The translations under genes and the position numbers were made by a program. Below are positions 1 through 64,000 of a stretch of 64,000 bases of DNA, one piece after another; the stretch's first letter is position 1, and the number at the start of each line of letters is the position of its first letter. The stretch comes from a virus, in the IMG/VR virus record IMGVR_UViG_3300027708_002747, positions 1-64,000 of that record. The stretch is one strand, 5' to 3'. The notes beneath the pieces were generated by a model. It worked only from the letters and a program-made list of their open reading frames with translations, did not search any database and was not told where the DNA came from.

Positions 1-339
1 TTTGTTTTTATCTTTAACAGTTTCTTTAATTACTTTAAATGCTTCTTCGGTGTATCTATCGTCATCATCGGCAAACATAATAAAATCACCTTCTAATGAG
101 TTAATATTTTCATTAATTAATGGATGCCCGTATTTCCACTTTTGTTCCCCTTGATTTAATATGTGATTAATTTTGAATTTAAACTCATATCTTGATAATA
201 CTTCTGAGACAAATTCGTGATTAATATCAGATATTATTGTAAAAATATCTGTTGGGTCTAATTGGTCTTTGAACGACTCAATCAATCTTGGTAGGGTTTC
301 TCTACCAATAGAAGTACAAACAATATTGAGACTAAACAT
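1..339 (-). CDS. Glycosyltransferase family 2-like, partial (C-terminus outside window)
   Basis: The 113 visible residues start at an ATG (337-339) that overlaps the end of the upstream gene by eight bases. They begin SLNIVCTSIGRETLPRLI, the usual first strand and helix of a GT-A fold, and near the window edge contain FADDDDRYTEEAF, an acidic nucleotide-sugar/metal-binding (DxD-type) segment. The protein probably transfers a sugar from a nucleotide sugar in the cytoplasm; the acceptor is unknown. It is the last visible gene of a minus-strand glycan operon. The family call is fairly safe, the specificity is not. Confidence 0.7.
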   Translation of the reverse strand, partial: MFSLNIVCTSIGRETLPRLIESFKDQLDPTDIFTIISDINHEFVSEVLSRYEFKFKINHILNQGEQKWKYGHPLINENINSLEGDFIMFADDDDRYTEEAFKVIKETVKDKNK

Positions 340-1186
340 AACACTTCTCCTTTACATATTTTGTCTCGTCATAAATGTTTAAAATGTCTAAAAACGCCTT
401 TTGTAAATCTAACCAATCACCAAACTCAAATGCGTAACATTCATCTAAATGTCTACCTGTAAGGACTGTAAGAACCTCTTGTTCACTAATAAGTTGATTA
501 TGTGTTTCTAAATAACTTGTAAAAATGTTTAAATATCCGTCTAAAACATGTCTAACTTTTTCTGACGTTCCACCAAATAGACATCCAGGAACAACTTTTA
601 ATTCAACACCAAATAGGTTATTAAATTTTGCAACCGTTTCATAATTCATAACAATTGAGTTACCTTTTAAATGTATAAACCCATGTTGGTTTATCTTATC
701 AACCACCTTATCCAAAAAGTTTTTTGAGTTAATTAACGGAGCCATATAATCTCTCCATCCATCGTGGCATGAAGTTCCAATCAATCCGGCATCAATCCAA
801 AAGATATTATCACAATCGTGTGACTCATCAATTAAGAATTTAAGTTTATTTAATACAACTTCTAAATAATTGTTAACACAATAAATTCTATCGTAATTAA
901 TTCCACCCGACAATTCTTGTGTTCTAATTTTATCAATCAACTCACAAGTGTTAGAAGTATTTAATTCTTTAAATTTGAACTCAACATTTGGAAAATTAAA
1001 TTCATTTTTTAAATTAAATTTATCATATGAATTTTGGTCTGTATAAATTACATATTGATATTCAGGATAAATTATATTTTTAATCGTTGCAACCAATAGT
1101 GGAAAATTTTTATATCTTTCACTGTTAATTCCTTCAACATATTTTAATTCGTAAATTGCTGAGATTACTTTAGTACCATTTGTCAT
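332..1186 (-). CDS. HtrL/YibB-like putative glycosyltransferase
   Basis: A 284-residue protein opening with KVISAIYELKYVEGIN and carrying NIFWIDAGLIG near residues 128-138. Both resemble HtrL/YibB/WlaTC proteins, which sit in LPS and capsule loci and are thought to be glycosyltransferases. The aspartate of WIDAG would be the metal or nucleotide-sugar ligand. The gene overlaps both neighbours (about 17 nt with 1170-1880, 8 nt with the next gene), so it is translationally coupled in the operon. No signal peptide or membrane helix is visible. The family assignment is from memory of motifs only. Confidence 0.55.
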   Translation of the reverse strand: MTNGTKVISAIYELKYVEGINSERYKNFPLLVATIKNIIYPEYQYVIYTDQNSYDKFNLKNEFNFPNVEFKFKELNTSNTCELIDKIRTQELSGGINYDRIYCVNNYLEVVLNKLKFLIDESHDCDNIFWIDAGLIGTSCHDGWRDYMAPLINSKNFLDKVVDKINQHGFIHLKGNSIVMNYETVAKFNNLFGVELKVVPGCLFGGTSEKVRHVLDGYLNIFTSYLETHNQLISEQEVLTVLTGRHLDECYAFEFGDWLDLQKAFLDILNIYDETKYVKEKCYV

Positions 1187-1880
1187 GTTCGGCGTAAATA
1201 ATGTTTAAAGATTTATTTGAATTATTTCCAAGCTCTATCCCATTATAAAGTGCTGAAAAACACATTTCGTCGATATTACCTGCGGGTATATTTCGTAACC
1301 CGTCATTTTTTTTATGTTCAATACATTTATCCCATGTATCCAAAAATTGAATAAATTTATCTTTTTCAATATCCAAATACTGAATACAATCCTCAGTCAT
1401 AATACCCAATTTTTCCTTGTCAGTTACAAAATCAAAAACATTTTCATAATGTAATAATCGTCTACCTAACTCACTATTAGATTGGATTTGTTCTAAAAAA
1501 TTATAGGTAACAGGCCCTGAAACTGAATTTTCAATAAATGAATTTAATATATTTTCCTCGTTAAATAATGAAGGGTTAACCCTCATATCAGCATCTACCA
1601 ATATAACTTTGGTAAATCCTAACCTAACCGAAGCTCTAACCGCATATCGTTTAACTGAAAAATCAAAATCATAATAGTTTTTTTGATAATCAAGATAATG
1701 TGAGTTAAATTCATTAACATTAAATGTTTTTACAAAATCTTTCTTTGTTATCATCTTCTCATTATCAGTTAAAACAACCAATGAAGGTTGATAAGGTAAT
1801 AATGATATATCATCAATAAATCGGTTTACTTGTCCGTAGTAACGTTCACCGAAACAAAATGTTGCAAATGTAAAACTCAT
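1170..1880 (-). CDS. GT-A type glycosyltransferase-like protein
   Basis: A 236-residue protein. FTKVILVDADMRVNPSLF (around residues 89-106) looks like the hydrophobic strand plus DxD motif of GT-A enzymes of the GT8/WlaTC kind. The N-terminus SFTFATFCFGERYYGQVNRF resembles proteins that take up a nucleotide sugar at strand 1. The conserved PAGNIDEMCFSALYN near the C-terminus may be the acceptor-side region. It lies two bases downstream of the 1883-3127 gene and overlaps the next one. The exact family was not recognised and the substrate is unknown. Confidence 0.5.
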   Translation of the reverse strand: MSFTFATFCFGERYYGQVNRFIDDISLLPYQPSLVVLTDNEKMITKKDFVKTFNVNEFNSHYLDYQKNYYDFDFSVKRYAVRASVRLGFTKVILVDADMRVNPSLFNEENILNSFIENSVSGPVTYNFLEQIQSNSELGRRLLHYENVFDFVTDKEKLGIMTEDCIQYLDIEKDKFIQFLDTWDKCIEHKKNDGLRNIPAGNIDEMCFSALYNGIELGNNSNKSLNIIYAEHDKWY

Positions 1881-1882
1881 AA

Positions 1883-3127
1883 TTATAAATTTCCTGTTAT
1901 TCTCTCACACCAATCTTTTGACTCCGAATGTGGCCAAACCACCCAATATTTTGGTTTTGAATCTGTTAAGAACTCTCTCCAAACTTTACAATATTTATCA
2001 GGGTCATTCATCATCATTTGAATTTCATTTTTATCAGCATCTTGTCTGTAAATGGTTTCATCTTTTTCATTATGAAACGCAACAACCCAAAAGTCGTAAT
2101 CTTTTTCAGGAACTTGTGTAAAACCAATATCAATACAGTGTTTAAAAACAGATGTAAATGATTTTAACCATTCCTCCTCTGAGTTGAAGTCATATGGATT
2201 GGGTGGATAACCTTTATCTAATGTATATTGTTGAACGGCTCTTTTTGAAAATAAAAGTCCTGAGTACTTTTCATAATCTTTTAAACTTCTAACCTTACCA
2301 AAACCATACTTACCGTGATTCATATTTTCTTCGTCATCCATACTAAATAAAGAACGATTTTTTTTATGAGCAAAATTATTTTTATCTACCCACTGTGAGT
2401 CATCATCCCACTGTTTGACACGTCCCTTTCTTGTGTATTCATGCCAAATCAAAACTTTATGAGGATGAAATAAATCATACCCATGAGTATAAGCTCTTGC
2501 AGCAATTGATATTTCCTCACCATGAAAATAAAACTCAGGGTCGTGTTGAACTTCTTTAGCAAATTTTCCTAATGTAAAACAAAAGTGTGCGGAATAAAAT
2601 CTTGCCGTTACAGGTTCAGTTAAATTCTGCCATCCTGGAATTGTTTCAGGTAAAAAGAAAACAGCCCCTTCGGGAATAAATCTATCAAACGCCATTCTCC
2701 ATGGCTCCTGTGTTCTACTATTTGGGTCATTATCAGGGTCAAAAGATGATACATATCCTGTCAATAATGGTTTCTTATAACCCTTATTCTGTAAGTCCTT
2801 AACCATCTTAATCATCTCAACATCCCAATTGGGGGCAAACCTCATGTGTGAGTCAATTTGAAGGGTATACGATTCTTTGTCGTATACCTGTTGAATTTGA
2901 TTGCGAGCCCAACAAGCACCTTTTGACTCATTGTATGGGATATCTAAAACTCTAAATCTTTCATCACCTGAATATTCAGATAAGTCATCAAACTTATCAT
3001 CAGGGTGATATTGCCGAGCAATACCAAAAACCAAATTGTTTGGTTTTTTAGCATTTTCTAAAGCGGATTTAATTGTTGGAATTAATTGGGGGTCTCTATA
3101 TGACGCGATTTGAATGAAAATTTTCAT
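1883..3127 (-). CDS. GlcNAc-type glycosyltransferase (GT60/Skp1-Gnt1-like)
   Basis: A 414-residue protein. The motifs IFIQIASYRDPQLIPTI at the N-terminus, SKGACWARNQIQQVY and YTLQIDSHMRFAPNWD mid-domain, and FYFHGEEISIAARAYTHGYD further on are the hallmarks of the PF11397 family. That family contains the Skp1 hydroxyproline GlcNAc-transferase and related enzymes, known from eukaryotes, bacteria and large viruses. DSH would be the DxD-type metal site. A TTG two codons upstream (3133) is in frame, but the ATG at 3125-3127 is the better start. The acceptor here is unknown; virion glycan or host polysaccharide are both possible. Confidence 0.75.
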   Translation of the reverse strand: MKIFIQIASYRDPQLIPTIKSALENAKKPNNLVFGIARQYHPDDKFDDLSEYSGDERFRVLDIPYNESKGACWARNQIQQVYDKESYTLQIDSHMRFAPNWDVEMIKMVKDLQNKGYKKPLLTGYVSSFDPDNDPNSRTQEPWRMAFDRFIPEGAVFFLPETIPGWQNLTEPVTARFYSAHFCFTLGKFAKEVQHDPEFYFHGEEISIAARAYTHGYDLFHPHKVLIWHEYTRKGRVKQWDDDSQWVDKNNFAHKKNRSLFSMDDEENMNHGKYGFGKVRSLKDYEKYSGLLFSKRAVQQYTLDKGYPPNPYDFNSEEEWLKSFTSVFKHCIDIGFTQVPEKDYDFWVVAFHNEKDETIYRQDADKNEIQMMMNDPDKYCKVWREFLTDSKPKYWVVWPHSESKDWCERITGNL

Positions 3128-3161
3128 AATCAAATCTTAATTGAAAATTAAAAAATATAAA

Positions 3162-3605
3162 TTATTTTTTCTTTATTTTCACGTATTTGTACCACAATCT
3201 TTCGTGGACAAAATAAATAACGGGTTTTAATGTTAACTCACCGATACCTAATAAAGAAGACATTTCTAAAGATACTCCACAAGAAAGAGCAACTAATACA
3301 GTTGTTAACGTTCCGAGTAAACGGTAAGAAATTGTTTTTAAGATATGACGAAGAAGAACTGTTTCTTCTTTTACAGTTGTAACATAAGCAACATTATCTT
3401 TGACAACACAGTGACCTTCACAACTGATGTGCCATTTATATTCACCTAACTCGGGCATCCAATCTTTTGTCGTTGATGTATGACCATCGATAACAATCTC
3501 AGATACCAATATTTCATTACCATTTTCAATTAATCTCCATCTGTCTTCATCGGATGTTGATTTTACATTGAATCTAATTTGAAACTTTTTAATTTTGTCT
3601 TTCAT
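3162..3605 (-). CDS. DUF2061 membrane protein with an extra N-terminal domain
   Basis: A 147-residue protein in two parts. Residues 1-80 are soluble and beta-rich, with a VKSTSDEDRWRLIENG segment of unknown family. Residues 85-147 contain LLRHILKTISYRLLGTLTTV, two hydrophobic stretches and a closing YFVHERLWYKYV; this is the DUF2061 pattern (a membrane domain ending in HExxW). As I recall, DUF2061 proteins occur beside or fused to sulfate-activation enzymes, and here the gene lies directly downstream of a nucleotidyltransferase and an APS kinase, overlapping by four bases. It may help import or handle a substrate of that set; its biochemical role is unknown. Confidence 0.65.
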   Translation of the reverse strand: MKDKIKKFQIRFNVKSTSDEDRWRLIENGNEILVSEIVIDGHTSTTKDWMPELGEYKWHISCEGHCVVKDNVAYVTTVKEETVLLRHILKTISYRLLGTLTTVLVALSCGVSLEMSSLLGIGELTLKPVIYFVHERLWYKYVKIKKK

Positions 3606-4000
3606 AATTTCCCTTGAGCTCTTAATTCTTCTCTAATTTTAGTTGCGGAAATATCATGTATTTCTTGTGGTGGAACTCTTTCGATTATATTGTAACCAAC
3701 ACCTCTACCAAACTCAATAGAACAAATATCAGGAATAATCATAACTTTAACTTTATCTCCCATATCGGAGTAGTGATTTTCGATATTTGTTTTTACTTCT
3801 TCAGCACTATATGGATTTTTTTCGTCAGGTTGAATGTCTCTAATACAAATTAAAACATTTTTACCTTCATCCATTACTTGTTGAAACAACGATTGATGTC
3901 CTTTGTGTAAAGGTTGCCATCTACCTACAAACATAGCATATTGTCCGTCTTTTGCAGGTAGAGATGATTCTACGTGAATTTTTTTATCCCAGTTACTCAT
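3602..4000 (-). CDS. HxGH nucleotidyltransferase (cytidylyltransferase-like; NadM/ATP-sulfurylase-type role uncertain)
   Basis: A 132-residue protein. GRWQPLHKGHQSLF (about residues 26-39) gives the HxGH nucleotide-binding signature, and ISATKIREELR at the C-terminus is the matching ISxTxIR motif. Both closely resemble NMN adenylyltransferases of the NadM type. The gene overlaps the APS kinase by ATGA and precedes DUF2061, so an alternative is that it adenylylates sulfate or another small acceptor in the same pathway. The RNPxHxxH motif of true ATP sulfurylases is absent. The fold is near certain; the substrate is open. Confidence 0.75.
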   Translation of the reverse strand: MSNWDKKIHVESSLPAKDGQYAMFVGRWQPLHKGHQSLFQQVMDEGKNVLICIRDIQPDEKNPYSAEEVKTNIENHYSDMGDKVKVMIIPDICSIEFGRGVGYNIIERVPPQEIHDISATKIREELRAQGKL

Positions 4001-4425
4001 TTTCTATTAAAAGGTATTAAATTAAGACATTCGTCTATTGTTTTATTTGTTGTGTCAATATTAATAAAGTTTTCCGTTGGAACTTCATATTCTTTAACAA
4101 AATTTTGCTCTCTACCTCTAATTTCACTTGTATGAACATAAAGTTCACATACTTCATTAGTTTCTTTAAGTGAATCTCTCATACTTTTGTATGGTGCAAC
4201 TACCGAAATAACTACAGTAAATCCTTTATGGTCTAAAAAACGAGCCAAATCTAATACAGATTGGATGTTCTTTACTCTACCCTCAGCGGAGTAATCGAAG
4301 TTTTGAAATAGTTCTCTTAAACCATCTCCGTCAACATTAATACAAGTATCCGAGCACTTCTCAATAAGTGCGTTTGCTAATGTTGTTTTTCCAGCCCCTG
4401 GCTGACCTGTAAACCAATAAATCAT
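3997..4425 (-). CDS. cysC: Adenylylsulfate (APS) kinase, CysC-like
   Basis: A 142-residue P-loop kinase. FTGQPGAGKTTLANAL (residues 5-20) is the Walker A, NVDGDGLRELF follows as in CysC (LDGDxxR), and VVISVVAPYKSMRDSLKE matches the CysC (I/V)SPYxxxRD segment. It should phosphorylate APS to PAPS, the universal sulfate donor. It is shorter than bacterial CysC (about 200 residues) but retains the core. It overlaps a sulfotransferase upstream and a nucleotidyltransferase downstream by four bases each, which strongly suggests PAPS is made for local sulfotransfer. A kinase for a different adenylylated substrate is less likely. Confidence 0.75.
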   Translation of the reverse strand: MIYWFTGQPGAGKTTLANALIEKCSDTCINVDGDGLRELFQNFDYSAEGRVKNIQSVLDLARFLDHKGFTVVISVVAPYKSMRDSLKETNEVCELYVHTSEIRGREQNFVKEYEVPTENFINIDTTNKTIDECLNLIPFNRK

Positions 4426-5246
4426 ATGTTCTTTTGATAATTAAAAATTTCGTAAAACCACTGGTAATTATTATAAATCCAATCACTCACATCTTGTCCT
4501 AAAACTTTATTTGCCGATGATGGAGTAAGTTCCAAGCTCTTTCTAATAGTATGGTCACCAAACATACCATAAATCTCGTCATCTTCTTTGGTAACTTGTT
4601 CAATATTATCAAAATCGTGTTCAAAAAAGGGAATTTCTAAATAATTGTAAATCTTTAACATTGTTGCCTCAGGATACAAACATAAATCTTCATATCTAAT
4701 AAACAACATTTTTTCATTAATTCCTTGTCTAAAAACTTCACCCAATCGTTCAATTGCCATACCCACAGGTTGTGAGTTAGCCCAAACATCAACTCTCTTT
4801 GGTGTTGTTGTCCCTTTAAGTTCCGCATGATTGACGATACCCATATCTTTATACTGACTTTTACGAAAGTTCTTTTCCATAGAACAGAAAATATCACGTA
4901 AATCTCTTACCATACAAATAATTTTTGGTTCAGGGAATACTTCATTTAAAAAACCGTAATGAACTCCCCATCCTCTACTTTTATCAACAACATATTTTTT
5001 ATCTGTAATTGCGGTGAAGAAACCTTCAACACCTTTTTTACAAAAAGATAAGTAACCTTGTTTCATTAGTTCGGTGTCCTGTGCTTTAAATTCAGGTGAT
5101 GACGAATAATTTGCTCTCGCTCCATAGATTAATTCTAATACCCCACTTGTTGGTGTTGCGTAGACATCGGGATTTTGAGCTAAAATGTTTTGTAACATTG
5201 TGCTACCAGCTCTTGGTAGTGAACTTTGAAAGAATAATTTCTCCAT
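4422..5246 (-). CDS. PAPS-dependent sulfotransferase
   Basis: A 274-residue protein beginning LFFQSSLPRAGSTMLQNIL, which is the 5'-phosphosulfate loop (PRxGSTxL) of sulfotransferases. EPKIICMVRDLRDIFCSMEK (about residues 107-126) is the 3'-phosphate-binding motif with its RD and serine. The protein should move sulfate from PAPS to a hydroxyl or amino group, probably on a glycan. It is one gene upstream of the APS kinase in the same overlapping operon, so donor synthesis and use are encoded together. Length is typical of the family. The acceptor cannot be told from the sequence. Confidence 0.85.
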   Translation of the reverse strand: MEKLFFQSSLPRAGSTMLQNILAQNPDVYATPTSGVLELIYGARANYSSSPEFKAQDTELMKQGYLSFCKKGVEGFFTAITDKKYVVDKSRGWGVHYGFLNEVFPEPKIICMVRDLRDIFCSMEKNFRKSQYKDMGIVNHAELKGTTTPKRVDVWANSQPVGMAIERLGEVFRQGINEKMLFIRYEDLCLYPEATMLKIYNYLEIPFFEHDFDNIEQVTKEDDEIYGMFGDHTIRKSLELTPSSANKVLGQDVSDWIYNNYQWFYEIFNYQKNI

Positions 5247-5632
5247 TATATAATTGTTTTAATAAATTTCCAATAGTCGGGACCTCCATATGATGTGCAG
5301 ATTTCCTCGCCGATTTCAATATCACGATTTGACACGAAATAGTAAAGAGCTGAGTTAGAATCGCAAGTCCAAAAAGCATTATTATTTTCACTATGATTGT
5401 AGATACAACCATAACCTAAAGGAATTGCGAAATGTGTTGGATTTTGACCACAGGGATAAGAAAATCTATATTTTAAAAGAACATCATTTAAATCACCCAA
5501 ATCTGTCCTGAAAAAAATTACATAACAGGTTTCAATGATTTCATCTTTATTAATTTTTTCTTTAGCAAAAACACCCAATCCATGAATGTGAGATGCTTTT
5601 ATTTCTATCTTTTGTGGGATAGGTATATTCAT
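5246..5632 (-). CDS. SET-domain protein (putative lysine methyltransferase)
   Basis: A compact 128-residue SET domain. The N-terminal SHIHGLGVFAKEKINKDEII is the usual SET opening (GxGvfA). The pseudoknot motifs follow: GCIYNHSENNNAFW (NHS, AdoMet binding) around residues 74-87 and GEEICTSYGG (GEExxxxYG) near 109-118. No pre-SET or post-SET cysteines are visible. It should bind S-adenosylmethionine and methylate a lysine on an unknown protein. Its stop shares one base with the sulfotransferase start, so it belongs to the same operon. A non-catalytic role cannot be excluded. Confidence 0.8.
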   Translation of the reverse strand: MNIPIPQKIEIKASHIHGLGVFAKEKINKDEIIETCYVIFFRTDLGDLNDVLLKYRFSYPCGQNPTHFAIPLGYGCIYNHSENNNAFWTCDSNSALYYFVSNRDIEIGEEICTSYGGPDYWKFIKTII

Positions 5633-5633
5633 A

Positions 5634-6503
5634 TTAATCTTCTAAAGATTGTAATACATCCTCAACACTAAAAATTTCTTCTTCTGAGTTATATGGGAAT
5701 TCCATTGGTTCCCCTAAAATGTTAAACTGATTTAAATAAGATAATTTAAGTTCAGGTTTCTTTGTAAATTTGTTGTGAACAATATTTTTGTTAAGTCCAT
5801 AACCAAATACTTTTGGTGAGTTTGCAACCCACAATACTGTTGAGGACATTCCTAATGCTGATGCGGTATGTTGCGCAAAACTGTCCATGAATAATCTTTT
5901 TGAACTCATTGCGATAACTATTGATATCGCTCTAAAACTATCTGTCAACTGAACGGTATCTCTTAATGCCGGTTGGTCATCTCTTCTAATATGGAAGATG
6001 GTGTAAGCATATTTTAATTTATCAACAACTTGTTGTGCGATATTATGAGGAATATCTCTTGCCCAAGAATACTTCATATTTTGTTCAATACCACCATTGG
6101 TTTGAATTACCATAATTGGTTTGTCAGTAGTGTATTTTTTAGAATAAAATTGTTGTTCTCTTTCGGTGATGAAAATGTTTGTTTTTTCACCGTTGTATTC
6201 CAAATCAAACAACTTACACCAAGTTTGGATTACGTGTTCTTCACTTTTAAGATGTTCTGTATCAAGATACGGGTCGTGAGCGAATATTTTAAAGTCACCA
6301 TTTTCAATATAGTCTGAGTAGAAATATTTGTGTTCACCAAAGGCATATGCTCTGTCAACAAATGGGTTGTTTAAGAATACATCAGGATAACCTGATACAA
6401 CGATTAATTTTGATTCTGGGTATTTCTTTTTTAGGATTTCACAGATAGCGGTTCCCATCACACATTTACCAATACCTCCATTTATTTGAAAAATAATATT
6501 CAT
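5634..6503 (-). CDS. GT9-like (heptosyltransferase-type) glycosyltransferase
   Basis: A 289-residue protein. NIIFQINGGIGKCVMGTAIC at the N-terminus is the glycine-rich acceptor loop of GT9/ADP-heptose transferases. SYPDVFLNNPFVDRAY follows as the usual FL..NPyVD segment, and SFRAISIVIAMSSKRLFMDS with a downstream QHTASALG corresponds to the GT-B donor-side helix. It is the first gene of the minus-strand glycan operon, with one base to the SET gene. About 48 bases of AT-rich sequence separate it from 6552-8681; neither promoter type described elsewhere is visible there. The substrate is unknown. Confidence 0.65.
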   Translation of the reverse strand: MNIIFQINGGIGKCVMGTAICEILKKKYPESKLIVVSGYPDVFLNNPFVDRAYAFGEHKYFYSDYIENGDFKIFAHDPYLDTEHLKSEEHVIQTWCKLFDLEYNGEKTNIFITEREQQFYSKKYTTDKPIMVIQTNGGIEQNMKYSWARDIPHNIAQQVVDKLKYAYTIFHIRRDDQPALRDTVQLTDSFRAISIVIAMSSKRLFMDSFAQHTASALGMSSTVLWVANSPKVFGYGLNKNIVHNKFTKKPELKLSYLNQFNILGEPMEFPYNSEEEIFSVEDVLQSLED

Positions 6504-6551
6504 AATTAATTTTTTAAAAAAAATAAAATAAAAATATTATAAGTAAATTAA

Positions 6552-8681
6552 TCAGAGTTGAAATAAAAAAGTTTGGTCTAAACCTGAAAAATAAAAATAA
6601 AAATTATTTGAACAACAATTAGTCAATTGTGATGTTGTTGCGGAATATGGGAATGTTCCACCTGATGTTACATGATATCGTGGGTTCATTGAGTCAACAT
6701 AATAATATAAATCAAATGTATATGCCGATAAATTTGTAGATGTAAAAGAAAGAGTTGTACCACTTTGAGTTCCAATAATGTCATCAATAATTACATCACT
6801 ACAATCAGGACATCCGTAATCAAAAAGTAAAAACGGATTTTTTAAGATATCAAAATTGTGTATAACTTCAGGATAACTTAATGGTTCAGTATACATTCTA
6901 AATTGAGAAATCGCCCCGTCAAAAGAACCTCCAAATGTCGGTTCAATTAAAATATTTGTGGTTAATGCCGACAGTGATGTCCCCGATAATGTTTGATTTG
7001 GCATAACCTCAGGGTCTTGGATATAAGTTAAACCTGTTAAAGATGTTGGACATCCTGAAAAAGTTAAACTCTCTCTTAATCCTTGTGTTCCACCACCCCA
7101 AGAAATATTAAAAGGAACCCCTAATTGTTTTTCTTTTTCGGTATTTAACGCTCTTGGAATAACTTCTTCAAACCCATTAATAACATAAAATAATCTTCCG
7201 TTAACATAAATCTTTAAAACACCCAATCTGTCTTCTCTTTCAATTAACCATCTCTCATTAAGATTAACAATTTCCACTTGTTCTGCAGGAGCCGAACCCT
7301 CATGTGTAATTGGTGGTTGAATAAGTAATATACTATTATTTGACAAACTATCAACATACTCGGTATCACTAATCAACCCTAACCCACCTCTGTAATATAA
7401 ATCACAAGTATCATAGTAAGTGTTTCGTTCCCATACACAGTCAATTAAAAACCAATGTTCTTTATTTAAATAAAGAGGGTTATCCGTTGAACAATAATTA
7501 AAAATTGTATTGGATGAACAATATTCTGTAATCGTATACCCTGTTTGATACGTAATACCTGTCGTTGCACAAGTACCCGTTGTTACACAACCTCCAGTAA
7601 AAGTTAAAACTTTAACACAAACTTTTGGATTGGCAGGGTCTCCTGATAATCTTAATGAAAACGAATTAGACATTGAGTCATACAACGGGTCTTTGTCGTT
7701 ATTTGGAACATTTGTTGTTGCATTACATCCACAATCACAAGTTGTATTGTGTTGAGCAGTATAAACTAAAGGTTCATAAACTTCAACACATCTTGAATTA
7801 GTAACACCTGTATTTGAACATGCACACGTTTGTAAACAACCTTCTAAAACACTTGTAACTCTTGTGTATCCACTATCAGAGTCAGGTGAACCTGAGGCGT
7901 GATGATAAAACTTATTTTCAGCTCTTGACCCAAAGTAAAAAAAAGTATTTTCATTTTTAGGATATGTTAAGTTTAATGTTGTTTGAGCAGATGTTGGTAT
8001 GTATTGGTCTTTCTGTCTTGCTCTTAATAACATTTCAACAGTCCAACCTTCGTTTGTTCTATTTGGAAATGTTTCATAGTCATAACCAAATAACTTAAAA
8101 AATCCCTGATAAAACCCGCCATATAGTTGATTATATACACCAATAGTATTACCTGTTTTTGTTACAATATTATAAACCGTTTCTTTTGTATTTCCTGAAA
8201 ATCTTTCATTAGGTGGATTGGTATATCCTGTAATATTAATTAATTTTTGTCTTCTATCGTAATAATACCTATTCCATTTACTACTACCTGTAAACAAACC
8301 CATAGTATAATTAATTGTCTCACCAGTCATTTGTGGTACCAAACCGTTATCTACGCCTGTTAAACCAATATCACATAACGTTGAAGCGGTTAAACAATTT
8401 AAATCTTGATTGAGTGGATTATAATAATTTAATGAAACTAAAGTATTACCTGATAAAAAATTACCATAGTTAATTGATAGTCTTTGTGATGATAAAGGAT
8501 TATTTAAATCAAAATAAATAGGTAATCTATCACCATCATTATAACCAATAAGATTTGTTGAAAATACAACCTCTTCGTTATAATCCCTTTCGTCAGACGC
8601 AAGAGAAATATCAAAAATCTTACGAACAGGTTTAATGTACCACTTATTAAAATTATATTGATTTATATTCTGTTGTGCCAT
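6552..8681 (-). CDS. Large lectin-like virion/tail-fibre candidate (LamG-type fold)
   Basis: A 709-residue protein rich in Thr, Asn, Tyr and Cys. It has paired cysteines (CLQTCACSNTGV, TTCDCGCNATT, YGCPDCSD) and two regions like concanavalin/LamG sandwiches, including LKIYVNGRLFYVINGFEEV and GSFDGAISQFRMYTEPLSYPEVIHNFD. The latter is typical of the end of a LamG domain. The protein lacks a signal peptide. It resembles phage fibre or surface-adhesion proteins and stands alone, divergent from the 8729 operon, with its own TATTTAT element seven bases before the ATG. A role in binding host glycans is inferred. Confidence 0.5.
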   Translation of the reverse strand: MAQQNINQYNFNKWYIKPVRKIFDISLASDERDYNEEVVFSTNLIGYNDGDRLPIYFDLNNPLSSQRLSINYGNFLSGNTLVSLNYYNPLNQDLNCLTASTLCDIGLTGVDNGLVPQMTGETINYTMGLFTGSSKWNRYYYDRRQKLINITGYTNPPNERFSGNTKETVYNIVTKTGNTIGVYNQLYGGFYQGFFKLFGYDYETFPNRTNEGWTVEMLLRARQKDQYIPTSAQTTLNLTYPKNENTFFYFGSRAENKFYHHASGSPDSDSGYTRVTSVLEGCLQTCACSNTGVTNSRCVEVYEPLVYTAQHNTTCDCGCNATTNVPNNDKDPLYDSMSNSFSLRLSGDPANPKVCVKVLTFTGGCVTTGTCATTGITYQTGYTITEYCSSNTIFNYCSTDNPLYLNKEHWFLIDCVWERNTYYDTCDLYYRGGLGLISDTEYVDSLSNNSILLIQPPITHEGSAPAEQVEIVNLNERWLIEREDRLGVLKIYVNGRLFYVINGFEEVIPRALNTEKEKQLGVPFNISWGGGTQGLRESLTFSGCPTSLTGLTYIQDPEVMPNQTLSGTSLSALTTNILIEPTFGGSFDGAISQFRMYTEPLSYPEVIHNFDILKNPFLLFDYGCPDCSDVIIDDIIGTQSGTTLSFTSTNLSAYTFDLYYYVDSMNPRYHVTSGGTFPYSATTSQLTNCCSNNFYFYFSGLDQTFLFQL

Positions 8682-8688
8682 TCTATTG

Positions 8689-8695
8689 ATAAATA
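8689..8695 (-). promoter_or_regulatory. TATTTAT element, candidate phage promoter for 6552-8681
   Basis: Read in the gene direction the heptamer ends 7 nt before the ATG. It is one of 20 same-orientation copies found just upstream of transcription-unit starts in this window. Confidence 0.4.
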
Positions 8696-8707
8696 GTTAA
8701 ATCAAAG

Positions 8708-8714
8708 TATTTAT
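8708..8714 (+). promoter_or_regulatory. TATTTAT element, candidate phage promoter for 8729-9601
   Basis: This plus-strand copy ends 14 nt before the ATG. The divergent neighbour has its own oppositely oriented copy 12 bases away, which argues that the element is directional. Confidence 0.4.
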
Positions 8715-8728
8715 ATGTAAAATACCAA

Positions 8729-9601
8729 ATGGAATTTAATAAAGAATACTTTAGTTCACCATATTACTTCTATATCAAAGAGGGTAAAGATAGTATTTCC
8801 GTTTATTTTAGTGTTTCAAATACTTTAACTGAAGCTAGAAAAAAAGACGAAATTGTAAAATTTGATAAAAAAGACAAAGAAGAAGTTAAAAAAACAATTT
8901 CAAAAATTCAAAAAGAAAAAAAATTAAAAAATAATTCCGACGTTAAAAAAACTTTAAATAAGAAAAAAGACGAGTTAGAAGAACTAGTTGACTACGATGG
9001 TTCTTTTTTAAGTTCCAAAATTCCAATCTACAATCCATACCTTTCACCAAAGGGTACAATGGACCAAGAGGTTGTTGCAACAAGACAAACAAACAATCCT
9101 ATAACTCGTGGATATCGTGTATATTGGGGTGAGGGTGAAGAAGAAACAGACGAGGTAATTAATGAAACTGATTTTTCAGATGCATTTGGTTATGAAGAAA
9201 CAAAAGACAAAAATGGGCCTGAAACATTTAAAACATTTGTAAAAGAATTAGGTTTAGATAAAGAGGAAGCCGCCGATAGAACAAGACAACAAGGTAAAGA
9301 ACCTGACCCTAAAAAACATAAAATAAAATTACAAAATGTCCCTAAAAAAATAAAAAAACAAAAAGGGTTTATTGATAAAATGACAATCTCTGAGAAATCA
9401 GAACTTGAAAATATTAAAAAACAACAAGTTTTTGACATGGTTGAAGATATTGTTTTAGGTAAAAAAAGTTCAGACAAAGAAGTAGGTAAAAAGAAAAATA
9501 CTCTTAGTAAGTTACTAATGAAGAATTTGGAAAATATAAAGAAAATTGCAGATAAAGAAGGTATTGAAATAAATGACTTGGTTAAAATATTGAAGAAATG
9601 A
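8729..9601 (+). CDS. Highly charged hypothetical protein (coiled-coil)
   Basis: A 290-residue protein of unknown family. Residues 40-90 are almost all Lys/Asp/Glu in heptad-like runs (KFDKKDKEEVKK, KNNSDVKKTLNKKKDELEEL), indicating a coiled coil. The middle has a proline- and tyrosine-rich segment (IPIYNPYLSPKG) and the last 60 residues are again helical and basic. It has no membrane segment or signal peptide. It opens a five-gene plus-strand operon that ends at the terminator at 11311. A structural or packaged phage protein is possible but not shown. Confidence 0.7.
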   Translation: MEFNKEYFSSPYYFYIKEGKDSISVYFSVSNTLTEARKKDEIVKFDKKDKEEVKKTISKIQKEKKLKNNSDVKKTLNKKKDELEELVDYDGSFLSSKIPIYNPYLSPKGTMDQEVVATRQTNNPITRGYRVYWGEGEEETDEVINETDFSDAFGYEETKDKNGPETFKTFVKELGLDKEEAADRTRQQGKEPDPKKHKIKLQNVPKKIKKQKGFIDKMTISEKSELENIKKQQVFDMVEDIVLGKKSSDKEVGKKKNTLSKLLMKNLENIKKIADKEGIEINDLVKILKK

Positions 9602-10008
9602 ATAGTGATATGTACGGGAAACAATACCAAGTCCCACAAGATGTTTTGAGTTCATTAGAAAATCATAAAGATGAAACTACAATAAATAATATTTTCACCA
9701 AAGGTTATCTAACATATCAAAATATGAAAAAAATACTTCACGATATTGATAACAATAAGTTTGAGGGTAAAGATTTAAGTTCTTTAAAATCATTTATCAC
9801 CCAAAATTTAGGTTCAGATAGAGGAAGTATTAATAGACAAAAAAGAGATGCAAGTGATTCAGGTATGCAAAACCAATATTTATCAACACATCAAAAGAGT
9901 GACCCAAGAAATATTACAAATAAACCACATTCAAAATTATATGAAAATAATAAAGAAGTGGTTGAGAATTTAAAAAGAATAAACGAAATAATGAGACAAA
10001 TACTTTAA
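9598..10008 (+). CDS. Hypothetical protein
   Basis: A 136-residue hydrophilic protein that begins with an ATG overlapping the previous stop (ATGA). It contains a helical N-terminal half with DVLSSLENHKDETTINNIF and a YLTYQNMKKILHDID segment, then a polar, Asn/Ser-rich tail. No family was recognised. The overlap shows it is co-translated with the charged protein before it. Confidence 0.7.
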   Translation: MNSDMYGKQYQVPQDVLSSLENHKDETTINNIFTKGYLTYQNMKKILHDIDNNKFEGKDLSSLKSFITQNLGSDRGSINRQKRDASDSGMQNQYLSTHQKSDPRNITNKPHSKLYENNKEVVENLKRINEIMRQIL

Positions 10009-10012
10009 AATT

Positions 10013-10306
10013 ATGGCAGCAGAAAAAGAACCAGTTGACACACAACAACCATCTAATAAATTATCTGAGATTTCAGACAGAATTAGAAAAGATTTAATTA
10101 CCAGAAATAACTACGGTGGTGACAAAAACATCTACGGAGCAACAAACAAAGATGCTATCGGAGATGGTGACCTACAAGGTAAAGGTACAGGTAGTTTCTT
10201 AGACATCTATAACGGTGGTAACATCACCGATAATGTTGAGAGAAAAAGTGAAATTAAAATAAATGCATATCAACCAGAAAAACCTTATACGATTCCAACT
10301 GCGTAA
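10013..10306 (+). CDS. Small hypothetical protein
   Basis: A 97-residue acidic, glycine- and asparagine-rich protein with no hydrophobic core segments (NNYGGDKNIYGATNKDAIGD). This composition suggests an extended or disordered peptide. It sits four bases after one gene and shares one base with the next, so it is part of the 8729-11287 operon. Function is unknown. Confidence 0.65.
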   Translation: MAAEKEPVDTQQPSNKLSEISDRIRKDLITRNNYGGDKNIYGATNKDAIGDGDLQGKGTGSFLDIYNGGNITDNVERKSEIKINAYQPEKPYTIPTA

Positions 10307-10710
10307 TGAAACTTTACAATATTTTAAAAAAAGTTATTGTTGAAGCAAGTACTGATGATATTACCTCCTCGATAAGAAATAAAAATTTGGTAACAATTTA
10401 TTATGACGGGGATGATGATGGGAACTTTACAGGAAAAGGTTTAAGAGTTATTGAACCATTCTGTTACGGAACATCAAAAAAAGGTAATATGGTAATCAGA
10501 GCTTGGGACCGTGAAGGTGCCTCGTATACTGGCTCAAAAGGTGAACAACCTTTACCAGGATGGAGGTTATTTAGAGTTGATAGAATGGGAAGTTATTCTG
10601 TTAACCCTTTAGAAAATTTCACAGAACCAAGGCCACTCTACAATCCTGATGATAAGGGTATGGTAGGACTAAAAATATGTGCAAAATTTGAATTAGAAAA
10701 CAATGGATAG
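10306..10710 (+). CDS. WYL-like domain protein with a capsid-targeting-like N-terminus
   Basis: A 134-residue protein. Residues 1-13 (MKLYNILKKVIVE, followed by AS) form a short amphipathic helix ending in VxE|A, resembling the gp21-cleaved leaders of T4 internal proteins. The rest looks like a WYL/Sm-like beta domain: NLVTIYYDGDDDG, RVIEPFCYGTSKKGNMVIRAW, then PGWRLFRVDRMGSY. WYL domains bind ligands or nucleic acid and often regulate transcription or defence. There is no attached HTH. The leader and domain are seen; packaging and function are inference. Confidence 0.55.
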   Translation: MKLYNILKKVIVEASTDDITSSIRNKNLVTIYYDGDDDGNFTGKGLRVIEPFCYGTSKKGNMVIRAWDREGASYTGSKGEQPLPGWRLFRVDRMGSYSVNPLENFTEPRPLYNPDDKGMVGLKICAKFELENNG

Positions 10711-11287
10711 TTTAATAGAAAAATTAATGGTGTCTAAAAAAATCATGGATAGACACAACGAAATGGATAAAGGAATCGCCCCAAAACCAAGTAGGTCTAA
10801 TATGTCCGAATCGTATTCTCCATCAGAGTATAGTGAGGCTCCAATACCTGCAACTTACAACATACCTGAAGAATTTTTATCTTCAGCTCCACAGACACCT
10901 AAAGCTCCACCGGCAGTAATGACTGAAGATAGAATTAGAAATTCAAAATTACCCGATGCAATTAAACAATTAATGATGGAGCATCCAATACAACAACCAC
11001 AATCATACGCCCCAACATTATCAAATGAGGTTATTGAAAAAGCCGCAAGATTAATGGGTAATAAGAAGGAAATTGTTGTTGAGAATAAAAAACAACAACC
11101 AAATTCAACATCTTATGGTATAAGTGCCTCTGACATCAAAAAAATTGTTAGAGAAACAGTTGAAGAAGTATTAAGTGAAAATGGATTAATGGTTGAATCA
11201 ACTCAAAAATCTAATGAGGTTATGACTATTAAAGTTGGTAAACACATTTTTGAAGGTAAAATTTTAAAAATTAAAAAAGTTCAGTAA
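10703..11287 (+). CDS. Hypothetical protein, proline-rich centre
   Basis: A 194-residue protein with a helical start, a Pro/Ser/Ala-rich linker (residues 25-75, including SSAPQTPKAPPAV), and a helical region with SASDIKKIVRETVEEVLSE. A short beta-like C-terminus follows (MTIKVGKHIFEGKILKIKK). The layout suggests a scaffolding or virion-associated protein. It overlaps the preceding gene by eight bases and is followed at 24 nt by an intrinsic terminator, ending the operon. Confidence 0.65.
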   Translation: MDSLIEKLMVSKKIMDRHNEMDKGIAPKPSRSNMSESYSPSEYSEAPIPATYNIPEEFLSSAPQTPKAPPAVMTEDRIRNSKLPDAIKQLMMEHPIQQPQSYAPTLSNEVIEKAARLMGNKKEIVVENKKQQPNSTSYGISASDIKKIVRETVEEVLSENGLMVESTQKSNEVMTIKVGKHIFEGKILKIKKVQ

Positions 11288-11310
11288 CACATTTTAAATA
11301 TCAAATTATT

Positions 11311-11336
11311 GTCCCCTTTATGGGGACTTTTTTTTT
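11311..11336 (+). terminator. Intrinsic terminator
   Basis: A six-pair stem GTCCCC/GGGGAC with loop TTTAT is followed by nine T residues. It closes the 8729-11287 operon. Confidence 0.85.
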
Positions 11337-11343
11337 ATTATAG

Positions 11344-11374
11344 TTGAATTATAGATGTGTTATTATTATCTTTT
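11344..11374 (+). promoter_or_regulatory. Possible host-type promoter before 11380
   Basis: TTG (11344-11346), a 20-nt spacer and TATCTTTT (11367-11374) resemble the Bacteroidota pattern TTG/TAnnTTTG with the last base wrong. It follows a terminator, so a promoter is expected here. The predicted start falls at or next to the ATG, giving a nearly leaderless mRNA. Confidence 0.35.
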
Positions 11375-11379
11375 AGATT

Positions 11380-12594
11380 ATGAAAGAAAAAATTAAAGTT
11401 TTAGTCATACCTTCTGACACAACGGGTGTTGGTAGATTTAGGTCAATTACTCCACACACTCATTTACAAGCAAAATATGGTGATGATTTTCATGTTGATA
11501 TTGAGTTTAATCCAAATTTAAACGATTTAAATTTTTTTAAAAATTATCAAATTGTCCATTTCCACCGTTCATTAGGACAAGACATGGATTTATCCATTCA
11601 GGTAATCCCAATTTTAAATGCCATGGGTATTATAACAATTGCCGATATTGATGATTATTGGTTGCCAGGAAAAGAACATCCACTTCATCAATTAATTATC
11701 CAAGAAAAAATACACGAAAAGATTGTTAATAATTTAAAACTTGCGAAATACGTTACAACAACAACTGAAATATTTGCAGATGAAATTCGTAAGTTTAACA
11801 AGAATGTTGTAATTTTACCTAACGCAATTGACCATAAGGAAGGTCAGTTTAATGAACCAACCGAAGAATCTGATTTAGTTAGAGTTGGTTGGTTAGGTGG
11901 CTCATCTCACTTACATGATTTAATGTTACTTGATGGTATGGTTTCAAAACTATCTGATATTAAAGATAAATTACAATATGTAGTTTGTGGATTTGATACT
12001 CGTGGTATGATGACCGAAATTAATCAACAAACTGGTGAAAGAACACAAAGACCAATCAAACCACACGAAACAGTATGGTATGACTATGAGAAGATTTTCA
12101 CAAATAACTATTCAATTATTTCACCTGAATATAAAAATCATTTGGAATTATTTGTTGAGACACCATTTGAAAATGAAAAGAACTTACCATATCGTAGAGT
12201 ATGGACAAAACCTGTTACATCTTACGCACGTAACTACTCAAAATTTGACATATCTTTGGCACCGATTAAGCAACACATGTTTAACAAGGTAAAATCACAA
12301 CTTAAAGTTATTGAGGCAGGTTTTTATAAAAAAGCATTAATTGCAACCAATTATGGTCCTTATACCATTGATTTAAAACACGCAATGAAAAATGGTGAGT
12401 TTACTGATGGAAACGCATTACTAGTTGAAGACGCAAGAAACCATAGTGATTGGGCGAAATATATTAAGAAATTAGTTCAAAACCCAAACATGAGAATTGA
12501 TATGGGTGAAAGATTATATGAACACGTTTCACAACGATACAGTTTAGATGTGGTTACAAAAACAAGAGCAGAATTTTATAAATCAATAGTATGA
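11380..12594 (+). CDS. GT-B glycosyltransferase (GT4-like)
   Basis: A 404-residue protein with two Rossmann-like halves. The N-terminal half starts KIKVLVIPSDTTGVGRFR and includes YQIVHFHRSLGQ and ITIADIDDYWLPG. The C-terminal half includes VRVGWLGGSSHLHDL and KSQLKVIEAGFYKKALIATNYG, which holds the usual K...E-x-G donor-binding region, and ends with NPNMRIDMGERLYEHV, typical of GT4 enzymes. It should transfer a sugar from a nucleotide donor in the cytosol. It is the first gene of the long plus-strand glycan operon and overlaps the next gene by ATGA. Confidence 0.75.
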   Translation: MKEKIKVLVIPSDTTGVGRFRSITPHTHLQAKYGDDFHVDIEFNPNLNDLNFFKNYQIVHFHRSLGQDMDLSIQVIPILNAMGIITIADIDDYWLPGKEHPLHQLIIQEKIHEKIVNNLKLAKYVTTTTEIFADEIRKFNKNVVILPNAIDHKEGQFNEPTEESDLVRVGWLGGSSHLHDLMLLDGMVSKLSDIKDKLQYVVCGFDTRGMMTEINQQTGERTQRPIKPHETVWYDYEKIFTNNYSIISPEYKNHLELFVETPFENEKNLPYRRVWTKPVTSYARNYSKFDISLAPIKQHMFNKVKSQLKVIEAGFYKKALIATNYGPYTIDLKHAMKNGEFTDGNALLVEDARNHSDWAKYIKKLVQNPNMRIDMGERLYEHVSQRYSLDVVTKTRAEFYKSIV

Positions 12595-13289
12595 TAAAGC
12601 ACCCATTACACAAAATCTTATTCATTGACATTGAAACTGTTGGAGTTTCAAGTAATTATGAAAATTTCAAAAAGGATTACCCTGAACTTCATTTCCAATT
12701 TATTAATTATTTAGATTGGTTTAAAAAAAGGTTTCCTGAAGATAGTGAATTAAGTTTAGACCAAATTTTTGTTAACCGTGCTGCGTTAGTTCCCGAATTT
12801 TCAAAGATTGTTTGTGTTTCAGTAGGATTTGTTGACCCAAAGGGTGATGTTAAGAAACAAAGTTTTTTTAACTCAGATGAAAAAGCGTTACTTAAAGACG
12901 CTAACACATTATTAAATCGTGTAGATAAATTAGGATTTATTCTTTGTGGGCATAACCTTAAGAATTTTGATATTCCTGTATTGGCAAAAAGAATGTTAGT
13001 TAATGGTATTTTACCATCATCTATCTTACCATCTTACGATACTAAGCCATGGGAGATTAAAGCAATCGACACAAAAGAAATTTGGCAGTACGGACAATTT
13101 GGAGCTATCAGTTCATTAGAATTAATGTGTGTATCACTTGGTATTGAAAGTCCTAAAAACATGGAAGTAACGGGTAATAAAGTTCATAACGCATTTTGGA
13201 ATGAAAACAAATACCAAGAAATACAAGAGTATTGTGAAAAGGACGTTGAAGTATTAATAAAAGTTTTAATTAAATTAACTAACTTATGA
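12591..13289 (+). CDS. 3'-5' exonuclease, RNase H-like (DnaQ/PolB exonuclease type)
   Basis: A 232-residue DEDD-family nuclease. ILFIDIETVGV (ExoI, residues 9-19) carries the D-x-E pair, FILCGHNLKNFDIPVLAKR the ExoII aspartate, and YCEKDVEVLIKVL the ExoIII Y-x-x-x-D, making it DEDDy. It matches the predicted PolB-like 3'-5' exonuclease family found in Bacteroidota. It probably trims DNA 3' ends in replication or repair with two metal ions. It overlaps both neighbours by four bases, so nucleotide genes sit inside a glycan operon. Confidence 0.75.
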   Translation: MIKHPLHKILFIDIETVGVSSNYENFKKDYPELHFQFINYLDWFKKRFPEDSELSLDQIFVNRAALVPEFSKIVCVSVGFVDPKGDVKKQSFFNSDEKALLKDANTLLNRVDKLGFILCGHNLKNFDIPVLAKRMLVNGILPSSILPSYDTKPWEIKAIDTKEIWQYGQFGAISSLELMCVSLGIESPKNMEVTGNKVHNAFWNENKYQEIQEYCEKDVEVLIKVLIKLTNL

Positions 13290-13870
13290 TTAAAGAATTA
13301 AATTTTAAAGATGAATTAGAAACATTACAAAATTTTCTAAAACAAATGTCTGAAACCAATACAGACGAAAACGAGTTATTAATCTCAAATGAGGTTTTAG
13401 AACAATTAGGTGATGAAATGGAAAATATGGTATATAAAGTTGACCTTAACTATTCTTCAAAAGAAGGAAGATTATTAAGTTACAATTATGAATCCGATAG
13501 TGGGTTTGACTTATACTCTATTGAACAAATCACTATACCTGCATTTGGTAGAGCTTTAGTTCCAACAGGTATTGTTTTAGATATACCTGAAGGATTTGAG
13601 GTACAGATAAGGTCTAAAAGTGGTTTAGCATTAAATCAAGGATTAATGGTGTTAAATAGTCCTGGTACAATCGACCAAGGATATATTGGTGAGATTAAAG
13701 TGATAATCTTTAACACTAATAACCATTCAGTAATCGTTGAGAGAGGTATGAAAGTCGCTCAAGCGGTTTTAGCTAATGTAGTTAGTGGTAAATTTGTAAC
13801 ATTAAATAAAATTGAGAACGTAGAACAAAAAGAAAGAGGTTCTAATGGTTTTGGAAGTACAGGAATCTAA
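13286..13870 (+). CDS. dut: dUTP diphosphatase (dUTPase)
   Basis: A 194-residue protein with all five trimeric dUTPase motifs in order: SDSGFDLYS, RSKSGLALNQG, NSPGTIDQGYIGEIKV, RGMKVAQ and RGSNGFGSTG at the C-terminus. It hydrolyses dUTP to dUMP and pyrophosphate, keeping uracil out of DNA and feeding dTMP synthesis. The first 45 or so residues are an acidic helical extension not present in standard dUTPases. Start and stop overlap the neighbours (ATGA and TAATG), so expression is coupled to the exonuclease and the GT25 gene. Confidence 0.95.
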   Translation: MIKELNFKDELETLQNFLKQMSETNTDENELLISNEVLEQLGDEMENMVYKVDLNYSSKEGRLLSYNYESDSGFDLYSIEQITIPAFGRALVPTGIVLDIPEGFEVQIRSKSGLALNQGLMVLNSPGTIDQGYIGEIKVIIFNTNNHSVIVERGMKVAQAVLANVVSGKFVTLNKIENVEQKERGSNGFGSTGI

Positions 13871-14499
13871 TGTTAGAAAAATATTTTGATAAAATATATT
13901 GTATAAATTTAGATAGAAGAACAGACAGATGGGAACATTTTTTAAATCAATCTAAAAAATTTAATTTAAATAAGTTTGAGAGAGTTTCTGCGGTTGATGG
14001 TAGTAAATTAAATTTATCGGATTTTGGTAACTACCTAAATCATGGAGAGTTAGGTTTAGTACTTACAACTATTAAAATTTTTGAGGATTCAATACAAAAC
14101 AATTATCAAAAAATTTTAATATTAGAAGATGATTGTGTTTTTGAAAATGAATTAGATAAAATTGATTTATTTTTTGAAAACCTCCCAACCGATTGGGATA
14201 TGATTTACTTTGGGGGTAACCATAATGAACATGGCGGATATCCTGAACCTATAGTAATTAATGACTATGTTAAAAAAGTTTTATATACTTATTCATCACA
14301 CATGATTGGGTTTAATATAAAAATATATGAAAAAATAATATCATCGTTAAAAACTAATCAGTTTCCTGTTGATATTGTTTATTCTTTGTTACAAAAGGAA
14401 AATAATTGTTATACTTTCTACCCAAGACTATCAACACAATTAATTGATTTTTCAGACATACAAAATAAAGTTACAGATTATAATTGGTTAATAAAATGA
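13870..14499 (+). CDS. GT25-family (LPS-type) glycosyltransferase
   Basis: A 209-residue protein with DKIYCINLDRRTDRWEHF at the N-terminus, FERVSAVDGSKLNL, LGLVLTTIKIFEDSI, and ILILEDDCVFENEL (the EDD metal site). This is the standard GT25 sequence seen in LPS galactosyltransferases and collagen glucosyltransferases. It probably adds a hexose to a phage or surface glycan. Length is slightly short of the usual 230-260. It overlaps its neighbours by one and four bases. Confidence 0.85.
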   Translation: MLEKYFDKIYCINLDRRTDRWEHFLNQSKKFNLNKFERVSAVDGSKLNLSDFGNYLNHGELGLVLTTIKIFEDSIQNNYQKILILEDDCVFENELDKIDLFFENLPTDWDMIYFGGNHNEHGGYPEPIVINDYVKKVLYTYSSHMIGFNIKIYEKIISSLKTNQFPVDIVYSLLQKENNCYTFYPRLSTQLIDFSDIQNKVTDYNWLIK

Positions 14500-16517
14500 T
14501 TACAATAGGATACAGTACAAGAAAATCTAATTCAGAATTACAAGAATATTTAAAAAAATCTTGTGGTCACCCAAAAACTGAGGTAATTGAAAAAGTTACT
14601 AATGGAGAAAAAAACTTATCACAAGTTTATAATGAAATAATTTCAGAATCATCAAATGACATTGTAGTTCTTTGTCATGATGATATCTATTTTGACACTA
14701 AAAATTGGGGTCAAAAATTAGAAAAACTATTTGAAAAAAATGAAGAGTTTTCAGTAATTGGTATTGCTGGAACTACTGAAATGCATAAAAGTGGTATGTG
14801 GTGGGAAGATAGAAGTAAAATGTGTGGTATAGTAAATCATGAACACAACGGAAAAAAATGGGAGTCAAGATATTCAGATTCTTTACAAAATTCAATTAAA
14901 GAAGTTGTCATTGTTGATGGTTTATTTATTGCGATTAATAAAAATAAAATTAAACATACTTTTGACGAGACGGTTAGTGGATTTCACATGTATGATGTAA
15001 ATTTTTGTTTTAGAAATTATTTAGAAAATGTTAAAATAGGTGTAACAACAAGTGTTAGGGTTACTCATAAATCAGTTGGTGAAACCAATAACCTATGGGA
15101 AAAAAATAGAGTTATTTTTTCTAAAAAATACAAATCAAATTTACCAACAAAAATAAAATTACCTAATCTAAATGATTCAACAATTTTAGTTTTTACAGAT
15201 AATCAATTAACTGATAGTTTTGTATATGGTTTTTCAAAACAGTTAAATAAAATTTCAAATGTTTCGGTACTTTCGGTTAATAAAAATATAAATGTTTTAA
15301 ATTATTTAAATTTAAATAAAATTACGTTTATTGATATTCAATCCACACCAGGGTATAAAGTTGGTGATGGTAAATGGTATATTAATACACCTAACGGTCC
15401 TGAATTAACACAACCAAATAATTACTATAAAATTTCAGAACCAAAAATTGATTTAATAATATTTGATGATACTAAATTTTCTTCTATATTAAATAATCTT
15501 TATCCAAACGTTAATAAAGTTTTGTTACTAGAAGATACCAAAAATTTTAATAATGAAATCATTGAGTTTAAAACTGTTAGAAAAATTTTATTTTCAAATT
15601 CAGATGTTAAAACAAATTTAGTTTCTACAAATGATTTCCCAAATGAAAAAATTGATGTTTTTGAAAATTATGAAAATATTGAAAATTCATTTTTAGATAT
15701 TTTAAATTTATATGAAGAAAATAATGAATCAAAAAAAATAAAAATTTTAACAGGATTTTCAGATAAAGGGGGTTCAACAACCGTATTTGTTAATTTAACA
15801 AATGAGTTTAATAAACTTGGTTATGATTGTACATTATACGGTCCTCATAATTGGCATTTAGATAAATGTAAATCAAAATTAAGTAATGAATTAGTAATTA
15901 ACAAAGAAGATATTTTAATATCTCATTTTGTTGATTTAGGCCAAAGACCTCCCGCAGATAAAGTAATTTTAGCATGTCATGAAAAAAACTTATACGAAGT
16001 ATCTACTAAAAGACAGTTTTGGGACACCGCAGTTTTTATAAATGACACTCATAGAATTTACCATTCAGGTTATACTGGAGATTTTAAAATAATACCAAAT
16101 TTAAAAACTAATTTATCTAAGATTGATAAAACTGATAAAAATTTAATCGCCGGAGTAATTGGGTCAATTGATGAAAATAAACAAACTCATATATCAATTA
16201 AACGAGCGTTAGAAGATGGATGTGAAAAAATATATGTATTTGGTAGCATAAATGACTCAAATTATTATAACAATTTTGTTCGTCCATTATTGTCAGATAT
16301 TGTTATACATAAAGGTCATATGGATAACAAACAAGAAATATATAATATGATAGGTAAAGTTTATCAGTCATCAATTAGTGAATGTGCGTCTTTAGTTAAA
16401 GACGAATGTTATCAAACAGGTACTGAATTTTTTGGAAATGAATCAACTAAAAATGATGTATCAATTTTAGAAAATTCTGAAATAATAAATAAATGGATTG
16501 AATTATTAGAATTATAA
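14496..16517 (+). CDS. Two-domain glycosyltransferase (GT2-like plus GT-B-like halves)
   Basis: A 673-residue protein. Residues 1-230 resemble a GT-A domain (ITIGYSTRKSNSELQEYL, SNDIVVLCHDDIYFD, VIGIAGT, VVIVDGLFIAINK). The centre is a divergent Rossmann-like region. From about 420 a second domain opens KIKILTGFSDKGGSTTVF and continues with NLIAGVIGSIDENKQTHIS, as in GT4-like enzymes. The start used is the ATG at 14496, which forms ATGA with the previous stop; a TTG four codons earlier is unlikely. Two-headed enzymes of this kind can add two sugars in turn; that is inference. The last 120 residues lack a clear GT4 donor motif. Confidence 0.65.
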   Translation: MITIGYSTRKSNSELQEYLKKSCGHPKTEVIEKVTNGEKNLSQVYNEIISESSNDIVVLCHDDIYFDTKNWGQKLEKLFEKNEEFSVIGIAGTTEMHKSGMWWEDRSKMCGIVNHEHNGKKWESRYSDSLQNSIKEVVIVDGLFIAINKNKIKHTFDETVSGFHMYDVNFCFRNYLENVKIGVTTSVRVTHKSVGETNNLWEKNRVIFSKKYKSNLPTKIKLPNLNDSTILVFTDNQLTDSFVYGFSKQLNKISNVSVLSVNKNINVLNYLNLNKITFIDIQSTPGYKVGDGKWYINTPNGPELTQPNNYYKISEPKIDLIIFDDTKFSSILNNLYPNVNKVLLLEDTKNFNNEIIEFKTVRKILFSNSDVKTNLVSTNDFPNEKIDVFENYENIENSFLDILNLYEENNESKKIKILTGFSDKGGSTTVFVNLTNEFNKLGYDCTLYGPHNWHLDKCKSKLSNELVINKEDILISHFVDLGQRPPADKVILACHEKNLYEVSTKRQFWDTAVFINDTHRIYHSGYTGDFKIIPNLKTNLSKIDKTDKNLIAGVIGSIDENKQTHISIKRALEDGCEKIYVFGSINDSNYYNNFVRPLLSDIVIHKGHMDNKQEIYNMIGKVYQSSISECASLVKDECYQTGTEFFGNESTKNDVSILENSEIINKWIELLEL

Positions 16518-16525
16518 TTTGAAAA

Positions 16526-17224
16526 ATGGTTATAGGTAACGGTTCAATTGCTAAAGTGTTCAAACAAGAATTTGAAAATGATGATTCAGTAATTATTTTT
16601 GCGTCAGGAGTTTCAAATTCAAATGAAAAAAACTTAAGTGAATATCAAAGAGAAACTATCCTATTACAAAATACTTTAACAAAGTTCCCTGAAAAAAAAA
16701 TAGTTTATTTTAGTAGTATATCTTCAAAATATGTAAATTCCCAATATTTTAACCATAAAGAATTAATGGAAAATTTAATTATTAAAAATTCAAATAATTT
16801 TATAATAATTAGATTACCACAAATAATAAGCAATAGTGGAAATCAAAATAACTTGATTAATTTTTTGGTTAATTCAATTAGAAATAATCATAGTTTAGAA
16901 ATACAAAAAGATGTTTGTAGAGCTTTGATTGATGTTGATGATTTAAAGAAAGTAACTTTAGAAGTAATTAAAAATTTTAACAATAAGATTTTAAATTTTT
17001 CTAAAATTGAAAACATTACAGTTGTTAATTTATGTGAGATGATTTTTAAAATTTTAGATTCTAAGGTTAAAATCGTTGAAGTTCCCCCAAAATTTAATAC
17101 CCCTAATTTGAACAATAGTCCTGAAATAGATAATATTTTAGAACACTTAATAGATAAAAAAAATTATACAAATAAAATTTTAAAAAAATATTTAACAAAT
17201 GGTAATTCTAACAGGATTTTATAA
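16526..17224 (+). CDS. Short-chain dehydrogenase/epimerase-like protein, divergent
   Basis: A 232-residue protein starting VIGNGSIAKVFKQEF, a Rossmann GxGxxA dinucleotide loop. It continues with KKIVYFSSISSKYVNSQYFNHKELME, where Y-x-x-x-K of SDR enzymes appears as YFNHK, and a later ALIDVDDLKKVTLEVI typical of extended SDRs. It is probably an NAD(P)-dependent sugar-nucleotide epimerase or reductase. It is shorter and more divergent than GalE- or RmlD-type enzymes. It overlaps the next gene by 26 bases. The substrate is not identifiable. Confidence 0.6.
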   Translation: MVIGNGSIAKVFKQEFENDDSVIIFASGVSNSNEKNLSEYQRETILLQNTLTKFPEKKIVYFSSISSKYVNSQYFNHKELMENLIIKNSNNFIIIRLPQIISNSGNQNNLINFLVNSIRNNHSLEIQKDVCRALIDVDDLKKVTLEVIKNFNNKILNFSKIENITVVNLCEMIFKILDSKVKIVEVPPKFNTPNLNNSPEIDNILEHLIDKKNYTNKILKKYLTNGNSNRIL

Positions 17225-17921
17225 CGCTGAAAAATATGTTGAAAGAAGTATTCTTTCAATAATGGGACAAACATATAAGGATTTTACATGTTATATAACC
17301 CATGACATGTCTACCGATAGTTCGGTTCAAAAAATAAAAGATTTAATTAAAGATGATAAAAGATTTATCTTAATAGATGAATACGATAAAAAATTATATC
17401 AAGCTGGTAATTTTGATAGAACTATCAGGAATAATCCAAATATCTCAGACAATGAATTGTTAATTGAAGTTGATGGTGATGATTGGTTACCGGATTCAAA
17501 AGTATTTGAAAGAATTAACAACGTATATGAAGACCCAAATGTTTGGATTGCTAATGGTAGTTTCAAATACTCTAATGGGCAATCCGGGTTTTCAAGTCCT
17601 CAAACAAATTTTGACAATCTAAGACAAAATAGATTTACCGCATCTCACATTAGGACTTGGAGAGCGTTTTTATGGCGAAATATTAAAGAAGAAGATTTAC
17701 GAGATGAAAACGGAAATTACTGGCAATGGAGTGGTGATTTGTGTTTTATGTATCCTATGTTAGAAATGTCAGGTTCTGAACATTACAAATTTATGCCCGA
17801 AATTAATTATGTTTATAATGGTGAAAATCCAATTAATGAACATAAGGTTGATATGACTATGGTTAATGACCACGCAACAAAAATTAGAAATAAAACTCCT
17901 TATCAAAAGTTAATCAGATAA
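17199..17921 (+). CDS. Glycosyltransferase family 2
   Basis: A 240-residue GT-A enzyme. VILTGFYNAEKYVERSILSI and QTYKDFTCYITHDMSTDSS are the GT2 opening (nucleotide binding), and LLIEVDGDDWLPD supplies the DxD motif around residue 94. The C-terminal half, including NRFTASHIRTWRAFLW, would shape the acceptor pocket. The start lies inside the previous gene and the stop shares one base with the GT11 gene. Sugar and acceptor are unknown. Confidence 0.85.
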   Translation: MVILTGFYNAEKYVERSILSIMGQTYKDFTCYITHDMSTDSSVQKIKDLIKDDKRFILIDEYDKKLYQAGNFDRTIRNNPNISDNELLIEVDGDDWLPDSKVFERINNVYEDPNVWIANGSFKYSNGQSGFSSPQTNFDNLRQNRFTASHIRTWRAFLWRNIKEEDLRDENGNYWQWSGDLCFMYPMLEMSGSEHYKFMPEINYVYNGENPINEHKVDMTMVNDHATKIRNKTPYQKLIR

Positions 17922-18685
17922 TGATATCAGCAAGATTACAAGGTGGGTTAGGGAACCAAATGTTTCAAATTGCTTCTGCAGTTTCATTAGCGATATCTAA
18001 TAATAATACATATTCTTTTAATTTTGATGAGTGTTTTACACCAAATCAAGGTAATAAATCAACCAAATATGTAGATAATATATTTAAAAACATCCCAAAC
18101 TATAAAAATTATATTTTTGATAAAATTTATAATGAACCTAAGTTTTCATTTTCTGAAATACCATATCAAAAAAATCTTTTATTAAATGGGTATTTTCAAA
18201 GTGAAAAATATTTTAAAAAAAATTCTGATATTATTAAAAAATTATTTTACATTGACGAAAAAGATATCAAAAACATATCAACTAAGTACGATACAAAAAA
18301 TTTAACTTGTGTACACGTAAGAAGAGGTGACTATTTAAAATTCAAAGACTTTCATTTTACTTGTGATATTAATTACTATCAAAATGCAATTAATATAATC
18401 AATGATACTAAATTCATATTCATTTCAGATGACATGGATTGGGTTAAATCTACATTCAAATCTGATAATTTTTTATACTCAGATTTAAATGATGAAATTT
18501 TAGATTTAACTTTAATTACTATGTGTAAAAATGTTATAATATCTAACAGTTCATTTAGTTGGTGGGGGTCATATCTCAATGATAATAATGGTAAAATAAT
18601 TGCACCAAAAAAATGGTTTGGGCCATCAGGTCATAAAGATATCCAAGACATTATTCCAAATGATTGGATTATAATTGATAATTAA
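17921..18685 (+). CDS. GT11 alpha-1,2-fucosyltransferase-like
   Basis: A 254-residue protein with the three GT11 signatures: ARLQGGLGNQMFQIASAVSL at the N-terminus, CVHVRRGDYLK (H-x-R-R-G-D-Y, GDP-fucose binding) near residue 130, and VIISNSSFSWWGSYLN near 205. It should move fucose or a related deoxyhexose from a GDP-sugar to galactose or another sugar. A GDP-mannose 4,6-dehydratase at 28190 could supply the donor precursor. It is followed by a 24-nt gap and a host-type promoter. Confidence 0.85.
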   Translation: MISARLQGGLGNQMFQIASAVSLAISNNNTYSFNFDECFTPNQGNKSTKYVDNIFKNIPNYKNYIFDKIYNEPKFSFSEIPYQKNLLLNGYFQSEKYFKKNSDIIKKLFYIDEKDIKNISTKYDTKNLTCVHVRRGDYLKFKDFHFTCDINYYQNAINIINDTKFIFISDDMDWVKSTFKSDNFLYSDLNDEILDLTLITMCKNVIISNSSFSWWGSYLNDNNGKIIAPKKWFGPSGHKDIQDIIPNDWIIIDN

Positions 18686-18705
18686 AAATAGATTTATTAT
18701 ACTTG
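18675..18705 (+). promoter_or_regulatory. Host-type (Bacteroidota) promoter before 18710, leaderless geometry
   Basis: TTG (18675-18677), a 20-nt spacer and TATACTTG (18698-18705) fit TTG/TAnnTTTG with one mismatch. The predicted start is about the A of the ATG at 18710. The -33 element lies inside the end of the GT11 gene. Confidence 0.45.
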
Positions 18706-18709
18706 TTAC

Positions 18710-20014
18710 ATGTCAAATCAATTAGAAACTCTATTAGACGGTATTAAAGACTATTTATCTGAAAACAATCCAAAATATCTTTATAATCAAAAATTTGAAC
18801 CAGGTAAAAGTCAAGTTCTATATTCAGGACCTTATTGGGACCATCAAGAAGTATTAGCAGCGATTAACACCTTAATTTCAGGTAAATGGATAGTAACAGG
18901 TGAGAATGTTTACAAATTTGAAAACAAATTTTCAAAAATGTTTGGTGTCAAATTTTCACATATGGTAAACTCAGGTAGTTCGGCTAACTTAGTATTAATC
19001 ACTGCATTAAAAAAATATTTTGGGTGGAATGATGGTGATGAAATAATTGTATCACCTGTTGGTTTTCCAACGACAATTGCACCAATTGTTCAAAATAATA
19101 TGGTTCCTGTTTTTATTGATATTGAATGGGACACTTTGAATTTTGACTTATTAAAAATTGAGGAAAAAATTACTGAAAGAACTAAAGCAATATTTGTATC
19201 TCCTGTTCTTGGTAATCCTCCTGATATGGATTTTCTTAAATCTTTGTGTGAAAAACATAACATACAATTAATCGGAGATAGTTGTGATACTTTAGGTACT
19301 AAATGGGATGGAAAACCTATTTCAGATTATTATGTCGCTTGGTCTTCATCATTCTATCCTGCTCACCACATATCAACAGGTGAAGGTGGAATGTGTTGTA
19401 CAAACATTGCAGACCTTAAAAAATTATTTGTAAGTATTTCTTGGTGGGGTAGAGATTGTTACTGTGTTGGTTCAGCAAACTTATTATCTTGTGGAACATG
19501 TCAAAATAGATTTGGTAAATGGTTAGATTCTTATGATGGTATTATTGACCACAAATATGTGTTCACTAATATGGGTTATAATTTAAAACCTATGGATTTA
19601 CAAGGTTCAATTGGATTGGTTCAATTGACTAAATTTGAAGAGATTGACAGAAAAAGAAAAAACAGTAAAAATAGAATTGAATCAATTTTGGTAAAATATG
19701 TAGAGGGTCTAAAAAGTGTTGAATCTTTGGAAAAGTCAGATGTTTGTTGGTTTGGTACACCTTTTATTTGTGACAATAAAGAAATTAAAAATAAATTAGT
19801 TTCTTTTCTTGAAGAAAACAAAATTCAAACTAGAAATTATTTCGCAGGTAATATTTTGTTTCATCCAGGATATTCCCACTTAGATTCTATTGAGCGTTAC
19901 CCAAATTCTAATATGGTTTTAGATAAAGTGTTTTTTCTTGGAGCAGCACCTCATTATGATGAGGATGTATTTGAATACGTTGAGAATGTTTTTAAAGAAA
20001 AATGGGAGAACTAA
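18710..20014 (+). CDS. RfbH/E1-like PLP and [2Fe-2S] sugar 3-dehydrase (DegT/DnrJ family)
   Basis: A 434-residue fold-type I PLP enzyme. In SSFYPAHHISTGEGGM the Schiff-base lysine of aminotransferases is replaced by histidine (219/220), as in E1 (CDP-4-keto-6-deoxyglucose-3-dehydrase, RfbH/AscC) and ColD. Cysteines C192, C250, C252 and C261 have spacing X57, X1, X8, almost the [2Fe-2S] pattern I recall for E1 (X57, X1, X7), so E1 is the better match than ColD. It would remove the C3 hydroxyl in making a 3,6-dideoxyhexose. The E3 reductase partner is not in this window. Confidence 0.8.
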   Translation: MSNQLETLLDGIKDYLSENNPKYLYNQKFEPGKSQVLYSGPYWDHQEVLAAINTLISGKWIVTGENVYKFENKFSKMFGVKFSHMVNSGSSANLVLITALKKYFGWNDGDEIIVSPVGFPTTIAPIVQNNMVPVFIDIEWDTLNFDLLKIEEKITERTKAIFVSPVLGNPPDMDFLKSLCEKHNIQLIGDSCDTLGTKWDGKPISDYYVAWSSSFYPAHHISTGEGGMCCTNIADLKKLFVSISWWGRDCYCVGSANLLSCGTCQNRFGKWLDSYDGIIDHKYVFTNMGYNLKPMDLQGSIGLVQLTKFEEIDRKRKNSKNRIESILVKYVEGLKSVESLEKSDVCWFGTPFICDNKEIKNKLVSFLEENKIQTRNYFAGNILFHPGYSHLDSIERYPNSNMVLDKVFFLGAAPHYDEDVFEYVENVFKEKWEN

Positions 20015-20688
20015 AAGTATTAATATTAGGTGACGGTTTATTAGGTTCTGAAATTGAAAAACAAACAGGATGGGACTACGTATCACGAAAAAAAGATGGA
20101 ATTGATGTATTAGATTTTAATACGTTAATCCCATATATGAATAATTTTAACACAATTTTAAATTGTATAGCATATACTAACACATATTCTGAAGATAAAA
20201 ATTCTAACTGGTTAATAAATTATAAATTTGTTGATGAATTAGTTGAATATTGTAATATTAATAATAAAAAAATTATTCATATATCAACCGATTACATTTA
20301 CTCCAACTCAATATCAAATGCTACAGAAGAGGATGTACCCGTACATATACCTACATGGTATGGATATACCAAACTTTTGTCTGACGCACATGTCCAACTA
20401 AAATCTAAAAATTTTTTAGTCTGTAGATTATCACATAAACCAAACCCATTCCCATATGATAAAGCGTGGTTAGATATTAAAACAAATTGTGACTACGTAG
20501 ATGTTATATCATCAATTGTAATTAAATTGATTTTAAATGGTTCTGAGGGGGTATATAATGTAGGTACTGAACCTAAATCAATATACGATTTAGCAAAAAA
20601 AACTTCTATGGTTGAGCCAATTTTAAAACCTTTAAATGTTCCATCAGATACTACAATGTGTTTACAAAAATTACAAAAAATACTATAA
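20002..20688 (+). CDS. RmlD-like NAD(P)-dependent sugar-nucleotide reductase/epimerase
   Basis: A 228-residue SDR protein. KVLILGDGLLGSEIEKQ is the dinucleotide loop, TILNCIAYTNTYSED the NAA-like strand, and IHISTDYIYSNS with WYGYTKLLSDAHV the RmlD-style STDYVF and YxxxK motifs. It probably reduces a 4-keto sugar nucleotide. It is shorter than RmlD (about 290). It overlaps the 3-dehydrase by 13 bases, so both may act on the same dideoxy-sugar precursor; that pairing is inference. Confidence 0.75.
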   Translation: MGELKVLILGDGLLGSEIEKQTGWDYVSRKKDGIDVLDFNTLIPYMNNFNTILNCIAYTNTYSEDKNSNWLINYKFVDELVEYCNINNKKIIHISTDYIYSNSISNATEEDVPVHIPTWYGYTKLLSDAHVQLKSKNFLVCRLSHKPNPFPYDKAWLDIKTNCDYVDVISSIVIKLILNGSEGVYNVGTEPKSIYDLAKKTSMVEPILKPLNVPSDTTMCLQKLQKIL

Positions 20689-20696
20689 TTCAAAAT

Positions 20697-21398
20697 ATGA
20701 AAAATTATTTCTTTTCAATATCAATACCAACGTATGAGTTCAAAGGTAAGGGAGTTAAGTATTTAACTAAAAATTTTGAGATATTTAAAGAACAAACTTT
20801 TAATAATTTTGAAATTGTAATATCTGATGATAGTAAAAATGACGATATTAAAAAATTATGTGATGAATGGTCAGATGTTTTAAACATTAAACATGTTTTT
20901 AACAAACCTCATAATTATAACTCACATTCCCCTAACATAAACAATGCAATATCACAATGTTCAGGTAAATGGATTAAAATTTTATTTCAAGATGATTTTT
21001 TATATGGAACAAAATCTTTAGAGTTACAACATAATTTCATTAATGAAAATGAAAATTTACATTGGTTTTTTACCAAATTTTATCATTCAGTTGATGGAAA
21101 CAATCTATACAATTTATATACGCCAAAATGGAACAATTCGGTGTGGTCAGGTAATAATACTTTAGGAGGTCCTAGTGGGTTAACTATTAAAAATAAAAAT
21201 ATTCCATTATTTGATGAAAATTTAATTTGGTTAATGGATTGTGATTTTTATCAAAAATTATTTATACGGTTTGGTGTACCCGGTATTTCAGATTCAATAA
21301 CTGTTGTAAATAGAACAGGATTTGACCAATTAACATCAACAATTGGTGAAGAAACAAAATTAAAAGATTTAAAAATTGTTAAAGAAAAATATGATTAA
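20697..21398 (+). CDS. Glycosyltransferase family 2
   Basis: A 233-residue GT2 enzyme: FFSISIPTYEFKGKGVKYL, then FNNFEIVISDDSKNDDIKKL, and GKWIKILFQDDFLYG carrying the QDD metal site. The ATG at 20697 is chosen because the in-frame upstream ATG at 20658 lies 31 bases inside the previous gene. The C-terminal NLIWLMDCDFYQKLF matches GT2 enzymes that have a second aspartate cluster. Its stop overlaps the next start. Confidence 0.85.
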   Translation: MKNYFFSISIPTYEFKGKGVKYLTKNFEIFKEQTFNNFEIVISDDSKNDDIKKLCDEWSDVLNIKHVFNKPHNYNSHSPNINNAISQCSGKWIKILFQDDFLYGTKSLELQHNFINENENLHWFFTKFYHSVDGNNLYNLYTPKWNNSVWSGNNTLGGPSGLTIKNKNIPLFDENLIWLMDCDFYQKLFIRFGVPGISDSITVVNRTGFDQLTSTIGEETKLKDLKIVKEKYD

Positions 21399-22050
21399 TT
21401 TAGAAAAAATAACATTAGTGGCACTTACAAGTGTAAGAATACCACAAACTATTCAAGCGTTAGAATACAGTTGTAGAGGGATAAAATTTGGGGATGTTAA
21501 ACTTGTATCAGATATCAAACCTGATAATTTACCATCCTATATTAAACATGAATATACCCCAAAAAGTTCTAATATTGATGAATGGAATTATAATATAATT
21601 TATAATTTACCAAAACATGTTGAAACTGACTATGCAATTTTAATTCATGATAATGGGTTTATAGTAAATCCTGAGTCTTGGAATGATGATTTTTTAAATT
21701 ATGATTATATTGGGGCACCATTTCCTCTTCCTACTGATGATATATCATATAGAGACATTTATGGTAATATTATTAGACAAGGAAATAGTGTCTCATTACG
21801 AAGTAAAAAATTATTGGATGTCGCAAATAATTTAAATTTAGAATGGAAGTCATTTTATGGTTATACAAATGAGGATGGGTTTATTTGTGCCCACTATAGA
21901 CATAAGTATATTGAGGAGGGCTGCATATTTGCGCATATTGATGTAGCTAAACACTTTTCCCACGAAAGCATGATACCTGAAATACAAGGAATTAAACCAT
22001 TCATGTTCCACAATTATAACGGAACTAACATGCAATACCCTAAATTTTAA
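21391..22050 (+). CDS. DUF5672 family protein (putative glycosyltransferase)
   Basis: A 219-residue protein with KITLVALTSVRIPQTIQALE, YAILIHDNGFIVNPESW (HDxG in place of DxD), YDYIGAPFPLP, GNSVSLRSKKLLD and NEDGFICAHYRHKYIEEG, all features of DUF5672. Proteins of this family occur in glycan clusters and have a GT-A-like layout. The ATG at 21391 is preferred over a TTG at 21376. It overlaps the previous stop by eight bases. Activity is inferred only. Confidence 0.7.
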   Translation: MINLEKITLVALTSVRIPQTIQALEYSCRGIKFGDVKLVSDIKPDNLPSYIKHEYTPKSSNIDEWNYNIIYNLPKHVETDYAILIHDNGFIVNPESWNDDFLNYDYIGAPFPLPTDDISYRDIYGNIIRQGNSVSLRSKKLLDVANNLNLEWKSFYGYTNEDGFICAHYRHKYIEEGCIFAHIDVAKHFSHESMIPEIQGIKPFMFHNYNGTNMQYPKF

Positions 22051-22054
22051 AAAA

Positions 22055-22822
22055 ATGAAAAAAAAGATTGCATTAGTTACTTTAGCTCATAAAGATGAAT
22101 TATATATCCAAGAATGGATTAATTACAATCTTAAATTAGGGTTTGACGACATACATATTTTTCAGAATAATTGGAGGTGGGAAAACAATACTCTAAACGA
22201 AAATGTTTATCTTCATGAATATGACGGATTTTCATATATAAGTAATGAACCATTATGGGATAGAAATATACAGTCTAAATGTTTTACTCAATTTTGTAGA
22301 AATTATTATGAAAAATACGAATGGGTTGCGTTTTTTGACATTGATGAATTTTTAGTATTAAAAAAACATAAGAATATCCAAGATTTTATAAATGATTATA
22401 ATAATTGTAATTGTCTAATAATAAATTGGGCAATGTTTGGAGATAATGGATTAAGTACATTTGATAAATCTCACACAAGTCAACTTAAAAGATTCACTAA
22501 GAGAAAAAAAGAATTACACAATCAGTTTAAAAGTATTTGTAAATTAGGTCCATCTGTTGAACAACACGTTCATTGGTGTGGGGATTCATGGATGGATACT
22601 CATTTTAGACAAGGTAATGGTCCATTTAATTACTCTGCAAGTGATGAAATTGCTCAATTAAACCATTATTATATTAGAACTTATCCTGAATTTTTAATTA
22701 AAAGAGAAAGAGGGGGTGTTGATAATGTAAACGTGAAAAAACCAATAGACACGTTTAATGAAAACAATCATAATGAGATTGAGGATACGTTTGCAAGAGA
22801 TTTTTTATACTCAGAGGAATAA
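22055..22822 (+). CDS. GT92/DUF23-type glycosyltransferase
   Basis: A 255-residue protein. KIALVTLAHKDELYIQEWIN, YNLKLGFDDIHIFQNN, and EWVAFFDIDEFLVL (DxDE metal motif) are the signature of GT92-like enzymes. They are followed by IINWAMFGDNGLS and AQLNHYYIRTYPEFLIKRER, both conserved in that family. GT92 members in animals add galactose to fucose on glycans; here only the fold is claimed. It shares one base with the next gene. Confidence 0.8.
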   Translation: MKKKIALVTLAHKDELYIQEWINYNLKLGFDDIHIFQNNWRWENNTLNENVYLHEYDGFSYISNEPLWDRNIQSKCFTQFCRNYYEKYEWVAFFDIDEFLVLKKHKNIQDFINDYNNCNCLIINWAMFGDNGLSTFDKSHTSQLKRFTKRKKELHNQFKSICKLGPSVEQHVHWCGDSWMDTHFRQGNGPFNYSASDEIAQLNHYYIRTYPEFLIKRERGGVDNVNVKKPIDTFNENNHNEIEDTFARDFLYSEE

Positions 22823-23574
22823 TGGAAAAAAAAATATTATATGTTAACTGGGGAGGACTCGGAGACCATTTATCATTTACAACATTACCTGAAATTTTTA
22901 CAAATTTAGGATATGAATTTTACATAAGTGATAAATCATCATTTAGAAGTCAAGAAATTTATGATTTAGTATGGGGGACAAATCCACATGTAAAAGGTTT
23001 AACTTCAGAAATTCCAAATTGTGGTCACCTTGAAAACTGGGGTGTTTCTGACACAGTTGATTTTAATAAAGAATTTACAACTCATAAAAATATTGAATTA
23101 ATTTATGGGGTAAATAATGAAAGTAAATACGCTAAAATATATTATAACCCAAATAAGATAAATGAAGTTAATGATTTTATAGTTTTAGATTTAAATAGTG
23201 TGTCAGTTAAAGAATATGATAATGATAAAATAAAATTACATTTACTAACATATAAAAATGAGAAATTCTTAGTTATTCTAACAAATGACTATCCTAATTT
23301 AGTGGTTTCTGATGATTTTTTTTCAGATTTAAATGTTGAGTTTATCACCACTAAAGATATTTTCCATTATGTTGATTTAATTTTTTCATGTAAAAAATTT
23401 ATATGTGTTTGGTCAGGAAGTTCAATTTTATCATCATCAATAAAAAACTATTATAAAAATGATTTGGATATTGAATGTTTTAAAAAAACAGTTGATGATA
23501 AATGTCCTGAAGGGTGGGGAGTAACAAATAAATCATACTACTGGTATGATAACATAAAATATATAATGATTTAA
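22822..23574 (+). CDS. GT9-like glycosyltransferase
   Basis: A 250-residue protein with ILYVNWGGLGDHLSFTTLPE at the N-terminus, the glycine loop of GT-B/GT9 enzymes, then NPHVKGLTSEI. Its C-terminal part includes FSCKKFICVWSGSSILSSSI, which aligns with the donor-side helix start. The protein is short for a complete GT-B enzyme (usually over 300). Function as a transferase is likely but the sugar is unknown. Confidence 0.6.
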   Translation: MEKKILYVNWGGLGDHLSFTTLPEIFTNLGYEFYISDKSSFRSQEIYDLVWGTNPHVKGLTSEIPNCGHLENWGVSDTVDFNKEFTTHKNIELIYGVNNESKYAKIYYNPNKINEVNDFIVLDLNSVSVKEYDNDKIKLHLLTYKNEKFLVILTNDYPNLVVSDDFFSDLNVEFITTKDIFHYVDLIFSCKKFICVWSGSSILSSSIKNYYKNDLDIECFKKTVDDKCPEGWGVTNKSYYWYDNIKYIMI

Positions 23575-23575
23575 A

Positions 23576-24199
23576 ATGATTGAAAATTACAAACTAACAC
23601 AAGATGGTGTTATTGAACAAATAATAAAAGAGGAATTTATTTATGACAAATCATATGGTGATAGATATGGTATGTTTAATCAAACCAGAAATATAGAAAA
23701 TCTTAGGTTGGGATATATAATTGGTTCTCTTGGTAAAGTACCAAATTCATTAATGGATGTCGGATATGGTAATGGGTATTTTTTAGATTCATGTAAAAAC
23801 TTAATTAAAAATTTGTATGGTAACGACATTGAGCCCGCTTATCCATTAAATGAAGGTATTGAGTTTGTCCCAAATATTTTAGAAAAAGAAGTTGAGGTTA
23901 TTACATTTTTTGATTGTTTAGAACATTTTCATGATATTGAATTTGTTAAAAATTTAAAATGTAAATATATTGTTATTAGTCTTCCTTGGTGCCATAATGG
24001 GTTAGATGATGAATGGTTTACTAATTGGAAACATAGAAAACCTAACGAACATATTTTTCACTTTGATGAAAAATCTCTTGAAACGTTTATGAAACGTCAA
24101 GGTTATATTATGTTAAATTATTGTAACTTAGAAGATAATATTAGAGTTGATAAAAATCTAACTCCTAACATTTTAACCGCAATTTTTAAAAAAATATAA
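23576..24199 (+). CDS. SAM-dependent methyltransferase (class I, Methyltransf_23-like)
   Basis: A 207-residue class I methyltransferase. SLMDVGYGNGYFLDSCKNL is motif I (DxGxGxG), LYGNDIEPAYP the acidic end of strand 2, and VITFFDCLEHFHDIEFVKNL is motif IV/post-IV with the D-x-x-E-H of this subfamily. The family acts on lipids, sugars and small molecules. Its position between glycosyltransferases suggests sugar methylation; that is inference. Spacing to its neighbours is one and two bases. Confidence 0.8.
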   Translation: MIENYKLTQDGVIEQIIKEEFIYDKSYGDRYGMFNQTRNIENLRLGYIIGSLGKVPNSLMDVGYGNGYFLDSCKNLIKNLYGNDIEPAYPLNEGIEFVPNILEKEVEVITFFDCLEHFHDIEFVKNLKCKYIVISLPWCHNGLDDEWFTNWKHRKPNEHIFHFDEKSLETFMKRQGYIMLNYCNLEDNIRVDKNLTPNILTAIFKKI

Positions 24200-24201
24200 T
24201 A

Positions 24202-25089
24202 ATGTATTTAAATTTATTTGGTTCAAGTGACAGATTAGGAGGTAATATTGGAGATATTGTTTCTCAAATATTATACTCAATTAAAAATAATCTTTATATA
24301 TTCTATAATAGAACTCATTTACGAGTATATAATTCATATAATCAATCGTACAATAATACAATTTTTTTAAAAACATTATTCGATATTGTTGATTTACATA
24401 ATAGTAAATTTATTTCAGAAGATTTTACTCAAGAAGTTGATTTAGCGGCGCCGACTCATTATACAGTTTGGTCTAAAACATTATTAAATTTAGAAACTGA
24501 TTTTTTTACTTATTTTAAACAAAATGTTTATTCCGATAAATTTAGAGAAAAATTTATGGAATATGGTAAATCAATGAATTATGATATTCCATTTGACCCT
24601 AAAAAAACAATTTTAGTTCATCTTAGACTTGAGGATGTTAAAGGTAGACCTGATTATGATGGTTCATTTTGTGCAAATCATTTTAAAAATCATATTGAGA
24701 ATGGATTTATCCCTGATGTTGGTTTTGATACTGAATTTAGAAGCAAATATCCTGACCACAATAGTCAATCACCATTACCACCTGAAAGAATTAAAAAAAT
24801 AATAGATGACGTTTTAAAATATAAACCAAATCATGAAGTCATTATTGTAACAAATCCTGGAGAATATGTGGATGAGTTACCTTATAGATACATTTCAAAT
24901 GATGACCCATGTTATGATTTATTTTTATTATGTAATTCTGAAACTTTAATATTATCAAGAAGTAATTTTGCGTTAAGTTCATTATTTTTTGGTATAGCCA
25001 ACAATGTATATCTTCCATTATGGGGACAAATGACTTGTTTTGGACTTTATACAAAATACGATAAAACAAATTTTAAATATTTTATATAA
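24202..25089 (+). CDS. Glycan-related protein, fucosyltransferase-like C-terminal half
   Basis: A 295-residue protein not firmly recognised. ILVHLRLEDVKGRPDYDGSF resembles the HxRxGD loop of GDP-fucose-using enzymes with changes. EVIIVTNPGEYVDEL and CNSETLILSRSNFALSSLFF correspond in position to the donor-side and SNSxFSWW segments of GT11. The N-terminus FGSSDRLGGNIGDIVSQILY replaces the GGLGNQ loop. It may be a divergent fucosyltransferase-fold enzyme. It lies between a methyltransferase and a DUF3431 gene in the operon. Confidence 0.5.
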   Translation: MYLNLFGSSDRLGGNIGDIVSQILYSIKNNLYIFYNRTHLRVYNSYNQSYNNTIFLKTLFDIVDLHNSKFISEDFTQEVDLAAPTHYTVWSKTLLNLETDFFTYFKQNVYSDKFREKFMEYGKSMNYDIPFDPKKTILVHLRLEDVKGRPDYDGSFCANHFKNHIENGFIPDVGFDTEFRSKYPDHNSQSPLPPERIKKIIDDVLKYKPNHEVIIVTNPGEYVDELPYRYISNDDPCYDLFLLCNSETLILSRSNFALSSLFFGIANNVYLPLWGQMTCFGLYTKYDKTNFKYFI

Positions 25090-25090
25090 T

Positions 25091-25798
25091 ATGAGTGACA
25101 AAATTATAACATCAGGCGCGTTTTTAGTAGTGACTGACTTTGGGTTTTTACCTGAAGATTTAAGTCAATCTTGGGTTGAGGAATATACCAATAATTATTT
25201 GATTTATGACAGGGCACATAGATTTGAAGAATCAGATAAAATTAAACATCAAGTAAATGTTGGTGCTAACATATATGATATATTTGATTTTATTGTTACA
25301 AACTATGAAAATTTACCTGAAATAATTATTTTTTGCAAAGGTAATGTAATTCCAAGACATTGTGGATTTGAAAAATTTAAAAACATTATTAATAATACTG
25401 AATTTACAACAATTGAAAATTACATTAGGGACCACCCTAGACATAGTCCTGGAATATATTCATTTGTTGATGAAACGGATGCTTACCATGAGAATCCTAA
25501 TGAGGTTAATTATACAGTTTCAAGAATACATAATTCTAAATATATTTTTAGTTATCCTGAAATGATACATAGTATATTTGAAAACCCAACGTTTGGTGAA
25601 TACATTAGATTTGCCCCTGGAGGAAACCATATTATACCAAAAAAAGACATTTTAAGATATAATAAACATTTTTATGAAACCATGAGAAATTATGTTTCTT
25701 GGCATGTTCAACCTGGTGAGGCGTATATTATAGAAAGAGCGATGTTTACTTTATTTAGTAATAATTTTACAATTAAAGAAGAATATAGAAATATTTAA
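25091..25798 (+). CDS. DUF3431-like putative glycosyltransferase
   Basis: A 235-residue protein. KHQVNVGANIYDIFDFIVTN, followed by NYENLPEIIIFCKGNVIPRH, fits the N-x-G-x-E...YL..I...Y..LP....F.hG pattern of DUF3431. FAPGGNHIIPKKDILRYNKH near residue 180 is also family-like (a PGG/FxV segment before the last helices). The ATG at 25091 is preferred to an in-frame ATG at 25040 that would overlap the previous gene by 50 bases. The family is thought to be a GT-A relative; activity is unproven. Confidence 0.6.
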   Translation: MSDKIITSGAFLVVTDFGFLPEDLSQSWVEEYTNNYLIYDRAHRFEESDKIKHQVNVGANIYDIFDFIVTNYENLPEIIIFCKGNVIPRHCGFEKFKNIINNTEFTTIENYIRDHPRHSPGIYSFVDETDAYHENPNEVNYTVSRIHNSKYIFSYPEMIHSIFENPTFGEYIRFAPGGNHIIPKKDILRYNKHFYETMRNYVSWHVQPGEAYIIERAMFTLFSNNFTIKEEYRNI

Positions 25799-25799
25799 A

Positions 25800-26711
25800 A
25801 TGATAACTACAAATTTAACAGGTAATTTTGGAAACCATATGTGGCAGTACTCTGTATGTAGAGCAGTTGCCGAAAAGTTAGGGTATGAATGGGGAATTAA
25901 TCCAGTACCAAGTTACGACTATCATAATGGAATGAATCAAATGTATTTTATGGATGTGGATTTTGGTAAAGAAGTTATTGGTAATTTCACCAACTTTCAT
26001 GAAAAATGGATTACTTACCAACACCACGACAATGTTAATATAACAATGTTTGACCCAAAGGTATATGAAATTACTGATAACACAAAATTAATTGGTGATA
26101 ACGGAGCGTTGGGTGGGATTTATCAGTGTGAGGATTATTTAATAGATAGAAAAAAAGATATATTGAATTGGTTTAAAATTAAAGAAGAATATGTACATAA
26201 ATTTGAAAATAAATTAAAGGAGTTGTCCATATTTCTTGACGATAATCTATGTGTTTTAAATTTTAGAGGTGGAGAATATCAAAACATCCCAAATGTAATA
26301 TTAAGAAGAGAGTATTGGAAAGATTCTATAAATAATATGTTATTGATTAATCCAAATATGAAATTTTTAGTGGTTACTGACGACCCAAATTGTTCAAGAA
26401 TGTATATGCCATTTGATATCCCAACAATACATGATGAAATTGGTTTTGATTTTTATTTAATTTATAAAGCAAAATGGTTAATTATTTCAAATTCAACATT
26501 TGGGTGGTGGCCGGCTTGGTTAAATCAAAATGTAAATAAAGTTATAGCCCCAAAGTATTGGTCAAGACATAATGTTAGTGATGGATATTGGGCAACTGGT
26601 GATGTTTATACACGAGGATTTACATATATGGATAGAGATGGGTTATTATTTGATTATGAAACTTGTAAATCACAAGCATTAGAATACTATAAATTAAAAA
26701 AAATAATATAA
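25800..26711 (+). CDS. GT11-like fucosyltransferase
   Basis: A 303-residue protein and the second GT11-type gene. TTNLTGNFGNHMWQYSVCRA is a variant of the GGLGNQMFQ loop. VLNFRGGEYQ replaces HxRRGDY (His to Asn, Asp to Glu), and LIISNSTFGWWPAWLN is motif III. The loss of the canonical H and D could change the donor or activity. It overlaps the following GT17 gene by one base. Confidence 0.75.
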   Translation: MITTNLTGNFGNHMWQYSVCRAVAEKLGYEWGINPVPSYDYHNGMNQMYFMDVDFGKEVIGNFTNFHEKWITYQHHDNVNITMFDPKVYEITDNTKLIGDNGALGGIYQCEDYLIDRKKDILNWFKIKEEYVHKFENKLKELSIFLDDNLCVLNFRGGEYQNIPNVILRREYWKDSINNMLLINPNMKFLVVTDDPNCSRMYMPFDIPTIHDEIGFDFYLIYKAKWLIISNSTFGWWPAWLNQNVNKVIAPKYWSRHNVSDGYWATGDVYTRGFTYMDRDGLLFDYETCKSQALEYYKLKKII

Positions 26712-27577
26712 TGAAAAAAATATACGATTGTGTTTTGTTTTTTAATGAATTAGAAACATTAGAATTAAGACTAGAAATACTTAATGATATTGTAGATAAA
26801 TTTGTAATAGTTGAATCTACAGTTACTTTTTCAGGTAAAGAAAAAAAATTATTCTTTAATGAAAATAAAGAAAAATTTAAGAAATTTGAAGATAAAATAA
26901 TTCATGTGATTATTAATGATACTCCTGAAAATTTTGTTAATTTACCATATGTATTAAATCCAATAAATGACGTTGACAATATTAAAAATAGAATTTTAAA
27001 ATATGTTGAATTGTCTGAAGGGTGGGGAAGACATGAAAAACAATGGGGTAGAGAAACATATCAAAGAGAAGGAATATTTTATGGTATTAATAAATGTTCT
27101 GATGACGATATTATTTTAATTTCTGATTTGGACGAAATACCAAATCCGGTAGAAGTTGAAAATCTAAAAAATAATATAAGTAATGAAATTTTTAATTTTA
27201 AACAAACAACATATTATTACTATTTTAATTTATTAAAAGAATATAATTGGAGTGGTACTAAATGTTTATTATATGGTAATTTAAAAAATAAATCAATTAA
27301 TTTGATTAGACAAAATAAACATACAACAAATCATATTGAAAATGGTGGTTGGCATTTTAGTTTTATGGGTGGGGTTGAAAGAGTTAAAACAAAAATTGAT
27401 GCTTATTCACACCAAGAATTTAATAACCCACATATAATTTCAAGTATTGAAAATAATATTAATGGTGAAAATGACCCATTTTTTAGGGGTAAACTTTCAA
27501 AAGTAGAAATTGATTCAACTTACCCAAAATATATTTTAGATAATTTAAATAAATATTCATACATGATTAAACAATAA
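26711..27577 (+). CDS. GT17-type N-acetylglucosaminyltransferase-like protein
   Basis: A 288-residue protein. MKKIYDCVLFFNELETLELR, VDKFVIVESTVTFSGKEKK, and DDIILISDLDEIPNPVEVE (DLDEIP) are the core signature of GT17, the family of the eukaryotic bisecting GlcNAc-transferase III. Bacterial and viral relatives exist in glycan loci. GGWHFSFMGGVERVKTKI near residue 215 is also conserved in the family. A GlcNAc donor is likely by homology; the acceptor is unknown. Confidence 0.85.
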   Translation: MKKIYDCVLFFNELETLELRLEILNDIVDKFVIVESTVTFSGKEKKLFFNENKEKFKKFEDKIIHVIINDTPENFVNLPYVLNPINDVDNIKNRILKYVELSEGWGRHEKQWGRETYQREGIFYGINKCSDDDIILISDLDEIPNPVEVENLKNNISNEIFNFKQTTYYYYFNLLKEYNWSGTKCLLYGNLKNKSINLIRQNKHTTNHIENGGWHFSFMGGVERVKTKIDAYSHQEFNNPHIISSIENNINGENDPFFRGKLSKVEIDSTYPKYILDNLNKYSYMIKQ

Positions 27578-27590
27578 AAATATTAATATT

Positions 27591-28184
27591 ATGACAAGAA
27601 CAGAAATAATTAATGGTCTAATTGAGAAAAATAACTATAAATCATATTTAGAAATTGGCGTTAACACTCCAGAACAACCTGGATATAATTGGGTTGGTGT
27701 TAAAATACCTATTAAACATGGTGTTGACCCTAATGTTGATACAACATATAAAATGACTTCAGACGAGTTTTTTGATAATTATATATCACAAAAATATGAT
27801 ATTATTTTTGTTGATGGTTTACATTTACACGAACAAGTTTATAGAGATATTGTCAATTCATTAAACAATCTTAACGAAAATGGTGTAATTGTCGTTCATG
27901 ATTGTAATCCAATTACAGAAATAACACAACGACGAGAACGAGCCAGTGACGCTTGGCATGGTGATGTATGGAAAGCCATTGTTCAGTTAAGGATAAAAAA
28001 TCCAAATATAGAAATTAATACGGTTAATACTGATGAAGGTTGTGGTATCATCAAAAAAGGTAAACAAAAACTTTTGAGTGTTAGTGAAAATGAAAATTAT
28101 TATGATTACGGTTTTTTAGAAAAAAATAGAGAAACCGCAATTAATTTGATTTCAATAGAAACATTTAAAGAAAAATATTTATAA
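27591..28184 (+). CDS. SAM-dependent methyltransferase (Methyltransf_24-like)
   Basis: A 197-residue methyltransferase-like protein. SYLEIGVNTPEQPGYNWVGV sits at motif I with an unusual loop (E-x-G-V). YDIIFVDGLHLHEQVYRDIV is the DGxHxxxxxxxD segment of the family, followed by LNENGVIVVHDCNP. Related enzymes methylate sugars in capsule and antibiotic pathways. The motif I loop is not the usual GxGxG, so binding needs support. The gene follows the GT17 gene by 13 bases. Confidence 0.75.
   Translation: MTRTEIINGLIEKNNYKSYLEIGVNTPEQPGYNWVGVKIPIKHGVDPNVDTTYKMTSDEFFDNYISQKYDIIFVDGLHLHEQVYRDIVNSLNNLNENGVIVVHDCNPITEITQRRERASDAWHGDVWKAIVQLRIKNPNIEINTVNTDEGCGIIKKGKQKLLSVSENENYYDYGFLEKNRETAINLISIETFKEKYL
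28176..28182 (+). promoter_or_regulatory. TATTTAT element before gmd
   Basis: This plus-strand copy overlaps the end of the methyltransferase gene and ends 7 nt before the gmd ATG. Because it falls in coding sequence, it may be chance. Confidence 0.2.
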
Positions 28185-28189
28185 TAAAT

Positions 28190-29164
28190 ATGAAAAAATC
28201 ATTAATTACGGGAATTAATGGACAAGATGGGTCTTATTTATCAGAGTTTTTATTAGAAAAAGGATATGAAGTTCATGGGACATTAAAAAGAAACTCTGTT
28301 GCTGAAAATCAAACTGCAAGGTTAAATGAAGTTTATGATAAAATTAAATTACATTATGCGGATTTAACTGATATTTCATCATTAATTTCAGTTATTCAAA
28401 AAACACAACCTGATGAAATTTATAATTTAGCTGCACAATCACATGTTAGAATTTCATTTGACCAACCAATTTACACATCTAACGTCACAGGATTGGGAAC
28501 TTTAAATCTTCTTGAAGCGGTTAAATTAATTAAACCTGATACAAAAATTTACCAAGCGTCATCATCTGAAATGTTTGGTAATTCAATTGATTCTGACGGA
28601 TACCAAAGAGAAACAACACCGATGAATCCCGTGTCACCATATGGGTGTGCTAAAGTATTCAGTTATAACATTTGTCGTAACTACAGAAACTCATATGGTA
28701 TGTTCATATCGAATGGTATTTTATTCAACCATGAATCTCCAAGAAGAGGAACAAACTTTGTAACTAACAAAGTGTGTAAAGAAGCGGTTAAGATTAAATT
28801 AGGGATGTCTAATGGACTCAAATTGGGTAATCTTGATGCCACACGGGATTGGGGACATGCTAAGGATTATGTTAAAGCAATGTGGGAAATTCTACAATTA
28901 GAAAATCCTGATGATTTTGTTTGTTCAACGGGTATATCACATTCAGTTAGAGAACTATGTGATTATGTATTTTCATCATTAGGGTTAGATTATAAAGAAT
29001 ATGTAAATCAAGACGAAAAATTTTTAAGACCTGAAGAATTACACGATTTAAAAGGTGACTCATCTAAATTAATTAATACAACAGGATGGTCTCATGATTA
29101 CACATTTGAGACGATGTTAGATGAAATGATTGACTACTGGTTGGATTATTATACAATTAAATAA
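28190..29164 (+). CDS. gmd: GDP-mannose 4,6-dehydratase
   Basis: A 324-residue extended SDR. SLITGINGQDGSYLSEFLLE is the GMD NADP loop, ASSSEMFG supplies the catalytic Ser/Thr and Glu region, and SPYGCAKVFSYNICRNYRNS the YxxxK. GILFNHESPRRGTNFVTNKV is specific to GMD. It converts GDP-mannose to GDP-4-keto-6-deoxymannose, precursor of GDP-fucose, rhamnose, colitose and perosamine. Two GT11-type genes and SDR/dehydrase genes in the same operon could use its product. Its stop and the phoH start overlap (TAATG). Confidence 0.95.
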   Translation: MKKSLITGINGQDGSYLSEFLLEKGYEVHGTLKRNSVAENQTARLNEVYDKIKLHYADLTDISSLISVIQKTQPDEIYNLAAQSHVRISFDQPIYTSNVTGLGTLNLLEAVKLIKPDTKIYQASSSEMFGNSIDSDGYQRETTPMNPVSPYGCAKVFSYNICRNYRNSYGMFISNGILFNHESPRRGTNFVTNKVCKEAVKIKLGMSNGLKLGNLDATRDWGHAKDYVKAMWEILQLENPDDFVCSTGISHSVRELCDYVFSSLGLDYKEYVNQDEKFLRPEELHDLKGDSSKLINTTGWSHDYTFETMLDEMIDYWLDYYTIK

Positions 29165-29904
29165 TGACAAGAAGAAAAACAATTAGCAAAGACACTCAGT
29201 ATATTCCTACTGACGCTAAACCAAAAATGTCTAAGAAAGACCAAATTAGTGGTATGATTAAAAAGAGTAAGGATAAATTCTTAACTCAAAGTCAAAGAGA
29301 GTATTACGATAAATTAATTAGAAATCAAATTACAATTTGTTCAGGTCCAGCCGGTGTCGGTAAAAGTTTTATAGCTATGAAAGCGGCAGTTGATTTAATC
29401 GCGGACCACACATCACCTTATGAAAAAATTATTATAGTTAGACCCGCAGTTGAAGCTGAGGAAAAACTTGGTTCGTTACCTGGTAACGTTGAGGAAAAAT
29501 TGGACCCATATATTTTTCCATCTTACTACCTGTTAAATAAAATTATAGGTAAAGAAGCGAGAGAAAAATTAAAACAAATGGAGGTTATTGAAGTTTTTGC
29601 TTTAGCGTATATGAGAGGGATGAATATTGATAATTCTATTTTAATATTTGAAGAAGCTCAAAACGCAACTCCAAAACAAATGAAGTTATTATTAACTCGT
29701 ATTGGAACAGATAGTAAATTTTTTATATCAGGAGATTTAGAACAAACTGACAGATATAAAGATAAAAAACATTCAGGGTTGTGGGACGCTATTGAAAAAT
29801 TTAAAAATATTTCTGAAATTGGTGTTCATGAATTTGGTGATGAGGATGTTGTTAGAAACCCATTAATTACTGAAATCTTAAAAAGATATGAAGATAGGAA
29901 TTGA
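29164..29904 (+). CDS. phoH: PhoH-like ATPase
   Basis: A 246-residue P-loop protein. QITICSGPAGVGKSFIAMKA is the Walker A, IIVRPAVEAEEKLGSLPGN the characteristic PhoH motif, ILIFEEAQNATPKQMKLLL the Walker B, and KFFISGDLEQTD the sensor-like motif. PhoH is common in marine and T4-like phages and is probably an RNA- or DNA-linked ATPase or helicase. It is complete apart from the PIN domain that PhoH2 proteins have. The next gene starts inside its last codons. Confidence 0.9.
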   Translation: MTRRKTISKDTQYIPTDAKPKMSKKDQISGMIKKSKDKFLTQSQREYYDKLIRNQITICSGPAGVGKSFIAMKAAVDLIADHTSPYEKIIIVRPAVEAEEKLGSLPGNVEEKLDPYIFPSYYLLNKIIGKEAREKLKQMEVIEVFALAYMRGMNIDNSILIFEEAQNATPKQMKLLLTRIGTDSKFFISGDLEQTDRYKDKKHSGLWDAIEKFKNISEIGVHEFGDEDVVRNPLITEILKRYEDRN

Positions 29905-30481
29905 GATTAATGGTGTTTTAAGGGATACTATTGGTAAGTTTAAAACCACATATGAAAAATTTTTAATAGATAATAACTTAGAAAATTCTGAATCTGAGAA
30001 TCCGTTTGAATATAAAATTAGTGAACCAATTGATTCATTAGATTTAACAAATCACTTTTCATTTCAATCAAAAGAAGAATTTTTTAGTTTTTTATATGAG
30101 GAGTTTCCTATGGAAATTTTTGGTCATTCTCCATCAACTGAGTTATCATCACTTAATGATTTAAATGATTTGTATATTAATCTAAGAGATAAAGTTGATT
30201 TTATTATTATATCAGATGAAATATCAAAATCAAAACCAGCTACTTTATTTTTCTTATCCAAATTTGGTTGTCTTATTGAAAAAATATTTTTTTATAATGA
30301 TATAACAAAAAATAAACTATTAGATGAATTAGATTTAATAGTTACTTCTAACCCTGATATTATTATTAATTACAAAGATAAAGTTGTTAAATATGAGACA
30401 ACTTATAATAATAAACTTAATTCAAAAGTTTCAATAACAAAACTAAAAGAATTAGAACCAATAATTACTGAAAAACTATAA
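29888..30481 (+). CDS. HAD-like (nucleotidase/phosphatase fold) protein with altered motif I
   Basis: A 197-residue protein. It opens KIGIEINGVLRDTIGKF, like the DxDGVLxDT of HAD phosphatases, but both catalytic aspartates are changed (Glu and Asn). FIIISDEISKSKPATLFFLS corresponds to motif II and the lysine of motif III. The later NPDIIINYKDKVVKYET resembles the end of deoxynucleotidase-like HADs. It is probably an inactive or repurposed HAD protein. It overlaps phoH by 17 bases. Confidence 0.5.
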   Translation: MKIGIEINGVLRDTIGKFKTTYEKFLIDNNLENSESENPFEYKISEPIDSLDLTNHFSFQSKEEFFSFLYEEFPMEIFGHSPSTELSSLNDLNDLYINLRDKVDFIIISDEISKSKPATLFFLSKFGCLIEKIFFYNDITKNKLLDELDLIVTSNPDIIINYKDKVVKYETTYNNKLNSKVSITKLKELEPIITEKL

Positions 30482-30747
30482 TGTTACCCATTTTAAATGA
30501 AAATTATTATATTGATTTAGAAGAAATTAATTCTTTAATCAATATTGAGCCGACTGAACCAATATCAGGTGAAACAGGTCAACATATTAGTGTTGTTCAG
30601 TACGAACTCATTAAAATAATGATAGAAGTCATTATGAGTGAACAAGAAGAAGTTGATGAAAAATTGGGCGCAAAATCTCAATTATCAATCCCATTCAAAT
30701 TGGCATTTAATACACTATTAAATAATAAAACTATAAAAAAATACTAA
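30481..30747 (+). CDS. Small hypothetical protein
   Basis: An 88-residue acidic protein sharing one base with the upstream stop. It has a helical pattern (VVQYELIKIMIEVIMSEQEE) and no recognisable motif. It is in the operon between the HAD-like gene and a glycosyltransferase. It may be a tail-related or regulatory small protein; nothing firm can be said. Confidence 0.65.
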   Translation: MLPILNENYYIDLEEINSLINIEPTEPISGETGQHISVVQYELIKIMIEVIMSEQEEVDEKLGAKSQLSIPFKLAFNTLLNNKTIKKY

Positions 30748-30750
30748 AAT

Positions 30751-31809
30751 ATGGAAGATAGAATTTTAAAGATTGGAGAATCAATCTCAAATCTAAAAAA
30801 CAAAAAAAATAAAATATATTTTTTTGTACAAGACACTAAAGGTAATGCTAAAGCGTCCGTAAGGTACATTTATCAAATGGCAAATGCTTTACTTAAGGAA
30901 GGATATAACCCGATTATTTTACATGAAAAACCTGATTATTTTGGTGTTTCTAGTTGGTTAGGTGAACAATATTCTAATTTACCTCACCAATCAATTGAGG
31001 GTCAAAACTTACAAGTGGCACCTGAAGACTTTATTATTATTCCCGAAATTTTCGGTTATGTAATGTCACAATTAACGAATGTTAAATGTACAAAAATTGT
31101 GTTATCACAAGCGTACGACCAAATTTTTGAGACATTACAACCAGGTCAATCATGGACACAATTTGGGTTTACAAAATGTATTACAACTTCAGACACTCAA
31201 AAAAAATATATTTCACAGTACATTAAAAATGTCTCAACCGAAATTATTGAACCTGTGACTTCTGAGATTTTTCAAAAATCAAAGTATCCTGCAAAACCAA
31301 TTATTGCAATCTCCTCAAGAGAACAAAGAGATGCTATCAATGTGATTAAATCATTTTATCAAAGATATCCTCAATTTAGATGGATTACTTTCAGAGATAT
31401 GAGAGGATTAAGTGAGGAAGAATTTGCTAACACATTAAAAGATTGTATGTTATCTGTTTGGGATGATAGAACAAGTGCGTTTGGTACATTCCCATTAGAG
31501 TCCATGAAGTGTGGAGTACCTGTAATTGGTGTTATACCAAAGATGGTACCTGAATGGATGAATGAAGATAATGGAATTTGGATACAAGACGAATTAAATT
31601 TAGTCAACTTTATTGGTGAGTATATTCAAAATTGGTTAGAAGATAATATCTCAGAAGAGATATATAATGGAATGGAAAAATGTTCGTTAAAATATAGTGA
31701 TGTTAATAATTTTGAAAATAAAATTATTTCATTATTTGACGAATATACCAAATCAAAATTAAACGTTTTTGAAACCGAATACAATAAATTACAACTTATA
31801 GAACAATAA
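30751..31809 (+). CDS. GT-B glycosyltransferase-like protein (GT4 type)
   Basis: A 352-residue protein. KIYFFVQDTKGNAKASVRYI and MANALLKEGYNPIILHEKPD match the GT4 N-terminal domain. GFTKCITTSDTQKKYI is the linker seen in these enzymes. SAFGTFPLESMKCGVPVIGV near residue 245 is the GT4 donor motif (E-S-M-x-x-G-x-P-V). It should transfer a sugar from a nucleotide donor. It is followed by a GT2-like gene and then the sigma-like gene. Confidence 0.75.
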   Translation: MEDRILKIGESISNLKNKKNKIYFFVQDTKGNAKASVRYIYQMANALLKEGYNPIILHEKPDYFGVSSWLGEQYSNLPHQSIEGQNLQVAPEDFIIIPEIFGYVMSQLTNVKCTKIVLSQAYDQIFETLQPGQSWTQFGFTKCITTSDTQKKYISQYIKNVSTEIIEPVTSEIFQKSKYPAKPIIAISSREQRDAINVIKSFYQRYPQFRWITFRDMRGLSEEEFANTLKDCMLSVWDDRTSAFGTFPLESMKCGVPVIGVIPKMVPEWMNEDNGIWIQDELNLVNFIGEYIQNWLEDNISEEIYNGMEKCSLKYSDVNNFENKIISLFDEYTKSKLNVFETEYNKLQLIEQ

Positions 31810-31813
31810 AATT

Positions 31814-32620
31814 ATGGAGAATATTTTAGATTTAAGCGTCATCTTACCAATTAAAACAAATTTAGTTAAAGATTTTGTAGAACTTTTTAGTAAATCGATT
31901 GAATCAATTCAATTACAACCTATTAAACCTAAAGAATTAATAATTGTTCACTCAGGTGAAGAAAATTTAATTGATTTTTTAGAATCATATGATTTTGGAG
32001 ATTTAAATGTTAGAAAAATTAAATTTGAAGAGGAGCCTAATTTTTCGTCTCAAGTTAATTTAGGTATTGAAAAATCAAATACTAAATGGGTTAGTATCTT
32101 AGAATTTGATGATGAGTATGCCAAAATTTGGTTTAAAAATGTTAAATCATATATTGAAGTTTATCCTGACGTAGATGCATTTCTACCAATAGTGGTTGAT
32201 GTTGATAACAAAATGGTATTTGCAGGATTTACTAATGAGGCAACATTTGCAGCCAATTTTAGTCAAGAAATGGGTTACCTAACAAATGAAACATTATTAA
32301 ATTATCAAAATTTCCAAACCTCAGGTATGGTATTTAAGAAATTGATTGTTGAGGATTTTGGAGGATTTAAACCAAGTTTTAAATTAACATTCCCTTATGA
32401 ATTTTTATTGAGAATGACTTATAACTCGGCAAAAATTATGACAATTCCTAAAATTGGTTACAAACATATGAACCTTAGAGAAGGGTCATTATTTTGGGAA
32501 TACAAAAATGGTGAAAATAAAGTTGGGGAAAGTGAAGTTCAGTTTTGGGTATCTTTGGCAAAAAAAGAGTATTTCTTTTCTACCGACAGGAACATAAAAT
32601 ATTCTCAAGAAAATGCTTGA
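31814..32620 (+). CDS. GT2-like glycosyltransferase
   Basis: A 268-residue protein. DLSVILPIKTNLVKDFVELF and PKELIIVHSGEENLIDFL match the GT2 opening, and KWVSILEFDDEYAKIWFKNV gives the metal-site region (EFDDE). FQTSGMVFKKLIVEDFGGF resembles the acceptor-side GT2 segment. Its stop overlaps the sigma-like gene start (TGATG). This is the last glycan gene of the plus-strand operon. Confidence 0.7.
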   Translation: MENILDLSVILPIKTNLVKDFVELFSKSIESIQLQPIKPKELIIVHSGEENLIDFLESYDFGDLNVRKIKFEEEPNFSSQVNLGIEKSNTKWVSILEFDDEYAKIWFKNVKSYIEVYPDVDAFLPIVVDVDNKMVFAGFTNEATFAANFSQEMGYLTNETLLNYQNFQTSGMVFKKLIVEDFGGFKPSFKLTFPYEFLLRMTYNSAKIMTIPKIGYKHMNLREGSLFWEYKNGENKVGESEVQFWVSLAKKEYFFSTDRNIKYSQENA

Positions 32621-33357
32621 TGACTATAAGTTCAAGTACTGAGATGATTGAAGTTTCTAAAAAAAAGAAACCAACCACTGAAAATTATTTTGACATAAGA
32701 GAAGAAAATGCGGTTAGAATGTTTCTAACCGCATCTACTTTTGATGAAAAAAACAAAATATATAACGACTTTTTGAGACATCCTTTAGATAAAATGATAT
32801 CCTCAATTATTCGAAGATATAAGTTGTATAGAAAAGACATGGATTTTATCGATATCCATACTGATACACATTCTTTTTTGATGACAAAAATTGACAAATT
32901 TAGTCCCTCAAAAGAAAAAAAAGCATATTCTTATTTTGGTACAATCTGTAAAAACTATTTAATGGGACAGATTTTAAAAGACCAAAAAGAAATGAATCGA
33001 AAAGTGTCTTATGAAGACATATCAGGTGATTTAGAAAATAGAGCTGAAATGGTTTATTACTTGGATGTTGAACCGGATGTTGAAGTAAATGTTATACCAA
33101 TTTTAAAATCATACATTAAAAATGTTTTAGAAGAAAATGATTTAAATGAAAATGAAATAAAATTGGGTATTGCGTTAATTGAAGTATTAGATAATTACGA
33201 AACAATATTTCCGGCAAGCGATAATAATAAGTTTAACAAAAATGTAATTCTTTTGTCTTTAAGAGAAATGACGAATCTTTCAACTAAAGAAATAAGAGCT
33301 TCCATGAAAAAATATAAAAAAATATATTTAGGTCTTATAGAAATCAAACCAGATTAA
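32620..33357 (+). CDS. Sigma-factor-like protein (T4 gp55-like late sigma candidate)
   Basis: A 245-residue protein. The ATG at 32620 overlaps the GT2 stop (TGATG); an in-frame upstream start would overlap by 75 bases. Residues 50-120 look like sigma region 2: LDKMISSIIRRYKLYRKD, then TDTHSFLMTKIDKFSPSKEK and AYSYFGTICKNYLMGQIL, as in gp55. The C-terminal ILLSLREMTNLSTKEIRASM resembles a region 4-type HTH. It would direct host RNA polymerase to late promoters, and it precedes the tail block. The family call is by pattern only. Confidence 0.6.
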   Translation: MTISSSTEMIEVSKKKKPTTENYFDIREENAVRMFLTASTFDEKNKIYNDFLRHPLDKMISSIIRRYKLYRKDMDFIDIHTDTHSFLMTKIDKFSPSKEKKAYSYFGTICKNYLMGQILKDQKEMNRKVSYEDISGDLENRAEMVYYLDVEPDVEVNVIPILKSYIKNVLEENDLNENEIKLGIALIEVLDNYETIFPASDNNKFNKNVILLSLREMTNLSTKEIRASMKKYKKIYLGLIEIKPD

Positions 33358-33372
33358 TTTTTTTTTAAAAAC

Positions 33373-33379
33373 TATTTAT
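33373..33379 (+). promoter_or_regulatory. TATTTAT element before 33384
   Basis: This plus-strand copy ends only 4 nt before the ATG at 33384, in a 26-nt AT-rich gap after the sigma-like gene. If it is a promoter, the mRNA would be leaderless. Confidence 0.4.
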
Positions 33380-33383
33380 TGGT

Positions 33384-33746
33384 ATGACTAAACCAAAGAA
33401 AAAACAAATTAATTTTACTAAAGACTCAATCCTTGTTTTAATGCAGGAAATTTATAATGAGTTGGTTGAGCAACGTTCAACTGCAATCAGAATCCAAAAT
33501 AAAATGGTTTCTATGATGAAGGAACCTGAAGACATGACTCTAATTGGGCCTGTTATCGAAAAACAACAGAAAATAATCAACGACTGTGTTGATAAAAAAT
33601 TACAACTTTCAAAATTACAATCAGGTATTTGGGAAAAACAAAGTTCAAAAGAAGATTCATTTGATATCTCAAATATGGATGATGATGTTTTACAAGGTTT
33701 ATTAGATAAAGATATAAATTCTGATAATCAAAAATTTAGTTTGTAA
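33384..33746 (+). CDS. Hypothetical helical protein of the tail block
   Basis: A 120-residue protein with a predicted two-helix coiled-coil region (LVLMQEIYNELVEQRSTAIRI, then KQQKIINDCVDKKLQLSKLQ) and an acidic tail. It shares one base with the 640-residue gene downstream, so the two are coupled. It may be a chaperone or small baseplate component; no family was recognised. Confidence 0.65.
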   Translation: MTKPKKKQINFTKDSILVLMQEIYNELVEQRSTAIRIQNKMVSMMKEPEDMTLIGPVIEKQQKIINDCVDKKLQLSKLQSGIWEKQSSKEDSFDISNMDDDVLQGLLDKDINSDNQKFSL

Positions 33747-35668
33747 TGGCAATTAGTATTGAGGAAGGTTTTGAACAAAGTAAGAATAAACTTAAAGTTT
33801 ATAAAACTTTTGTGCAATCAAAAGCTGAAATTAAAAAACAAAAACTCAAAAACAAACTTGACGAAAAAAAACTTGCAAGACAACAAAAATCATTAGAAAG
33901 AGCAAAAAAAAACCAAGAAAGAAAAGAAAAAGCTCAATCAAGTTATGACCAACTTATTGATATTTTACAAATGGCCAAAGGTGCCGCAAAGCCAAAAGAT
34001 AATTATATTACAAAACTTTTAATTAAAGTTGCTAAAGATATTAAACCAAAAATCTCTGAAATAGTTTCAGAAGAAATGTTAAAATCTTTAAATTGTTCTG
34101 AAGAAAGTACCTACAACAATGATGTAATATATATTAAAGTCAGTACTTTAGATTTAGGAAAAATATTACTTATAAATCCAACAGATACCTGGGGGAAATG
34201 TATATATGAACGAAATCCTTATGACGGTGTGTCAAATTTAAAATCAACAAATCAACTTTTATATTATTTAATCCAAACACCTAACTCTCTTTCTCAGGGT
34301 GGTATTAACGGTATTACCAATCCTGTTAATACTCAATATAAAGGATTAAGTGGACAAAATCTTTTTGATATACAATTTGTAACGTCAGATGGTAATGGTA
34401 CTCCAGGTCAATATTATAAAATTACATTAGCAAATCGAGCATTACAATTAAATCGAGTTTCTGACTTTATTGTTGATTATTTTAAAACTAACTCATTATT
34501 AGATTTAAGATTTTTATTAACAACTTTAATTGATATTGTTTTAGGTAGTGTATCGGCAGATTTAAAGTTCGGAGATAACCAACTAGACGACTCAACAAAA
34601 TTTGGTTTAATAATACAAAGGATATTAGGTCAATGTCAGGATTATAATGTTGAAATTGATGTTGGGGGTCAAGCAAAATACCCGGAAGTTGACAATTCCA
34701 CAGATACTATTTTTGAAATGGAATCTAATGATTTGAGTTTTATAAATGAAAGAGTCCAATCGATTAAATCAGGTATTAGAGAATTTGTTGATTGTGGAAA
34801 CATTGCATTACCAATATCAGGTACAAATTATTTATCGGACAATATTAATCAAGTAGGTGATAATGGAGAAAATTTTGAAAATGAAATTAATAACATTATA
34901 ACTAATTTAGTTAACGACCCAAGGTGGGTTGCTAATTTTCCATTCCCTGATGATTTATCATTAAGTATAAATAAAGATTTAATACAACAATTACCGTTAG
35001 CAATAATTAAATCTATTTTAACACCAAAAGTATTATTACCATATGTTATTATGGCAAAAGCTGTAAATAATATGTTTAATGATTCTATCGAGGGTTATAA
35101 TAATTTTTTAAGAAATAATAGAGCGTTAATTGATGGGATTACAAGTAGAATAATTGCATTATTTTTAGAAGCTTTATTAATTGAAATTAAAAAGATTGTT
35201 ATTGCTCTGGCTAAAACAATTGTTCAAGACATGACTGGTGAAAAAAAGGCAACAATTGCAAGAGTTATAAATAATATTGTTTCATTATCTGTTTTTATTG
35301 CTCAAACAATTAATGATTTTAGAGAATGTAGAAGTTTAGTAGACACGTTATTAAGATTATTCCAACTAAGAATTCCACTACCAAAACAAATCACACCGAC
35401 ACCAATTTTAGCATTATCTGACATATTAGATGGAGCGTCAACTAATAGAGCTTATATGAATCATTTAGAGTTTTTACAAAGTTTAGGATTACCAACAGGA
35501 CCAAATCCTAATGGAACTCCAATGTATTCAAATATGGAAGGATTCTCAATAATGCAAGGATTAAATAAAGAAAAGGAAGAGAATGGTAAAACAGAAATGT
35601 TTATCAAACCAATACCTATCGCAGGATACGCAACCAGCCCAGTCAGAGTTACAGGAAAATACTTTTAA
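33746..35668 (+). CDS. Large structural protein, probable baseplate/tail component
   Basis: A 640-residue protein of unknown family. Residues 10-75 are a lysine-rich coiled coil (QKLKNKLDEKKLARQQKSLE). The centre is mixed alpha/beta, and residues 450-560 have long hydrophobic helices (FLEALLIEIKKIVIALAKTI). There is no signal peptide. It lies between the sigma-like gene and a baseplate-spike-like protein, which makes a wedge or baseplate role likely; this rests on position only. Confidence 0.6.
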   Translation: MAISIEEGFEQSKNKLKVYKTFVQSKAEIKKQKLKNKLDEKKLARQQKSLERAKKNQERKEKAQSSYDQLIDILQMAKGAAKPKDNYITKLLIKVAKDIKPKISEIVSEEMLKSLNCSEESTYNNDVIYIKVSTLDLGKILLINPTDTWGKCIYERNPYDGVSNLKSTNQLLYYLIQTPNSLSQGGINGITNPVNTQYKGLSGQNLFDIQFVTSDGNGTPGQYYKITLANRALQLNRVSDFIVDYFKTNSLLDLRFLLTTLIDIVLGSVSADLKFGDNQLDDSTKFGLIIQRILGQCQDYNVEIDVGGQAKYPEVDNSTDTIFEMESNDLSFINERVQSIKSGIREFVDCGNIALPISGTNYLSDNINQVGDNGENFENEINNIITNLVNDPRWVANFPFPDDLSLSINKDLIQQLPLAIIKSILTPKVLLPYVIMAKAVNNMFNDSIEGYNNFLRNNRALIDGITSRIIALFLEALLIEIKKIVIALAKTIVQDMTGEKKATIARVINNIVSLSVFIAQTINDFRECRSLVDTLLRLFQLRIPLPKQITPTPILALSDILDGASTNRAYMNHLEFLQSLGLPTGPNPNGTPMYSNMEGFSIMQGLNKEKEENGKTEMFIKPIPIAGYATSPVRVTGKYF

Positions 35669-35669
35669 T

Positions 35670-35867
35670 ATGGACCAAAAAATATTTAATATAATAAAAG
35701 AACATAAGGATAGACCAAATAGAGATTTGGAAACTGCCATGAACTATCTAAATGAAGAATTTGAAAAAACTAAAGATTTAATAGTTAAATTATCTAAACA
35801 TTTAGATAATGTTGAATTTAACTATAATAAAGTGTTAAAAGAACACGAATCTCGTAAAAAATCATGA
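35670..35867 (+). CDS. Small hypothetical helical protein
   Basis: A 65-residue protein starting at the ATG one base after the previous stop; an in-frame start at 35583 is unlikely because it lies well within the upstream gene. It is almost entirely helical and charged (LNEEFEKTKDLIVKLSKHLD). It overlaps the spike-like gene start by four bases (ATGA). Function is unknown. Confidence 0.6.
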   Translation: MDQKIFNIIKEHKDRPNRDLETAMNYLNEEFEKTKDLIVKLSKHLDNVEFNYNKVLKEHESRKKS

Positions 35868-37426
35868 TTAAAAAAATAATATACGGTGGTAGAGTAATTG
35901 CCAACAATGACCCATGGATGATTGGACGTATTAGAATTCATCCTGATGATGAGGTTATTCAACAAATTTTAAATTCCATAAAAGGACAATATAATTCACA
36001 AGGAGTTTCAATACTAAATGATAATCAAAGTGATATTCGAGATGTTTTCCAATTTACATCTAAAGACCCATTTGTTTATTTACCTTTATTACCTATAAAT
36101 CTTTCAATTTTACCTGAAATAAATGAGTATGTTAATATCATTTATTCTAATAAAGAAGAAAATACAGGTAGAAAAAACCAATATTATGTTGCGAGTACTA
36201 AAAGTACTGTTATGAATATTGCGTATGAACAAAATTCTGCAACAAAATCAATTTTAGCTGAAGGGTCGAATATTGCCCAAAACTTATCAATTAAAAACTA
36301 CGATGGTACATACCCAAACACAAAATCTAAAGGTGTTTTTGCGGAACCTCAAGATATTGGTATTTACTCAAAAGGAAGGTCTGATATTATTTTAAAAGAT
36401 GGTGAGGTTTTAATTAGAGCCGTAAAAACAACATCACTTGAACAAACACAAAGACCTCAGGTTAATCAAAAAAGAACTTTTTTACAATTATCGTATTTTG
36501 ATAAAAAATTAACTTACTTACCTGAAAAAACTATTCAAGTACCATTTTTGGTTGATAATAATGTAAAAAAATTATTAGAGTATGATGTTATTAACATTAA
36601 TAACTCAACACAGGGAAATTACACTGGTAGTATAACAATTTATAATTTACCACCTATTGATTTAACAAAAGTTTCAGTATTCAACCAAGATACATCATTA
36701 CCCTCGACTGTAACAACACCGGCTTATATTGACGAATTTATTAATTTATCCGAAGAAGAATTAGTATTAAGAATTAATGATGCGATTGGTGGATTAAATA
36801 GAGGTAAAGTTGAGGGGTATAATAAACCTGATTATTTTGCAACTGATGGTGAAAGATTTCCATTTTATTATAGACCCGGTGTTAATTTAAAAACTGCGTT
36901 ACAAAACCCAATAGTGTCGGCTAGTTATATAAACGCTGCTTCAATAACTAATAAAATTAAATTTGTCGGGTCAACATTGAATAAAGGTTATGATTTAGTA
37001 TCTGAACAAAATAGAACTGGAAGGATAACTGACTACTCCAAAATTAAAACACAGGATATCCAAGTTTCACCTATACAAGAAGGTTATGCGGTTTTAGGTG
37101 GTGATAATCTTTATTTATTATCTCACAATTCGTTTATACCCGGAAAACAAAAATTAAATCTTGGTGATGATACTGTTTATGGTATTCCTGTTGATGAATT
37201 ATCATTAAACTACATTAAAAATACTTCAGGGATTGTTAGAGGTGACCAATTAAAAGAACTTTTAAATTTAATAATACAGTTTTTAACTGACCATACACAC
37301 CCTTGGCACAACTTACCTCCTGACGAACAACCTTTTAGTGGTAAAGGAATATCTAAATCATTAATAACTTCAGAGATGGCATTATTCGATTCTAAAGTAA
37401 TTAATCAAAATATTAGAACGAATTGA
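35864..37426 (+). CDS. Baseplate hub/spike-like protein (gp5/gpV-type OB fold)
   Basis: A 520-residue protein. The start IIYGGRVIANNDPWMIGRIR, followed by IHPDDE, resembles the OB-fold of baseplate spike proteins (gpV/gp5 N-domain: GRVxxxxDPxxxGRvrV). PFVYLPLLPINLSILPEINE and YVNIIYSN follow as its end (P.Vp....GE.V.v.f). Near the C-terminus FLTDHTHPWHNLPPDEQPFS carries an HxH motif often seen in phage baseplate proteins. No lysozyme domain is present, unlike T4 gp5. Its role in the tail tip is inferred. Confidence 0.6.
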   Translation: MIKKIIYGGRVIANNDPWMIGRIRIHPDDEVIQQILNSIKGQYNSQGVSILNDNQSDIRDVFQFTSKDPFVYLPLLPINLSILPEINEYVNIIYSNKEENTGRKNQYYVASTKSTVMNIAYEQNSATKSILAEGSNIAQNLSIKNYDGTYPNTKSKGVFAEPQDIGIYSKGRSDIILKDGEVLIRAVKTTSLEQTQRPQVNQKRTFLQLSYFDKKLTYLPEKTIQVPFLVDNNVKKLLEYDVININNSTQGNYTGSITIYNLPPIDLTKVSVFNQDTSLPSTVTTPAYIDEFINLSEEELVLRINDAIGGLNRGKVEGYNKPDYFATDGERFPFYYRPGVNLKTALQNPIVSASYINAASITNKIKFVGSTLNKGYDLVSEQNRTGRITDYSKIKTQDIQVSPIQEGYAVLGGDNLYLLSHNSFIPGKQKLNLGDDTVYGIPVDELSLNYIKNTSGIVRGDQLKELLNLIIQFLTDHTHPWHNLPPDEQPFSGKGISKSLITSEMALFDSKVINQNIRTN

Positions 37427-37433
37427 TATTTAT
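37427..37433 (+). promoter_or_regulatory. TATTTAT element before 37446
   Basis: This plus-strand copy ends 12 nt before the ATG, in the 19-nt gap after the spike-like gene. Confidence 0.35.
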
Positions 37434-37445
37434 TGAAAAAAGATA

Positions 37446-38939
37446 ATGTCAATTCATCGTTCATATTTTAATAGAAACAATACAATTCAATATAACAGTT
37501 TCACAAACACTGGTAAATCACCATGGACTGAACTGTATTTTGGGTCAGCAAACGATTCTATAAGTCCATCAGGATTTAGTCGTTTTATATTTGATTTAGA
37601 TTTGAGTTCATTAACTCAAAAGTTTTCTAATAAAACAATCTCAACAGGTTGTACAGGATTTTCAGGTATAACTCATACTTTAAGAATGACAAATACTTCG
37701 TCATTTGATAATGAGTTATTAAATGATACTACATCAATAGGTCGAAGAAGAGCCACCTCGTTTGATTTAATTTTATTTAGAATACCATTAACTTCAGGTA
37801 CTACAGGTAACCCACAACCTTGGGATGAAGGCGTTGGGTATGATTACTATAATGTAACAAAAACTTTAAATACATCTAACGGATTATTAACACCAATTGC
37901 CTTACCACAAGATAAGTCATCTTCCCAAAGGCCATCTAATTGGTTTCAAACTACAACATTAAGTGGATGGAGCACTAATGGAATATATAATAATACCAAT
38001 GGTGGTAATGTTAATTATTCAGATTTAATTATTGTCGATACTCAACACTTTGAATTTGGTAATGAAGATATTGAGTTTAATATGACAAATGAAATTAATC
38101 AATACCTTACAGGTTCCACATCAGGATTTACAGGATGGGGTATTGCTTATTTACCTCAGTTAGAAAATTTGACAGGGTTAACTGAAAATTATTCTGTTGG
38201 ATTTTTTACAAGACACACACAAACATTTTATGACCCGTTTTTAGAAACAAACTATGATGATTTAGTCCAAGATGACAGAAACTCTTTTTATTCTAATAAA
38301 AGTAATAGTTTATATCTTTATACTTACATTGATGGTGACCCAATTACGTTAGATAATTTACCAATAGTCACCATTGAAAATAATAATGGCAATGTTGTTG
38401 GGGTCTATACATCTTGTACTAAAACTCAAGGTGTTTATGAAATAACTACTACATCAATGACTGCAACAACACCTTGTATGTTTACAGATACTTGGTCTAA
38501 CTTATCATATAATAACGTTTCAATACCAAATGTTGTAAACGATTTAACATTACTACCGTATAAATTTGGATTTTCTTTGTCTCCAAATAGTAAAGAACCT
38601 GAATTATACGGTTTTGACTTTTATGGTATTAAACAAGATGAAAAAGTTTTAAATACAGATATTCGTAGAGTTGGTGTTGTAATTAAAAAAGCATATACCT
38701 CATCACAGATATTAACACCTGTAAGTTCTTATTATAGAGTTTATGTTATGGAAGGAACAACAGAAGTTCAAGTTCAAGATTGGACACAAGTTAATAGAAG
38801 TTCCAATGAATATTATTTTGTGTTTGATACGAGAGATAAAATACCTAATGAATATAATATTGATATTAAAGTTTATTCTTCGGGAGAAGTTAATACTTAT
38901 AAAAAAACACTAACATTCCAAATAGTCGACAAAAAATGA
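37446..38939 (+). CDS. Hypothetical virion protein, beta-rich
   Basis: A 497-residue Thr/Ser/Asn/Tyr-rich protein without a signal peptide. The pattern GSANDSISPSGFSRFIFDLD, then LSSLTQKF, resembles beta-sandwich CBM/DNRLRE-like modules, and later repeats of TGSTSGFTGWGIAYLPQLEN suggest more beta structure. It follows the spike-like gene and has its own TATTTAT element, so it is probably a tail or baseplate structural protein. The family is not known. Confidence 0.55.
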   Translation: MSIHRSYFNRNNTIQYNSFTNTGKSPWTELYFGSANDSISPSGFSRFIFDLDLSSLTQKFSNKTISTGCTGFSGITHTLRMTNTSSFDNELLNDTTSIGRRRATSFDLILFRIPLTSGTTGNPQPWDEGVGYDYYNVTKTLNTSNGLLTPIALPQDKSSSQRPSNWFQTTTLSGWSTNGIYNNTNGGNVNYSDLIIVDTQHFEFGNEDIEFNMTNEINQYLTGSTSGFTGWGIAYLPQLENLTGLTENYSVGFFTRHTQTFYDPFLETNYDDLVQDDRNSFYSNKSNSLYLYTYIDGDPITLDNLPIVTIENNNGNVVGVYTSCTKTQGVYEITTTSMTATTPCMFTDTWSNLSYNNVSIPNVVNDLTLLPYKFGFSLSPNSKEPELYGFDFYGIKQDEKVLNTDIRRVGVVIKKAYTSSQILTPVSSYYRVYVMEGTTEVQVQDWTQVNRSSNEYYFVFDTRDKIPNEYNIDIKVYSSGEVNTYKKTLTFQIVDKK

Positions 38940-39454
38940 AAAAAATAACACTAAAAGAAAACGAATACATTAAGTTATTAAAATTTGTTTTATCCGAAGT
39001 TTTACAACCAGGTGAAGATAAAATCGATATGATTTTAGATAAAATTAGTCAATCAGGTATGGAATCAATCACTCCTGAAGAAAAAGAAACTCTTGAAAAA
39101 TTTACTAAAGGTATTTCAATAGAAGATGAGTCATCATCTAAAGATGATTTTATGGTTAAATCAGGTGGTTTTTGGTCTTTTGAATTCCCAGGTATGCCGT
39201 CATTTAAATTTAGATATGAGTCAACTCAAGATACTGAAGATGAAAAAATACATACAGGATATTTAACAGTTGATAATAGTGATTACTACGGTGAAATTTA
39301 TTGTGATACTGAAGGTAATTTTCAAACTTGTATGTTTGAAAATACGACTGAAGGAACTAATGTATTTGAAGATTATGAAGGTATTGAACACGATATTGAA
39401 GTGTTTTTAGATGTAGTCTGTAATGACCTAAAAGAAGATGATATGATTGCGTAA
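38936..39454 (+). CDS. Hypothetical acidic protein
   Basis: A 172-residue acidic protein. Residues 1-25 (ITLKENEYIKLLKFVLSEV) form an amphipathic helix ending LxE, similar to the capsid-targeting-like leaders noted for its neighbours. A beta-rich domain follows (FWSFEFPGMPSFKFRYESTQ). It overlaps the previous gene by ATGA and lies one base before the next. Confidence 0.6.
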   Translation: MKKITLKENEYIKLLKFVLSEVLQPGEDKIDMILDKISQSGMESITPEEKETLEKFTKGISIEDESSSKDDFMVKSGGFWSFEFPGMPSFKFRYESTQDTEDEKIHTGYLTVDNSDYYGEIYCDTEGNFQTCMFENTTEGTNVFEDYEGIEHDIEVFLDVVCNDLKEDDMIA

Positions 39455-39455
39455 T

Positions 39456-39899
39456 ATGAAAAATTTAAATAACATAATTAAAAAAGTACTTAAAGAGGAA
39501 AATCAAAGATACATGTTTTTCTCTAACTTAGAACAAATGAAACGCCAATGCGAAATACTCCTTGGTAAAGATAAACAAATGATAGAATCTATTTTAGATA
39601 ATGGACATGATTGGGCTCAAGACCACATTGCAGAATCTAAAAATAATATGGACCAAGTTTTTGATTTTATAATGAATGAAATCGAAGGTGAGGACTTTAG
39701 TAGTGATGACGCAGTTGATGTAATGTATGAAGGTCGTAAAAAAGCTGGTACTAAATTATGCGCTCGTGGTTTAGCATCGGCAAAGGCAAAATATGACGTA
39801 TTTCCCTCAGCTTATAGTAATGGTCACGCTGTTCAAGTATGTAAAGGTAAAATCAAAGGTCTTGACGGAAAAAGACACTGTTCAGGAGCATATTGTTAA
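39456..39899 (+). CDS. Small basic-tailed protein with PSAYxNG cysteine domain; capsid-targeting-like N-terminus
   Basis: A 147-residue protein. Start: the ATG at 39456, one base after the upstream stop (a TTG nine bases earlier is in frame). Residues 1-14 (MKNLNNIIKKVLKE) nearly match the N-terminus of the 40373 protein and end in LxE. The C-terminal 50 residues, LCARGLASAKAKYDVFPSAY, SNGHAVQVCKGK and a final CSGAYC, form a small cysteine-containing basic module that I have seen in phage proteins. It may bind nucleic acid and be packaged; both are inference. Confidence 0.6.
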   Translation: MKNLNNIIKKVLKEENQRYMFFSNLEQMKRQCEILLGKDKQMIESILDNGHDWAQDHIAESKNNMDQVFDFIMNEIEGEDFSSDDAVDVMYEGRKKAGTKLCARGLASAKAKYDVFPSAYSNGHAVQVCKGKIKGLDGKRHCSGAYC

Positions 39900-39908
39900 T
39901 CAATTATT

Positions 39909-39938
39909 TTGAATTATTAAAAAATCGTAGTATATTTG
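39909..39938 (+). promoter_or_regulatory. Host-type (Bacteroidota) promoter before 39958
   Basis: TTG (39909-39911), a 19-nt spacer and TATATTTG (39931-39938) match the Bacteroidota consensus TTG/TAnnTTTG exactly. Transcription would start near 39943, about 15 nt before the ATG. Confidence 0.6.
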
Positions 39939-39957
39939 TAGTCAAATCATAAATGAC

Positions 39958-40362
39958 ATGACTATAATAAAAAAACTGTGGATTAAGTATCGTCTGTATT
40001 TACGTAAATTAGACCGAAAGGATACCGAATTTGACATTTATATGTCTAACGTGAGGAAATGTTCCACCATATGTAGAAAACTCATTCATTCTCAAGATTC
40101 TGAACTCATAATTGCCCCCATATCCGATAAAAAATATATCCGTAATGATAAATTAGGTATTTTTGTTACAATGGATGGTGGGCAAGTTACGATAACCAAT
40201 CATACATACAGTTATTTTATTAAATTAAATAAAACTCAATGGGAAAAACTGGTTATCTCATTCCGTAGAGAAATGGAATATAGAGCGATGGAGATTGAAA
40301 AAGAATTAGAAAGTCAAATTAATCACTCACTTGATAATATTTATAATAAAATAAATTGTTAA
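39958..40362 (+). CDS. Hypothetical protein under a host-type promoter
   Basis: A 134-residue basic protein of unknown family. It has a helical N-terminus (TIIKKLWIKYRLYLRKLDRK), a central beta region (KLGIFVTMDGGQVTITNHTY) and a helical C-terminus (FRREMEYRAMEIEKELESQI). It is preceded by the best host-like promoter in the window, so it may be expressed early or independently of phage sigma. The next gene follows at 10 nt. Confidence 0.65.
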   Translation: MTIIKKLWIKYRLYLRKLDRKDTEFDIYMSNVRKCSTICRKLIHSQDSELIIAPISDKKYIRNDKLGIFVTMDGGQVTITNHTYSYFIKLNKTQWEKLVISFRREMEYRAMEIEKELESQINHSLDNIYNKINC

Positions 40363-40372
40363 TATTAAAATC

Positions 40373-40618
40373 ATGTCAAAGTTAGATACCCAAATTAAAA
40401 AAGTATTAAAAGAAATGTCAGAAGAACCAGAATACGGAAGACTTGATAGAGGTTTAGTTCAAGACGTTATTGATAGATTACTATCAGATGAAACAGGTGG
40501 ATATAAAGGAGCACTAAAAGCTTTAAATTCTGAATTTAGTACAGGACAATATTCAAGACCTGAAAGAACGTATGAACCTCTTAAGCCAGGTATTAGAGTT
40601 GGTAAAAGTATTTATTAA
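40373..40618 (+). CDS. Small hypothetical protein with capsid-targeting-like N-terminus
   Basis: An 81-residue protein. Its first 14 residues (MSKLDTQIKKVLKE, then MSEEP) share IKKVLKE with the otherwise unrelated 39456 protein and end in an LxE site. The rest is short, polar and partly helical (LVQDVIDRLLSDETGGYKGA). It converges with 40615-41346, overlapping it by four bases. It could be a small internal virion protein. Confidence 0.55.
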   Translation: MSKLDTQIKKVLKEMSEEPEYGRLDRGLVQDVIDRLLSDETGGYKGALKALNSEFSTGQYSRPERTYEPLKPGIRVGKSIY

Positions 40619-41346
40619 CCTAAAGATTTTCTAATCAAAGATATTAAGACCGATTCGTTGGTCTTTTTCTTTTTAGGTTTGTATGATGTCATCACAGGTT
40701 TTTGACCTTTACCCGTTTGAGTATCTTTTTTCTCAGCCTTTCTTTTTTGTTGACAAGCCGCCTTCTTTTGAGAATCTGACATTTTAGACGCTACACCTAC
40801 CGCCCTACATTTAGGATAACCCTTTGTATCACCTTCAGGTCTCCCACATGGTGGATGTTTACCATCTTTTTTACTACAGATATTAACCCACGGACCTTTA
40901 GGTTGTTTACTACCTTTTGGTTTTTTCTTAGTCCCAAACCAAACACCTAAATCTTCATTAACAATTTCTTTTTTAATTTGATTTTTACCTAAAACTTTTT
41001 TAAGTAATTTTTTGTTAAGAGGGTTGTCATTTAAATCACTTCCGTCATCGTCATTAAGAACAGGATGTTTTTTATCGTAATTTGAAAACTTTTTAGCAAC
41101 TTTTTCTTTGGTTTTAATATTTTTAGTATCAATATTACCGTCCAATGCGTCAACATATAATTGAGCGTTATCAAATTTTTCTAACGGAACAGTAAAAGGT
41201 TCTAAAGTATTTTTATCCCATAACTTTAAACCAGGACTTAAAGGACCCCTATAAGTTCCTGAACCTGATGTTACAGTTGCCTCGTTAACCATTTCCTCGT
41301 ACTCTAATAATTTTTGGAATATCTCCAAAATATTTTTACTTTCCAT
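40615..41346 (-). CDS. Basic protein with cysteine-rich PCGRPEG domain; VNE|A N-terminal site
   Basis: A 243-residue protein. The N-terminus is an amphipathic helix ending EMVNE|ATV (residue 22). The C-terminal 100 residues are strongly basic, with PWVNICSKKDGKHPPCGRPE, then YPKCRAVGVASKMSDSQKKA and ACQQKRKAEKKDT. These four to five cysteines could form a small metal-binding or disulfide module. The polycationic tail suggests DNA binding, and packaging in the head is possible. It has a TATTTAT element 27 nt upstream. Confidence 0.6.
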   Translation of the reverse strand: MESKNILEIFQKLLEYEEMVNEATVTSGSGTYRGPLSPGLKLWDKNTLEPFTVPLEKFDNAQLYVDALDGNIDTKNIKTKEKVAKKFSNYDKKHPVLNDDDGSDLNDNPLNKKLLKKVLGKNQIKKEIVNEDLGVWFGTKKKPKGSKQPKGPWVNICSKKDGKHPPCGRPEGDTKGYPKCRAVGVASKMSDSQKKAACQQKRKAEKKDTQTGKGQKPVMTSYKPKKKKTNESVLISLIRKSLG

Positions 41347-41373
41347 ATTAAAAAAAAAGAATTATATTTTAAT

Positions 41374-41380
41374 ATAAATA
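41374..41380 (-). promoter_or_regulatory. TATTTAT element before 40615-41346
   Basis: Read on the minus strand the heptamer ends 27 nt before the ATG. On the plus strand the same site reads TATAAATA, the T4 late consensus, 9 nt before the 41390 gene, so either direction could be used. Confidence 0.35.
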
Positions 41381-41389
41381 TCTAATAAA

Positions 41390-41647
41390 ATGGAACAAAA
41401 CAATTCTGAAGAATTAAAAAAAGAAATTATTGAGAAATTTGAGAATCTTAGTCCTATTGGTAATTTATTTGATGTAATCAATTATAGTTCTTATGAAAAT
41501 TTAGATAAATTCATAGTTAATATGAGTGAAGAACAGGCTCTTTATTGTATAATTGAAGCAGTTAAATGTTCTTACAGACGAGGTGTATTTACTCTTGAAG
41601 AAAGTGAGGCGATATCCAAATCTTTGAGGATTATTTCATCTAAATAA
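41390..41647 (+). CDS. Small hypothetical protein
   Basis: An 85-residue acidic, helical protein (EELKKEIIEKFENLSPIGNL, later QALYCIIEAVKCSYRRGVFT and EAISKSLRI). It is isolated between divergent and convergent minus-strand genes, with a TATAAATA sequence (41373-41380) upstream and a strong terminator right after the stop. No family was recognised. Confidence 0.7.
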   Translation: MEQNNSEELKKEIIEKFENLSPIGNLFDVINYSSYENLDKFIVNMSEEQALYCIIEAVKCSYRRGVFTLEESEAISKSLRIISSK

Positions 41648-41676
41648 AAAAAGGTCAGATTTCTCTGACTTTTTTT
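41645..41676. terminator. Bidirectional intrinsic terminator
   Basis: GTCAGA/TCTGAC stem (41654-41659 and 41664-41669) with loop TTTC, an A-run on the left and T-run on the right. It serves the 41390 gene and the converging HNH gene. Confidence 0.85.
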
Positions 41677-41677
41677 A

Positions 41678-42355
41678 TTATATTTTATTTGATTTACGAA
41701 TATTTTCATCCCCCCATAACGGTTGTAAGTTTTTTAACGACCAACATTCCATAAATGACTCATCTCCAATTTCTTGTATATTAAATGAAGAAATTGGACG
41801 TATGTGGTCAACATGCCATATACCGTAATTGTCCCACGACATTTCACCTATAAATTTTTTTTCTAAATGAGTTATTAACTCATCAGGTGAATATTTTAAA
41901 ATTTCAAAATAATGTCCATTTTTTTGTACATTACTTTCTTTCAAAACCTGATATATCGCAGTACGGAAATTATTGATTAGTTTGTAGATGGGGTCATTAT
42001 GTTTACGATTTTTTTCGTAATTACGTTTATTTTCTCTATGTTTATCTATATTTTTTTCTCTCCACTCTTTATGATATTCATTAAGATGTTCTCTGTTTTT
42101 TTCAGACCAAGTTTTGTGTTTTTGTGAAAGATATTCTTTATTACTATCTCTCCATTTTTTATCGGCAATTTTTCTACCACCAATAAACCTTCTACCTGAA
42201 GGGCCTAATTTTACACCATTTTCTTTTAATATTCTTAAAATTGTTGGTTTACTTATACCTGTTTTTTCAGAAATAGTTTGTGAACCTAGAAGTTCTTCAT
42301 TATACATTTTTAATATATCAGATAATTCTTTATCATTAGGGTTATACTTTTTCAT
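41678..42355 (-). CDS. HNH homing-type endonuclease with N-terminal HTH
   Basis: A 225-residue protein. Residues 5-50 form an HTH (LLGSQTISEKTGISKPTILR, ILKENGV). Residues 60-120 are a basic, Glu/Lys/His-rich linker with repeated HxxxR/W units. The C-terminus has GIWHVDHIRPISSFN and CWSLKNLQPLWGDENIRKSN, the HNH core (H-x-x-DH, N, N). It cuts DNA near a target site. It lies between terminators directly beside the major capsid gene, as free-standing homing endonucleases do in T4-like phages, and has its own TATTTAT element five bases upstream. Confidence 0.85.
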   Translation of the reverse strand: MKKYNPNDKELSDILKMYNEELLGSQTISEKTGISKPTILRILKENGVKLGPSGRRFIGGRKIADKKWRDSNKEYLSQKHKTWSEKNREHLNEYHKEWREKNIDKHRENKRNYEKNRKHNDPIYKLINNFRTAIYQVLKESNVQKNGHYFEILKYSPDELITHLEKKFIGEMSWDNYGIWHVDHIRPISSFNIQEIGDESFMECWSLKNLQPLWGDENIRKSNKI

Positions 42356-42360
42356 ATATT

Positions 42361-42367
42361 ATAAATA
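42361..42367 (-). promoter_or_regulatory. TATTTAT element before the HNH gene
   Basis: Read on the minus strand the heptamer ends 5 nt before the ATG. Confidence 0.4.
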
Positions 42368-42410
42368 TAATATATTTTACCAAAAAAACAATTATTTAAT
42401 GTTGTAAAAT

Positions 42411-42441
42411 AAAAAAAGGGACAATTTCTTGTCCCTTTTTT
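42411..42441. terminator. Intrinsic terminator after the major capsid gene
   Basis: A stem of GGGACA (42418-42423) with TGTCCC, flanked by an A-run and a T-run, usable in both directions. On the minus strand it ends the scaffold-capsid transcript 20 nt after the capsid stop. Confidence 0.85.
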
Positions 42442-42460
42442 ATTATCAATTAAGATAAGA

Positions 42461-44335
42461 TTATCTTAATTCATTCAAATCGAATGTACGAACACCATCA
42501 ACGATAATACGGCCATAGAAGCGATTGTTCACCATCTTTTTCGCGTATCTCGTCATAATACCCTTAATAGGAGTAAAGTTGAATGGGTTATACATTGTTG
42601 GAGTTAATTGTAACGGTACGTATGGAGCGTAGATATATCCAGTGTCCAATAAAGAAGTACCTTTATGACCAATCAACACAGTGTTAGCTGGGAAGTATGG
42701 GTCACGGTATACTTGATAACGACCACTTAATGTACCAACTCTCTCGATACCCATGTTGAATTGGTCCTGCTCAGGAGCCGCATTTGATACGTGGAAGTAT
42801 TCCAAGTCATCAAAGATAGCACTGATTTCAGAAGATACAACAATCCAGTTTGCTCCACCTCTTAAAGTAGATTTGTGGATTTGAGCTGAAATTTGGTTGA
42901 TTGCAGTAATCAACGTTTGGTTCCAGTCCTTTTGAGTGTAAGGAGTTGATTGGTTGTTCAGACGCTTCCATCCGTTGTAATCCCAACGTAATGTCCAAGC
43001 CGCACCTTTACGTAAGTCACGTAAGATTTCACGGTCAATTTCAGCTGCAACTTGTTCAGATAATAAAGCTGTTAATTCAGCTTCAGCATCGATGTTGTGG
43101 AATGCCGCAACGTCTTGAGCAAGTTCTGGAGACCATTGTGCTCTTAATTTTCTTTCTGTAACAGATACAGTTACTGACTCAAGGTCAAAAGAAACTTCAC
43201 CAATTTTGTCTTCAAATTCTAACTCTTCGTAACGTCTCCAAGCTGCTTTGATGTTAGTTAAAGAAGTAGCTCCGCTCCATTGAGATGCGGTTAATGTCGC
43301 TCCAGAATATCCATCAGGAGTTGTTTGACCACATGATATACATGCAGGAACTTGAGTATCAATTTCTAAATAGATAAATCCTGTAGTACTACAAATGTTA
43401 TCATAATAACCACCATTACCACCCGATGTTGTAGTGTTAAATCCAGCTTGAGTACGTGTGTAGTTTGGACCTACAATACCTTGACCATATTTTTGAGTAA
43501 CAACACGGAATAAAAGTGGTGTAAATGTTGCAGTATTTAAGTTAGAAGCTGCCGTTGAGTTATCAGTATAAAGAATTAAGTTAGCTAAAAACTCATCAGT
43601 ATCTTGTTCTTGACCGTTTGGTCCGATTAACTTACCAACACCAGCATTTGAGAAACCTGATAATGCAACGATGATTTTTCTAAATTCAGCGTTAGAACCA
43701 CCTACAGTGTAAGCTGAATATACAAGAGCTCCACTAGACCAAGCAACTGTTGGAGTCGCAGATGTAATTGTAAGGAAACGACCTTTAGAGTAATCGAACA
43801 AACCTGCTGGGTTAAGACCTGGCTCAGTTCCTTCGTAGAACATATCATAAAGGTTCTTAGGTGCTGTACCAAATGGTTGACCTGTTCCTGTATCATATCC
43901 TGAAAGAGGATTTCCAGGATAGTTACCAGGAGAACCTACTGGCGCGTAGTGGTCACCTGATGTAACACCAAGAGTGTCAACTGCAGAACCACCTGAATAA
44001 CCTTGAATCTTAGGTATGAAGTAGAACAATTTACCAATTGGTAAGTTCATAGCTTGTACCGATACAATCTCGTTAGACAATAATTTAGAGAACACACGTC
44101 TGATGATAGGAAATACCACAGTTTCGAATGAACCTGAATCAGCTGATGATGCAGCTTCGTTAATTAAATGTGACGCTTGGTTTTCATACAATTGTGCAAC
44201 ATTTTCTTTTAGGTGGCCTCTAAGACCTTCTAGGAACCCTAATTTGTCCCATTTGTTTATAGTGTCTTCTTTGATAACTTTCAAGTGTTTAAGACCGATG
44301 TTACCTACTAATCCACTTTCTAATAATGCTCCCAT
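42461..44335 (-). CDS. gp23: Major capsid protein (T4 gp23-like)
   Basis: A 624-residue protein. The N-terminus LLESGLVGNIGLKHLKVIKE, then LEGLRGHLKENVAQLYENQA is helical, followed by LINE60|AASSAD, a fit to the gp21 cleavage rule (I/L)xE. Downstream, ERKLRAQWSPELAQDVAAFH, then AEAELTALLSEQVAAEIDRE and HKGTSLLDTGYIYAPYVPLQ match gp23-family landmarks, and RYAKKMVNNRFYGRIIVDGV ends the protein. It forms the hexameric capsid shell. It lies 28 nt downstream of the scaffold gene. A separate gp24 vertex protein was not found here. Confidence 0.9.
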   Translation of the reverse strand: MGALLESGLVGNIGLKHLKVIKEDTINKWDKLGFLEGLRGHLKENVAQLYENQASHLINEAASSADSGSFETVVFPIIRRVFSKLLSNEIVSVQAMNLPIGKLFYFIPKIQGYSGGSAVDTLGVTSGDHYAPVGSPGNYPGNPLSGYDTGTGQPFGTAPKNLYDMFYEGTEPGLNPAGLFDYSKGRFLTITSATPTVAWSSGALVYSAYTVGGSNAEFRKIIVALSGFSNAGVGKLIGPNGQEQDTDEFLANLILYTDNSTAASNLNTATFTPLLFRVVTQKYGQGIVGPNYTRTQAGFNTTTSGGNGGYYDNICSTTGFIYLEIDTQVPACISCGQTTPDGYSGATLTASQWSGATSLTNIKAAWRRYEELEFEDKIGEVSFDLESVTVSVTERKLRAQWSPELAQDVAAFHNIDAEAELTALLSEQVAAEIDREILRDLRKGAAWTLRWDYNGWKRLNNQSTPYTQKDWNQTLITAINQISAQIHKSTLRGGANWIVVSSEISAIFDDLEYFHVSNAAPEQDQFNMGIERVGTLSGRYQVYRDPYFPANTVLIGHKGTSLLDTGYIYAPYVPLQLTPTMYNPFNFTPIKGIMTRYAKKMVNNRFYGRIIVDGVRTFDLNELR

Positions 44336-44363
44336 TTATTTTATAGGTTTTTTATTTTTAAGT

Positions 44364-45767
44364 TTATTTTATTATTTTTGACATAATGTCTTTCATTCTC
44401 AAGAATTGAGGGTTCTCGTAAGTTTTAGATTCAATTAGATTAACTGCTGAACCTGACTGTGGAGATTTATCAATTACTTTTTCGATTGACTCAGTCATGA
44501 ACTTTTTGGATTCTCCTCCAAGTTCTTCTTTTATTGTTCTATATAAAGCTTTAGATTCTTTAAGACTTTCTGCAGAATCAAATCTTCTTAAAACGTTAAT
44601 TTTTTCTTGCTTTGATGTAGAATGTTCAGTGAACAATCTTGTAGCATATGCTAAATTTGAATTAAATACAGCAACTTCGTTAAGTTTATCTCTAAACATA
44701 TTTAGAGCTTTTCTGTATTCTTCATTTTTAACTTTTAACATTTCAAGTTCTTCAACCATAGATTCAGTGTAAAGACGTGCTTGTTTTTGTCCAGCCTGAG
44801 CTCCTTTTTTAAGTGCTCCTTCTCTCCATCCCATACCATAAGTACGAGCAGCTTCTTTAGCTTCTTCCTTAGATAATTTTGGAGTTCTTGACGGCATTTC
44901 AAAACTCTCACTTTCTTTAAATTCAAACTTAGGTTTACCTGTTCCCATAGTTGGGTTAGCACGCTTCTCAATTTTACTAAACCCCCCTTTAGTTAAAGGA
45001 GTATTCTTATGCCATCCGTATTGTTTAGCGTCACCACCAATTTTAGCATTTTTACCAATTTTTGGTTTCATTGATGCTTTTCCTTTAGTAGTTTCTTCTT
45101 TAAACCCTTTTGAAAGTCCAACTAATTGTGCAGATTCTGTCATGTATTCTTCATCTTCTTCAGCTTCCTCATCCATTTCAATTTCGTAAACGACTTCTTC
45201 ATTTTCTTCTTCTTCTTCTTCATTAAAGTCACCCATTTCATACTCTTCCTCTTCAGATTCAGTTTGAATAAGATATTCATCTTCTTCATCTTTCAAATGA
45301 ATAAAATCACCATCTTTCTTAATTTCGAAAGTGTCGGTAGGTTTCATTTCTTTAAAAGCTTTTAAAACTGTGTCCATTGACTCGTCAGATAAATCTTGGA
45401 TTCCCATAGAATCGAAGTCATCGTCACCACTCATATCAGATAAATTTGACATGTCAAACATTTCATCAGAATCTTCTTCATCTTCAGTTTCAAATTCGTC
45501 TTCTTCCTCTTCAGATTCGTCTTCTTCAGACTCGTCTTCTAATTCAAATTCGTCTTCTTCTTCCTCAGAATCATCTTCAGATTCCATTTCGTCTTCAACT
45601 TCAAATTCATCTTCTTCTTCAGCCTCATTTTTCATAGACTCTTTTACTAATTCGCTAATTTCTTCTTTCATTGTAGAATGAAGTATTTCTTTTGCATTTT
45701 CATTGATTGCTTCTTCCAAATTTTGTATTTGGATTAATGCTTCTTCAACTAAGTTTTTTTCTGCCAT
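44364..45767 (-). CDS. gp22: Prohead scaffold/core protein (T4 gp22-like)
   Basis: A 467-residue protein located between protease and capsid genes, exactly where gp22 sits. Residues 40-215 are extremely acidic, built of Glu/Asp/Ser runs, and the second half is helical and basic (KNEEYRKALNMFRDKLNEVA, then ATRLFTEHSTSKQEKINVLR). That is the usual scaffold layout. Sites such as LEE|A and INE|N near the start fit prohead-protease cutting. It would guide capsid assembly and then be degraded. The acidic tract is a low-complexity repeat at DNA level. Confidence 0.8.
   Translation of the reverse strand: MAEKNLVEEALIQIQNLEEAINENAKEILHSTMKEEISELVKESMKNEAEEEDEFEVEDEMESEDDSEEEEDEFELEDESEEDESEEEEDEFETEDEEDSDEMFDMSNLSDMSGDDDFDSMGIQDLSDESMDTVLKAFKEMKPTDTFEIKKDGDFIHLKDEEDEYLIQTESEEEEYEMGDFNEEEEEENEEVVYEIEMDEEAEEDEEYMTESAQLVGLSKGFKEETTKGKASMKPKIGKNAKIGGDAKQYGWHKNTPLTKGGFSKIEKRANPTMGTGKPKFEFKESESFEMPSRTPKLSKEEAKEAARTYGMGWREGALKKGAQAGQKQARLYTESMVEELEMLKVKNEEYRKALNMFRDKLNEVAVFNSNLAYATRLFTEHSTSKQEKINVLRRFDSAESLKESKALYRTIKEELGGESKKFMTESIEKVIDKSPQSGSAVNLIESKTYENPQFLRMKDIMSKIIK
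45140..45650. repeat. Low-complexity Glu/Asp/Ser-coding tract
   Basis: The plus strand here is a run of TCTTC/TTCATC-type units that encode the acidic region of the scaffold on the minus strand. It makes open frames on the plus strand rich in Ser or Phe that are not genes. Confidence 0.7.
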
Positions 45768-45786
45768 TTGTGCGTTATTTTATTAA

Positions 45787-45793
45787 ATAAATA
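45787..45793 (-). promoter_or_regulatory. TATTTAT element before the scaffold gene
   Basis: Read on the minus strand the heptamer ends 19 nt before the ATG and lies just downstream of a terminator, so it could start the scaffold-capsid transcript. Confidence 0.45.
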
Positions 45794-45835
45794 TATAGAT
45801 GTTTAGAAAAATTAATTTTTTTTAGTATATAAATG

Positions 45836-45860
45836 AAAAAAGGGACTTTCGTCCCCTTTT
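45836..45860 (-). terminator. Intrinsic terminator
   Basis: On the minus strand a GGGAC/GTCCC stem with GAAA loop is followed by a T-run. It ends the protease-DUF4494 transcript, 22 nt after the stop at 45883. Confidence 0.8.
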
Positions 45861-45882
45861 AAATTCTTTTTTAACTTTGTGA

Positions 45883-46098
45883 TTACTCAAACACTTCGTC
45901 AATTTTACTCTCACTTACTGAAGTAATTCTCCAATCATAACTAAATGATTTGTAAGCTTCAGTAACTTTAGCTTCGACATCAGTAACAGAATAACCTCTT
46001 ACAAGTTTTTCTTCTCTTACTTTTTTAATTTTTCCTGTGTTTTCATCTGGTAAATCGTATTGGATTTTAGCCACAAAGTATTTTTCGTCCATTTCCAT
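45883..46098 (-). CDS. DUF4494 family protein
   Basis: A 71-residue protein: YFVAKIQYDLPDENTGKIKK, VREEKLVRGYSVTDVEAKVT and a closing SESKIDEVFE match DUF4494, a small family I know mainly from Bacteroidota and their mobile elements. Function is unknown. It lies six bases after the prohead protease and before a terminator. Confidence 0.75.
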   Translation of the reverse strand: MEMDEKYFVAKIQYDLPDENTGKIKKVREEKLVRGYSVTDVEAKVTEAYKSFSYDWRITSVSESKIDEVFE

Positions 46099-46104
46099 AA
46101 TTAT

Positions 46105-46824
46105 TTATTTTCCTAAATAATCGGTAAGTCTTCCCATTAAATCAAGCGATTTGTTAACTGTTCTAGAAGCTTTTAGTTCATTTTCTTCTTGAAGGTTCTC
46201 TTCAAACGCAAATCGACCATCAGGTTCAGTAAATAAATAAGCTCCTGGTGTTGATGGTGAGGATACCAAGTCAAAACAAATTAATTCAAAATCGTCTTGT
46301 ACTTCGTTTTGGTCACCAACTTTTTTAAGCGAACCTACCCCTCTTGATGATATACCTAACGTTACACCCAATCTTAATAGGTTTGCCGCTTGGTCACCCT
46401 TTGTTGATACGATACCTCTTTCATGGAACCCTGGAGAAGTCAAAAGTAATAGTTTACCCAATAGAACATTACCATCCCACCACATCTCTGTAATCATGTG
46501 TGATACTCTATCTAAATCTATCAATGAAGACTCAGGGTGATTGAGTTCAGATAAAGAGGTTTTTTTACCTATATAATTTTTTATATAATTTTCAGACTCT
46601 CTCTTTAAAATTCTTTCAGGATATGTTCTACCGTTTCTATTTGGTGTATTGTATTTTTGTAGAACGGCGTAGAATTCAAATGGTTTTGAATAATCTTTAA
46701 AATCCTTACTTTCTTGCAAGAAGGTTTGATTATTTTTTTCTGTTGGGGAAACATATCCAGCATCCATCTCAATTAAAATACCTTTTCCTGTTTCTCTTGG
46801 ACCTAATATTTTGTAATTTTGCAT
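46105..46824 (-). CDS. gp21: Prohead core protease (T4 gp21-like)
   Basis: A 239-residue serine protease. YNTPNRNGRTYPERILKRES (residues 59-78) is the N-terminal signature. LSELNHPESS carries the catalytic His96, and LRLGVTLGISSRGVGSLK the catalytic serine (Ser159/160) in the G(I/V)SSRGxG motif. It cleaves scaffold, capsid and internal proteins after (I/L)xE sites during head maturation. It sits upstream of the scaffold and capsid genes as in T4, with DUF4494 between. A TATTTAT element lies 15 nt upstream. Confidence 0.9.
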   Translation of the reverse strand: MQNYKILGPRETGKGILIEMDAGYVSPTEKNNQTFLQESKDFKDYSKPFEFYAVLQKYNTPNRNGRTYPERILKRESENYIKNYIGKKTSLSELNHPESSLIDLDRVSHMITEMWWDGNVLLGKLLLLTSPGFHERGIVSTKGDQAANLLRLGVTLGISSRGVGSLKKVGDQNEVQDDFELICFDLVSSPSTPGAYLFTEPDGRFAFEENLQEENELKASRTVNKSLDLMGRLTDYLGK

Positions 46825-46839
46825 TTTATCTTTTTATAG

Positions 46840-46846
46840 ATAAATA
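46840..46846 (-). promoter_or_regulatory. TATTTAT element before the protease gene
   Basis: Read on the minus strand the heptamer ends 15 nt before the ATG and fills part of the 22-nt gap to the upstream gene. Confidence 0.4.
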
Positions 46847-47311
46847 TTAAATACTTTCTATTTTATCGATTGTTTTTGTTTTACTAGATTTTGTAAGGTA
46901 AAATTTAAAATAATTTGATTTTTTAAACGATTCTGTTTCAATATAATTTATAATATTTTTAATAGAATTTTTTAACTCAGTAGATTTAAAATCGACATCT
47001 TTTTTCAAAAAGAATGTTACCTCTAAATTCATGAAAGACCTTTTTTTAACTGATATCCCACTTGTTCTCAAATCTAAATCAACTATAAATTTTTCATTTA
47101 ATAATTCATTGTCGATAATTTCTATTAAATTTGTTTTAATATTTTTATTAAAAACTGATACAATTCTATTCCAACTTTCTTCGTGTGTTTTTGGTTTGAC
47201 CCAAGATTGGATATTTAAATAAATTGATTTTAAATTTTTCGAGTCAACCGTACCATATGAACATTTTATTTGTTTATATCCTCTAACCACACAACTTTTT
47301 CCTTTTTTCAT
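46847..47311 (-). CDS. Hypothetical protein of the head block
   Basis: A 154-residue lysine-rich protein with an alpha/beta pattern (VRGYKQIKCSYGTVDSKNLK, later SFMNLEVTFFLKKDVDFKST). It lies between the portal-side gene and the protease, the region of T4 genes 67/68, but shows no recognisable likeness to them. It starts at ATG 47309-47311; no TATTTAT copy is seen in the gene direction. Confidence 0.65.
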   Translation of the reverse strand: MKKGKSCVVRGYKQIKCSYGTVDSKNLKSIYLNIQSWVKPKTHEESWNRIVSVFNKNIKTNLIEIIDNELLNEKFIVDLDLRTSGISVKKRSFMNLEVTFFLKKDVDFKSTELKNSIKNIINYIETESFKKSNYFKFYLTKSSKTKTIDKIESI

Positions 47312-47335
47312 TTACAAGTTTTCCATATCTTCGTT

Positions 47336-47342
47336 TATTTAT
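47336..47342 (+). promoter_or_regulatory. TATTTAT element before the bS21 gene
   Basis: This plus-strand copy ends 37 nt before the ATG at 47380, the largest spacing of the set. It lies in the 68-nt gap between divergent genes. Confidence 0.3.
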
Positions 47343-47379
47343 GTAAGTAATAATAATCAACAAAAACCGAGTTGTCAAA

Positions 47380-47565
47380 ATGTTAATAATTCCCGTTAAA
47401 AATAATGATTTAGAAAAATCTTTAAAAAATTTTAAATCAAAAGTTTTAAAAACTAAAATGATTGTAGAGTTGCAAAACAGAAAAAACTACAAAAAAAAAT
47501 CTGACATAAAACGTCAGATTTTAAACGATGCTATTTATAAAAATTCAAAAAATAATGAATTATAA
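47380..47565 (+). CDS. rpsU: Ribosomal protein bS21 homologue
   Basis: A 61-residue protein. MLIIPVKNNDLEKSLKNFKS, then KVLKTKMIVELQNRKNYKKK follow the bS21 pattern (IxVxxxExxexALrrFKrk, then a short helix with ELxxRxxxxKPSxkRkrk). The Lys/Arg-rich SDIKRQILNDAIYKN ends the protein. bS21 joins the 30S subunit near the anti-Shine-Dalgarno end of 16S rRNA. This gene is the only plus-strand gene within the 42-58 kb head block and overlaps 47560-48270 tail-to-tail by six bases. It probably enters host ribosomes; what it changes there is unknown. Confidence 0.85.
   Translation: MLIIPVKNNDLEKSLKNFKSKVLKTKMIVELQNRKNYKKKSDIKRQILNDAIYKNSKNNEL
47490..47521 (-). terminator. Intrinsic terminator of the minus strand, inside the bS21 coding sequence
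   Basis: On the minus strand a perfect nine-pair stem AAATCTGAC/GTCAGATTT with loop GTTTTAT is followed by a T-run of about nine. It lies 39 nt after the stop of the 47560-48270 gene. The same bases encode the lysine-rich C-terminal part of bS21. Confidence 0.75.
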
Positions 47566-48270
47566 ATTTTGAGTTAAATTCATCAATTTAATATATTCTT
47601 TTTTAGAATGTTTTACATTTGTAAGTCTTTCTTTTGTTTCTAATAAAACTTTTGATAATTCTTCATCTGATTCAGAGATAAGAGTATCAATTTTTTGAAT
47701 TGCAGTTTCTTTTAATTCAGTAAATTTTGTTTTTAAGTTTTCATCATTTGACGTTAAAACTTCTTTTACAGAATTTCTTTCAGACTCAGTTAAGTTTTCT
47801 AAATATTTTTCAGCAGTCTTATTAGCAACTTTCAACATTGAGCTAATTGGGACATTTGAAGATTTGTTTTCTTTAATTATTGGTTTTTTACCTAAAGACT
47901 CAACAATTGATTTTTTAGCAATTGATTTCTTTTCAGGTTTTAGTAAATCGCCATAAAATAGTTCATCAATTGTTTTGTATTTGTTTTCAAGTACAATATC
48001 TTTAGTCCAACTTTTGACAAAACTTACTGTATTCTCAGATAATTTAATTTGTCTAAATTCATTAGATAAATCATCAACCAAATAAGTTGCAGTTTCTTTA
48101 TCTAATTCTTTATTTTCTTTTAAATTATCATATATCGACATTAATTTACAAAAATCACTATTTTTAAGTAATTTTCTTTCAAAAAGTCTCATATCAGTTT
48201 TAAGAGTTCCTTTAACAAAGGAATCAATTAATTTATTTTCTACTAATGTTTTTATTAATCCGAATCTCAT
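47560..48270 (-). CDS. Hypothetical helical head-block protein
   Basis: A 236-residue, almost wholly helical lysine/glutamate-rich protein (LKENKELDKETATYLVDDLS, NKTAEKYLENLTESERNSVK, LETKERLTNVKHSKKEYIKL). Its place immediately after the portal gene is that of the T4 prohead core proteins gp67/gp68, so a core or scaffold role is plausible. No motif confirms it. Confidence 0.65.
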   Translation of the reverse strand: MRFGLIKTLVENKLIDSFVKGTLKTDMRLFERKLLKNSDFCKLMSIYDNLKENKELDKETATYLVDDLSNEFRQIKLSENTVSFVKSWTKDIVLENKYKTIDELFYGDLLKPEKKSIAKKSIVESLGKKPIIKENKSSNVPISSMLKVANKTAEKYLENLTESERNSVKEVLTSNDENLKTKFTELKETAIQKIDTLISESDEELSKVLLETKERLTNVKHSKKEYIKLMNLTQNL

Positions 48271-48286
48271 ATCTATATTTTTTTAT

Positions 48287-48293
48287 ATAAATA
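48287..48293 (-). promoter_or_regulatory. TATTTAT element before 47560-48270
   Basis: Read on the minus strand the heptamer ends 16 nt before the ATG, in the 23-nt gap after the portal gene. Confidence 0.4.
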
Positions 48294-50147
48294 TCAACCT
48301 TTAAGTAGTTTATCCAGTTGATTACCCATTTCTCCTAAGGATTCTTGTACTCGACTTAAATCAATAATGTCATCTTCATTCAACATACCCGAATTTTCTA
48401 AAATAATATTTAAATTTTCTTTGTTTCTTTCATTGTTTTCAGGTACTGTACCACCTTCAGCTGTTGGTGGTGATGGTGATGACGGTGGTGCCGGTGATTC
48501 TCCTCCCATATCTCCCATTCCTCCTAAATCAGGTGGTGCTCCTAATCCACCTCCTGTATCAGTAGACCCTCCTTCAGTAGGTGTTCCTGCCGGTTCCCCT
48601 TCTTTCTTACCATATAACTTATCTAAGTTATCGAATATACCTGTATGAGTAATTACTTCAGCAGTTTTCTTAAGTTCTTCACCTACAGCTCTTTCAATAC
48701 GTTGTTGTTGTAAATCAAGTTTAATCTCATCATCAGAAAATCCAAGAATATGTTTTTTCGCCCATGACATAGATACTGCAGCAACACCACTACCTGGGTC
48801 AGCAACCATATCTTTATACAATAGAATTTTTTCTTTCCAAACATCTATCTTCATCAAATCAGCTTGAGTTGATGGATTTGTTAAACTTAAGTTAAAGTTT
48901 GATATCTCATCTTCAAAACCTAAAATGAATAAATGTATGATTGCAATTTTATTTAATTCAGAAATCATATTCTTTTGAATACGATTGATAGTACGAGCAA
49001 AACGAATATCTTGTAATGATAAGTTCTTACCGTCACCAACAGTTTCTTCAAACCCTAAAAACGCTTTAGGAACACGAAGAGCTGTTAACAATTTCTTTTG
49101 GATATACTCGATGTCGGCAATCTCAGATAAGTTTTGAGCTCCCGGTAATGTCTCTATCGGTGACGCTTGTGCAGTATCTCTAACAGGAACAAAATAATCT
49201 TGGTCAACTGCCATTTGATTAAATCTCATATCGACATTACCTGTCTTATGGTCAACCGTTTGACTTCTCTTAAACTTGTTTGCAAATCTTTGGATATATG
49301 GTTCAACATCTGCGTCATCCATGTTTCCAACGAATACTTTGAATACACGTCTTTCAGGCGCTCTTGATGTTCTATAAATCAACATAGCGTCTTCAGATAA
49401 CAATAATTGTTTCCAAATACGACGTGCTTTTTCTAACATAGAAGTTCCATAAGGTAATCTTCTATCATCACCCAATAATCTAAAGTGAGCGACTTCCCAT
49501 GTGTTAAACTCTAAATCTTTTTGTTTCCATTTGAACTTCAAATGTTTTTTTTCAGGATTGGTTGTTGAATCTGTTGAGTGAGCTCCCATACCCGCTTCCA
49601 ATCTTTCAATCTCAATGATTGGTAATTGCATACATCCTATAATACCTTTTTCAGGGTCTAATTTAAGATACACAAAATTATCACCATACTTACATGTGTT
49701 TCTTGTCCACATAGGTAAGTTAGTATTAATATCCAAAGCGTTATTAAATAAATCACCTAAAATTGATTTAATTCTTGATGACTCAGAATAGATTTGCAAC
49801 ATATAACCATCCTGATTAATTGTTGTTGACTCTTCGGCATAAATGTCTAAAGCCGCACCAATTTCAGGAGTAAATTCCATTGACTCGTAGTCATAAAAAG
49901 ACGATAAACGAGTTGGTTCATAAAAAACCGCTTGTGTGTATAGATTATTTTCAACCCTACCCCATTGGTTCGCTAAATAATAAGTTTGTTGGGCTTGAAG
50001 TTTTTCTCTGTCGAATTCTGACTTGGAAGTTGTTTTTAATAACTCACTTTTATCATATTTGTACGTAGGGTAATCCTGGCCCAATAAAGAATTAGGCCCA
50101 AATGTCTGGGATAACCTCTGCCATACCGTTAGTTTATTTTCACTCAT
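48294..50147 (-). CDS. gp20: Portal protein (T4 gp20-like)
   Basis: A 617-residue protein. The N-terminal KLTVWQRLSQTFGPNSLLGQ leads to IGAALDIYAEESTTINQDGY, the conserved portal wing region. EYIQKKLLTALRVPKAFLGF, then GKNLSLQDIRFARTINRIQK and MISELNKIAIIHLFILGFED are strongly gp20-like. Residues 505-570 are a Gly/Pro/Ser-rich linker and the rest an acidic tail with SLGEMGNQLDKLL. The dodecameric ring forms the DNA entry channel and docks the terminase. It lies downstream of the terminase with one inserted gene between. Confidence 0.9.
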   Translation of the reverse strand: MSENKLTVWQRLSQTFGPNSLLGQDYPTYKYDKSELLKTTSKSEFDREKLQAQQTYYLANQWGRVENNLYTQAVFYEPTRLSSFYDYESMEFTPEIGAALDIYAEESTTINQDGYMLQIYSESSRIKSILGDLFNNALDINTNLPMWTRNTCKYGDNFVYLKLDPEKGIIGCMQLPIIEIERLEAGMGAHSTDSTTNPEKKHLKFKWKQKDLEFNTWEVAHFRLLGDDRRLPYGTSMLEKARRIWKQLLLSEDAMLIYRTSRAPERRVFKVFVGNMDDADVEPYIQRFANKFKRSQTVDHKTGNVDMRFNQMAVDQDYFVPVRDTAQASPIETLPGAQNLSEIADIEYIQKKLLTALRVPKAFLGFEETVGDGKNLSLQDIRFARTINRIQKNMISELNKIAIIHLFILGFEDEISNFNLSLTNPSTQADLMKIDVWKEKILLYKDMVADPGSGVAAVSMSWAKKHILGFSDDEIKLDLQQQRIERAVGEELKKTAEVITHTGIFDNLDKLYGKKEGEPAGTPTEGGSTDTGGGLGAPPDLGGMGDMGGESPAPPSSPSPPTAEGGTVPENNERNKENLNIILENSGMLNEDDIIDLSRVQESLGEMGNQLDKLLKG

Positions 50148-50155
50148 ACTAAAAT

Positions 50156-50162
50156 ATAAATA
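50156..50162 (-). promoter_or_regulatory. TATTTAT element before the portal gene
   Basis: Read on the minus strand the heptamer ends 8 nt before the ATG. Confidence 0.4.
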
Positions 50163-50218
50163 CTTTTAAATTAAATTAAAGTTTAATCAAAAATATGATA
50201 CATAGGTTATAGTGGTTT

Positions 50219-51511
50219 TTAGTACCCAAATCTTGTCTTATACAATGCATGTTGTGCTTGTATTTGGGATAACGATAATACACCATTCCAAACTTTAACA
50301 AATCCTATGCTGGCAGTCTGTACTTCACTACCTAATGAACGACTAAATAATCTTAATTGATTAAATCCTCCTCCTCCGGCATTAATTACAGAATATGCAA
50401 AATTACTTGGAGCAATACTTGTTGAAGTATACAGTGTACCTGTATTAGTTCCGGTATCCCAAGTTGCCCAATCTAAATGCCAAACTGTGTCAGCTCCAGA
50501 TGATGGTAAGTTTACAGTAAAGTTTGGATAGAAAGTATTTGGGTTACCATTATAAGCCCCCATTAACCAATCTTTAACCGCCTCATTTTGAGTATTCAGC
50601 AATCTACCAGCAGATGTTACAGATAGTTTATAAGCCATAAATACTGTGTAACTTTGACTAGTAACATAATTTGGGCCTCCATATATAGCATCCGTACCAA
50701 CATTATTTGATTTAACAAAAGTTCCACCATTCGCGCTGTTCCAAGATATACTACTACTAGCGTTAGTCACTGTAACTGAATACGCTCCTGTTCCGGATAC
50801 TGTAGAACCATTAGTTGGCATTGCCGAGTAGTACGCGGCATCTAAATCATAAACTAACGATGGTAGTCTTGTAGGTGTAGGTGTAGTAGTTGGTGTAGGT
50901 GTTTTAGTTGTAGTATTAGTTGGTGTTTGAGTAACCGTTGGAGTTACAGTTTTAGTTGGTGTAATTGAAGGTGTTGGGGTTATTGTTGGTGTAATTGAAG
51001 GTGTTGGGGTTATTGTTGGTGTAATTGAAGGTGTTGGAGTTATAGTGTTAGTAGGAGTTTGAGTAACCGTTGGAGTTACAGTTTTAGTTGGTGTAATTGA
51101 AGGTGTTGGCGTATTAGTTGGAGTAATTGAAGGGGTTGGTGTAATAGTATTAGTCGGAGTTTGAGTGTTAGTTGGAGTTTGAGTGTTAGTTGGAGTTTGA
51201 GTGTTAGTTGGTGTTTGAGTATTAGTCGGAGTTTGGGTATTAGTTTGGGTAGGTGTCGGAGTTTGAGTATTAGTTTGGGTAGGTGTTATAGTATTAGTTG
51301 GTGTTACAGTTGGGGTAGGTGTTGTAGATGGTATTGGTGTTGGGGTAGGTGTGGGTGATAAAGGTGGACCAGGTCCATCATTTGGTGTTTTAAAAATATT
51401 GTTAAAACCATTACTTTTATTTCTTAAAACACCAGAATTACCCTGACCATCGACAACCAGTCTTGAACCTGTGAATAAATTACCCGATTTTTTTCTATCT
51501 CCTGTTCCCAT
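50219..51511 (-). CDS. Thr/Pro-repeat stalk with C-terminal lectin-like domain
   Basis: A 430-residue protein. After a basic leader of about 45 residues, some 160 residues are Pro/Thr repeats ([34 protein letters not shown]), an extended stalk with many possible O-glycosylation sites. The last 215 residues form a LamG/concanavalin-like domain ([20 protein letters not shown], then [20 protein letters not shown] and [20 protein letters not shown]). It may be a head fibre or surface decoration that binds glycans. It is inserted between terminase and portal, where T4 has sheath and tube genes. Confidence 0.6.
50872..51350. repeat. Tandem repeats encoding Pro/Thr stalk
   Basis: Imperfect tandem units, such as GTTGGAGTTTGAGTGTTA (18 nt, at about 51171-51205) and longer GTTGGTGTAATTGAAGGTGT units around 50955-51130. 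They encode TPT-type residues on the minus strand. Copy number is likely to vary by slippage. Confidence 0.85.
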
Positions 51512-51517
51512 ATAATA

Positions 51518-53263
51518 TTATCTTCGTCCCCCGAATAACCATAAATAGTTTTCGTAGTCACTTTTAGTCGCTTCTCGTTTAAAGTTTTCTTGTTGATGTG
51601 AAATTACTGGGTCTGTAAATTGTCTTCTGTTAAATTCATTTGTATTAACAGTCCACGAATCAATCATCGCCTTTGTTTGATTTGTTACCTTATTCAGAGA
51701 TGAAAATGATGTTTCACCAACATAAAGAGCCATGGCAACTGACATAATCAAGTCATCATGTTGTCCCTTTTGGTGGTCAGGTCGTCCATTCACATAAATA
51801 AATGTGTTCATTTCATTTAACAACCTACTTGAATTTATTCTAAATCCATGTCTTAAATATTCTTCAAATGTTGCAATAATTTGAACTCTTTTAGCATTAA
51901 AGTTAATTCCCGGTATTTTTTCTGTTGCCTTTGGGTCGTATTGCCACTTATTTGAAATATCAACTCCATCAACATACACATTTCTATATCCCAACTCTCT
52001 CAATCGTAAAGATGTTGTAACTCCCATACCACCAGTAATATCCACAACAATAAATGCGTTATACATATTACCCCATTTATAACATATTTCAGCCAAAGTG
52101 TCAGGAGGAAGTTTACCAACATACTCAGCGACCTGTTCTCTTGTATCAAAATCAACAATTTGAAATGTTGAGAAGTCCTCACTGTCACCACGAGATACGT
52201 CAACACCCATAATATATTTTTTACCTATTTCAGGTTCTTTCCAAATCCATAGTCCACCACCCATCATCTTTGTAGGCGGCTCCTTAACCATATTTACTCT
52301 TAAATCTTCTAACATATCAGAATTAAATACATTATCCCCCGAACCAAGAAACGCACATTCCAACTCCTGATTAACCTTACGTTTATCGTATTTAAGTTTC
52401 TTTACCATTGATTCATACCAAGAAGAACTTGGTTTGTACCCCTGAGAAATTAATTCTTTTATTTCATCAAAGTTTTTTTCCTTATTGTTATATTCAATAA
52501 TTTCAACATTTGGGTATTCATTACGATTTAAATAATAATGAATAACATCTTTAACGTTGATTAATGATAAATCTTTAGCATATCTTGGGTCTTTCCACCA
52601 AACCATTGGGGAAATTTTAAATTCATTCATTCCCTTTAACGCTTGGTCGTAAATTTCATAATAGATTGCGTCATATCCGTTTGGTGTTGATACAACTATC
52701 ACCTTACCACCTGTTGATAAGGATGCCATACAAGCCGCCCAAAAATCACTATCGGCCTCAATGTACGCAGCCTCATCAAATATTAATATTGTGGGGGTAT
52801 AACCACGAAGAGCATCCTTAGATGTTGCAACCGCCTTAACTTCACATCCATTTGTTAATTTAAAATGTCTTTGTGAGTTTTTTTCAGATGAAAAACCAAC
52901 ACCAACCCAACTAGGCCATTGGTCGGTAAATCCTCTAATCTTATTTGCAACTTCAACCGCAGTATCCAACTTATTTGCAATAATCAAAACTTTTTCAGGA
53001 CTATTCTTTTTAGCAAAAACAAGTTTTTTTGATGACCAAGCGGCAGTTACCGTAGATACACCAGCTTGTCTATACTTTAATGCAATATTTTCATTATAAT
53101 TTTCGTAATCCTCAACCAAACTAATTTGGTCAGGGAATAACTCTAACGGGACATACTTTGAAACAGTGTTGTCATATGTCTGTAAATAAGTTTTAAGGGC
53201 GTATGGTGTTGATTTCATACACTTGGCATACTCCATTAAAACGGCTTCTCTAGATAAACTCAT
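51518..53263 (-). CDS. gp17: Terminase large subunit (T4 gp17-like)
   Basis: A 581-residue packaging motor. Residues 61-75 (ALKYRQAGVSTVTAA) hold the Walker A-like loop, and TILIFDEAAYIEADSD (159-174) the Walker B with catalytic Glu. VIVVSTPNGYDAIYYE is the coupling motif. The nuclease domain follows: YIMGVDVSRGDSEDFSTFQI (first Asp), FIVVDITGGMG, and KGQHDDLIMSVAMAL (last Asp pair). It cuts concatemers and pumps DNA through the portal. A TATTTAT element lies five bases before the ATG. Confidence 0.93.
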   Translation of the reverse strand: MSLSREAVLMEYAKCMKSTPYALKTYLQTYDNTVSKYVPLELFPDQISLVEDYENYNENIALKYRQAGVSTVTAAWSSKKLVFAKKNSPEKVLIIANKLDTAVEVANKIRGFTDQWPSWVGVGFSSEKNSQRHFKLTNGCEVKAVATSKDALRGYTPTILIFDEAAYIEADSDFWAACMASLSTGGKVIVVSTPNGYDAIYYEIYDQALKGMNEFKISPMVWWKDPRYAKDLSLINVKDVIHYYLNRNEYPNVEIIEYNNKEKNFDEIKELISQGYKPSSSWYESMVKKLKYDKRKVNQELECAFLGSGDNVFNSDMLEDLRVNMVKEPPTKMMGGGLWIWKEPEIGKKYIMGVDVSRGDSEDFSTFQIVDFDTREQVAEYVGKLPPDTLAEICYKWGNMYNAFIVVDITGGMGVTTSLRLRELGYRNVYVDGVDISNKWQYDPKATEKIPGINFNAKRVQIIATFEEYLRHGFRINSSRLLNEMNTFIYVNGRPDHQKGQHDDLIMSVAMALYVGETSFSSLNKVTNQTKAMIDSWTVNTNEFNRRQFTDPVISHQQENFKREATKSDYENYLWLFGGRR

Positions 53264-53268
53264 ATACT

Positions 53269-53275
53269 ATAAATA
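53269..53275 (-). promoter_or_regulatory. TATTTAT element before the terminase gene
   Basis: Read on the minus strand the heptamer ends 5 nt before the ATG and lies just downstream of a terminator at 53296. Confidence 0.45.
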
Positions 53276-53291
53276 TAAAATTTATATAAAA

Positions 53292-53321
53292 ATAGAAAAC
53301 CCTTCATCTCTGAAGGGTTTT
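53292..53321 (-). terminator. Intrinsic terminator
   Basis: An 11-pair perfect inverted repeat AAAACCCTTCA/TGAAGGGTTTT with loop of four, seven bases after the stop of 53329-54636. The minus-strand side continues into CTATTTTTAT. Confidence 0.8.
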
Positions 53322-53328
53322 AAAGTTT

Positions 53329-54636
53329 TTAGTTGATACCTAATCCTTTTAAAAAGTCATCAAAATCCTCATCATCATCGTCGTCATCATCATCCTCATA
53401 TTTTTTCATAGTATCTTCATACTCATATCCTTTTAGTTCTTCAACAATTTCATCAACCATGTCTTTCACCATTTTCTTTCCTTTTGGTGAACCTGATAAA
53501 ATTTCACGAGCCATCGCAAAAAATTCGTTTGGAGTAAGTTCAGCAAACTTAACAAGGAAATATTGTTGTAAGTTTCTCTTATCGTCATCAAATAACTCAT
53601 CAGGATAAGACTCACGGAACTTTTGCCAAATAACTGGACCTAATCTCATATCCCAAATTTCACCGACAACAGTATCTTGTGAGTTAATCACCGCCTCTTG
53701 TCTTGTCTTATCTTTTGGTAATCCGTATGTTCCCGCAATTTCCATAACACCTTTAGCAAGTTCATGAATAAGGATTGGTAAGTTAACACCACGAGCCTTT
53801 ACTGTTGGTGGGTCAGTCTTAGCATCCAATTCAGACATACCAAAAGTAGATTCTCCATCACCCGCCATACCTTGAACCATTGAGTCAGGCATTAACCAAT
53901 AAAGTGAATCCGCAAATGACATAAACACACCATACAAATTTAATAACCTTGGGTTAATAGCATTTAACTCTCTGTTTAATAATTCAAACATATAAGAAGA
54001 TTGTTTAGCAGCACCTTGAATAAGTGAGTTAATAAATCTTCTTTTAGCCTTCTCTAAATCAAATTGTTCAAATGAGTCCATGAAATCTTCAAGTTGTTCT
54101 TGTTCTTCTTCAGAACCAAACATATTTTCAATTTCTTCTTCACTTGGTTCCTCACCTTTAGGTGATAACTTACTTGAATCAATGTCATTTGGTTTAACCA
54201 ACTTTACATCATATTGTAAAGCTCCTTCAGGAATTGCAAATTCTTTTTGAACAACTTCAATTGCAAGTTCTTCCAAATATTCTTTATTTTCAGATTCAAT
54301 TTGAGCAATTTCTCGCATTGCGTTCATCACCATCATTTGAAGTTGCATCATCGAATTTTCTGATGTAACATCTTGAAGACCTGTATATCTTTTTAATCTG
54401 TTGATAACCTCTTTAAATCTTTGTGATGCAATAAGTTGCTCAAAGTTAGATGGTTTATCGGGACCTTCAGGTGTAATTTCAGGAAATGCTTTACTACCTG
54501 AATGAGGAGTTTCACCTTTTTCAAATTTAGATTGAATATCAGGAGCCATTCTTTCAGGACCTTCGTACCCAATAGGAGCCTCATTAATTCGGCTAATCAA
54601 TCTTTTAACTAATTGTTCTTTTTTCATCTTACTCAC
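53329..54636 (-). CDS. Hypothetical protein with INE|A N-terminal site, acidic C-terminus
   Basis: A 435-residue protein. The N-terminus MKKEQLVKRLISRINE19|AP is an amphipathic helix ending in a protease-like IxE|A. The middle is helical (RFKEVINRLKRYTGLQDVTS, later FINSLIQGAAKQSSYMFELL) and includes LPILIHELAKGVMEIAGTYG. The C-terminus has eight aspartates in a row. No known family was recognised. It heads the gene set upstream of the terminase, separated by a terminator, so it is probably a late virion or assembly protein. Confidence 0.6.
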   Translation of the reverse strand: MSKMKKEQLVKRLISRINEAPIGYEGPERMAPDIQSKFEKGETPHSGSKAFPEITPEGPDKPSNFEQLIASQRFKEVINRLKRYTGLQDVTSENSMMQLQMMVMNAMREIAQIESENKEYLEELAIEVVQKEFAIPEGALQYDVKLVKPNDIDSSKLSPKGEEPSEEEIENMFGSEEEQEQLEDFMDSFEQFDLEKAKRRFINSLIQGAAKQSSYMFELLNRELNAINPRLLNLYGVFMSFADSLYWLMPDSMVQGMAGDGESTFGMSELDAKTDPPTVKARGVNLPILIHELAKGVMEIAGTYGLPKDKTRQEAVINSQDTVVGEIWDMRLGPVIWQKFRESYPDELFDDDKRNLQQYFLVKFAELTPNEFFAMAREILSGSPKGKKMVKDMVDEIVEELKGYEYEDTMKKYEDDDDDDDDEDFDDFLKGLGIN

Positions 54637-55522
54637 CTTTTAATTTAATATTCATTTTACCAAAACTTAAATATTTTGGTAATTCACCTTTTGGTCTTGG
54701 GTCTGTGTTAGGAGCTGGTTGGTAAGGATTTTTTCTAGGAGTTATTGTTGTCCTTTCCTTTTCTTTAGTTTTTTCCTTTTCCTTAGTTCCTGAACCTTTT
54801 GGTCTTGGTTCAGTATTAGGAGCTGGTTGATAAGGATTTTTTCTAGTTGGAGTTGTCGTTCTTTCCTTTTCTTTAGTTCTTTCCTTTTCTTTTGTTCCTG
54901 AAGATTCTTTCATTTCGGTCATTTCAGAGGATTCTTTAGTCATTTTTTTTCTCATTAAATTCATTAAATCTTTTTTAGTAATTGCTGGTCTTATGTTAGC
55001 TTCAACAATCTCTCTCATTTTTTGTTCCAAAATTACTTCATATGGATTTTTACCTTCTTTTAATGACTTTTTGACATCAAGAACACATCTTTCAAATTTC
55101 TTATCTTCACCTTTAGTGTAATCATCTTTCTTTTTACCATTTAAACCTAATGATGATGTACAGATTGCCCAAGGATTTTTTTCAACTTTTTTCTTTGGTT
55201 TTTTATTTTCTTCCATTGGGGTTGCGGTAACCGTATTATCAGTATTTTTCTTTATTGAATACCCTTTATCGTTTGCGGGAACTACTCCACCTTTGTCTCC
55301 AATCTTATATGATGGTTTTCCAGGTACTGGCGTAACTTGTTCTTTAGATTCAGTTTTTTTAACTGAAGCCATTCTACCAATAGGTTTATCCATTCCAACA
55401 AACCCTTGAGCATTTACCATACCCTCATGTAAGTTTTTAATTTCTCTTAATGTCATCTTTGATAGAGTGCTTTTACTAACACCCATCTTAAGAATTTCTT
55501 GGATTTGTTTTTCTGTTACCAT
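54629..55522 (-). CDS. Basic repeat protein with NPWAICT cysteine module
   Basis: A 297-residue lysine-rich protein. Around residue 105-150, KNPWAICTSSLGLNGKKKDD, then KFERCVLDVKKSLKEG form a small two-cysteine module that I know from phage proteins. The C-terminal third is two copies of a 36-residue unit with RKNPYQPAPNT and TKEKERT. The start is uncertain: ATG 55522 is used, but 55549 and 55483 are in frame and only 55483 avoids overlap with the gene before. A nucleic-acid-binding or packaged role is inferred from charge. Confidence 0.6.
   Translation of the reverse strand: MVTEKQIQEILKMGVSKSTLSKMTLREIKNLHEGMVNAQGFVGMDKPIGRMASVKKTESKEQVTPVPGKPSYKIGDKGGVVPANDKGYSIKKNTDNTVTATPMEENKKPKKKVEKNPWAICTSSLGLNGKKKDDYTKGEDKKFERCVLDVKKSLKEGKNPYEVILEQKMREIVEANIRPAITKKDLMNLMRKKMTKESSEMTEMKESSGTKEKERTKEKERTTTPTRKNPYQPAPNTEPRPKGSGTKEKEKTKEKERTTITPRKNPYQPAPNTDPRPKGELPKYLSFGKMNIKLKGE
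54687..54902. repeat. Two tandem 108-bp units
   Basis: Copies at 54687-54794 and 54795-54902 begin CCTTTTGGTCTTGG and end GTTCCTGAA. They encode the duplicated 36-residue unit of the 54629-55522 protein and differ at scattered sites. Confidence 0.85.
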
Positions 55523-55907
55523 TTTCTTCAAATTCTTTATAATACTCAAGGATTATATCCTTTTCGTATAGTTTATCTTTAACTTGTTGTTCACTCATTC
55601 CAAAGTGAAACACTAATCTATTATCTATATCACTATCTTTTTCCCAACCTAACGCAACAACATTATCAATTGCGTCTTTCATACAAAAAAAATCGGAGTT
55701 TTGAACGAGCTCCATATCTATTCCGTCTCTATTCAATACTCCTACTTTTTTAATTTCTTCAGTGTCAGGTGGTGTTGGGTTTCCATTTGCAGGATTTGTG
55801 TCCCAATCATCACCAAATACATCAGTGGTTTCTGAGAAAATAAACTCGTAAGTTTTATTCCCTCTATAATTTGCCCCTAGTCCGTTAATAAAAACTAAAT
55901 AACTCAT
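55488..55907 (-). CDS. Hypothetical protein
   Basis: A 139-residue acidic protein. It starts SYLVFINGLGANYRGNKTYE, contains a Pro/Asn/Asp-rich loop (WDTNPANGNPTPPDTEEI) and then NSDFFCMKDAIDNVVALGWE. The fold looks alpha/beta. It is translationally coupled to 55904-57133 by ATGA. Function is unknown. Confidence 0.65.
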   Translation of the reverse strand: MSYLVFINGLGANYRGNKTYEFIFSETTDVFGDDWDTNPANGNPTPPDTEEIKKVGVLNRDGIDMELVQNSDFFCMKDAIDNVVALGWEKDSDIDNRLVFHFGMSEQQVKDKLYEKDIILEYYKEFEENGNRKTNPRNS

Positions 55908-57133
55908 AGGATATTACCTTGTGGAGATACCTTAAGTTGTTTGTTATTATTTTCAAAAACTAAATTACCTTTATTTGTTTTACCAACAAAAGTTATAAAT
56001 GGGAAATTATTAACAATCTTTTTTGATATCTCAGATTGGGATTCAGTTAAAGATAATCTTTCAATTTCTTTATTGTATTTTGCCTTTCTTGATTCAGAAA
56101 TAATTTTTTGTTCTTTCTTTTTTTCATTAACAAACTTCTTTTCATTTTCGTTAACTACAACATATTTCTTTAAAATTTTGTCAACTTGAGATTCTCCAAA
56201 AACTTTAGAGAACATTCCGTCTAAATAATCTGCTTCACCCATTTCCTCAGGTTTTGGCTCTTCTTCAGTTGAAGTTTCTTCTGAATCAACATTAAATTCA
56301 TCACTTTCTTCATCTTCTGAACCCATATCTTCCATTCCGTAATTAGATTCTTCTTCACTATCAAATCTTGTTAAGATTTCTTCTTTATCTTCTTCATCTA
56401 ATGAATTTAAATCTAAAGAAGATAATATAGAATTAATAACATATTTTACATCTTTACTTGATAATTCTTCTTCATTACCCGAATAATCTCTAATTTTTTG
56501 AGCCAACTTACCAGTTAACTTTTGGATAGATTTAAATGTAACGGGTTCACCACCTTCTGAAGGTTCTCCACCCATATCTTCCATATCAGTATCCATTTCT
56601 TCACCTTCAGGTGATGTTGGCATTTCATCTGATGACGGTCCCATATCTAAAGATGTGTCCTCAGGTGCAGGAGCCGGTGATGGCTCAGGTGATGGTGATG
56701 GAGCCGGTGGTGGTAAATCTGAAGGAGCTTCAGTCGGAGCTTCAACCTTAGGTTGAGGTGTTTTCAACATATACTTTTTATCTTCAGTGAATAAAGATAT
56801 ACCTTCGCTAATACCATTGACTCTATTAATTTCACCAGCCATTAAATTTAATTTTCTCATTGCCGATGAATATGACGAAAAATGTTTTCTATTTTTAATA
56901 TTGTCAATATATTCAGATGTTGATTCATTAATTGATTTCTTAATGATGTAACCCAATCTTTCTTTAACAATTGCATATGTGTTACCATCTGCTAAAGTTA
57001 TTTTATAATCAACAGAGGATGTTTCATTTATAGAATTTGGAATTACTTCTTTATACTTAGCAATCTCCATGATTCTTTGTAATTTTTCATTTCCTTGTAG
57101 TTTTTCACTACCTATTGGTTTTAATTTACTCAT
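55904..57133 (-). CDS. Hypothetical acidic protein, possible core/scaffold-like
   Basis: A 409-residue protein. Residues 1-125 are mixed alpha/beta (YKITLADGNTYAIVKERLGY), 130-200 a Pro/Ala/Ser/Glu-rich linker (DLPPPAPSPSPEPSPAPAPE), 260-310 strongly acidic, and the C-terminal 100 residues basic and helical (KKYVVVNENEKKFVNEKKKE). This two-faced charge layout is like core proteins. No family was recognised. It follows the 61-residue gene by five bases. Confidence 0.6.
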   Translation of the reverse strand: MSKLKPIGSEKLQGNEKLQRIMEIAKYKEVIPNSINETSSVDYKITLADGNTYAIVKERLGYIIKKSINESTSEYIDNIKNRKHFSSYSSAMRKLNLMAGEINRVNGISEGISLFTEDKKYMLKTPQPKVEAPTEAPSDLPPPAPSPSPEPSPAPAPEDTSLDMGPSSDEMPTSPEGEEMDTDMEDMGGEPSEGGEPVTFKSIQKLTGKLAQKIRDYSGNEEELSSKDVKYVINSILSSLDLNSLDEEDKEEILTRFDSEEESNYGMEDMGSEDEESDEFNVDSEETSTEEEPKPEEMGEADYLDGMFSKVFGESQVDKILKKYVVVNENEKKFVNEKKKEQKIISESRKAKYNKEIERLSLTESQSEISKKIVNNFPFITFVGKTNKGNLVFENNNKQLKVSPQGNIL

Positions 57134-57138
57134 TTTTT

Positions 57139-57324
57139 TTAATTATTTAATCCGTTAAATCCGCCAAGGGTTATTGCATTTAATTGAACAACAGTATCTG
57201 CAGAACTTGCCATACCATTATAAATTGGGTGGGGTTGAATTGCTGAGACACAACCCTCGCAGTTTGTTGCTCCAGTGAAATTAATTAACTTATACGTATA
57301 AGTTCCAGACGAAAATACTGCCAT
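57139..57324 (-). CDS. Small hypothetical protein
   Basis: A 61-residue protein with a two-cysteine loop (GATNCEGCVSAIQPHPIYNG) and a beta-like pattern. It has its own TATTTAT element 14 nt upstream. It might be a small virion decoration protein; nothing confirms this. Confidence 0.6.
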   Translation of the reverse strand: MAVFSSGTYTYKLINFTGATNCEGCVSAIQPHPIYNGMASSADTVVQLNAITLGGFNGLNN

Positions 57325-57338
57325 ATTATTTTTTCTTT

Positions 57339-57345
57339 ATAAATA
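57339..57345 (-). promoter_or_regulatory. TATTTAT element before 57139-57324
   Basis: Read on the minus strand the heptamer ends 14 nt before the ATG, in the 30-nt gap after the nucleotidyltransferase gene. Confidence 0.4.
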
Positions 57346-57354
57346 TACAGAAAA

Positions 57355-58116
57355 TTAGGATTTTTTTAGATTAAGTAAAAAATCTACGTTTTGTTCCATT
57401 AAAGATAGCTCTTTATCTAAAAGATTATTTTCTAAATTAAATAATTTCTCTAAATAATCACTTCTTCTTAAGTATTTAAACACCAAATTCTCGTAAGAAT
57501 ATTCACCTTCTTTCTTAAGACCTGAACTACGATATTTTTTAAGTTTTTCTTTAAACTTTTTAATATATTCTCTTGCTTCGTCAATATCTTTTTCAGTTGC
57601 GTTATCTACAACAGTATCAATTTGACTTTTCCAATGATTAATTTTTGATTTAAGAATTTTTGTATCAATGTTTGAATCTTCTTTTTCAGGTTTTACATCC
57701 CATTCATCATATAGAACTGAATAAACTCCTGAACTAAAATGTGCTTCAGTCTCGTTTTGAACATATAACTCAACTTCATATCCAAAGATTTTAATATCGT
57801 GATTGGTATTAAAAATAGTTTTTTTAACTTTAAACAACTCTTCGTAAAGTGATAGTTCAGTGTCTGAGAATTGAATAAAATCACAAACAACGTGAAGGTC
57901 AATATCAGAATACTCTGACCAATTATAATTGGCTAAAGAACCTGTGAAAATAACGTCCTCAATTAATAAAGGAACTCCAATAAAATCAATAAATTCATTA
58001 GCAGTTTGAAGTAGTTTTTCCCTAACTTCTTTTCTCAATTGCATATTCTCATCCCAAATTTTTGAGTTGAGCTCATCCTTAGAGAAAAAACTTTTGATTA
58101 TATTATTATCTTTCAC
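57355..58116 (-). CDS. Nucleotidyltransferase-domain protein (MNT/pol-beta fold)
   Basis: A 253-residue protein. IEDVIFTGSLANYNWSEYSD, then IDLHVVCDF (about residues 57-85) is the GSxxxxxxxxSDIDLxV signature of pol-beta-type nucleotidyltransferases with its two metal aspartates. The C-terminal half is helical. Such proteins add a nucleotide to a protein, RNA or antibiotic. The start is a GTG at 58114-58116, with TATTTAT five bases upstream. The target is unknown; no toxin-antitoxin partner gene is evident beside it. Confidence 0.75.
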   Translation of the reverse strand: MKDNNIIKSFFSKDELNSKIWDENMQLRKEVREKLLQTANEFIDFIGVPLLIEDVIFTGSLANYNWSEYSDIDLHVVCDFIQFSDTELSLYEELFKVKKTIFNTNHDIKIFGYEVELYVQNETEAHFSSGVYSVLYDEWDVKPEKEDSNIDTKILKSKINHWKSQIDTVVDNATEKDIDEAREYIKKFKEKLKKYRSSGLKKEGEYSYENLVFKYLRRSDYLEKLFNLENNLLDKELSLMEQNVDFLLNLKKS

Positions 58117-58121
58117 AAATA

Positions 58122-58128
58122 ATAAATA
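58122..58128 (-). promoter_or_regulatory. TATTTAT element before the nucleotidyltransferase gene
   Basis: Read on the minus strand the heptamer ends 5 nt before the GTG start, which supports that start. Confidence 0.4.
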
Positions 58129-58136
58129 TCAACTAA

Positions 58137-58379
58137 TTACAATCTTTTATACTTATAAACTTTTGCAATGTTTTTATTAAAAAAACTTCCTTGTGATTCA
58201 GCCATTCTAAATCTTGTATACACCTCGTGTGGAACTCCCTCATATTCATACTGAATACCTGTTTTAAAATCAACAATTAGTTTTTTACTCTCTGTATTGA
58301 AATCAGTTTTACTGATGTTTGATGATTCAATTTCACAAATAATGTTTGTTCCACTGATTGTTTCTTTTTTAATTGCCAT
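58137..58379 (-). CDS. KTSC-domain protein
   Basis: An 80-residue protein. KLIVDFKTGIQYEYEGVPHE, then VYTRFRMAESQGSFFNKNIA and a final VYKYKRL match the KTSC domain (named for its likeness to the C-terminus of lysyl-tRNA synthetase), which is common in phages. Its role is unknown but it may bind RNA. It is divergent from the Clp unfoldase gene. Confidence 0.8.
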   Translation of the reverse strand: MAIKKETISGTNIICEIESSNISKTDFNTESKKLIVDFKTGIQYEYEGVPHEVYTRFRMAESQGSFFNKNIAKVYKYKRL

Positions 58380-58395
58380 AACTTTTTTTTTAATG

Positions 58396-58402
58396 ATAAA
58401 TA
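58396..58402 (-). promoter_or_regulatory. TATTTAT element before the KTSC gene
   Basis: Read on the minus strand the heptamer ends 16 nt before the ATG. The divergent Clp gene has a host-type -7 box ten bases away instead. Confidence 0.4.
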
Positions 58403-58411
58403 ATTTTGAAT

Positions 58412-58419
58412 TACATTTG
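58412..58419 (+). promoter_or_regulatory. Host-type -7 box (TACATTTG) before the Clp unfoldase gene
   Basis: TACATTTG matches TAnnTTTG exactly; the -33 region is only a T-run. Transcription from about 58424 supports the ATG at 58468 over the in-frame TTG at 58423. Confidence 0.45.
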
Positions 58420-58467
58420 TAGTTGAATTTAAGAACAAATTCATTTAATTTTAATAAAAACTATTTT

Positions 58468-60531
58468 ATGACAGATTCAGTTGAAGAGGGTGGGAAACTA
58501 CCAAAAAAGACAGAGGTAAACTCAAGTACCCCTGTTTTAGATAATTTTAGTCGTGACCTTATCAAACTTGCCGAAGAAGGTAAGTTAGACCCCGTTGTCG
58601 GTAGGGAAGATGAAATATTACGTATTGCTCAAATTCTTTCAAGAAGAAAGAAAAATAACCCAATTATCATCGGTGAACCTGGTTGTGGTAAGACGGCGAT
58701 TGTTGAGGGATTGGCAATGAAGATTTTTGAAGGTGATTGTCCAAGAAACTTGGTCGATAAACGTATTCTATCATTAGAGATGAATTCAGTTGTTGCAGGA
58801 ACAAAATATCGTGGTCAATTTGAAGAACGATTAAAGGTTATCTTGGAAGAAATTCAAGCGAACCCAAATGTTATTCTATTCATTGACGAAATTCATACCA
58901 TTGTAGGAGCAGGTAACGCCTCAGGTTCTATGGATGCCTCCAACATCTTAAAACCAGCGTTATCAAGAGGTGAAATACAATGTATTGGAGCCACCACATT
59001 GGATGAATACAAAAAACAAATTGAGAAAGATGGGGCGTTAGACAGACGCTTCCAAAAAGTAATTGTCAGTTCATCAACAAAAGAAGAAACATTACAAATT
59101 CTTAAGAATGTTAAAGACAAATACGAAAATTATCATAAAGTAAATTATACTGATAATATTCTACAAATCTGTGTTGATTTAGCAGAACGATATATCACCG
59201 ACAGAGAGTTCCCTGACAAAGCATTTGACATCTTGGATGAAGTCGGTGCAAGAGCTCAGGTAGATGTGAAAAATCCTGAAATAATTGACGAATTAAAACG
59301 TCAGGCCTTAGAGATTAAACAACAAAAATTACTTGTTGTTAAAAAACAGAATTACGAAGAAGCCGCAAACTTAAGAGATAAAGAAAAGAAAGTTTTATCA
59401 CAACTTGATATTGAAAAGAAAAAGTTTGAACAAACTCTTTTGGATAATAGAAAAACAATTTCAGAGGAATTGGTTTATGAGGTGGTGTCAACAATGACAA
59501 AAATACCTCTAACAAAACTTAATTTAGATGATAAGATTGCTCTTATTAATTTAGAAGAAGAATTAAATAAATCAGTCATTGGACAAAAAGAGGCGGTTAC
59601 AAAGATTGCAAAATCTATTCGTAGAAATAGATTAGGTATTAAAGACCCAAATAAACCAATTGGTTCATTTATATTCTTAGGTTCAACAGGTGTTGGTAAG
59701 ACATTATTGGCAAAAGAATTGGCAAAACAAATCTTTGGAAGCGATGAAAATCTTATTCGAGTTGATATGTCTGAATACCAAGATAAACATACCGTATCTC
59801 GTTTAATTGGTTCACCTCCTGGTTATGTAGGATATGATGAAGGTGGACAACTTACAGAACAGGTAAAAACCAAACCATACTCTGTAGTATTATTTGACGA
59901 GGTTGAGAAAGCTCACAAAGACATATTCTCAGCATTACTTCAACTATTGGATGAAGGTTACATGACAGATAGTTTTGGAAGAAAAATCAATTTCAAAAAC
60001 TGTTTAATCATTATGACATCAAATCTTGGGGTAAAAAAGATGCAAGAGTTTGGAGCAGGGGTTGGATTTAGTAAGACAGGTAATGTGTATACCAATGAAG
60101 AACTTAAGAAAACAATGTTAAACAAAGAATTAAAGAACCATTTCGCGCCTGAGTTTATCAATCGTTTGGATGAAGTAATTGTATTCAACACACTTCAAAA
60201 TGACGATATCCAAAAGATTGTTTTGGTCGAAGTCAACAAATTAAAATCTCGTTTATCAAAATTGGGATATAACATTAACTTCGGTCAGTCAGTAATTGAT
60301 TTTGTTTCAAAAGTTGGATTTGATGATGTTTACGGAGCACGTCCTTTGAAGAGAGCAATTCAAGAAAAGATTGAAGACTACATTTCAGATGAAGTATTAC
60401 GTGAAAAAATTGTAATGGATAAAACCTACAATATTGAAATTAATGAAGAGGAAGTGTCGATATCGGAGGTTGAGGTCCAACCTGATGAAACGCCAAAAGT
60501 GAAAAGAACAAGAAAGAAAAAGGGGGAATAA
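58468..60531 (+). CDS. Clp/Hsp100 AAA+ unfoldase lacking the N-domain (ClpC/ClpA-like)
   Basis: A 687-residue protein with two AAA+ modules. D1: [20 protein letters not shown] opening, Walker A GEPGCGKT (69-76), Walker [10 protein letters not shown] (about 135-143). A UVR-like middle helix follows ([15 protein letters not shown]). D2: [16 protein letters not shown], Walker [13 protein letters not shown] and the arginine-finger region [27 protein letters not shown] carries a VGF tripeptide at the place of the ClpP-docking loop. The usual N-terminal Clp_N adaptor domain is absent. It probably threads substrates into host ClpP. The stop codon lies in the terminator loop. Confidence 0.9.
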
Positions 60532-60545
60532 ACCCCCTTTTTTAT
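60519..60545. terminator. Bidirectional terminator overlapping the Clp stop codon
   Basis: AAAGGGGG/CCCCCTTT with loop AATAAA, flanked by A- and T-runs. The stem includes the last codons of the Clp gene and the loop holds its TAA. It also ends the converging M20 peptidase gene. Confidence 0.85.
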
Positions 60546-60547
60546 TT

Positions 60548-61366
60548 TTAGAAATTATATAATTGTGACCTATGGATAAATTCGTATTTCTGATTACCAA
60601 GTTCTTCAATCAGTTTTTTACCTGTATTCATACCAGCAAAAACTTCATGAACAACAACATATTCATTTGGTGTGTGATAATTGTGATAACCAATTGAAAA
60701 GTTAATACAAGAGAAGTCAAACTTCTTACGAAGTTGCCAAACATCGGTGTAAGGGTGTTGCATATATTGTGGTTCAGACAACATACCTTCAGAAAGAACT
60801 TTTTTAGCCTTTGACTCAAATTCAGAGTCCGTTTCAAAAACTTTAACACCATAACAATATTCTGTCACCATAAAATCGTGAGGTGCGTCAAACTGAATTG
60901 CATAACCCACATTACTAAAAAATTCAGGGTCTGCTTCTTTTGAACCCAAACAACCAACTTCTTCAGATACAAACAAAGCAACTTTAATTACATCAAAAAC
61001 TTCCAATAACTGAAGACAGGCAAACACTCCACACTTATCATCACCACCAATACCTGTTGGGTCACCAAAATCGTTATATGCTTTAAGTGATAAACTTGGA
61101 TTACCTTTTGAGTCTTTAAGTTGTTCTTCATGGATATTGATTGTATCAATGTTATGAACCGTATCGGTATGTGCAACAATACAAGGATAGGATTCACCCT
61201 CATTTATTTCACCCTTTGTAACATAAACATTTCCAAAGTCATCAACTTTGAAATTGTGTTTTTTTTCGGTTAAGTATTCAACCAAAAATTCAATCATTAA
61301 ATCTTCTTTAAATGATTTTGTAGGTATTGACAATACCTTTTTTAAGAAATTAACATTTTCTATCAT
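60548..61366 (-). CDS. M20-family metallopeptidase (peptidase T/aminoacylase-like)
   Basis: A 272-residue protein. CIVAHTDTVHNIDT (His66, Asp68) is the first metal motif, PTGIGGDDKCGVFACLQLLE the bridging Asp, LFVSEEVGCLGSKEA the catalytic Glu-Glu pair, and SIGYHNYHTPNEYV the last ligand His. This is the di-zinc M20 core; peptidase T cleaves N-terminal residues from tripeptides. It is shorter than peptidase T (about 400), and the dimerisation domain seems reduced. It converges on the Clp unfoldase, suggesting processing of peptides made by Clp proteolysis; that link is inference. Confidence 0.8.
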   Translation of the reverse strand: MIENVNFLKKVLSIPTKSFKEDLMIEFLVEYLTEKKHNFKVDDFGNVYVTKGEINEGESYPCIVAHTDTVHNIDTINIHEEQLKDSKGNPSLSLKAYNDFGDPTGIGGDDKCGVFACLQLLEVFDVIKVALFVSEEVGCLGSKEADPEFFSNVGYAIQFDAPHDFMVTEYCYGVKVFETDSEFESKAKKVLSEGMLSEPQYMQHPYTDVWQLRKKFDFSCINFSIGYHNYHTPNEYVVVHEVFAGMNTGKKLIEELGNQKYEFIHRSQLYNF

Positions 61367-61393
61367 AGCTCATAAAGATAAGCTATTTTTTAA

Positions 61394-62473
61394 TTAAAAC
61401 AATTCAGGATGATATAAAAAATTTAAGAAAGTATCATAATCAATTTTAACGGTTTGGTTAAATTCATTTTTACTATGATTACTATATGTAATAAGTATTT
61501 TTCCGTCATCAACATCTCGAATTATGAATTTGTTTGGTGTCTTTTCCCCAAATGTTTTTTGTGAAGGAAATTCATACCATTTATTAAATTCACCATACTT
61601 TAACTTTGATAATTTTTCAAGTACTTCAGAGTTTTTACGATAAGAATCAATATTATCACTATTTTCAATTTTTTCCATGATTTTATCAAGATTCCAAGTT
61701 ACACTTCTGTTAAAACTTTCATCATCATAATTTTGATTATCAAAATAAGAATAATAATCTTCATATAAATCTTCATCAAATTCTATCCCCAATTGCTCAA
61801 TACTTGTTTTTAACATATCTGAAAGTTTAGCGTCTTTGTCTTCACCAGACTTATCCCAAGTATTTAAAAGAATTGACACAGTTGTCATGTAGAGATTGGT
61901 ACATTTTTTCTCAAAGATATTTAAAGGAAGTAAAGCGTTACATAATTTAGATGTAACATATTGTCTTAATCCTTTAACCAAGGCTTCATCATATTCACTT
62001 GAATAATCGTAAATAATACTATCTATCTCATTTGAAAAATTATTTTTTAACCACTTACAAATTTCCATAACCTTATCGTTATGTTCTGTTAAATTTTCTA
62101 CGGAAAGACTAGGTCGTAATATTTTTACTATTTGTTTGACCCTATCTAAATTATCGTCATTGAAATAGTGTAGTAAATAACCCTCATCCCAATCATAATC
62201 CATGGAATAATCATCAACAAAAACATTACCTCCATAATACGCCCCTTGGAAAGCAACTCTAATTAAATAACCGTTATTATTTTCATTACTATTTCTAGTG
62301 AAAAGGTCAATATAATCATTAGTATCAAATGTTAAATAAACCAAAGATTTACCAAGATTTTTTTCATTTACTCTCGTAATACGTAAAATATCCTCATCGT
62401 CTTCGTACCTAACAAAATTTGCAGTAACTAAACCTTCCGTAAAATCTTTTAATGCCTGATAAAGTTGACTCAT
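61394..62473 (-). CDS. Hypothetical acidic protein
   Basis: A 359-residue, Asp/Glu/Tyr/Asn-rich protein. It has a beta-like first half (LGKSLVYLTFDTNDYIDLFT, GYLIRVAFQGAYYGGNVFVD) and a helical second half (MTTVSILLNTWDKSGEDKDA). No family was recognised. The start MSQLYQALKDFTEG resembles T4 internal-protein leaders in shape but lacks a clear (I/L)xE. It is divergent from the tmRNA gene, with its own TATTTAT element. Confidence 0.65.
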   Translation of the reverse strand: MSQLYQALKDFTEGLVTANFVRYEDDEDILRITRVNEKNLGKSLVYLTFDTNDYIDLFTRNSNENNNGYLIRVAFQGAYYGGNVFVDDYSMDYDWDEGYLLHYFNDDNLDRVKQIVKILRPSLSVENLTEHNDKVMEICKWLKNNFSNEIDSIIYDYSSEYDEALVKGLRQYVTSKLCNALLPLNIFEKKCTNLYMTTVSILLNTWDKSGEDKDAKLSDMLKTSIEQLGIEFDEDLYEDYYSYFDNQNYDDESFNRSVTWNLDKIMEKIENSDNIDSYRKNSEVLEKLSKLKYGEFNKWYEFPSQKTFGEKTPNKFIIRDVDDGKILITYSNHSKNEFNQTVKIDYDTFLNFLYHPELF

Positions 62474-62487
62474 TAAACTTTTTTTTA

Positions 62488-62494
62488 ATAAATA
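62488..62494 (-). promoter_or_regulatory. TATTTAT element before 61394-62473
   Basis: Read on the minus strand the heptamer ends 14 nt before the ATG. Confidence 0.4.
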
Positions 62495-62512
62495 CTTGGT
62501 AAAAGAAGAATA

Positions 62513-62519
62513 TATTTAT
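62513..62519 (+). promoter_or_regulatory. TATTTAT element upstream of the tmRNA
   Basis: This plus-strand copy ends 28 nt before the mature tmRNA end. A host-type promoter TTG (62496-62498), 20 nt, TATCTTTA (62519-62526) overlaps it. As the tmRNA is not translated from an upstream start, the motif here cannot be a ribosome-binding feature. Confidence 0.45.
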
Positions 62520-62547
62520 ATCTTTACAACATAGTTCTTTGATTTAT

Positions 62548-62942
62548 GGGGATGTTTTTGGATTTGACAGGTATGAATCTGTCATAAAACGCACGTCGGG
62601 GCTAAACTAACCCTGTAAAACTGGTTTAAAACACAAACGGCAACACAATTGCAAAACTTTCTACACTCGGTTTAATCCGTACTGAAGAAGTAACTGTAGC
62701 CTAATCTAAGATTAGTATACAACGGGGTCGGTGAGCATATAACCTTGCAACAGAAGCTTGTACCGTGGTGTGGTTTCTATCCGAAAAGGAACAAAGTGGA
62801 GGATTAGTTCTCAGTAAACCGAACCACTATAAAATAAGGGAATTGTGAAGTTTCGGATTGTTTAGAAAAACAATGACCTAAACGTGTAGTGTTTTATGGT
62901 CGACATATTTGGACCGGCGTTCGAGTCGCCGCATCTCCACCA
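62548..62942 (+). ncRNA. ssrA: Transfer-messenger RNA (tmRNA)
   Basis: A one-piece tmRNA of about 395 nt. The 5' end GGGGATG pairs with CATCTCC (62932-62938), followed by A and an encoded CCA. The 5' start continues TTTTTGGATTTGACAGG, conserved in tmRNAs. The T-arm is CGGCG-TTCGAGT-CGCCG near 62915-62931. The likely resume codon is GGC at 62639, preceded by AAAC. The frame gives a 21-residue tag starting GNTIAK and ending EEVTVA, with stop TAA at 62702-62704 inside a CTAATC/GATTAG stem (H5). It rescues stalled ribosomes with SmpB and tags the product for proteolysis. A terminator follows at once. Confidence 0.93.
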
Positions 62943-62946
62943 ATTT

Positions 62947-62973
62947 AAAAGGGACTTTTCAGTCCCTTTTTTT
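62947..62973. terminator. Bidirectional terminator
   Basis: AAAAGGGAC/GTCCCTTTT stem with loop TTTTCA and a T-run on both strands. It ends the tmRNA and the converging M15-type peptidase gene. Confidence 0.85.
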
Positions 62974-63925
62974 ATTTTATAAATCTTTTAAAGTTTTTTA
63001 GTTCTTCTGTTAAACTTACCTCTTTTTCTTCTTCTTTTTTCTTAGCTTCCTCTTCTTTTTTCTTAGCTTCCTCTTCTTTTTTCTTAGCCTCCTCTTCTTT
63101 TTCTATTTCTTTTGTAATTTCTTTAGCGGAATCAACAAATTCCGAAATTGGAATACCTAAAAACAAAGAACTACAAAACTTATCTTTTTTTGTTACATAT
63201 TTTTCACCAATATATTTAACTAAATCATTAAAGTGTTTTTCACAATCAGATTCAGTTTTTATTTCAGCTATTTTTTTAACACCAAAATTATTTAACATTT
63301 TATTAAATTCAGAATCAATTTCTGATTGTGACATAGTCAACCATTCTGGTTCAGGTTCAGGAAATTCAAAGTTCACTAAATCTGATGATGGGACTGAATT
63401 ACAAAATTGTGAGGTGTATCTACTTTCGTCACCCTTACTCTCAGAATATGAAATATGAAAATGAACTTCTGTTGAATGTGGTGTAGGGTGTCGATACTCA
63501 TCAATAAAAGTAAATCCAGGTATAGATTTTTTAGCAGCACATAAAAGAGTTGATATTTTATCCAACATTTCATCATCTGATTTTTTAACACCTGTAAAAA
63601 CTATATCATTTGCATTACCCTTATTATGTCGACTGCTTGGATAATCACTATGGAATTTATCCCTACCAGAACCAAAAGTTATTTCTAAATCAGGCATTTC
63701 TTTTTTAAACGCTGAGGATACTTTTTTCAAAACATTTGCAAATTCAGGAGTAATATCCCCAATTTCATCTAGCGTTGGTTTAACTTTATACCCTATATTA
63801 CTTAAATGTGTTCTAACACCATTAGCATTAACGTGAGTTGATTTATCAACTTCCGCTTCAAGTAAAACATTTCTTAATTTTTTAATTTCAGAAATAACTT
63901 CTTTATGACTATTAATCTTATTCAT
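62972..63925 (-). CDS. M15-like peptidase with LLE|A N-terminus and Glu/Lys repeats
   Basis: A 317-residue protein. Residues 1-23 (ending KLRNVLLE|AEV) form an amphipathic helix with an LxE|A site. DYPSSRHNKGNANDIVFTGV (S-x-x-H-x-x-G-x-A-x-D) and HSTEVHFHISYSESK (H-x-H) are the metal and catalytic motifs of M15/VanY-type D,D-peptidases, which cut peptidoglycan. The C-terminal 50 residues contain KKKEEEA repeats and then a short helix. It may be a packaged cell-wall enzyme or the endolysin. No signal peptide is visible. Confidence 0.7.
   Translation of the reverse strand: MNKINSHKEVISEIKKLRNVLLEAEVDKSTHVNANGVRTHLSNIGYKVKPTLDEIGDITPEFANVLKKVSSAFKKEMPDLEITFGSGRDKFHSDYPSSRHNKGNANDIVFTGVKKSDDEMLDKISTLLCAAKKSIPGFTFIDEYRHPTPHSTEVHFHISYSESKGDESRYTSQFCNSVPSSDLVNFEFPEPEPEWLTMSQSEIDSEFNKMLNNFGVKKIAEIKTESDCEKHFNDLVKYIGEKYVTKKDKFCSSLFLGIPISEFVDSAKEITKEIEKEEEAKKKEEEAKKKEEEAKKKEEEKEVSLTEELKNFKRFIK
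63032..63094. repeat. Three tandem 21-bp units
   Basis: Units at 63032-63052, 63053-63073 and 63074-63094 (TTCTTTTTTCTTAGCTTCCTC, last with one change) encode seven-residue KKKEEEA-type repeats on the minus strand. Confidence 0.9.
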
Positions 63926-63938
63926 ATATTTTTTTGTA

Positions 63939-63945
63939 TATTTAT
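63939..63945 (+). promoter_or_regulatory. TATTTAT element before the partial 63953 gene
   Basis: This plus-strand copy overlaps the minus-strand copy in TATTTATAAATA and ends 7 nt before ATG 63953. Confidence 0.35.
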
Positions 63946-63950
63946 AAATA
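63944..63950 (-). promoter_or_regulatory. TATTTAT element before 62972-63925
   Basis: Read on the minus strand the heptamer ends 18 nt before the ATG of the M15-like gene. Confidence 0.4.
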
Positions 63951-63952
63951 TT

Positions 63953-64000
63953 ATGGAAAACAATAAATTAATTAGAATAGCTCAAAAGTTATCTTTATCC
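63953..64000 (+). CDS. Start of an unidentified gene (partial)
   Basis: An ATG at 63953 opens a frame of 16 codons (MENNKLIRIAQKLSLS) to the window edge, with a TATTTAT element seven bases upstream. Only the promoter-like context and open frame support it; the product is unknown. Confidence 0.4.
   Translation, partial: MENNKLIRIAQKLSLS

Follow-up and report, generated by a model that had tools for sequence, protein, structure and literature searches.

A probable minimal PAPS synthase with a NadM-like nucleotidyltransferase as candidate third-class ATP sulfurylase, linked to a phage sulfotransferase

In the literature covered, only two types of ATP sulfurylase, Sat and CysDN, are named for sulfate activation (PMC6286981), and roles have been assigned to the motifs of Sat (PMC3779200). 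M. tuberculosis CysC binds APS through D480, R483, F492 and R497 (PMC4373884). In phages, 62 cysC genes were already known and were interpreted as assimilatory (PMC10914622), and sulfotransferases of cyanophages and OM43 phages had been found earlier, their function being termed unclear (PMC10580990). In the literature covered, which excluded most subscription journals, we found no earlier report of a new ATP sulfurylase or of phage sulfation, and none assigning ATP sulfurylase function to the nucleotidyltransferase described below. The locus described here quite probably encodes, judging from sequence comparisons, a minimal PAPS synthase whose nucleotidyltransferase (NTase) is a third-class ATP sulfurylase and which feeds a phage sulfotransferase within a glycan-building operon.

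The window, i.e., the whole stretch of 64,000 nucleotides that was analyzed, corresponds to positions 1–64,000 of an 84,681-bp virus record containing tailed-phage genes for a head protein (phrog_138), a portal (phrog_213) and a terminase (phrog_2). A tmRNA gene was also detected at 62548–62942 (+) (Rfam RF00023, 126 bits), for which ARAGORN gave the tag AKLSTLGLIRTEEVTVA, whose end is unusual. The genes at and around the locus are as follows:

332..1186 (-), probable glycosyltransferase-like protein, ORF without family match
1170..1880 (-), probable GT-A-like protein, ORF with no family above cut-off
1883..3133 (-), GlcNAc-transferase family protein, downstream of the cassette (PF11397, 1.4e-68; phrog_24687 glycosyltransferase, 7.4e-168)
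3162..3605 (-), DUF2061 protein, 147 aa, C-terminal membrane domain (PF09834, 5e-12, residues 88–138)
3602..4000 (-), NadM-like HxGH NTase, 132 aa, proposed minimal sulfate adenylyltransferase (PF01467, 1.8e-6)
3997..4425 (-), short-lid APS-kinase homolog, 142 aa (PF01583, 1.3e-17)
4422..5246 (-), sulfotransferase, 274 aa (PF13469, 1.3e-20; PF00685, 5.5e-13; phrog_27463, 9e-40)
5246..5632 (-), SET-domain protein, first gene in the coupled series (PF00856, 3.3e-12)
5634..6503 (-), probable glycosyltransferase, GT9-like by eye (phrog_8954 only, 5.7e-6)
6552..8681 (-), Cys-rich protein, 709 aa, directly upstream (Laminin_G_3, 0.034, below cut-off)

Positions 3162–5246 are the exact span of four minus-strand ORFs, encoding the sulfotransferase, the kinase, the NTase and the DUF2061 protein, with a 4-nt overlap at each junction. 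These coordinates agree with the initial annotation, which had proposed four consecutive coupled genes, and all four products scored above curated Pfam cut-offs (Sulfotransfer_3, APS_kinase, CTP_transf_like and DUF2061). The SET-domain ORF overlaps the start of the sulfotransferase gene by 1 nt, and the coupled run therefore exceeds four genes. This gene, whose product is a methyltransferase, is kept at the same place in the closest relatives (L001, L004, L007 and L009).

The sulfotransferase matched the PF13469 family profile, and both of the PAPS-binding motifs claimed for it were located, i.e., the 5'-phosphosulfate loop LPRAGST (residues 10–16) and the 3'-phosphate motif VRDLRDIFCSMEKN (residues 113–126); in addition, RYEDL is found at residues 184–188. 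The kinase was confirmed as a CysC-like homolog of APS kinases. It scored 64.7 bits against PF01583 (cut-off 21.1), contains a P-loop and a DGDxxR motif, and gave an AlphaFold model (pLDDT 93.7) whose best PDB folds were APS kinases (7yq1, TM 0.83; 1m7g; 8a8h), APS-bound ones among them, in agreement with the sequence profiles. Four residues invariant in a 40-row alignment (D34, R37, Y45 and R50) correspond, by hand mapping, to the four main APS-contacting residues of M. tuberculosis CysC. The score against the NCBIfam equivalog TIGR00455 was 73.5 bits, below the cut-off of 138.7. The lid was shortened to RGRE...Y/F..P and lacked the KGLYKKA/FTG stretch of the full CysC lid, which may explain this score. 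In loci L011–L015, the ORF of the short-lid kinase has a fused C-terminal HAD-type phosphatase domain (PF25109, 1e-5), for which a PAP phosphatase and a PNKP-like terminus are both conceivable. The kinase was present in hundreds of IMG/VR stretches, and 62 phage cysC genes had been listed before (PMC10914622), so that the initial description of sulfated virion or host-surface glycans as rare in phages was too strong. Searches of cultured phages yielded only 8 weak matches for the kinase and 10 for the sulfotransferase, every one from Synechococcus phages or marine single-cell viruses, and no isolate carrying the cassette was found among the phages so matched.

The NTase had been described as a NadM-like enzyme with an HxGH motif, and its motifs, profile matches and nearest structures all supported this view. 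It contains GRWQPLHKGH, which conforms to the GRxQPxHxGH motif of NadM, and ISATKIR. Its closest relatives are NadM enzymes, whose profiles matched at 1e-9 and which are also the nearest solved structures. Scores were below the curated NadM cut-offs (PRK01153, 36.7 versus 127 bits; TIGR01527, 31.6 versus 181.2 bits). The distance between PDI and ISxTxIR was ~25 residues, compared to ~50 in the M. thermoautotrophicus NMNAT, so that a large part of the region facing NMN is lacking. In 126 phage and cellular NTase copies, G26, R27, H32, G34, H35, G98, R99, G102, Y103, S118, T120 and R123 were invariant and R54 nearly so, a conservation that for the motif residues is partly due to selection of these copies by their core motifs. 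We also considered membership in the Sat family, which was ruled out: the Sat profile PF01747 gave 13.7 bits (cut-off 24.3), the Sat motifs QxRNPxHxxH and GRD were missing, and hhalign aligned the NTase with Sat only at ISxTxxR. No Sat homolog was detected in the 84.7-kb record.

Linkage was counted for neighbors within 2.5 kb, using phage loci with at least 2 kb of sequence on either side. An NTase gene was found near all 65 kinases and a kinase gene near all 57 NTases, and DUF2061 genes accompanied 62 of the 65 kinases (95%) and 44 of the 57 NTases (77%). Co-occurrence in related phages had been set beforehand as a test of the cassette, and these counts bear it out. Counted from DUF2061, an NTase was nearby in 49 of 55 loci, but a kinase in just 30 of 55. 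In a set of 80 IMG/VR loci retrieved with the kinase, an NTase was present in 79 and DUF2061 in 70, and gene order was nearly constant (kinase, NTase, DUF2061). PHROG_10255 matched kinase and NTase alike, implying that both enzymes occur fused in one protein. A single fixed cassette for every copy, which we also considered, was weakened by a group of freshwater phages (among them L266–L275), in which NTase and DUF2061 genes lie beside peptide-deformylase- and sigma-factor-like genes. Here, 31 of the loci retrieved with DUF2061 showed no kinase in their flanking sequence, which extended to 5 kb at most.

We searched 84,980 species genomes and identified 71 cellular NTase loci, some of which resemble phage contigs binned into genomes (e.g., L128), others being located on long contigs. 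In nearly all of them, a CysC-like kinase adjoins or is fused to the NTase, and this kinase can be a canonical CysC scoring above cut-off (e.g., L113, L126, L131 and L147). For example, the NTase adjoins canonical CysC in Flavobacteriales and is fused with it in Planctomycetota and Woesearchaeota (L131 and L147), the fusions being seen in either domain order. CysQ-like and sulfotransferase genes occurred near the NTase in several cellular loci. In one marine bacteroidote, cysC and the NTase gene are separated by a second NTase-like ORF (L111:7596–7991). A phylogenetic tree of NTases, based on 107 columns and with many weak forks, was split into a mainly cellular clade, mostly partnered by canonical CysC, and a clade of phages and Marinimicrobia, whose partners are mostly the short-lid kinase. 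In phage locus L010, an NTase of the mainly cellular clade is located beside a short-lid kinase, and this exchange of partners suggests that both kinase types take the same product.

The distribution of these genes followed a replacement pattern. In 198 genomes of Flavobacteriales (the order of L113), 84 had CysC above cut-off; 78 of these had CysD and no NTase, and the six without CysD all had an NTase beside CysC (Fisher test, 2.5e-9, which ignores phylogeny, the six CysD-less genomes being probably related). In CysD-containing Flavobacteriales, cysC commonly adjoins cysD-cysN, and the NTase therefore occupies the place of cysD-cysN. In the order of L126, 146 of 199 genomes had CysC, with CysD in 134, Sat without CysD in 9, only the NTase in 1 and none of these in 2. 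Taken together, the 230 genomes with canonical CysC in both orders comprised 212 with CysD, 9 with only Sat, 7 with only the NTase and 2 with none. Across 50 NTase-containing genomes, Sat was found in 6, CysD or a CysD-like protein in 7 and neither in 38; most of these genomes are drafts, which limits all absence calls. The earlier suggestion that the NTase may stand in for ATP sulfurylase thus gained strong independent support from its cellular gene context and from the replacement of CysD and Sat by an NTase beside CysC, both read from genome sequences.

DUF2061 was also connected with these genes. The phage protein scored 46.5 bits against PF09834 (cut-off 23.1). Its annotation as a DUF2061 membrane protein holds for the C-terminal part (residues 88–138) and not for the remainder, which has no counterpart in Pfam. 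This N-terminal segment comprises 87 residues (3344–3605 (-)), and many relatives consist of DUF2061 alone. DUF2061 adjoins cysC in two bacterial cys operons, and DUF2061-CysC fusions lie next to the NTase in Chitinophagaceae. These associations connect DUF2061, a small membrane protein, with the activation of sulfate.

The NTase, the kinase and DUF2061 would together form a minimal PAPS-making unit. In the first step, the NTase would adenylylate sulfate with ATP, yielding APS and pyrophosphate; it would thus be a third ATP sulfurylase class, with its origin in the NadM branch of the HxGH nucleotidyltransferases. The short-lid kinase is then predicted from strong homology to phosphorylate the 3'-OH of APS, giving PAPS, and the sulfotransferase, again on strong homology, to transfer sulfate from PAPS to an acceptor. 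Finally, we infer that sulfate is most likely transferred to a glycan, which the glycosyltransferases of the phage itself would make and which may be carried by a virion protein.

The genomic context of the cassette is consistent with such an acceptor. The neighboring glycan transferases noted in the initial annotation are present, and a large sugar island is located at 11380–31809 (+), which includes GT1, GT2, GT11 (twice), GT17, GT25 and GT92 families, fucosyltransferase-like genes, and genes for GDP-mannose 4,6-dehydratase, an RmlD-like protein, an aminotransferase and methyltransferases. Of 80 loci, 24 have a homolog of the GT9-like gene next to the cassette. Virion genes are close to the cassette in several loci, such as a spike-type protein gene (L065) or those for tail sheath and tube (L073), and the 709-aa Cys-rich protein of the window is a candidate virion adhesin and a possible acceptor. 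The most frequent additional neighbor of the phage kinase/NTase pair was a sulfotransferase, and in 21 of 32 phage loci retrieved with the sulfotransferase and having at least 2 kb of flank on each side, the kinase was within 2.5 kb of it. Loci lacking the window-type enzyme often have another sulfotransferase-like gene, one of which is a clear Sulfotransfer_2; in the LPRCAST group, matches to sulfotransferases were weak and the assignment is suggestive. PAPS made by the same three steps might instead serve a different acceptor, such as a tyrosine of a host or virion protein, a lipid or a small molecule. The breadth of the sulfotransferase family and the variation in sulfotransferase types among loci would fit this option, but the location of the gene between the GT9-like and PF11397 GlcNAc-transferase genes, with a glycosylation island nearby, makes it rather unlikely, and a glycan is preferred.

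Activation of a small group other than sulfate appears improbable. CysC homologs with other substrates do exist, e.g., C. jejuni Cj1415, whose substrate in phosphoramidate synthesis is a CDP-amidate. The phage kinase, given its short lid, could likewise phosphorylate a different nucleotide made by the NTase. However, the NTase family partners canonical, above-cut-off CysC and replaces CysDN in cells, follows CysH in Nitrospiraceae and has a sulfotransferase as its commonest further neighbor in phages.

A slightly weaker candidate still is that these are auxiliary metabolic genes raising assimilatory sulfate reduction, and with it the cysteine supply, in the host. Phage cysC was interpreted in this way in PMC10914622. 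In Nitrospiraceae, an operon (L095, 4689–8468; L102) consists of an Rrf2-like regulator, a sulfite/nitrite reductase-like gene and CysH, followed by the NTase; Sat is encoded elsewhere in these genomes. However, CysH was missing in 37 of the 38 mostly draft NTase genomes without Sat and CysD, which indicates sulfation rather than reduction, and the phage partner is a sulfotransferase within glycan or tail-gene regions. An NAD salvage pair, with the NTase as NMN adenylyltransferase and the kinase as nicotinamide riboside kinase, would resemble NadR, which is a kinase-NTase fusion, and would suit the NadM profile matches and nearest structures noted above, but it was rejected as very improbable because the kinase has the profiles and fold of APS kinase and not of riboside kinase, the NMN side of the NTase is largely missing given the halved PDI-ISxTxIR distance, NadD above cut-off is encoded in 37 of the 50 NTase genomes, and the gene context is CysC, CysH, CysQ and sulfotransferase.

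Several observations count against sulfate activation by the NTase and kinase: the absence of Sat motifs from the NTase, the score of the kinase below the TIGR00455 cut-off and its short lid, the kinase-less freshwater phages, and the Sat or CysD-like genes in some NTase genomes. With these considered, it seems likely, at somewhat lower confidence than for the proposed reading of the locus itself, that the ~115-residue NTase core, shared by many phages and several bacterial and archaeal phyla, represents a third ATP sulfurylase class non-orthologous to Sat and CysDN, that it forms with the short-lid kinase the smallest PAPS-making unit known, and that phages sulfate glycans which they build themselves. 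If so, this class would supply the missing step in organisms that have APS kinase yet apparently cannot activate sulfate, among them Marinimicrobia and marine Flavobacteriales. Phage cysC would be recast from sulfur assimilation to a sulfation pathway, phage sulfotransferases would gain a function, and the NTase core would be remarkably small for an enzyme catalyzing so difficult a reaction.

Compared to known systems, the locus combines familiar parts in a different way. Phage cysC genes and the sulfotransferases of cyanophages and OM43 phages were known beforehand as single genes, and the NTase and the linked cassette are undescribed in the accessible portions of PMC10914622 and PMC10580990; the NTase function and the linked cassette appear to be new. 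The phage kinase shares fold, P-loop, DGDxxR and Arg/aromatic APS contacts with APS kinases (7yq1, 8a8h and 2ofw), but differs in its shortened lid and its score below the NCBIfam equivalog cut-off. The NTase has the same GRxQPxHxGH and ISxTxxR motifs and first-half fold as NadM and archaeal NMN adenylyltransferases (2qjo, 4yp7 and 1ej2), but its acceptor-side stretch is about half as long, its gene context is different, and it possesses an invariant SxxxGRxVGY and the nearly invariant R54. In Flavobacteriales, the NTase has the same operon position relative to cysC as CysDN in the CysDN-CysC complex and a complementary distribution, but its system lacks a GTPase subunit and the CysD (PP-loop) fold. 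Finally, like Sat-CysC and PAPS synthases (PAPSS1/2; Aquifex 2gks), the phage pair couples or fuses an HxxH-superfamily adenylyltransferase to an APS kinase, with PAPS as the proposed product; unlike in those enzymes, the adenylyltransferase is not Sat but NadM-like, and about one third the size.
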